Part shown: piece after piece, positions 1 through 23,060 of the stretch | How the letters are laid out: the number at the start of each line of letters is the position of its first letter | Position numbering within the stretch: the first letter of the stretch is position 1 | Source: a virus | Length of the DNA: 23,060 nt | Direction: 5' to 3' (one strand) | IMG/VR virus record: IMGVR_UViG_3300050034_000103 | Coordinates: 1 to 23,060 of that record | Position numbers and translations under genes: made by a program | The notes under the pieces: generated by a model | Seen by the model: the letters and a program-made list of their open reading frames with translations, nothing else | Told to the model about the DNA's origin: nothing | Databases searched by the model: none

Positions 1-1002
1 AAGCGCGAAGAGTATGTGTTGCGCCGGATTCGGGAGGTTGGGGGAGACACGCCGCAAGTCGTGCGAACCCTGAAGCTGAGCTGGAAGAGTTCGAGCGTGA
101 AGCCCGCGACCTCTTTCAATGACCAGCTCACGCCCGGCCATATGACAATGACGGCCAATCCAGAGAAGGTGCTCCGCCAGGGCCAATGGGTCGAAGCCAA
201 GAAGGGAAGCTGCCCCAACGTCCGCACCGGCATCACGGTGGATTGGAGCGATGACGGGAGTCGGGGGTACACGGGCAGCGGTGAGAAGCTGCGCAAGCCG
301 GGCGAGGCGCAGCTGGTCTGCATCGCGGTGGGCTGCAAGGTACACCCCAAGGCCTACGAGCAGAAGGAGAGCGGCGCTGGCTCCGGCAAGCGTGATGAGG
401 CGGCCGCGAAAGCGGCGCAGGAGAAGCGCAAGGCCGAGGCGATCGAGGAAAGCAAGCTGCGCCTGGCGGTGGCCGCAAAGGCCATCGAGGGGATAACCGG
501 GATTCCGGAAGCCGCCCTGCGTTTCATCGTCCTGGCAGCTCTGCCGGATTGGGAAGAGGCGCGCAAGCCCTTTACGGCTCTCATGCCTGGTCTCCTGAAG
601 ACGCTCCGCGAAGCCAAGCTGGAGAGCGTGGAATTCGCACAGGGAATTGCTGTTGCTTCGCTCAGCCGACATTTCCTCACTGCTGGCGAATGGAACGGGC
701 CTAACGAAGGCCGCAAGGAATTCCTCGCGGAGATCAAGCGCCTCGGCTATGACGGCTCTTCGGCCTGGGCGAAGCCTGCGAAGAAAGCACCGGCCAAGCC
801 TGCGAAGAAAGCTGCGGCCAAGCCGGCAAAGAAGGCCTCGGCCAAGCCAGCCAAGAAAGCCCCGGCGAAGAAGACGGGCAAGCTGAGCCCCGAGACGCGC
901 AAGCGGATCGCTGGCGCGGTGAAAAAGCGCTGGGCGAACTCGAAGGCCGCAGGGATGAAGCCGATTTCCGAGGATGACGACCCGGAGGGTGGTGACACGT
1001 GA
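1..1002 (+). CDS. ParB-like partition protein, C-terminal part (5' end outside window)
   Basis: The frame is open from base 1, so the true start lies upstream. GTG at 16 is only the first start codon inside the window. Early in the visible part is a stretch with Cys-Pro-Asn-x-Arg-Thr-Gly, then CIAVGCKVHPK. This resembles the cysteine-containing region that follows the ParB/Srx nuclease-like core in phage ParB-type proteins. A charged Ala/Lys/Glu helix follows, then a helical domain. Near the C-terminus there are four repeats of A-K-P-A-K-K-A (about bases 769-870), a histone-H1-like, DNA-binding-type tail. The end contains LSPETRKRIAGAVKKRW, a basic motif often found at the ends of DNA-binding phage proteins. 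The ParB core itself is not visible, so the family call is recall plus inference. The stop overlaps the next gene (GTGA). Confidence 0.55.
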   Translation, partial: KREEYVLRRIREVGGDTPQVVRTLKLSWKSSSVKPATSFNDQLTPGHMTMTANPEKVLRQGQWVEAKKGSCPNVRTGITVDWSDDGSRGYTGSGEKLRKPGEAQLVCIAVGCKVHPKAYEQKESGAGSGKRDEAAAKAAQEKRKAEAIEESKLRLAVAAKAIEGITGIPEAALRFIVLAALPDWEEARKPFTALMPGLLKTLREAKLESVEFAQGIAVASLSRHFLTAGEWNGPNEGRKEFLAEIKRLGYDGSSAWAKPAKKAPAKPAKKAAAKPAKKASAKPAKKAPAKKTGKLSPETRKRIAGAVKKRWANSKAAGMKPISEDDDPEGGDT

Positions 1003-1268
1003 GCGAGATAACTCCGGGGAAATGCCGCTACTGCGGCTGCACGGAAGATAACCCCTGCTCGGTGCCACCGTACTGCGAGGGGGATGTCTGCTCCTGGGTG
1101 AATGGGACCAGGCGCACCGTGTGCAATGCGCCGGGATGCGTCAAGCGCTGGGTCGAGGCTGGCAAGGAGGCGCGGGCAGCCCGGCCACCGCGCAAATCCT
1201 CGGCGGACATCAACAAGCTGATCTGTGGACGCGGCCGGAGCCGCAAAAAGAAAGGGTGTGCGGCATGA
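999..1268 (+). CDS. small Cys-rich zinc-ribbon-like phage protein
   Basis: This 89-aa protein starts at a GTG that overlaps the TGA of the ParB-like gene, so the two are translationally coupled. It has C-x2-C-x-C near residue 9, then PCSVPPYC, DVCSW, and VCNAPGC. This Cys/Trp pattern (CxxCG...C...CSW...C..PxC) is a recurrent small phage module that I recall both as a stand-alone protein and fused behind ParB-like proteins. The C-terminus is basic (RGRSRKKK). Zinc binding and nucleic-acid contact are inferred; no enzymatic motif is visible. Confidence 0.7.
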   Translation: MSEITPGKCRYCGCTEDNPCSVPPYCEGDVCSWVNGTRRTVCNAPGCVKRWVEAGKEARAARPPRKSSADINKLICGRGRSRKKKGCAA

Positions 1269-1432
1269 GTAATGCAGAGATCAGAGATCAGAGAGCAGGG
1301 ATCAACTGGGAGCGTCTGCGCGATCTTGCCTGGGTGCCGCTCCTCGTCTTCTTCGCGTTGGCGCTTGGTGATCTGCTCTATAACTTTGGCGTGGCCTGGG
1401 CGGAATGGTATCGGGCCGGAGGGTTGCAGTAA
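1265..1432 (+). CDS. small single-pass membrane protein
   Basis: This 55-aa protein starts at ATG 1265 and overlaps the end of the Cys-rich gene by 4 bases (ATGA). Residues about 21-43 form one hydrophobic helix (LAWVPLLVFFALALGDLLY), followed by an amphipathic WAEWYR end. I do not recognise the family. The first codons lie on a heptad DNA repeat (ATCAGAG twice, then AGCAGGG, at 1280-1300), so the N-terminal sequence EIRDQRAG partly reflects the repeat. A longer upstream start at 1121 would run deep into the previous gene and is rejected. Confidence 0.5.
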   Translation: MSNAEIRDQRAGINWERLRDLAWVPLLVFFALALGDLLYNFGVAWAEWYRAGGLQ

Positions 1433-1809
1433 TGACGAATCCGTTGAATGAACCGCAATTGATCGACATAAGCTCGATTTCCGAGGGAGCGATGGTCGAG
1501 GCCTTCGGGCTGAAACTTGCCGAAGTGATGAGTAACATCGCCGACCCCAACACGCCGGCCACGGCCAAGCGGCAAATCACTTTGACTCTGACTCTGCATC
1601 CGAAGGAAGACAGGACGCAGATCGATACGCAGTTCACCTGCAAGGCGCAGTTGGCCTCAATAATCCCCTCGACTTCGAGGATCTTCATGGGACGTGACGA
1701 GGATGGCAATTACTACGCTCTCGACCGCGATCCGCGCCAAATCAACCTTTTCAATCCGCCGGCCCCGAAGGAAGCGCCCAAACCGCTCTCCTTCAAGGCT
1801 GGCTCCTAG
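1432..1809 (+). CDS. conserved phage protein, 'replication terminator protein'-like
   Basis: This 125-aa protein starts at ATG 1432, which shares bases with the preceding TAA (TAATG). It has a short helical N-terminus (about residues 8-35), then DPNTPATAKRQITLTLTLHP, then an alternating beta region ending in RQINLFNPP. The pattern 'helix, then D-P-N-T-x-A-x-x-K-R-x-I-x-x-x-L' matches my memory of a small family in Firmicutes siphophages that databases label 'replication terminator protein'. That label is not Tus, and the real function is unknown. In those phages it sits beside the family of the next gene, as it does here, which supports both calls. Confidence 0.5.
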   Translation: MTNPLNEPQLIDISSISEGAMVEAFGLKLAEVMSNIADPNTPATAKRQITLTLTLHPKEDRTQIDTQFTCKAQLASIIPSTSRIFMGRDEDGNYYALDRDPRQINLFNPPAPKEAPKPLSFKAGS

Positions 1810-1810
1810 A

Positions 1811-1836
1811 TTCCCGCGACACCCTCCTCGCGGGAA
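1811..1836 (+). other. hairpin in the 1810-1935 gap (first)
   Basis: A perfect 9-bp inverted repeat, TTCCCGCGA (1811-1819) with TCGCGGGAA (1828-1836), encloses an 8-nt loop two bases after the stop of the preceding gene. It lacks a T-tract, so it is either a rho-independent-like block without a tail, an mRNA-stabilising 3' hairpin, or a protein-binding dyad. Its CCCGCG/CGCGGG arms recur as a compact palindrome at 4466 and 4837. Confidence 0.6.
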
Positions 1837-1866
1837 GTGCGCGGCGGGTTCCATGACCTGTCTCCT

Positions 1867-1895
1867 CAGCGCTGGGCAGGGGTAACCCAGCGCTG
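1867..1895 (+). other. hairpin in the 1810-1935 gap (second)
   Basis: CAGCGCTGGG (1867-1876) pairs perfectly with CCCAGCGCTG (1886-1895) around a 9-nt loop. It lies 40 bases before the ATG of the next gene. With the hairpin at 1811 it makes a two-stem leader. No T-tract follows closely, although the sequence just downstream is A/T-richer (aaatccaattttcc). It could be an mRNA-processing or leader element. Confidence 0.6.
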
Positions 1896-1935
1896 TCCGC
1901 GCAAATCCAATTTTCCAACTCTGAAAGGATTTCCG

Positions 1936-2676
1936 ATGAAAGAGTTTTTGTCGTATCTCTTCGACCGTCTCAAGGCTGAGCGGCCAGTGGTCAAGGAAGT
2001 AGACGGGCAGCCCTATGCTGTCAGGGGGGACGGGACGCTAGGCGAGCCGATCCGCGAGCTGGCGCCGAAGTGGACGAAGCCTCCGCTGACGGTCGCATCG
2101 CTGAGCGGCCTGGTCGCGGCCTTCAAAGCAAAACTGGATGGACGGCCGGAGCGTGTCGCGCTGCAGATTCTCCACACCAGGAAAGTCGTGCTTCTTTCAC
2201 TCGAAGCGGATGATTTTGGGGGCCGTCATATTTGGGCCGGGGCGTTGCATGAGGATGAAACGCCCTTCAAGTTCGATCATTTCTATTCTGTCGAAGAGTT
2301 TCTGATCGCCTTCCGAGCTTCCTTTTACTTCAATGACCAGGCTGAAAAGGTACTGCGCGTGGCCTCGACGATCAGCCATGAATCGTCGGTCAGCGTGGCG
2401 GATGATGGCATCAGCCAAGCGATCACCGTCAAGGAGGGAGCGGTGACCCGCACCCAGGTAGAACTCCCGGCTGAGGGTATTCCTCTGATTCCGTGGCGCA
2501 CCTTCCGGGATGCCGCACCGGTCGAATCTAAGTTTCTGCTCCGGATGCGTGCGGTGAAGGACGGCCTGCCGCAGATCGCGCTCTTCGAGATCGATGCCAA
2601 GTGGCGCGTGGAGACGATCGCGAGCATCGCGCATTACCTCAAGAAGGAACTTCCCGAGGCGACGATCATCGCCTGA
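1936..2676 (+). CDS. conserved phage protein of unknown function (early region)
   Basis: This 246-aa protein begins at ATG 1936 behind a good GAAAGGA ribosome site. An in-frame GTG at 1837 is rejected because it would run through the strong hairpin at 1867. Landmarks are a V-D-G-Q-P-Y segment near residue 20, a central 'DDGISQAITVKEGAVTRTQV' stretch, PWRTFRDA, and a C-terminus with L-F-E-I-D-A-K-W-x-x-E-x-I-x-x-I and YLKKELPEATIIA. I recall the same series of motifs in an unnamed Firmicutes siphophage family located next to the 'replication terminator' family. No catalytic motif is evident. The role is unknown; the context suggests the early region. Confidence 0.6.
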   Translation: MKEFLSYLFDRLKAERPVVKEVDGQPYAVRGDGTLGEPIRELAPKWTKPPLTVASLSGLVAAFKAKLDGRPERVALQILHTRKVVLLSLEADDFGGRHIWAGALHEDETPFKFDHFYSVEEFLIAFRASFYFNDQAEKVLRVASTISHESSVSVADDGISQAITVKEGAVTRTQVELPAEGIPLIPWRTFRDAAPVESKFLLRMRAVKDGLPQIALFEIDAKWRVETIASIAHYLKKELPEATIIA

Positions 2677-2680
2677 CAAG

Positions 2681-2711
2681 TTTCGCGCCGGAATCACGGC
2701 CTGGCGCGAAA
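2681..2711 (+). other. hairpin after the 1936-2676 gene
   Basis: TTTCGCGCC (2681-2689) pairs with GGCGCGAAA (2703-2711), a perfect 9-bp stem with a 13-nt loop, four bases after the stop codon. No T-run follows. It is probably a transcript 3' structure or part of the larger structured gap with the next stem. Confidence 0.55.
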
Positions 2712-2713
2712 GA

Positions 2714-2770
2714 GTGCGGCGGGGATACCGTCCTGGATCATACCAGCGTTAGTGTCCCTGCCCGCCGCAC
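2714..2770 (+). other. long-range stem, possible structured RNA in the 2677-2806 gap
   Basis: GTGCGGCGGG (2714-2723) pairs perfectly with CCCGCCGCAC (2761-2770). The 37-nt interior can form an inner CTGG/CCAG stem-loop (about 2733-2746). The stem is followed by an A/T-rich cttattaacttt without a clean T-tail. It is adjacent to the hairpin at 2681, so almost the whole gap is self-complementary. It could be an RNA, an attenuator or a recombination scar. Confidence 0.45.
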
Positions 2771-2806
2771 TTATTAACTTTGCAACGCTGTGTTACATGG
2801 GGAGTC

Positions 2807-3067
2807 ATGCCGAGACAAGAGCCTGATTGGACGAAGACGGGCACGATCGTGGCCTATGCAGAGTGGCTGCGGGAGAAGAGTGGCGCGCTGGCGGTGGTGA
2901 TTGTGCGCCGGGACGATGCGGCGCTGGCGGCCGATCCGCAGCTGGCCGCGCTGGATGCCCGCGAGCTGGTCGAGGCGCGGGTTTCTCTCCTGGCGGATGA
3001 CTTGGAAGCGGCGCGGAGAGAGAAACGCAAGGCGGCGAGGCTGGAGCTGGGCGAGCTGCACGAATAG
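2807..3067 (+). CDS. hypothetical protein, charged helical
   Basis: This 86-aa protein starts at ATG 2807 behind GGGGAG; an in-frame ATG at 2780 lacks a ribosome site. The N-terminus has a WTKTG segment, then a helix (IVAYAEWLREKSGALAVVIV). The second half is Ala/Arg/Glu-rich with predicted long helices, possibly a coiled coil, ending RREKRKAARLELGELHE. I do not recognise the family. It lies between the structured gap and the 20-bp tandem duplication that precedes the DUF5131 gene. Confidence 0.6.
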   Translation: MPRQEPDWTKTGTIVAYAEWLREKSGALAVVIVRRDDAALAADPQLAALDARELVEARVSLLADDLEAARREKRKAARLELGELHE

Positions 3068-3107
3068 CAGCGGATGACTGCAACTTGCAGCGGATGACTG
3101 CAACTTG
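3068..3107 (+). repeat. 20-bp perfect tandem duplication
   Basis: The 20-base unit beginning cagcggatga occurs twice in direct succession (3068-3087 and 3088-3107). It fills exactly the interval between the stop of the preceding gene and the ribosome-binding region of the next. It may be a replication-slippage duplication or a paired operator site. Confidence 0.9.
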
Positions 3108-3122
3108 GAAAGGCTGGAAGCT

Positions 3123-4190
3123 ATGGGGGCGACGACGGGGATCGAGTGGACGGACAGCACCTGGAATCCATTGCGGGGCTGCTCGAAGGTGAGCGCGGGG
3201 TGCGATCACTGCTACGCGGAGGGTATGGCGGCGCGATTCAGCGGACCAGGTCTGCCATATCACAATGTAATCCGTAATGGGCACTGGAATGGAAGCGTTG
3301 AGTTGAGTAAGAAGCATTTGCTTGATCCGCTCAAGTGGAAGCCAGGACGCCCCATTTACGACGCCGCGACCGGGAAGGAAGTCGGATGCGATGCTACGCA
3401 AAGCAGGCGCATCTTCGTGAACTCCATGAGCGACCTATTTCACCCCAATGTCCCGGACGAATGGATTGATCGTATCTTCGCGGTGATGGCGCTCTGCCCG
3501 CAGCACATCTTCCAGGTACTCACCAAGCGGCCTGAGAGGATGTTGGAGTATCTGAGTGGGGCTGCTTGGCAAAGATGCTGTAAGTCTGCCGGTCCTTACG
3601 AAATGGAGAAATCCATCCCTCTTGAAAAATACGCTGATCGATCACACATCCTGGATGGGCACGGTAACCTGATTAGCGTCTTTTCTCGCTGGCCGCTCCC
3701 TAATGTCTGGCTGGGCGTGAGTATTGAGAATCAGGATGCTGCGGATGAGCGCATTCCACTTCTGCTTCAGACACCGGCGGCGGTGCGGTTTGTAAGCTGC
3801 GAACCGATGCTGGGGCTCGTGGATTTGACGGTCTTGCAGCATCGAAATGAGTTTGAGGTAAATGCTTTGACCGGCGACCATGGCGTTCTTCGCCCTCTCG
3901 CTGGACGCAGTGATAGAAAACTGGACTGGGTGATCTGCGGAGGCGAGAGCGGGCCTGGGGCGCGTCCGATGCATGAGAACTGGGCGCGTGGGCTGCGGGA
4001 TCAATGCGCGGCGGCTGGCGTGCCCTTCTTCTTCAAGCAATGGGGTGAGTGGGCACCAACCAATTTCGATCTTTCAATCGGAGGCGCCGTCTCTGGAGAC
4101 GGCGCAATGGCGCGCGTGGGCAAGAAAGCCGCTGGGGCGCTGCTGGATGGACGCGAGTACAAATACGCTCCCGGCGCGGTGGGGGTGTGA
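3123..4190 (+). CDS. Phage Gp37/Gp68 family protein (DUF5131), radical-SAM-like
   Basis: This 355-aa protein starts at ATG 3123, with a purine-rich ggaaaggctggaag ribosome site. The family signature is clear: TGIEWTDSTWNPLRGCSKVS near the start, then Cys20-x6-Cys27-x2-Cys30-Tyr-Ala-Glu, a cluster like the Fe-S ligand loop of radical SAM proteins. Further landmarks are RIFVNSMSDLFHPNVP, FQVLTKRPERM, LPNVWLGVSIENQDAADERIP, RFVSCEPML, WVICGGESGPGARPMH and FFFKQWGEW. The length is at the upper end of what I expect, with extra loop sequence between LTKRPERM and LPNVWLG. The function is not established for this family; iron-sulfur chemistry is an inference from the Cys pattern. It is common in phages and is often carried near replication genes. 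Confidence 0.93.
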   Translation: MGATTGIEWTDSTWNPLRGCSKVSAGCDHCYAEGMAARFSGPGLPYHNVIRNGHWNGSVELSKKHLLDPLKWKPGRPIYDAATGKEVGCDATQSRRIFVNSMSDLFHPNVPDEWIDRIFAVMALCPQHIFQVLTKRPERMLEYLSGAAWQRCCKSAGPYEMEKSIPLEKYADRSHILDGHGNLISVFSRWPLPNVWLGVSIENQDAADERIPLLLQTPAAVRFVSCEPMLGLVDLTVLQHRNEFEVNALTGDHGVLRPLAGRSDRKLDWVICGGESGPGARPMHENWARGLRDQCAAAGVPFFFKQWGEWAPTNFDLSIGGAVSGDGAMARVGKKAAGALLDGREYKYAPGAVGV

Positions 4191-4465
4191 GCCGGCGGGA
4201 GCGGCCGGAGGATGGCGGCCTAATCTGGCATGAGAAGTGGAATGCCTTCGAATGCCACGGCTGCGGCGAGTACGAGGAAATACGCAAAAGTTCAGACAGG
4301 ACGCCGGAGAGGCTGATGGAACTGCTGGAGCTGCTCATCATCGAGCACACGGAATGCTGGCAGTTTGACGATCCCAAGATGGCCGCCGACGCACGGCGCT
4401 ATCGCAAGGACAAAACGCGGCGCGCCAACCTGGCGGCGCAGCGGGGAAGTGGGCGCGGACGATAA
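4187..4465 (+). CDS. small CxxC-containing phage protein
   Basis: This 92-aa protein starts at a GTG that overlaps the TGA of the DUF5131 gene (GTGA), the same coupling seen at 999 and 5874. The core is WHEKWNAFECHGCGEYEE, with one CxxC. A Leu/Glu helix (RLMELLELLIIEHTEC) and a basic C-terminus follow. The single CxxC plus the later Cys/His could bind one metal ion. No named family recognised. Confidence 0.6.
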   Translation: MSRRERPEDGGLIWHEKWNAFECHGCGEYEEIRKSSDRTPERLMELLELLIIEHTECWQFDDPKMAADARRYRKDKTRRANLAAQRGSGRGR

Positions 4466-4475
4466 CCCGCGCGGG
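4466..4475. promoter_or_regulatory. 10-bp palindrome CCCGCGCGGG, copy 1
   Basis: A perfect palindrome, CCCGCGCGGG, begins right after a stop codon and lies 10 bases before the ATG at 4486. The identical palindrome followed by the same A recurs at 4837 before the next gene. The position before two consecutive genes suggests an operator or a short mRNA hairpin, but a chance high-G+C match is possible. Confidence 0.35.
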
Positions 4476-4485
4476 AAAGAGCACG

Positions 4486-4809
4486 ATGACGAAAGTAGAA
4501 GCGGAAAAGACGGCGACCTGCGCACCCGGAAGCAAAGCGATGTTGCAGCTCCCTACGCTGGCGGTGGTGAAGATGGCGGACGTTCCCAACCCTCCCATGG
4601 CCAGACGGGATAAATACGAGGCGCTCTGGACGCGCATCTGCAAGCTGCCCGAGGGGAGCGCGCTGAGCGCCACTTACGCGCAGCAAGGGCACGCGAAGAA
4701 TGTCCGCACCTCGCTGAAGAAGAAGGCCAAGAACACAGGGAAGTTTCTTAGCACGAGTCACACGCCGGATGGACTGATCTGGTATTACTGGCTGGAAAAA
4801 GCTCTGTAA
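4486..4809 (+). CDS. hypothetical protein
   Basis: This 107-aa protein starts at ATG 4486 with GGGAAAGAG upstream. It contains a hydrophobic-polar N-terminal stretch, then RRDKYEALWTRICKLPEGSAL, which looks like a helix-turn segment, and a basic middle (NVRTSLKKKAKNTGKFLSTSH) ending with LIWYYWLEKAL. The basic residues and aromatic beta-like end would suit nucleic-acid binding, but this is only an impression. It directly precedes the replication initiator gene. Confidence 0.6.
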   Translation: MTKVEAEKTATCAPGSKAMLQLPTLAVVKMADVPNPPMARRDKYEALWTRICKLPEGSALSATYAQQGHAKNVRTSLKKKAKNTGKFLSTSHTPDGLIWYYWLEKAL

Positions 4810-4836
4810 ATCCAAGCGACAAACGATCGAATTTAG

Positions 4837-4846
4837 CCCGCGCGGG
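4837..4846. promoter_or_regulatory. 10-bp palindrome CCCGCGCGGG, copy 2
   Basis: Second copy of the palindrome at 4466, in the gap 4810-4875 before the replication initiator gene. The gap otherwise shows nothing recognisable except the GGGAGAG ribosome site of the next gene. Two identical copies ahead of adjacent genes are consistent with a regulator's operator; there is no direct evidence. Confidence 0.35.
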
Positions 4847-4875
4847 AGTCAAGACGCAGGGCATGGGAGAGTCCT

Positions 4876-5877
4876 GTGAGCGCACGCGCAACGGCATACA
4901 TACTCGGGCTGGAGAGATGCCCCAACGGGGAAGCCATTACCCGTACGGAAAAGATGGTGGGCGTCTCGCTGGCCGACTCGCACCAGGAGCGCAAGGCGGG
5001 CTCCCGCACATTTCCGGCTTTGGAGACGATTGCCCAGGTGGCGATGGTCTCGGTGCGCACCTGCCAACGGCTGCTGGAGAGCCTGGAGCGCAAGGGCGTT
5101 ATTCAGCGCGTCCGGCCCAAGAATCAGGGGCGCGGGGCGGTTACTTTCTACTACTTTTGCGAGCTGGATGAGCTGCCAGAAGGGTGTCATGGTGTCACCC
5201 TTTCCGAGTCCTCTCTTTTTGGGCAAAAGGGTGACAAAAGGGTGACAGAAGGGTGTCATAAGGGTGACATTGACGGTATCGCAATAGATAACAGGGAACT
5301 AAAGCAACAAAAGCAACAAGTGCAAAAGCAAACACCCCCTAACCCCCTCGTGACCGAGGGGGAATGTGGCGAAGAGGAGACGGCTGATGATGGCACGGAA
5401 AAAGAGGGCGCCGAAATCCTGGCGGGGAACGGGGTTGCGGATGGGTCGGAAAAGCCTGATGCATTGCCATGCAGTCCTCAGGGCTGCAATCGGGACAGAG
5501 CCGACGAGGATAAAAGCGACGGATTTAGGCATTTACTTCGAACGCTGGGCGCAGCAAGGTCGGATGACCGCATCACGGTAGCCGTTGACCAGGTGATGAG
5601 GGGTTGCGGCTTCACCGCGCGGAGGCTCCGGCCAGTGATGGCGGCGGTGATCCAGCAGGAGGCGGACAAGGGCGAGCCGCCGCCGAAGACGGCGCTGGCG
5701 ATGATCGCGGCGTGGAGCAGTTACATCCTGCAGGGCGAAAAGCTGCGCTGCAAATGGGGCGCGCGGCGGTTCTTCGCGGAGGGCTACTGGCGAGAATCCG
5801 AGAGCTGGCCGTGGGATGCGGTGGTTTTACGGGAGCAGCAGGTACGGGCCCAGGCGTCCGTGGGGAGTTACCAGTGA
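4876..5877 (+). CDS. winged-helix replication initiator, lambda O-like
   Basis: This 333-aa protein starts at GTG 4876 behind GGGAGAG. Residues about 46-80 (TFPALETIAQVAMVSVRTCQ, then RLLESLERKGVI) are a clear helix-turn-helix/winged-helix with the usual wing residues QGRGAVTFYY. Residues about 101-215 are a low-complexity, acidic and Gln/Lys-rich linker that is partly dictated by iterons in the DNA. The C-terminal part (216-333) is a compact helical domain with TARRLRPVMAAVIQQEADKG and WGARRFFAEGYWRE. Architecture, position before a DnaA-type gene and internal iterons fit a phage initiator that binds its own coding sequence. It would open the origin and recruit a helicase through its C-terminus (inference). 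The end overlaps the next gene by GTGA. Confidence 0.75.
   Translation: MSARATAYILGLERCPNGEAITRTEKMVGVSLADSHQERKAGSRTFPALETIAQVAMVSVRTCQRLLESLERKGVIQRVRPKNQGRGAVTFYYFCELDELPEGCHGVTLSESSLFGQKGDKRVTEGCHKGDIDGIAIDNRELKQQKQQVQKQTPPNPLVTEGECGEEETADDGTEKEGAEILAGNGVADGSEKPDALPCSPQGCNRDRADEDKSDGFRHLLRTLGAARSDDRITVAVDQVMRGCGFTARRLRPVMAAVIQQEADKGEPPPKTALAMIAAWSSYILQGEKLRCKWGARRFFAEGYWRESESWPWDAVVLREQQVRAQASVGSYQ
5182..5270 (+). repeat. GGGTGWCA iteron cluster, putative phage replication origin
   Basis: Inside the initiator gene there are four direct copies of GGGTGACA/GGGTGTCA whose GGG begins at 5229, 5240, 5251 and 5262, exactly 11 bases apart. A fifth direct copy is at 5182, and an inverted copy (TGTCACCC) is at 5193-5200. 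The four tandem copies face the same side of the helix. Just downstream (5271-5335) lies an A-rich, G-poor tract, a candidate unwinding element. Iterons plus an A/T-rich tract inside an initiator gene is the layout of the lambda origin within gene O. Confidence 0.75.
5271..5335 (+). other. A-rich tract beside the iterons, candidate unwinding element
   Basis: Immediately after the iterons the sequence becomes strongly A-rich on the + strand, with repeated aaagcaacaa-type runs encoding Gln/Lys. This contrasts with the G+C-rich surroundings. In iteron-type origins such a tract is where the duplex opens. It remains coding (ELKQQKQQVQKQ). Confidence 0.55.
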
Positions 5878-6740
5878 GTGCGATGGGGAAGCTGATTGGG
5901 GTGGAGTGCGTGGAGTGCCGGCGGAAGGGTCATCACTGCCAGGCGCAGATCGTGGTGGAAGATGAGCCGCTGTGCCTGCGCTGCGCGGACGGCGAGGCCT
6001 GCTGCTACGTGACCGGCGCGGGCTTCCGGGATGGCTTTAACTTTGCGGGAGCGGATGAGGATGATCCCTGCCAGCCGATCTTGCCAGCACAGCCGGTTTA
6101 TCACCGGGCGCACGAAATGCGCTTTCTGCCGCCGAATTACACGACGACGGAGCGAGATCGGTTCCGGTGCGAATTGCGCTATGCCTCGATCGCGGAGGTG
6201 GCGAAGCGGCATGGGATGGAGCCGGAGATGATTGCGCAGTTTGCCGATCCTGACGAGAATCCGCAGCCGAAGCCGCTGTCGAAGAGGGCGGCGAAGAAGC
6301 TCAAGGCGGCGATCAACCGGCCGGTGCGGCGGGTCATCGACGGCGAAGTGGTGCGGATGGCTCCGGGCGCGGTGATGGGGCCCGAGTTTCTGAAGCACAA
6401 GCCGGTTTCGATCCTGCGAATCCAGAAAACCATTTCGGTATATTTTGGGATTTCGCGCGAAGAGATGCTGAGTCGATCGCGCTCTGAGAAATACATGATT
6501 CCCCGCCAGATTGCAATTTCTCTCTCGAGGAAGTTTTCGGGAGAAAGCATTTCCGAAATAGGCAGAAACTTTAAGTTGCACAACTCTACCGCGCATAATG
6601 CGATCTCTTCGATCAAACACCGAATGGGGAGTTATCCAGAGCTCGAAAAAAAAGTTACAGAAATTAAAACGCTGTTATTAAAGGATTTAAGCGAGGAATC
6701 AGACGATGAATCAAGAGTTATGTGCGCCGCTGCGGACTGA
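5874..6740 (+). CDS. Cys-rich protein with isolated DnaA domain IV
   Basis: This 288-aa protein starts at GTG 5874, overlapping the previous TGA and preceded by GGGGAG; ATG 5883 is an alternative. The N-terminus holds C-x2-C, H-x-C, C-x2-C and CC (residues 12-44), a likely zinc fold. Residues 183-252 match DnaA domain IV, the part that binds DnaA boxes: ISVYFGISREEMLSRSRS, then PRQIAISLSRKFSGESISEI and a G-R-N-F turn. The usual R-D-H-T signature is replaced by L-H-N-S-T, so box specificity is probably altered. There is no AAA+ domain, so it cannot act as a full initiator. It may load host DnaA, bind DnaA boxes, or act as a regulator. The domain IV half is visibly A/T-richer than the first half. 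Confidence 0.85.
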   Translation: MSAMGKLIGVECVECRRKGHHCQAQIVVEDEPLCLRCADGEACCYVTGAGFRDGFNFAGADEDDPCQPILPAQPVYHRAHEMRFLPPNYTTTERDRFRCELRYASIAEVAKRHGMEPEMIAQFADPDENPQPKPLSKRAAKKLKAAINRPVRRVIDGEVVRMAPGAVMGPEFLKHKPVSILRIQKTISVYFGISREEMLSRSRSEKYMIPRQIAISLSRKFSGESISEIGRNFKLHNSTAHNAISSIKHRMGSYPELEKKVTEIKTLLLKDLSEESDDESRVMCAAAD

Positions 6741-6759
6741 ACTTTGCTAGAGTGATTTC

Positions 6760-6781
6760 GGAGCGGAAAACAACCCGCTCC
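6760..6781 (+). other. hairpin in the 6741-6863 gap
   Basis: GGAGCGG (6760-6766) pairs with CCGCTCC (6775-6781) over an A-rich 8-nt loop, 20 bases after the stop of the DnaA-like gene. No T-tract follows, so it may be a weak transcript end or a regulator site. The remainder of the 123-bp gap shows nothing recognisable. Confidence 0.5.
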
Positions 6782-6863
6782 CGAGATTGCCAAGAGCATC
6801 GGCGCTACGTCACAGCGCAGTTGTAAAGGTAACTCGAAGTTTGTCTGAAGGCCCTCCTCAAAT

Positions 6864-7355
6864 ATGGGAAAACCGACGGCTTCACAGCGCCGCGCTCGCG
6901 GTGCTGCGTTACATCTCTATGCCGCAGAGACCACACTCGGCTGGCGTGTCGTGCGAAACACCACAGAAACCGAAGCGGCTGAAAAGCTGGCGAAGAACCG
7001 GTGGTGGAAGGTGTACGACGTTCAGGGAAATCTCCTCGGCTACCAGATCATCGCCGACAAGCGCAGCGACACCGAAATTCTTTCCAAACCCACAGCCTGT
7101 TCGATCACCATGCGTGTCTGCGAGCTGAATGCTGGGCTCGATGGACGCTCGCGAACATTGGGCATGCCGGAAGAAAAGAAACTAAATCGCCCACCAGGTC
7201 CTAATGGTCACATTCCAGTTCCGGACGATGCGGTCGAGCGAGCAATCCAAAAAGTCAGGCAATGGCCGCATCCTGCATCGAGGATCGATGACGGAACGGG
7301 CGTCGCTGTCTACGGCGACAAAGCAGTGCGCGTCTATCCCAAACCTGCACGATAA
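6864..7355 (+). CDS. hypothetical protein
   Basis: This 163-aa protein is taken from ATG 6864; the ribosome site is weak (gaagg about 12 bases upstream), so the start is uncertain. The N-terminus is basic and helical (MGKPTASQRRARGAALHLYA). A beta-like middle follows, including KNRWWKVYDVQGNLLGYQII, then a Pro-rich segment (RPPGPNGHIPVPDD) and a C-terminal part ending VAVYGDKAVRVYPKP. I recognise no family. It lies between the replication and packaging blocks. Confidence 0.6.
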   Translation: MGKPTASQRRARGAALHLYAAETTLGWRVVRNTTETEAAEKLAKNRWWKVYDVQGNLLGYQIIADKRSDTEILSKPTACSITMRVCELNAGLDGRSRTLGMPEEKKLNRPPGPNGHIPVPDDAVERAIQKVRQWPHPASRIDDGTGVAVYGDKAVRVYPKPAR

Positions 7356-7367
7356 GGATGATCGCAG

Positions 7368-7637
7368 ATGCCTCTTACCTGGGCGGCCGTGCAATGGCCA
7401 TTTCTCATAACGGTGATCATTGCGCTGTCGGTATTTCTGACCGCGATCTGGAAGGCGCTCGATGCGCTGAGGGCGATCACGGCGCCGTTCAGGCAGTTCG
7501 TCGGCGAGCATGATGTGATGTGGGAAGACTACAACATCCGCACTGGCGGTACATACCGGCGCGCCATTGGACGCGGTGCACCTCCCGATCCGGAAGAGTA
7601 TTACGAGCGTCTGCGACGGATGGATGCGGCGGGGTGA
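7368..7637 (+). CDS. small membrane protein upstream of packaging genes
   Basis: This 89-aa protein starts at ATG 7368, 12 bases after the previous stop. Residues about 9-31 form one transmembrane helix (PFLITVIIALSVFLTAIW). The rest is soluble and charged, with EDYNIRTGGTYRRAIGRG and a Glu/Tyr-rich end. The one-helix plan could suit a holin-like or membrane-anchored accessory protein, but no lysis genes are nearby and the function is unknown. The stop overlaps an in-frame GTG of the following HNH gene. Confidence 0.6.
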   Translation: MPLTWAAVQWPFLITVIIALSVFLTAIWKALDALRAITAPFRQFVGEHDVMWEDYNIRTGGTYRRAIGRGAPPDPEEYYERLRRMDAAG

Positions 7638-7639
7638 GA

Positions 7640-8074
7640 ATGGCGTCACGCATCAAACGTCCGTGCGCCATGCCGGGATGCTCGGCACTGGTCGTAAGCG
7701 GGTATTGTGATCGCTGCCGGCCGAAGGCTCCTGCGAAGATGTTGTCAAAGGCGCGGCCAAGCGCTGCGGCGCGTGGGTATGGGCCGCGATGGCGCAAGAC
7801 CAGTTCTGGATGGCTCCTGAAGCATCCATGGTGCGCCGATCCGTACAAGGTGCATCAGCGCTTTCCGGAGCCAGCCGACTGCACGGATCACATCATTCCG
7901 CATAAGGGCAACATGGCTCTATTCTGGGACCCGAAGAATTGGCAGTCGCTCTGCGGTACCTGCCACTCGCGCAAGACGGCGAGCGAGGAAGGCGGTTTCG
8001 GCAATGATGTCAGGGGACAGAAGGCCGTTCCCGCAGGGATGCGTGAGGGAGTTCCATCGACCGGGGCGGGGTAA
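7640..8074 (+). CDS. HNH endonuclease of the packaging module
   Basis: This 144-aa protein is taken from ATG 7640; GTG 7634, overlapping the previous TGA, is an equally possible start that adds two residues. The N-terminus has Cys9, Cys14, Cys23 and Cys26, a zinc knuckle. The HNH core reads D83-H84-I-I-P, a G-N-x-A-L-F-W-D segment, N100-W-Q-S-L-C105-x2-C108-H109 and K112. HNH proteins beside terminase genes take part with TerL in cutting and packaging DNA in HK97-type cos phages (established for that group). Its place just before the small terminase fits that role. Confidence 0.9.
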   Translation: MASRIKRPCAMPGCSALVVSGYCDRCRPKAPAKMLSKARPSAAARGYGPRWRKTSSGWLLKHPWCADPYKVHQRFPEPADCTDHIIPHKGNMALFWDPKNWQSLCGTCHSRKTASEEGGFGNDVRGQKAVPAGMREGVPSTGAG

Positions 8075-8278
8075 AATCTTCAGGGCAGTCCCCCGCGAGA
8101 CCGCGCTTACAAGGAAACTTTTACTTCCACAAAATACGAAAAACTCCCAAAATCAGCCTAAAACGGCATTCTGGTCGCTTCTTCTATGAGGGGCCCTCAA
8201 ATTCAGCAGATAACCCCGCAGGAGGCGCTTTCTCGGCAAGAATGACGCCGCGCGGACCGGCTTTGCAGGATGGCCACC
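8075..8278. other. 204-bp gap between HNH and small terminase genes; possible cos region
   Basis: No gene is supported here. Bases about 8105-8165 are A-rich and contrast with the surrounding G+C-rich sequence, and there is a near-palindrome GAGGGGCCCTC at 8187-8197. In cos phages with an HNH protein the packaging cut site commonly lies just before the small terminase gene. This is the only sizeable non-coding stretch in that position, so it is a cos candidate by location only. A late promoter could also lie here, but I see no convincing -35/-10 pair. Confidence 0.3.
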
Positions 8279-8701
8279 ATGTCGCGACCTCGGACTCCAA
8301 TCAGCGTACTCGAAGCTCGCGGCTCGACCAAGAAGAACCCCCAGCGCTATCGCGAGCGCATCGAAGCCTCGCGAAACGGAGCCAAGCCCGAGCCGGTAGG
8401 GCCTCCACCGGAGCGCTGGAACGTCGCGCCGGAATCGATGGGCGCCATGAAGTTCGCCAGGTGGAAGGCGATCTGGGCCGAGTTTGGCCCGCAAGTCACC
8501 ATTCGGACGCCGATGCGGCGCGCGCTTCTCGAACAGTTCGTCGTCGCCATGGACAAGTTCCGCATTTCCGGGGAAACCATGAAAACCTCGGAGAAAAACA
8601 ACCTCCTCGCGCTCACTTCCCGGCTTGAGCTCGATCAGCGGCTCCCGAGCGTGGGCAAAGGCGTGAGAGGGACCGATGGCGAGTGGGAAGCGTTCGGCTA
8701 A
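8279..8701 (+). CDS. terS: phage terminase small subunit (P27/HK97 gp1-like)
   Basis: This 140-aa protein is taken from ATG 8279, which has gcagga at a proper distance; ATG 8270 has that motif directly abutting it. The N-terminus reads SRPRTPISVLEARGSTKKNP, the typical opening of P27-family small terminases (S/R-P-x-x-P-x-x-x-L-x-A-R-G-S-x-K-x-x-P). A helical middle domain with MRRALLEQFVVAMDKFRISG and a final helix plus loop follow. Small terminases bind the packaging site and regulate the large subunit. It overlaps the large subunit gene by 26 bases. Confidence 0.85.
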   Translation: MSRPRTPISVLEARGSTKKNPQRYRERIEASRNGAKPEPVGPPPERWNVAPESMGAMKFARWKAIWAEFGPQVTIRTPMRRALLEQFVVAMDKFRISGETMKTSEKNNLLALTSRLELDQRLPSVGKGVRGTDGEWEAFG

Positions 8702-10436
8702 GTCAACTCTGGCGCAGGCTGATCGGCATTTTGCCACCGTCTGCCATCGCTATGCGCGCGATGTGGTTTCCGAAAAGCTTCTCGCCTGCAAATGGGTGCT
8801 GAAAGCCTGCCAGCGCCATCTGGGAGACCTGGAGAAGTCGGCCAGGGAGGATTACCCTTACCGCTTCGACGCTGCGCGCGCCGGCAGGGTCTGCCGCTTC
8901 ATCGAGCTGTTGCCTCACGTCAAAGGCGAGTGGGCCCGAGCCGGTGTCGGTCAGAGCGGACTCATCAAGCTCGAACCATGGCAGGTCTTCATCACCTGCA
9001 GCATCTTCGGCTGGATCTCGAAAGAGACCGGCTTCCGGCGCTTCGCCGAGGCCTACATCAAGGTGGCCCGCAAGAATGCGAAGACCACCTGGGCGGCCGG
9101 CGTCGGCCTCTACATGCTGGTGGCCGATCACGAGTCGGGCCCCGAGGTCTTTTCGGGAGCCACCAACAAAAAACAGGCGATGGAGGTCTTTCGCACGGCG
9201 CGCCGCATGGCCAAGAAGGCCCCGCGCTTCAAAGAGCACTTTGACCTGGAGGTCAACGTCGAGTCCATCGTCGCCAGGCGCGATGATGGCAAATTTGAGC
9301 CGCTGATCGGCGATCCGGGGGACGGCGCGTCTCCGAGCTGCGCCATTGTCGACGAATACCACGAGCATCCAAGCAGCAACTTGCATGACACGATGGTCAC
9401 CGGCATGGGAGCCCGCCGCCAGGGCCTGACCATCGACATCACGACTGCGGGAACGGATACCGCCGGCCCCTGCTACCTGACCGAGAAGGACTGCGAGAAG
9501 CTCCTCGACGGCCTGGTCGAAAACGATTCGTTCTTCTGCATCATGTACTCCGCCGATGAGGGCGACGACTGGAAGTCCACCGACGCGCAGCGCAAGGCCA
9601 ACCCGAACTTCGGAGTCTCGGTTTTTCCCGAGTATCTCGCCAAGCAGCTCCGCGACGCCATGCAGTCGCCGCACAAGCAGTTCATCTACAAGACCAAGCA
9701 TCTCGACCTGTGGGGCAACGCCCTCAACGGCTACTTCAACATGGAGGCCTGGAATCAATGCAAGGACGGCAGTCTCTCGCTGGATGAGTTCAAGGGCGAG
9801 GCCTGCTGGATGGGCAACGACCTGGCCGCGCAGATCGATCTCGCCTCGCGCATCAAGATATTCCAGCGGATGAAGAAGAACGTGGACGGCATCCTGGTCC
9901 GTCACTACTACGTTTTCGGCCATCACTACGCGCCCATGGACACCATCATGGACGGCGATCACTCGCATTATGAGCGCTGGTATCTCGATAATCATCTGCA
10001 CGCGGTGCCGGGCCCTGAGATTCAGCTTTCGGTCATCCAGAAGGATATCGAAAACGAGCTGTCCGACTATGACTTTCAGCGCATCGCTTTCGATCCCTGG
10101 TCAGCGCTGCAGATGCAGCAGCAGCTCGCCGAGCAGCTCGGTGACGACATCGTGCAATCGGTTCCGCAAACGGTGCAGTTTCTTTCGCCAGCCATGAAGG
10201 AGCTGGACGCCGCCATGCGCGCCGGCCGGCTCCATCACAATGGCGATCCGGTTCTCACCTGGGCCATCTCCTGCGTCGTCGCGCGTATCGACGCCAACGA
10301 CAACGTCTTTCCGCGCAAGCTGGAAAACGGCAAAGACAAGATCGATCCGGCCACCGCGCTCATCACCGGCCTCAACCCGGCCATGGCGGGCGAAATCAAG
10401 CGCCGCTACACGCCGGTGCACATCGGGTATTTGTGA
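8676..10436 (+). CDS. terL: phage terminase large subunit (HK97-like)
   Basis: This 586-aa protein has the full two-domain plan. The N-terminal ATPase has an adenine-side motif (LIKLEPWQVF), a Walker A variant at about residues 132-138 (ARKNAKTT), a Walker B at about 222-227 (CAIVDE) and a coupling motif TAGT at about 257. The C-terminal RNase-H-like nuclease has its first acidic residue in AAQIDLAS (D388), a second in AFDPW (D473), and the last acidic cluster in DANDNVFPRK. The series GYFNMEAWNQ, ERWY and PVLTWAISCVVARID is typical of HK97-type TerL. It drives DNA into the prohead and cuts concatemers, here presumably with the HNH protein. Confidence 0.96.
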   Translation: MASGKRSAKSTLAQADRHFATVCHRYARDVVSEKLLACKWVLKACQRHLGDLEKSAREDYPYRFDAARAGRVCRFIELLPHVKGEWARAGVGQSGLIKLEPWQVFITCSIFGWISKETGFRRFAEAYIKVARKNAKTTWAAGVGLYMLVADHESGPEVFSGATNKKQAMEVFRTARRMAKKAPRFKEHFDLEVNVESIVARRDDGKFEPLIGDPGDGASPSCAIVDEYHEHPSSNLHDTMVTGMGARRQGLTIDITTAGTDTAGPCYLTEKDCEKLLDGLVENDSFFCIMYSADEGDDWKSTDAQRKANPNFGVSVFPEYLAKQLRDAMQSPHKQFIYKTKHLDLWGNALNGYFNMEAWNQCKDGSLSLDEFKGEACWMGNDLAAQIDLASRIKIFQRMKKNVDGILVRHYYVFGHHYAPMDTIMDGDHSHYERWYLDNHLHAVPGPEIQLSVIQKDIENELSDYDFQRIAFDPWSALQMQQQLAEQLGDDIVQSVPQTVQFLSPAMKELDAAMRAGRLHHNGDPVLTWAISCVVARIDANDNVFPRKLENGKDKIDPATALITGLNPAMAGEIKRRYTPVHIGYL

Positions 10437-10442
10437 GGACTC

Positions 10443-10658
10443 ATGCCGCCACCTGCATTTGAAGCGCACCCCAAGAAGCCGGTCGTATGGGTGAGCGTGA
10501 TCACCGGAACGGCCTTTTGCGTCGGCTTGGCCCTCCTTGCCTCTGGCTGCTGGATGGCCTGGCCTCCTCTGGGGTTCATCGTCGGCGGCCTGATTCTCAC
10601 CGCCGGAGCCACCTTCTACGAACGCGGTAGCGCAGTTTCTTCCCGGAGGCGTCAGTGA
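10443..10658 (+). CDS. small two-helix membrane protein
   Basis: This 71-aa protein starts at ATG 10443. Two hydrophobic stretches (about residues 14-35 and 40-58: VSVITGTAFCVGLALLASG and WPPLGFIVGGLILTAG) make a helical hairpin; the end is basic (SSRRRQ). Its stop overlaps the GTG of the portal gene. A membrane protein between terminase and portal is odd for a packaging block. It could be a holin-like or superinfection protein, but the sequence does not decide this. Confidence 0.6.
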   Translation: MPPPAFEAHPKKPVVWVSVITGTAFCVGLALLASGCWMAWPPLGFIVGGLILTAGATFYERGSAVSSRRRQ

Positions 10659-12325
10659 GTCTTGTCAGCTCCATGGTCAGCGGTTTCCAGGGCTTGCGCG
10701 CCGATGTGGGCGGAATAGGCGGCGCGCCCGCCCCTTGGGATGACTACTGGTATTCTGCCGTCGGCTCGCCGTCAGTTGCCGGGATGCGCATCACGCCGGA
10801 CACGGTCAAGCGCCTCTCGACGGTCATTGCCTGTGTGAGCGCCAAGGGCCGCGCCCTCGGCGTGCTCCCTTGCCTCATCTACGTCGATCTTCCCGGTGGG
10901 GGAAAGAAAGTCGTCAGGAACCACCCCAATTTCAAGCTCCTGCACACGCGGCCCAATTCCATGCAGACGGGCTTCGAGTACTACCAGATGATGCAGGGTC
11001 ACATCGAGCTGCGCGGCAACGCCTACTCTGAAATCCTGACCAGCAGCCGGGGCGAGATCGGCGAGCTCATCCCCATGCACCCGGATCGCGTGCGCGTTGA
11101 GGTGCTTTCCGATGGCGCGCTGCGCTACCAGTACAGTGATCCGCTCACCGGCACCACGCGCACGCTGCTGCAGGATGAGGTTCACCACGTCCGCGATTTT
11201 TCCGACGAGCGCCAGGTGGGCCAGTCCCGCATCTCCATGGGCATGGACGTTTACGGCGTCGCGCTGGCGCAGCAGGATTACCGCGGCAAGTACCTCAAAA
11301 ACGATGCTTCCGCCGGCGTCATCATTACCGGAACCAACTTCGCCACCAAGCAGGATGAAGACGCCTATCTGAAGGCCTTTGAGGCGGGCAATACCGGCGA
11401 AAAGCGTCACCGCGCCAAGCTGCTGCCGCCTGGAGTGGACATCAAGAGCCTGGGCATCAAGCCCATCGACATGCAGCTCCTCGACGCTTCCAAGGCCTCC
11501 GCTGTCGAGATCTGCACCATGCACAACATCTTGCCTCACCTCATCGGTGTGGACACCGGCAAAGCCGCCACTTACGCCAGCGTTGAGCAGTTCAACCTGA
11601 TGCACGCCCAGCAGTCGGTGCTGCCCATGGCCGTCATGTGGGAGCAGGCGCAGCGCCGCGATCTCTTCAGCGATGACGATCCCTGCTATTCCAAGTTCGC
11701 TCTGGCCTCCCTGCTCCGCGGCGACACCGCGACGCGCATGGCGGGCTACGCGGTGGGCGTCGAGCACGGCTGGCTCTCGGATGACGATGTGCGCGAACTG
11801 GAAGACATGAACCCCATCGCCGGAGGCATCGGCAAGCAGTATTTCGTTCCTCTGAACTGGCGCAATCTCGATCCGGCGCTGGCTCCCGTCTCCGCCGTCC
11901 CAGACAGCCCCGATCCGAACCCCGATCAGGAAACCGAGGAGCAGGACGATCAGGACGATCCCGAGAACGCCGATCCGGAGCCCGAGCGGAACGCCATGCG
12001 CTCCCAGCTTCAGCTCTTCGCGCACGATTCGGCCGCGCGTTGTGTCCGCCGCGAGGTCAGCGCGGTGCACAAGCTGATCGAGCGCGAGGCGGCATTCTCC
12101 GAGTTCGCCGCTTTCTATGCCGAGCACTGCCGTTTCATCTGCGGAGTCTTCCACTTCAACGCGCTGAATTCGATCAAGGCCAAGCAGGCCTGCGATATTC
12201 GCTGCTCCGAGCTTGCCAGCCGTCTGAATGAGGAAGGCGCGGCCGCCGCCACCGCTTACCTCGAGCATGTCGCGGTTACCGAACCCGCAAAACTGGCGGC
12301 TCTGGCCGTCGAAGGAGTCCTCTGA
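10655..12325 (+). CDS. HK97-family portal protein
   Basis: This 556-aa protein starts at GTG 10655 (GTGA overlap). The family core is clear: TVKRLSTVIACVSAKGRALG (N-terminal helix), ELRGNAYSEIL, GEIGELIPMHPDRV, EVHHVRDFS, then the stem/crown helices, with IGVDTGKAATYASVEQFNLM near the C-terminal part of the core. It is longer than a typical HK97 portal because of an acidic Asp/Glu/Pro linker (about residues 415-455) and an extra helical C-terminal domain with Cys and Ala. The dodecameric portal forms the vertex for DNA entry and TerL docking. The extra domain might bind the protease or scaffold (inference). The stop overlaps the next ATG (TGATG). Confidence 0.95.
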   Translation: MSLVSSMVSGFQGLRADVGGIGGAPAPWDDYWYSAVGSPSVAGMRITPDTVKRLSTVIACVSAKGRALGVLPCLIYVDLPGGGKKVVRNHPNFKLLHTRPNSMQTGFEYYQMMQGHIELRGNAYSEILTSSRGEIGELIPMHPDRVRVEVLSDGALRYQYSDPLTGTTRTLLQDEVHHVRDFSDERQVGQSRISMGMDVYGVALAQQDYRGKYLKNDASAGVIITGTNFATKQDEDAYLKAFEAGNTGEKRHRAKLLPPGVDIKSLGIKPIDMQLLDASKASAVEICTMHNILPHLIGVDTGKAATYASVEQFNLMHAQQSVLPMAVMWEQAQRRDLFSDDDPCYSKFALASLLRGDTATRMAGYAVGVEHGWLSDDDVRELEDMNPIAGGIGKQYFVPLNWRNLDPALAPVSAVPDSPDPNPDQETEEQDDQDDPENADPEPERNAMRSQLQLFAHDSAARCVRREVSAVHKLIEREAAFSEFAAFYAEHCRFICGVFHFNALNSIKAKQACDIRCSELASRLNEEGAAAATAYLEHVAVTEPAKLAALAVEGVL

Positions 12326-13503
12326 TGCGTTATTCCGCCATCGTCCGCGCCGTCTACGGCTCCATCTGGGCCATCCAGCCGGAAAAGCTCGAAGCCATCG
12401 TGGCTTTCCTGAATCTCAAGGTTTCCGGAGGCACGGCCTCGCCGGAGGTGCTCGCCGCCATCCGCGCGCAGAATGAGATGGCCGCGGCGCGCATGCAGTC
12501 GCTCTCGGCCGACAAACCCGGGTCGGTGGCCGTGCTCCCGCTCTACGGCATCATCAATCAGCGCGTCTCGGGCGACGTTTCCGGGCCCTCCGGCACATCG
12601 GTGCAGCAATTCACGCAGCAGCTGCGCCAGGCTCTCGCCGATCCCAACGTAAAGGCCATTGTGATTGATGTGGATTCTCCCGGCGGCTCGGTTTCCGGCG
12701 TTGATGAGCTGGCGACGGAGATCTTCAACGGCCGCAAGAAGAAGAAGATCACCGCCGTATCCAATTGCCTCTGCGCTTCTGCCGCCTACTGGCTGGCCTC
12801 GCAGGCCTCGGAGGTCGTCGCCAGCCCCAGCTCGCTCACCGGCTCCGTCGGCGTCTATCAGCTTCACGAAGACGACTCCACGGCTCTCGAAAATCTCGGC
12901 GTCAAGTTCACCTTCATCTCCGCCGGCAAGTACAAGACCGAGGGCAACAGCTACCAGCCCCTCGATGATGAGGCGCGCGCCGGAATGCAGGGCATGGTTG
13001 ACGATTTCTACTCCCTCTTCACCAAGGCTGTAGGGCGTGGCCGCGGCGTCGCCGTCAAGTCTGTGGTCAATGGCTTTGGCCAGGGCCGCGTCCTCACCGC
13101 GCAGGATGCCGTCAAGCAGGGCCTCGCCGATCGCGTCGCCACTCTGGATGAAGTCCTGGGTAAGTTTGGAGTCAAGCAGGGCGTGGGCGCTTCCGCCACC
13201 GCTTCGCCCGCAATCCAGTCCATCCAAAACGATCACATCCCTTCGGCGCAAAACAGCCCCGAAGAGCCGGTTGTTGACCAGGACGATGAAGCCGCCGCCA
13301 ATCCGGATACCGGCTGCACCTGCGATTGCGAGGCCTGCCAGGCCGGCGACTGCGCCAACTGCTCCCACGAGGCTTGCGACGCCGAAGCCGAAAACTGCGA
13401 AGGCTGCGGCATGGCCTCCGCCAAAAAAGAGACTGGCGATCTGAGCAAGGCTCAGGCGGAAGCCCAGGCCCGCGCCCGTTCGCTGAGTTTGGCGAGAATT
13501 TAG
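12325..13503 (+). CDS. S49-family (SppA-like) prohead protease with Cys-rich C-terminus
   Basis: This 392-aa protein overlaps the portal stop. The SppA/ClpP-like fold shows VIDVDSPGGSVSG (residues 113-125), catalytic Ser152 in CASAAYWLASQ, and a Lys in ISAGKYK (202 or 204) as general base. It would cut capsid N-termini during maturation. After residue 285 comes a disordered linker, then nine cysteines between 331 and 361 in CxC/CxxC spacing (CTCDCEACQAGDC and onward), then an Ala/Gln-rich helix. No separate scaffold gene exists, so the C-terminal extension may act as scaffold, as in lambda C/Nu3 (inference). The Cys-rich tail is unusual for the family but I recall it in other phages of this kind. 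Confidence 0.9.
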   Translation: MRYSAIVRAVYGSIWAIQPEKLEAIVAFLNLKVSGGTASPEVLAAIRAQNEMAAARMQSLSADKPGSVAVLPLYGIINQRVSGDVSGPSGTSVQQFTQQLRQALADPNVKAIVIDVDSPGGSVSGVDELATEIFNGRKKKKITAVSNCLCASAAYWLASQASEVVASPSSLTGSVGVYQLHEDDSTALENLGVKFTFISAGKYKTEGNSYQPLDDEARAGMQGMVDDFYSLFTKAVGRGRGVAVKSVVNGFGQGRVLTAQDAVKQGLADRVATLDEVLGKFGVKQGVGASATASPAIQSIQNDHIPSAQNSPEEPVVDQDDEAAANPDTGCTCDCEACQAGDCANCSHEACDAEAENCEGCGMASAKKETGDLSKAQAEAQARARSLSLARI

Positions 13504-13526
13504 ACTTTCCAACACTTTCTGGCGGC

Positions 13527-13574
13527 CGAAGCCGTCCAGTCCTGACGTTTGCCAACCGCCCGATGGCGGCTTCG
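13527..13574 (+). other. mutually exclusive hairpins before the capsid gene
   Basis: In the gap 13504-13645, CGAAGCCG (13527-13534) can pair with CGGCTTCG (13567-13574). Alternatively CCGCC (13556-13560) pairs with GGCGG (13565-13569). The two structures share bases 13567-13569, so only one can form. This could be a switch in the leader of the capsid gene, or chance in G+C-rich sequence. Confidence 0.35.
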
Positions 13575-13592
13575 CGGCGTTGCGGCTCATCG

Positions 13593-13612
13593 CTGTTACA
13601 ACCTGTTACAAC
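13593..13612 (+). repeat. tandem 10-bp repeat CTGTTACAAC x2
   Basis: Two perfect direct copies of CTGTTACAAC (13593-13602 and 13603-13612) lie 34 bases before the capsid start. The spacing of one helical turn would suit cooperative protein binding. The rest of the gap holds the capsid ribosome site GGAAAGGA. Confidence 0.7.
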
Positions 13613-13645
13613 CTGGGCGCATTCCGCGACCCTGGAAAGGATTCT

Positions 13646-14929
13646 ATGAAGCTTCGTGATCTCCAGAAGGCGCTGGCCGCTGCCGTTGACGCCGCCACCG
13701 CCATCAATGCCGCAGTCCCTGACGGCGAGCAGATGAGTGCCGAGCAGCGCACCCAGTTTGACGCTCACATGGCCACCGCCAACACCCTCAAGGCCGACAT
13801 TGTCCGCGCTGAGCAGCTGGCCGAAATGCAGCGTACCAGCGCTTCCACCATCGAAGTCTCCAAGCCGGAAGGCGCGAAGAAGCCCTGGTCGAGCTTTGGC
13901 GAGCAGCTCTCCGCCATCGCCACCGGGACCAAGCTCATCCAGCAGGGACGCACTTCCAGCGCCGATCCCCGGCTCTTCGCGGCTCTCGGAGCCAATGAGA
14001 CCGTCCCGGCCGAAGGCGGCTTCCTGGTCGCTCCGGAATACGCCGACGGCATTCTCCAGCGGACCTATGACGTGGGCGAGATCGCCACTCGTTGCCGGCA
14101 ACTTCCCATGGCCTCTTCGCGCCTGGTCATGAACGCGGTCGATGAAGACAGCCGCGCGGATGGTCAGCGTTGGGGCGGCATTCTCTCCTACTGGGAGGCG
14201 GAAGGCGCGTCCTATGTGGGGACCAAGCCCAAGTTCCGCGAGATCCAGTTCGTCGCCAACAAGCTCATCGGCCTTTCGTATGTCACCGAGGAGCAGTTGG
14301 AAGACGGGCCCGCTCTCGAGGCTTACATCCGCATGGCCTTCCCCGATGAGTTCGGCTTCCAAATCGACAAGGCGATCGTTTCGGGATCCGGCGCGGGCGT
14401 TCCTCTCGGCTTCCAGACCTCCACGGCCACGATTGTGCAGGCCAAGGACTCTGGCCAGGCCACCGGCACCGTCTCGGCCACGAACATCCTCAATATGAAG
14501 TCGCGACTGTGGGCTCCGAGCTTCAAGAATGCCGTCTGGCTCGCTGAGCAGTCGGTCGAGCCGCAGCTCCTTCCCCTGCTCATCGCCGGTACCGCGGCCA
14601 CCACCGCCGCGCTGCTCTATACGCCTCCGGGCATGTATGGCAACAACTCGCCGTATGGCCTGCTCCTGGGCCGTCCGGTGATCTTTGTCGAGCAGGCTTC
14701 TCCGCTCAGCACGCAGGGCGATCTCAGCCTGGTCGATCTTTCGCAGTATCTGCTCCCCAAGAAGACCGACATCCGGGCTGATACCTCGATTCACGTGGCC
14801 TTCCTCACCGGCGAGCTGGCCTTCCGCTTCATGCTCCGCCTGGACGGCGCGCCATGGTGGAAGAAGCCCCTCACTCCGTATTCCGGGGCCGCTTCCCGTT
14901 CGCCTTTCGTCACCCTGGCCACGCGCTAA
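13646..14929 (+). CDS. HK97-fold major capsid protein
   Basis: This 427-aa protein begins at ATG 13646 behind a very strong GGAAAGGA site. The first ~110 residues are a helical, Ala/Gln/Glu-rich delta domain (scaffold function, presumably removed by the protease). The mature part starts around ETVPAEGGFLVAPEYADGIL (residues 118-137), which matches the 'GG-x-L-V-P-x-E' start of HK97 capsids. Later landmarks include NKLIGLSYVTEEQLED (E-loop/spine side), FPDEFGFQIDKAIVSGSGAG and GMYGNNSPYGLLLGRPV. The strong ribosome site fits the most abundant virion protein. Other readings are unlikely. Confidence 0.96.
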   Translation: MKLRDLQKALAAAVDAATAINAAVPDGEQMSAEQRTQFDAHMATANTLKADIVRAEQLAEMQRTSASTIEVSKPEGAKKPWSSFGEQLSAIATGTKLIQQGRTSSADPRLFAALGANETVPAEGGFLVAPEYADGILQRTYDVGEIATRCRQLPMASSRLVMNAVDEDSRADGQRWGGILSYWEAEGASYVGTKPKFREIQFVANKLIGLSYVTEEQLEDGPALEAYIRMAFPDEFGFQIDKAIVSGSGAGVPLGFQTSTATIVQAKDSGQATGTVSATNILNMKSRLWAPSFKNAVWLAEQSVEPQLLPLLIAGTAATTAALLYTPPGMYGNNSPYGLLLGRPVIFVEQASPLSTQGDLSLVDLSQYLLPKKTDIRADTSIHVAFLTGELAFRFMLRLDGAPWWKKPLTPYSGAASRSPFVTLATR

Positions 14930-14961
14930 AGCATTTTCGCTTTTGCTCTGGACTTCTGTGC

Positions 14962-14999
14962 CCCATCCATTCCGCGGGTTCCATCGCGGAATGGGTGGG
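14962..14999 (+). other. 15-bp hairpin downstream of the capsid gene
   Basis: Bases 14962-14976 pair with 14985-14999 over an 8-nt loop: 15 pairs with one G-U. It lies 32 bases after the capsid stop in the gap 14930-15059. No T-tract follows, so it is probably not a simple terminator. It could protect the 3' end of the capsid mRNA or be an RNase III-type processing site, giving different transcript levels up- and downstream. Confidence 0.7.
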
Positions 15000-15059
15000 A
15001 ACCCTGTGAAATTCAGGTTTACGTAGTTTTCCTCGGCATCGCCGGGAAAGGAAAGTTTT

Positions 15060-15827
15060 ATGAGCAAGCAAGGATTTTACGCGGCGCAGGAGGGGCACGT
15101 TGTCCCTATCCTCTATCCGCAGACCATCAGCGGCGGCGTCTCCGCAAAGCCGTTCAATCTCATGGGCAACGACCACGCCAGCATCGTGATCTCTTTCGGC
15201 GCCAAGGTCGCGGCGGAAACTGCAATCTTGATCAACGCCGGAACCAACGAGGCCATGGCTGTCTCTGCGGCCATCGCCTTCGATCTCTACAAGGGCGAGA
15301 CCTCCGGCTCCAACGTCACCGATACCGGCAGCGCTACCGCTTATGCCGTGGCCGCCCTGGGTGGAATCACCGCTCCGGTCAGTGGCCAGGAAGTCGTATT
15401 CACGGCGGTCAACGCCAATAGCGGCACTTCTGCCACGCTGGCCATCAACGGCGGATCGGCCAAGGCGCTCAAGAACGTCGGCGTCACCGCTCTGACGATT
15501 GGGCAGATCGCCGCCAACTCCACCGTGACCGTGATCTATGACGGCACCGAGTGGATCATTCAGCCCGTCAATCCTCCGGCCGACGTGCTCCTGCCGAATA
15601 GCACGCTCAACAGCGGCCGTTTCGCTGTGACGGCCGCGGGTTATGCTCCTCCGGCCACCTCCGACATCTTCTACATCATCGAGATCGAGGCGGCGCAGTT
15701 GCCGCCCGGCTCGCCCTATGTCCAGTTGCAGATCACCAATGGGGCCAACGCCAACTACGCCAGCGCCATTGCCATCCTCTCCGGAGGCCGCAATACCTCC
15801 GATCAGTCCCTCACCGTCATCGTCTAG
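15060..15827 (+). CDS. virion protein, probable head decoration, with inserted beta-module
   Basis: This 255-aa protein starts at ATG 15060 behind GGAAAGGAAAG. The flanks (residues 1-88 and 171-255) look like one beta-rich virion protein, ending SDIFYIIEIEAAQLPPGSPY and SAIAILSGGR. Between them lies a module (residues about 89-170: TGSATAYAV..., NANSGTSATLAINGG, YDGTEWII) that belongs to the common tail-fibre/decoration beta-domain. The next gene holds a second copy, about one third identical by eye. Its place directly after the capsid gene suggests a decoration or head-surface role. A terminator-like hairpin follows the gene. Confidence 0.6.
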   Translation: MSKQGFYAAQEGHVVPILYPQTISGGVSAKPFNLMGNDHASIVISFGAKVAAETAILINAGTNEAMAVSAAIAFDLYKGETSGSNVTDTGSATAYAVAALGGITAPVSGQEVVFTAVNANSGTSATLAINGGSAKALKNVGVTALTIGQIAANSTVTVIYDGTEWIIQPVNPPADVLLPNSTLNSGRFAVTAAGYAPPATSDIFYIIEIEAAQLPPGSPYVQLQITNGANANYASAIAILSGGRNTSDQSLTVIV

Positions 15828-15842
15828 CCAGCTTTAATGGGA

Positions 15843-15882
15843 CGCTCCGGGCCGTGCGGCTAAGGTCCGGAGCGCATTTTTT
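15843..15882 (+). terminator. intrinsic terminator after the decoration gene
   Basis: CGCTCCGG (15843-15850) pairs perfectly with CCGGAGCG (15867-15874), with a loop that can form a small GCC/GGC stem. Six T's follow at 15877-15882. It would reduce transcription from the abundant head genes into the downstream genes. Confidence 0.75.
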
Positions 15883-15909
15883 GAAGCACAGACTCGGAAG
15901 GTGGTTCAA

Positions 15910-16320
15910 ATGCCTCTGCAAGTTGTTACACCCAATCTCAATCTCGCTCTTCCGGGCGACAATTCGCATAACACTCCCTGGGGGGAAGCGGTACAGGTTC
16001 TTGAGCAGGCTATTGCCCAGATGGATACGCAGCTTGTTGCGGCGATCCAGGCGGCCTCGTGGACATTCGCCCTCGACACTGGCACGGCCAATGTCTACGC
16101 GATCGCGCTGACTCCCAAGCCCACGCTGACGCTCGGTTCGAGGTTCTACTTCCAGGCGAGCCATGCCAATACGGGAGCCTCCACGCTGGCGGTCAACGGC
16201 GGCGCGGCCATCGCTATCACCAAAAATGGAACCACGGCCCTGGCCGGTGCTGAGATTTCCCTCAACCAGATCGTCCAAGTCATGTACGACGGCACGCGAT
16301 TCCAGCTCGTAAGCCAGTAA
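15910..16320 (+). CDS. small virion protein built mainly from the tail-fibre-type beta-module
   Basis: This 136-aa protein is taken from ATG 15910, which has AAGGTGG at good distance; GTG 15901 does not. Residues 1-50 carry a helical segment (AVQVLEQAIAQMDTQLVAAI) that may trimerise the protein. Residues 57-135 are the beta-module also seen in the upstream gene: DTGTANVYAIAL, HANTGASTLAVNGG, MYDGTRFQLV. In phages this module is found in fibres and decoration proteins, where it gives a trimeric or surface-exposed fold. The role here is likely a surface appendage on the head (inference). Confidence 0.65.
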   Translation: MPLQVVTPNLNLALPGDNSHNTPWGEAVQVLEQAIAQMDTQLVAAIQAASWTFALDTGTANVYAIALTPKPTLTLGSRFYFQASHANTGASTLAVNGGAAIAITKNGTTALAGAEISLNQIVQVMYDGTRFQLVSQ

Positions 16321-16327
16321 CGAAAGA

Positions 16328-16400
16328 GGGGTCAGGGGTCAGATGTCAGGGGTCAGCGAAAGCCCACCCCTGATCCCTGATCCCTGAAACCTGATCCCTG
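16328..16400 (+). repeat. heptad-repeat arrays, inverted (GGGGTCA x4, then YCCCTGA x5)
   Basis: Bases 16328-16355 hold GGGGTCA at a 7-bp period (four units, one degenerate, GATGTCA). Bases 16367-16400 hold the opposite orientation: CCCCTGA, TCCCTGA twice, AACCTGA and TCCCTG. The arms can pair (TCAGGGG with CCCCTGA). The same heptad recurs after the next gene and, in altered form, at 1280-1300. It resembles short tandem heptanucleotide repeats of bacterial genomes. Confidence 0.85.
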
Positions 16401-16416
16401 TTTTGCGGAGCAAAAC
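16400..16416 (+). promoter_or_regulatory. hairpin over the ribosome site of the 61-aa gene
   Basis: GTTTTGC (16400-16406), loop GGA, GCAAAAC (16410-16416): a perfect 7-bp hairpin two bases before ATG 16419. The only purine-rich ribosome site (gcggag) sits in and beside the loop, so folding would block or gate translation of this gene. Confidence 0.6.
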
Positions 16417-16418
16417 CC

Positions 16419-16604
16419 ATGCTTATCAAGCTCAATTACGGCCCTCGGCAGGGCGAAATCCAGGACATTGCGCCCGAGGCGGCCACGGCCATGCTCGCCG
16501 ACGGCCGCGCCACCTGGCCGGTGGCCGACCAGCATCCCGATCAGCTCGTATCTCCTCCCAAGGCGGATGTCAAGTTATCCATGAAGCATTCAAAGAGGTC
16601 CTGA
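16419..16604 (+). CDS. 61-aa phage protein flanked by heptad repeats
   Basis: This small protein starts at ATG 16419. The sequence LIKLNYGPRQGEIQDIAPEA is followed by a helix and an A-T-W-P-V-A segment, consistent with a small head-region protein that I cannot name. Its stop codon lies inside the first unit of a second heptad array, so the gene sits between two arrays. Its ribosome site is in the loop of a hairpin. It lies between head and connector genes, so a virion or assembly role is possible. Confidence 0.55.
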   Translation: MLIKLNYGPRQGEIQDIAPEAATAMLADGRATWPVADQHPDQLVSPPKADVKLSMKHSKRS

Positions 16605-16631
16605 ACCCTGATCCCTGAACCCTGATCCCTG
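16599..16631 (+). repeat. heptad-repeat array (WCCCTGA), downstream copy
   Basis: A partial unit tcCTGA contains the stop codon of the 61-aa gene; ACCCTGA, TCCCTGA, ACCCTGA and TCCCTG follow at an exact 7-bp period. It ends just before the AAGGAG ribosome site of the connector gene. Confidence 0.85.
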
Positions 16632-16646
16632 CTCCGAAGGAGCTCC

Positions 16647-17519
16647 ATGGAATCGATGATCCTCATCACGGCGCCCGCCGCCGAGCCGGTTGCGCTGGCC
16701 GACTTCAAGGGCTTGCTCGATATTCCGGCCACCGACACCTCGCGCGACAGTACGCTGCTCATGATGCTACTGGCGGCGCGGGAGGCGGTCGAGAATTACT
16801 GCCGCATTGCTCTGATCACGCAAACCTGGCTCGCGCGTCTCGACAGCTTTCCCAGCGCGCCTCTCCGTTACGATCGCAACGGCTATCCGCAGGTTCTGCT
16901 TCCCAAGCCGCCATTTCAGTCGGTTGATTTCTTCAAGTATGTGGATACCAGCGGCGCGGTGCAGTCTCTCACCCGCGATCCGAGCTATGGCACGAACCTC
17001 GCAGCGCCCTTCTACGGCTATCAGCTTGAGCCGGGCGGGGGAATCATGCCCGCCGCGCTTTCGCCGCCGTGGGCGCGCCCCTGGGCTCCGCAACGCATGG
17101 TTCCGGCGAATACCGCGCTGCAGTATCGCTGCGGCTACGGTGGGCCTCTCACCGTCTCCATGACGGCTGGCTCCGCCGTGCTCTCTTCGCCGGGATTCAC
17201 CTTCAATCCGGACGACGCGCCCCAGATCGCCGGGGACACCGGCACGGCGATCAATGTTCCCGGCGCGGGCGCGGCGGGCGCGGCTCTGGCCACCTACGTG
17301 GCTTCGGTTAGCAACGGCATAGCCACCCTCGCCACGGCGGCCACCGCCGCCGTCGCCAGCGTCTCGGCCTGGCAGGGCAACCAGGTTCCCAACTCGCTCT
17401 GCCTCGCCATTCTCTTTCAGGCGCAGTTCTTCTTCGAGCAGGGCGCGGTCTGCGATCAGTTGGAGCCGCGCGTCATCAACTCGCTGCGCAATGGCGGGTA
17501 CCGCAATCTGGTTTCTTGA
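16647..17519 (+). CDS. gp6-like head-tail connector with an inserted beta-domain
   Basis: This 290-aa protein has a strong AAGGAG site. Residues 1-165 look like the helical phage gp6/phiE125 gp8 connector: ITAPAAEPVALADFKGLLDI, a Leu/Ala/Glu helix with AREAVENYCRIAL, TWLARLDSFP, and LQYRCGYGG. The family normally then enters its last helices, 'P-x-x-x-x-A-I-L-x-x-x-x-x-x-x-E-x'. Here those appear only at residues 247-290 (VPNSLCLAILFQAQFFFEQ). Residues about 166-246 are an extra Gly/Ala/Thr-rich domain with INVPGAGAAGAALATYVASV, a motif seen in phage tail and fibre proteins. The connector ring would therefore carry an outward beta-domain (inference). Length exceeds the family norm by about this insert. 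Confidence 0.8.
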   Translation: MESMILITAPAAEPVALADFKGLLDIPATDTSRDSTLLMMLLAAREAVENYCRIALITQTWLARLDSFPSAPLRYDRNGYPQVLLPKPPFQSVDFFKYVDTSGAVQSLTRDPSYGTNLAAPFYGYQLEPGGGIMPAALSPPWARPWAPQRMVPANTALQYRCGYGGPLTVSMTAGSAVLSSPGFTFNPDDAPQIAGDTGTAINVPGAGAAGAALATYVASVSNGIATLATAATAAVASVSAWQGNQVPNSLCLAILFQAQFFFEQGAVCDQLEPRVINSLRNGGYRNLVS

Positions 17520-17529
17520 GGGGAGAGTC

Positions 17530-17700
17530 ATGGACGCGAAAGATCGAGTCTTGCGGGCTTTCGAGAAGAGCCGCGAGAAGTACGGGGGCGTCGATCCCCA
17601 CACCGGCTATCTTCGCCGGCTGATTACCGTAGCGCGGACGCAAGGCGACTGGGAAGCGCTTTGCGGTCGCATCCAGGATGATGGGACGCTGAGAACGTAA
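17530..17700 (+). CDS. 56-aa hypothetical protein in the connector block
   Basis: ATG 17530 follows a strong GAGGGGAGAG site. The protein is helical and charged (DAKDRVLRAFEKSREKYGGV, then RRLITVARTQGDWEALCGRI). I recognise no family. It lies 10 bases after the connector gene and 13 before head closure. The position suggests a small head-tail joining or assembly factor. Confidence 0.6.
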   Translation: MDAKDRVLRAFEKSREKYGGVDPHTGYLRRLITVARTQGDWEALCGRIQDDGTLRT

Positions 17701-17713
17701 TTCAAAGGATTCT

Positions 17714-18094
17714 ATGGGCTTCCGCAATCTCTATCGCGCCTCGAACAACCCGCTGGCCATCAGTCCCGGCGAGCTGCGCCAGTCCGTGCAGCTCGCCCGC
17801 GCCAGCGCCACGGTGGACAGCTTTGGCCAGAAGCTCACCACTTGGCCGGTCTATCTCACCGCGCACGCCAAGATCGAGAACCTCAGCGGCCAGGAACTCT
17901 TTCAGGGCGACGAATTCACCTCGGCGGACCAGGTGCGCGTCACCATCCGCTGGCCGGGGGCCGGCTATGTGGTTCATACCGGCGACCGCATTTTCTTCGG
18001 ATCGCATATTTACGTTGTCCAGGTCATCGACAACGTGCTTGAGCGCAATCGCGTCGTCAAACTCAACTGCCTGGAAATCGACGGGGAGAGCTGA
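17714..18094 (+). CDS. phage head closure / head-tail joining protein
   Basis: This 126-aa protein starts at ATG 17714 behind AAAGGA. The family pattern is clear: an N-terminal GELRQSVQL segment, a central T-W-P-V-Y-L-T-A-H-A-K-I-E strand, 'SGQELFQGDEF' as the loop, and a barrel-like remainder (VRVTIRWPG, VHTGDRIFF, IYVVQVIDN). This is the SPP1 gp16/HK97-type adaptor that seals the connector to stop DNA leakage and receives the tail. It overlaps the next gene (TGATG). Confidence 0.85.
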   Translation: MGFRNLYRASNNPLAISPGELRQSVQLARASATVDSFGQKLTTWPVYLTAHAKIENLSGQELFQGDEFTSADQVRVTIRWPGAGYVVHTGDRIFFGSHIYVVQVIDNVLERNRVVKLNCLEIDGES

Positions 18095-18504
18095 TGCTCG
18101 AAGCAGGAATTCAGGCGCTGGTCGGCGCCAACGCGGCCGTGCAGGCACTCATTGGCAACCCTGTCCGCTTTTACCCGGTGGTATTGCCGGAAGATCCCAC
18201 CTATCCCTGCGCCAGCTATCAGGTCATCAGCGAGACGCCGCAGGACCTGCTCTCTGGCGAGCTGAGCATCTATCCCATTCGCCTCCAGGTCGATTCCTGG
18301 TCCGGAGGGACGCTCAATGCCACCTACGCCGCGGCCAAGGCCGTGCAAGCCGCCATCCGCGCCGTGATGGAGAGTTTTTCGGGGGCGCTTCCCGACGGCA
18401 CGCGGGTCGCCTACATCCATGTGGTCAACGCCAACGATCTCTTCGAGCAGGATGCCCGCTGCTACCGGACTTCGACTGATTTCATGATCTACGTCTACCC
18501 GTAA
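18094..18504 (+). CDS. DUF3168 tail-completion protein
   Basis: This 136-aa protein begins at ATG 18094. Markers are a helical start (LEAGIQALVGANAAVQALIG), RFYPVVLPEDPTYPCASYQV, a strand with IRLQVDSWS, then the A-x-x-A-x-x-A helix (YAAAKAVQAAIRAVM), and an end with RTSTDFMIYVYP. This is the usual pattern of DUF3168/gp17-like tail completion or terminator proteins. They cap the tail at its head-proximal end. The location after head closure is standard. Confidence 0.85.
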   Translation: MLEAGIQALVGANAAVQALIGNPVRFYPVVLPEDPTYPCASYQVISETPQDLLSGELSIYPIRLQVDSWSGGTLNATYAAAKAVQAAIRAVMESFSGALPDGTRVAYIHVVNANDLFEQDARCYRTSTDFMIYVYP

Positions 18505-18552
18505 AGCCTCCCGCCAACCTCAACTATCAACCGCTTTTAGGAGCTGAAAACA

Positions 18553-19035
18553 ATGACTCAAACCGCGCAATCGCTTCTCGGCATGGGGGCAACCCTCTCC
18601 ATCGGAACCCAGACCGCCACGCCCACCTACACCGTCATCAACGGAGTCAAAAAGGTATCGCCTCCAAAGCCGAAGTGGGGCACGGAAGACGTCACCACCC
18701 TCAACACGGCCAGCGCCACGCGCGTCTTCATCAAGACGCTGCTTGATCCGGGTGAGGTCACCATCGATGGTGAGTGGCAGTCCGCCGATCCCGGCCAGGT
18801 GGCCCTCTCCGCCGCCTTGAACTCCTTATCGATTGCCACCTATGGCCAGGTCTTCCCGTTCAAGCTGGCGCTGCCCCCCGATCTCGTGGGAGGTCAGGTC
18901 ACGACGGGTGATACCGTCACCTTCAACGCCCTGGTCACCGACTGGGCGGTAGGCGAGGTGGAAGTTGACAAGGTGGTCACCTTCGCCGCCTCTCTCAAGA
19001 TCACCGGTCCCATCACCTACGTCGAAGGCGCTTAA
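18553..19035 (+). CDS. major tail tube protein
   Basis: This 160-aa protein starts at ATG 18553 with AGGAG at optimal spacing. It matches the lambda gpV/HK97-type tube group: GMGATLSIG, KWGTEDVTTLNTASATRVFI (the 'D-x-T-x-x-x-x-A' strand), LLDPGEVTIDGEW and FNALVTDWAVGEVEVDKVVT. Hexamers of this protein stack to form the tail tube. The length is typical for the short form without an Ig domain. Confidence 0.9.
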   Translation: MTQTAQSLLGMGATLSIGTQTATPTYTVINGVKKVSPPKPKWGTEDVTTLNTASATRVFIKTLLDPGEVTIDGEWQSADPGQVALSAALNSLSIATYGQVFPFKLALPPDLVGGQVTTGDTVTFNALVTDWAVGEVEVDKVVTFAASLKITGPITYVEGA

Positions 19036-19134
19036 TTTGCACGGTCCTGCCGGACCTCAACCCTCCAGCCCCGCGCCCCCGGCCAACCAGCCCAAGGCGC
19101 GGGACGGAGACCCAACCTCGAGGGAGAGAAACCC

Positions 19135-19482
19135 ATGAGCCATCCCGATGCATGCGATACACTGCCTGGGAGGGGATATTGCATGACCGAAAAGAACGTG
19201 CAGGAGATTGAAGATGCCGCCCTGGGCGCGTATATGCGCAGCCGGAAGACTCTTGAGGTCGCCAAAGAGCGCGTCAAGCGGGTGTCGGCGGAGATGAAAA
19301 AGCTCTCTGACGAACTCTGTTTCCGCTCGGGAGAAGAACTCTCCTCGGCCAAGATCGAATCCTATTCCTGGCTTAATCCGGAGGCGATTCGCGACCTTGC
19401 GGCAGATGTGAAACAGGCGGAAGCGGAGCTTGAGACCGCGCGGGCGAAAGCCGTCAAGCTCGGCGTCTCCATCCAATTCTGA
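19135..19482 (+). CDS. coiled-coil hypothetical protein between tail tube and chaperone
   Basis: This 115-aa protein is taken from ATG 19135 (GAGGGAGAG upstream). ATG 19183, with GGAGGGG upstream, is an equal alternative giving 99 aa. From residue about 20 it is strongly helical with heptad-like Leu/Ala/Val spacing (TLEVAKERVKRVSAEMKKLS, then DLAADVKQAEAELETARAKA), a likely coiled coil. I recognise no family. It ends 50 bases before a strong terminator, so it may be the last gene of a transcript. The gap before it (19036-19134) has an 8-bp stem CCCGCGCC/GGCGCGGG without a T-run. Confidence 0.55.
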   Translation: MSHPDACDTLPGRGYCMTEKNVQEIEDAALGAYMRSRKTLEVAKERVKRVSAEMKKLSDELCFRSGEELSSAKIESYSWLNPEAIRDLAADVKQAEAELETARAKAVKLGVSIQF

Positions 19483-19532
19483 TGGCAGGTAATCTAGCAC
19501 TTCCAAATGAAGAAATAATGACGCTCTAACCC

Positions 19533-19558
19533 AAAGGCCGCTTTCGAGCGGCCTTTTT
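19533..19558 (+). terminator. intrinsic terminator with TTCG tetraloop
   Basis: Ten bases on the left (19533-19542) pair with 19547-19556 over a TTCG loop (19543-19546), the most stable common tetraloop. T's continue to 19558. It lies just before the ribosome site of the chaperone gene, so tail-chaperone expression probably depends on read-through or a downstream promoter. Confidence 0.9.
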
Positions 19559-19572
19559 CATTGGAGAAAACA

Positions 19573-19920
19573 ATGTCGGAAAAAATCAGTTTTACGCTCG
19601 ACAAAGAGAAAGAGGAAGCGACTCTAGTCGTCGGCGAAGAGACGTATCGCATTTCCTACGATTTCGCCGCCATTCACATCTTTTATCGGGCGTTTGGCGT
19701 CAACCCATGCCTGGAGAGCATCGGGATGGACCCGGCGCGCCTCGCTGGCCTTTTGTGGGTTGGCCTTCTCCTCTATCAGCCGGATGTCGATCTGCAACTT
19801 GTGCGGAGCTGGTTCACCCCCCGAAACATGCTTGATTTGGCGAAGGCTACCTGGGCCGCTTTCAAACTTGAGCAGCAGCCGGAGTCTGAGCAGGAGGAAA
19901 CGGACCCTCCCAGCGCCTGA
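19573..19920 (+). CDS. tail assembly chaperone, G-like (0 frame)
   Basis: This 115-aa protein starts at ATG 19573 with GGAG upstream. It matches the phage/GTA tail assembly chaperone pattern: beta N-terminus (KISFTLDKEKEEATLVVGEE), then YRISYDFAAIHIFYRAFGVN, then DPARLAGLLWVGLLLYQPDV, the helix pair typical of gpG-like proteins, and an acidic end. The chaperone coats the tape measure protein before tube assembly. A second, -1 frame that encodes a T-like domain opens before its stop, so it is probably expressed also as a G-T fusion. Confidence 0.8.
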   Translation: MSEKISFTLDKEKEEATLVVGEETYRISYDFAAIHIFYRAFGVNPCLESIGMDPARLAGLLWVGLLLYQPDVDLQLVRSWFTPRNMLDLAKATWAAFKLEQQPESEQEETDPPSA

Positions 19921-20297
19921 CTGGAGCCGCGTGGTGGCGTTTTTACGAATCGGTTGCGCGTTACGATCTCCGGCTCTCCGAGATGGAGTTCTGGCGTCTC
20001 TCGCCCATCAAATTCGACGCCATCTACCGGCGCCATGCGCAGGCGCGCGAGCATCTTGAGTTGCTGGCTGGGATCGTCGCCAGCGTCATGGCGAATTTCA
20101 GTATGGGCGCGCCCAAAAAGGCGCTTCGGCCGAGCGATTTTGGCCTGGGCCCGAAACCGAAAACTGCGCGGGCTTCGGCTTCTTCTCTCACTGATGCGGA
20201 TCGGGTACATGAGCTGCGCAAATACTTCCGTGGCTTGGCGGGTAAGCCCGGAGAAGCAGAAAAGCAGACGATTGCCCCTTCGGATCCAGAAATTTGA
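19911..20297 (+). CDS. tail assembly chaperone, T-like extension in the -1 frame
   Basis: The -1 frame is open from 19890 to 20297 and reads (from 19923) GAAWWRFYESVARYDLRLSE and then EFWRLSPIKFDAIYRRH, the 'W-x-x-Y-x-x-V...S-x-x-E-F-W-x-L-x-P' pattern of T-like chaperone halves. This pattern begins upstream of the first ATG (19983), and the only other near-start is CTG 19917. Production by -1 frameshift from the G-like gene is therefore likely. The best slip candidate is C-CCT-CCC at 19905-19911, imperfect because only the P-site codon re-pairs fully. A fusion using it would be 241 aa. The end is Ala/Lys/Ser-rich. Translation from 19983 alone is the alternative. Confidence 0.65.
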   Translation, partial: QRLTGAAWWRFYESVARYDLRLSEMEFWRLSPIKFDAIYRRHAQAREHLELLAGIVASVMANFSMGAPKKALRPSDFGLGPKPKTARASASSLTDADRVHELRKYFRGLAGKPGEAEKQTIAPSDPEI

Positions 20298-20299
20298 GG

Positions 20300-20305
20300 T
20301 ATACT
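20300..20305 (+). promoter_or_regulatory. candidate -10 box (TATACT) of the lipoprotein gene
   Basis: TATACT stands three bases after the chaperone stop and about 19 before the lipoprotein ATG, in a locally A/T-rich spot. No good -35 at 16-18 bp is seen: TTCGGA at 15 bp is weak, and TTGCCC is at 22 bp. It is a candidate only, supported by the terminator that closes this one-gene unit. Confidence 0.35.
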
Positions 20306-20323
20306 GGGCGCTTCGGAGGCGTT

Positions 20324-20746
20324 ATGCGGAAACTGCCCATCATTCTCTGTTTTCTTTTATTTGTGGGTTTTATAGGTTGCAAGGATGATGAGGGCGATCC
20401 CCAGGCGACTGCGGTTAAGCATGCGGAGGCCGATGCGCATGCTCTTGCGTCTAACGGTGCGGTGACTCTTCGGAGCCAGATGCGCAATCCGAAAAGTTTC
20501 GAGATTGCCAGCGCCATCATCCCCGATGGGTCAACCGGACTGGTTTGCTATGTTTATCGTGCGCAGAATGGCTTTGGCGGAATGAATGTCGAAGAGGCTG
20601 TATCTGTAATGAATGTCATTATCACCTCGGGAGATTCTGAATTTCGTTCTTTTTGGAAAAAGAATTGCGCGGGAAAGACAGGTCAAGATGTTGCCGAAGA
20701 CGTCATGTTCGATTTGCGCGAATATGACAAGCTGCACGGTAACTGA
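20324..20746 (+). CDS. putative lipoprotein, moron-like, inside the tail operon
   Basis: This 140-aa protein starts at ATG 20324 with GGAGG upstream. Residues 2-4 are basic, 5-17 hydrophobic (PIILCFLLFVGFI), and Cys19 follows Gly18 (F-I-G-C), a lipobox-like site although the -3 Phe is atypical. The mature part has LRSQMRNPKSFEIASAI and GLVCYVYRAQNGFGGMN; I recall this 'NPxSF...VCY-YRA-NGFGGMN' pattern in small secreted bacterial and prophage proteins of unknown function. It breaks the normal chaperone-to-tape-measure order, is A/T-richer than its neighbours, and is framed by a -10-like box and a terminator. It may be a lysogenic-conversion or superinfection-exclusion gene (inference). Confidence 0.7.
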   Translation: MRKLPIILCFLLFVGFIGCKDDEGDPQATAVKHAEADAHALASNGAVTLRSQMRNPKSFEIASAIIPDGSTGLVCYVYRAQNGFGGMNVEEAVSVMNVIITSGDSEFRSFWKKNCAGKTGQDVAEDVMFDLREYDKLHGN

Positions 20747-20768
20747 TGAATGCTGAAAACGTGAACTC

Positions 20769-20793
20769 AAAGCCGCCTCCGGGCGGCTTTTCT
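20769..20793 (+). terminator. intrinsic terminator after the lipoprotein gene
   Basis: AAAGCCGCC (20769-20777), loop TCCG, GGCGGCTTT (20782-20790), then T-C-T: a 9-bp perfect stem with a short T-tract. It follows the lipoprotein stop by 22 bases and is followed at once by the ribosome site of the next gene, as at 19533. Confidence 0.85.
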
Positions 20794-20805
20794 ATTGGAG
20801 CCGAC

Positions 20806-21291
20806 ATGCCGATGAGCTGCAAGACGATTGGGATCAAAGAAGCACAGGGCAAGATCAAGTTTCTCCAGAATCTTGTGCGCGATGTGGCCACCCGCAAGGC
20901 TGTGATTGCTGCCTCCAACGTGATAGCTGACGCCGAACGGTCCCTTGCTCCGGTGCTGAAGATTCATTCCGTCGATAGCACAGCCAAGCTCCCTGGAACG
21001 CTGCGAGATTCCATCCAGGTTGTGGTAAAGAAATACACCGACGGGTTCATTGAAGGCTTTATCGGCCCCAAGCATGGAGCCGGGCGCGCCGCTCACCTGG
21101 TCGAATTTGGGCATCGGCTCGTCAAGGGCGGAAAATCGCGGATCAAGCTCGGTGGAATTGAAGGTGGAGGAAAGGTGGTCGGCTTCGTGCCCGCTCATCC
21201 TTTTCTGCGCCCGGCCTTCGACGCCAACGCCCAGCGCGCCCTCGATGTCTATAACGAAACCATGGAAACTCTGATGAAGGAGCTTCGCTGA
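20806..21291 (+). CDS. HK97 gp10-like tail component
   Basis: This 161-aa protein is taken from ATG 20806 with GGAG upstream; the in-frame ATG 20746 would translate the terminator hairpin and is rejected. The family pattern is present: helical start (AQGKIKFLQNLVRDVATRKA), a R-D-S-I-Q-V strand, EGFIGPKHGAGRAAHLVEFG (the 'G-x-x-x-x-x-A-x-x-x-E-F-G' loop), and VPAHPFLRPAFDAN followed by a last helix. Proteins of this group act in head-tail joining or tail completion. Normally the gene lies between head closure and DUF3168; here it is placed after the chaperone. It overlaps the tape measure gene (TGATG). Confidence 0.85.
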   Translation: MPMSCKTIGIKEAQGKIKFLQNLVRDVATRKAVIAASNVIADAERSLAPVLKIHSVDSTAKLPGTLRDSIQVVVKKYTDGFIEGFIGPKHGAGRAAHLVEFGHRLVKGGKSRIKLGGIEGGGKVVGFVPAHPFLRPAFDANAQRALDVYNETMETLMKELR

Positions 21292-23060
21292 TGACTCAGG
21301 CTGGCGTTATTGGTTCCATTTCGACTACCTTCACGGCGGATACGCGCAGCTTCGACGCCTCGGTTGACGGCGTCGTAAAGAAGCTGAAAGCGACCGGCGA
21401 CGCCTCCGACAAAACCGCGTCGAAGGTCAAGCAGCTCGGGGAGGCCACGGCCCGCTCTGCCGAGATTCAGGCAACGCAGATCGAGAAGGCACGTCGGGCC
21501 TTCGAGCGCGAAGAGACTGCCAGGGCGATTGCAACCGACCGGGAGATCGAGCGTCAGAAGGCGCTAGCTGAAGCGGCGCGCGTCTCGGCCCTGCGCGAGG
21601 ATATTCTTGCCCGCTCGGCAGAGAAGGCGGCAATCGCGAGTAATGCCGCGGAAGAAAAGGCCGCCGCCGCTAGCAAGGCGTTCAACCAAACGGGAAATTT
21701 CTTGAATGGTGCGCTCGCCTTCGGCGGTTTAACACTTGGAGTGGGGGCTGCGGCGGGGGGCCTTGAGCATATGTTAAAGGATTCAATGGAGACAGCGGTT
21801 GCCTTGGGCAAACTGAATCAGCAGACGGGAATTTCTGTTGAGAATCTGTCGATTTTGAAGTTCGCCGCTGCGGAGAGCGGGGTGGAATTTGAATCCCTTA
21901 CACGCGGGTTCAAAAAGTTAGCGGTAACCGTCTACGATGCAGATAATGGCAACAAGAACGCGGCCAAAGGTTTCCAGCAGCTTGGCATCACAGTGGAAGA
22001 GTTGAGAGCCAAGGGTGATGATATGTATGCCGTCATGGCTCTCCTGGCGGATAAGTTCAAAGAAATGCCGGAGGGTATTACCAAGAGCGACACAGCGGCC
22101 AAAATCTTCGGGGCGCGCATGGGATCTGAGATGATCCCGGTTCTGAATCAGGGATCGAAAGCGTTGGAGGACTTCAAACGCCAAGCGCCTATCTTCAGCG
22201 ACGCCGATATTGAGAAGATGCATGAGATGCATAAGGCTACGGTGGAACTTGACGCCTCATGGCAGCGCTTGAGCATGACCCTTGCAAGTAACCTTGCTCC
22301 TGTTGCTACGGTCTATATGAATGCTATAGAGAAAAAGTTAGATGGTCGCATCGAGCAAGTGAAAGAGCTTTACTCCTGGGTTAAAAAAGCGTGGGCCCCC
22401 GCTACGCAATTCGAAGGGAATTTCGCCTGGGATGATCCCGCGCTAGCAAAACCTCAGACGCCTCATTCGCAATCACCCGCGCATCCTCATGTTTCCGGAG
22501 CGGGCACTGCTGATTCGGGTTCTTCGCGTTCAAGGCAATTGGGTAGTGGAGAGCCGGAGGTGACGCGCGAGACACTCTCAGAAATAGCCGCACAGTCTTG
22601 GGCGGATCTGGATCATAATCTGATTGAGGCATGGCGTGAGGCCGCTAAAGAAGATCGCGCCGAAAAGGCCACGCTCCAAGCTGCGCAAGGGCAGGCCGAT
22701 TGGGATAAATTCATAAAATCCACCCAGGTTATGCCGCAAGATATTTTCCATGCCGCGACTCCAAAGGTGACTCTTGGCCAGCAGCCGAATAACTTCCAGA
22801 AATTCGAGAAGGAGTTTGATTCCGCGTTCGATGATTGGACCAAAAAAGCGACGGACTTGCATGAAATCCTTGGTTCATTTGTCTCGGAGACCTTCAACTC
22901 CATCAATGGCGAACTGGTCAAGATGATGACCACGCAATACCATCAGGGCGACTGGAAGAAGGCGGTGCAGCCGATCTTTACTGATGTGTCCAAAAAAGGC
23001 CTGGAGTACGGCGAAGGCTCGCTGATGAAGGCCTTCGGCATTGGCGGCATAGGCAGCGCC
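21291..23060 (+). CDS. tail tape measure protein, 5' part (runs off the right edge)
   Basis: ATG 21291 overlaps the previous TGA; the frame stays open for all 590 codons to the window end. The N-terminus (GVIGSISTTFTADTRSFDAS) is the typical opening of tape measure proteins. A long Ala/Glu/Lys coiled-coil follows (about residues 45-135), then a hydrophobic Gly/Ala patch (ALAFGGLTLGVGAAAGG). Next is a conserved TMP core: LGKLNQQTGISVENLSILKF, AAKGFQQLGI and AAKIFGARMGSEMIPVLNQG. A Pro/Ser/His-rich linker follows about residue 385, then further helices. The protein fixes tail length and is coated by the chaperones upstream. It is cut here by the window edge, so total length and C-terminal domains are unknown. 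Confidence 0.93.
   Translation, partial: MTQAGVIGSISTTFTADTRSFDASVDGVVKKLKATGDASDKTASKVKQLGEATARSAEIQATQIEKARRAFEREETARAIATDREIERQKALAEAARVSALREDILARSAEKAAIASNAAEEKAAAASKAFNQTGNFLNGALAFGGLTLGVGAAAGGLEHMLKDSMETAVALGKLNQQTGISVENLSILKFAAAESGVEFESLTRGFKKLAVTVYDADNGNKNAAKGFQQLGITVEELRAKGDDMYAVMALLADKFKEMPEGITKSDTAAKIFGARMGSEMIPVLNQGSKALEDFKRQAPIFSDADIEKMHEMHKATVELDASWQRLSMTLASNLAPVATVYMNAIEKKLDGRIEQVKELYSWVKKAWAPATQFEGNFAWDDPALAKPQTPHSQSPAHPHVSGAGTADSGSSRSRQLGSGEPEVTRETLSEIAAQSWADLDHNLIEAWREAAKEDRAEKATLQAAQGQADWDKFIKSTQVMPQDIFHAATPKVTLGQQPNNFQKFEKEFDSAFDDWTKKATDLHEILGSFVSETFNSINGELVKMMTTQYHQGDWKKAVQPIFTDVSKKGLEYGEGSLMKAFGIGGIGSA

Follow-up and report, generated by a model that had tools for sequence, protein, structure and literature searches.

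An iteron origin of replication is predicted to lie inside the gene of its own initiator, a probable HTH_36 protein, in the 23,060-nucleotide stretch of viral DNA analysed here (the window), where it would be bound by that protein in a manner resembling the origin of phage lambda; a probability of roughly 0.85 is assigned to this reading. The site, its layout, its conservation at the DNA level and its link to one protein family are established, and the proposed lambda-like working rests on anatomy together with conservation. Origins located within genes are already known, the new elements being the packing of one site per helical turn (11 bp) and evidence that such an architecture is common, with motifs that differ. 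The features concerned are collected in Table 1.

Table 1. Features of the initiator gene, the octamer array and the adjoining sequence (window coordinates).
Feature	Position	Strand	Basis or remark
Initiator gene, 333 aa, GTG start	4876..5877	+	PHROG matches at N-terminus, HTH_36
N-terminal winged-helix domain, residues 1-100	4876..5175	+	AlphaFold2 pLDDT ~80-98 per block
Predicted recognition helix, residues 60-72 (R61, Q64, R65)	5053..5091	+	Helix in both models
Iteron octamer GGGTGTCA, first of inverted pair	5182..5189	+	Exact motif match
Iteron octamer GGGTGACA, 11 bp from 5182	5193..5200	-	Exact motif match
Iteron octamer GGGTGACA	5229..5236	+	Exact motif match
Iteron octamer GGGTGACA	5240..5247	+	Exact motif match
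Iteron octamer GGGTGTCA	5251..5258	+	Exact motif match
Iteron octamer GGGTGACA	5262..5269	+	Exact motif match
A-rich, T-poor tract, candidate DNA-unwinding element	5283..5342	+	62% AT
Perfect 8-bp inverted repeat, 4-nt loop, CCCCCTCG-TGAC-CGAGGGGG	5343..5362		Sequence
Rest of linker, without blastn match in L124 or L125	5396..5580	+	Flanks match 80-97%
C-terminal helical region, residues 213-328	5512..5859	+	AlphaFold2, confidence mostly 40-79
DnaA domain IV protein (Bac_DnaA_C, E 3.8e-15), no other Pfam match including AAA+	5874..6737	+	Overlaps initiator stop codon

Six exact copies of the octamer GGGTGWCA occur within 88 bp, in codons 103-132 of the open reading frame and just 3' of the part encoding the winged helix. 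The original prediction had placed four direct copies 11 bp apart, preceded by a fifth direct and an inverted copy, and every one of these proved to be an exact match, with the 11-bp spacing of the four equally exact. The motif is found nowhere else in the window, the total of six comparing with 0.80 expected and not being reached in any of 100 shuffles. No more than three octamers appeared when the codon order of the reading frame was shuffled, and no more than five when the protein was kept and its codons were replaced at random by synonymous ones (20,000 trials each). With one mismatch tolerated, two matches is the highest density in any other 120 bp of the window. Pairs in opposite orientation like the one at the upstream end of the array, 11-14 bp apart, have been seen repeatedly in the family. 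As 11 is not a multiple of three, successive copies are read in rotating frames (KGD, RVT, EGCH and KGD), which shows that it is the DNA, not the peptide, that repeats. The translation previously given (EGCHGVT...KGDKRVTEGCHKGDIDG) has been confirmed and, with the array being part of the translated sequence, the DNA dictates which linker residues stand here, as had been claimed from the outset for the KGD and EGCH residues. A repeat kept for the protein, or a minisatellite without DNA-binding function, is thus very improbable as an account of the array: exact-period GGGTGWCA minisatellites do exist in bacterial genomes outside the family, but here the frames rotate, both strands are used, the spacing varies by helical steps and the octamers are conserved as DNA.

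This conservation is apparent from two close relatives, L124 and L125, in both of which all 48 of the 48 octamer bases are identical. Between the window and L125, whose proteins are 75% identical, there are 22 synonymous changes in codons 1-100 and a single one in codons 101-162 (p 0.0003); a similar deficit is detected between L124 and L125 (p 0.001), and that between the window and L124 is not significant (p 0.08). Downstream, the rest of the linker appears as a replaced or hypervariable segment, with flanks matching L124 at up to 95-97%. A linker preserved as protein while its DNA repeat was lost would have spoken against the original prediction, and the opposite is observed, with the octamers kept and both the non-octamer codons of the array region and the rest of the linker changing. 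Identical octamers, next to winged-helix codons that vary synonymously and a linker remainder that is replaced, argue that the repeats are conserved as DNA, and the loss of similarity between matching flanks indicates that the linker is free to vary as protein and the origin segment is not. The replaced segment also recalls the borders of recombination events and direct repeats are typical of parS/parC-type sites too, so that a partition, packaging or recombination site merely located in the gene might be envisaged. Such a role is nonetheless improbable, given that the array recurs in the genes of a single protein family, always in the same position, across unrelated phages and hosts, that no partition gene has been recognised and that 3 kb separate the array from the terminase genes.

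The link to the protein family emerges from a search that started from the motif. Viral contigs were scanned for three GGGTGWCA octamers with gaps of 1-16, giving at least 120 contigs, and a family profile was seeded with residues 1-100 of the window protein alone, a segment without repeats. Among the matches listed, the reading frame spanning the array fits this profile in 77 of 120 contigs, as compared with one of the 54 contigs that make up the whole scan for the reversed octamer (Fisher p ~1e-16). A rearranged octamer, GGTGWGAC, gave 9 family matches in 120; most of these show a spacing of 22-24 bp on family genes and are therefore probably variant sites, not noise. The 77 genes carry 405 octamers, of which 403 come after the winged helix and 395 no more than 90 aa from the end of that domain, so that the position first suggested for the repeats, in a linker separating the winged helix from the C-terminal domain, holds across the family. 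Direct neighbours are most often 21, 22 or 23 bp apart, with inverted pairs peaking at 3 and 11 bp. The octamers occur on both strands and mostly in frames 1 and 2; GGGTGACA and TGACACCC are never in frame 0, where a stop codon (TGA) would arise. When the 92 family genes with at least three octamers are considered, the spacing is 21-24 bp in 70 and 11 bp in only four, namely the window, L124, L125 and the distant L053. A separate scan of viral contigs for four octamers at exactly 11 bp gave four contigs, those of these three relatives and one with an unrelated tandem repeat. The 11-bp spacing, whose persistence in related phages had been proposed as a check, is retained in the two close relatives but constitutes a minority layout in the family.

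The encoded protein matches several PHROG replication-initiation profiles (phrog_391, 1.6e-6; phrog_270, 4.5e-6; phrog_1032, 3.9e-5), with phrog_8102 as a further such match at its N-terminus. Its score against HTH_36, 22.7 bits, is just below the Pfam cut-off of 25; at E<=0.01 the domain is matched by all 61 aligned array-bearing genes, that of the window included, and all 61 fall in PHROG replication-initiation families (270/1032/391, 'O-like'). The PHROG classes represented in the family are replication initiation or primosomal, some members having a DnaT-type C-terminus. In the predicted recognition helix, R61 and R65 are almost invariant among 61 relatives. Residues 108-210 are mostly modelled at low confidence (AlphaFold2 pLDDT mostly <50), so that the octamers are translated into a linker predicted to be disordered. 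The top-ranked solved folds include the N-terminal domain of pSK41 Rep (4pql/4pt7/5kbj, Z 8.8/8.6/8.2), the 4pql match (rmsd 2.8, 86 aligned) being tied with Fur, LexA and many other winged helices. Neither a RepA_N domain nor PF04492 was detected by Pfam in the window protein at E<=0.1, PF04492 being matched by lambda O itself at 5.7e-36 and being absent from the 25 families listed for those relatives aligned (61). A tblastn comparison of the window protein with named phages gave no matches.

The sequence that follows the array has further properties that would suit an origin. The 60-mer at the foot of the repeats has the highest A fraction among all 23,000 60-mers of the window, so that the A-rich tract originally described there is real, and it is nearly unchanged in L124 and L125. 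The hairpin directly beyond it, absent from the earlier description, is identical in both relatives across the aligned part. Across the family, the sequence past the array is richer in AT in 68 of the 77 genes (mean 0.53, vs 0.46 for the reading frame), and A exceeds T there in 74 of them. GC skew, which had been proposed as a check, gives no support for the origin, since in the 23-kb window its sign switches near 8.2 kb and not at 5.2 kb; the change near 8200 adjoins the terminase genes. No DnaA-box cluster was found in the window. An alternative would be that the array is an operator controlling transcription of its own or downstream genes, with replication starting elsewhere. HTH_36 winged helices do resemble the repressor folds of Fur, MarR and LexA, and an array within a gene could serve as a roadblock; this option is nevertheless considered unlikely, as some 300 bp of the gene precede the array, the PHROG classes are those of replication initiation and primosomal proteins, some with DnaT-type C-termini, and an A-rich tract with a hairpin suits an origin.

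The gene that follows the initiator is retained beside it in the relatives (97% identical in L124, 58% in L125), and its DnaA domain IV product is possibly an initiation helper or partner, or else a decoy of host DnaA. Upstream of the initiator, an open reading frame at 1405-1806 matches phrog_997, 'replication terminator' (1.3e-23), and a DUF5131/phrog_2045 gene (1.7e-111) at 3105-4187 lies mostly in a block without match in L124.

Taking the in-gene origin as the preferred reading, the origin of the phage would extend over positions 5182-5362. The winged-helix N-terminus is presumed to bind each octamer, and four copies one helical turn apart would bring the protomers onto the same face of the helix, with the upstream inverted pair capping the array. 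By analogy with lambda, the nucleoprotein complex would strain and open the A-rich tract that follows the octamers, after which the C-terminal helical region may aid helicase loading. A lambda P-like loader or a helicase was not recognised among the genes scanned.

In lambda, the initiator sites and an AT-rich tract are found in the middle of the O gene, each iteron being an inverted repeat (PMC7466680). The lambda iterons begin at codon 117, are 20, 24 and 23 bp apart and are followed by an A-rich tract. The iterons of lambda O, as those of Stx phage O, thus lie in the initiator gene, 3' of the part that encodes the DNA-binding domain, as do the window's from codon 103, and the spacing most common in the family, 21-23 bp, agrees with that of lambda. 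The lambda iterons are, however, 18-bp inverted repeats, whereas the window sites are 8-bp, non-palindromic and one turn apart; with lambda at about one protomer per turn, the single octamer per turn of the window may amount to the same density. Lambda O belongs to PF04492 and the window protein probably to HTH_36, with no detectable sequence match between them, and downstream lambda carries the helicase-loader gene P where the window has the DnaA domain IV gene, with no loader match in Pfam or PHROGs. The description 'lambda-O-like' therefore stands as regards architecture and PHROG label, but not as regards sequence homology, and for lack of a PF04492 domain and of a downstream P gene the window protein was not counted among the lambda O family.

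Plasmid initiators provide other points of comparison. In pSK41 Rep, an N-terminal winged helix binds four Rep boxes central in rep, the linker encoded by the origin is dispensable as protein and the C-terminal domain is helical (PMC5703833). By sequence layout, central in-gene boxes and an origin-encoded linker are common to this protein and the window, which differ in domain (RepA_N in pSK41 Rep), host, element type and site sequence. Among systems studied by experiment, the chimeric Rep of pPR9/pUSA03 comes nearest to an HTH_36 initiator whose origin lies in its gene: it is reviewed as having a pfam13730 (HTH_36) N-terminus that was swapped in along with the origin region, the two forming one block of ~500 bp, and autonomous replication has been demonstrated for pPR9 (PMC5703833). 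The pPR9 rep differs from the window family in giving no profile match and no in-gene repeat above the shuffle null. In the papers searched, no in-gene origin was found for HTH_36 phage proteins or for those of PHROG 270/1032/391.

Arrays in family genes are not confined to viral contigs, having been found on bacterial contigs of Caballeronia, Mesorhizobium, Rhizobium, Halomonas and Campylobacter concisus, as well as of Solihabitans, an Acidimicrobiaceae and a Clostridiales bacterium. A genome-wide pattern scan was dominated by exact-period minisatellites, with 22 of 114 matches in family reading frames; irregularly spaced arrays with inverted pairs were mostly among these 22. The exact-period GGGTGWCA tandem arrays (8, 16, 21, 22, 23 and 24 bp; loci L247-L360), which lie outside the gene family, come from Bacteroidota, Chloroflexota, Cyanobacteria and others. 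Sampling that starts from the motif favours the octamer by its very design, and in a protein-first HTH_36 sample (Pseudomonadota and Bacillota) the exact octamer is present in 3 of 56 genes, all from genomes found through the motif, on which ground the octamer was rejected as universal in HTH_36. In-gene repeats above a codon-shuffle null were detected in 19 of 50 HTH_36 genes, mostly with other motifs, such as GTAGGnTC, GGGTGnTC and TnGTGAAA, often 21-24 bp apart with inverted pairs; at 5-12 shuffles per gene this null is a modest one, and individual motifs are to be taken with care. More examples were seen in actinobacteria and in named phages, and gp84 of the cultured Gordonia phage DatBoi has 4 exact octamers. 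In two further HTH_36 genes, eleven copies of GCAGAnTC (L458:1444-2514) and ten of GTCTCnGA (L126:3001-3672) are paired on opposite strands 3 bp apart, forming palindromic sites. Judging from these gene sequences, the in-gene array architecture is common but not universal in HTH_36, some of whose genes lack an array, and the octamer is one dialect of it. At residue 65, arginine is found in 90 and lysine in 2 of 92 GGGTGWCA genes, and 16 of the 28 genes that carry a different motif have arginine, an association with the motif that is suggestive only, relatedness not being controlled for.

These observations make it reasonably probable that HTH_36 phage initiators include a large family, spread across phyla, whose members carry their own sites within the gene, in a fixed architecture of winged helix, ~8-bp sites in helical steps, inverted pair and A-rich tract, with a motif differing by subfamily and a recognition code that could then be read from sequence; the window would be a compact, one-site-per-turn form of it. 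To our knowledge, the origins of most environmental phages are unknown, and a short DNA pattern combined with a protein profile would locate a probable origin to the base in raw contigs, both viral ones and those from the genomes of bacteria belonging to Pseudomonadota, Actinomycetota, Bacillota and Campylobacterota. As the DNA-reading helix and its presumed sites are encoded in one gene, many natural protein-site pairs become available, which are useful for the study of DNA choice by winged helices and of origin-initiator co-change, and which make the recognition code testable. The array also serves as an example of coding sequence shaped by DNA function and not by protein function. Should the reading of a wider family be true, each gene would be a self-contained initiator-plus-origin cassette that records the DNA read by its winged helix.
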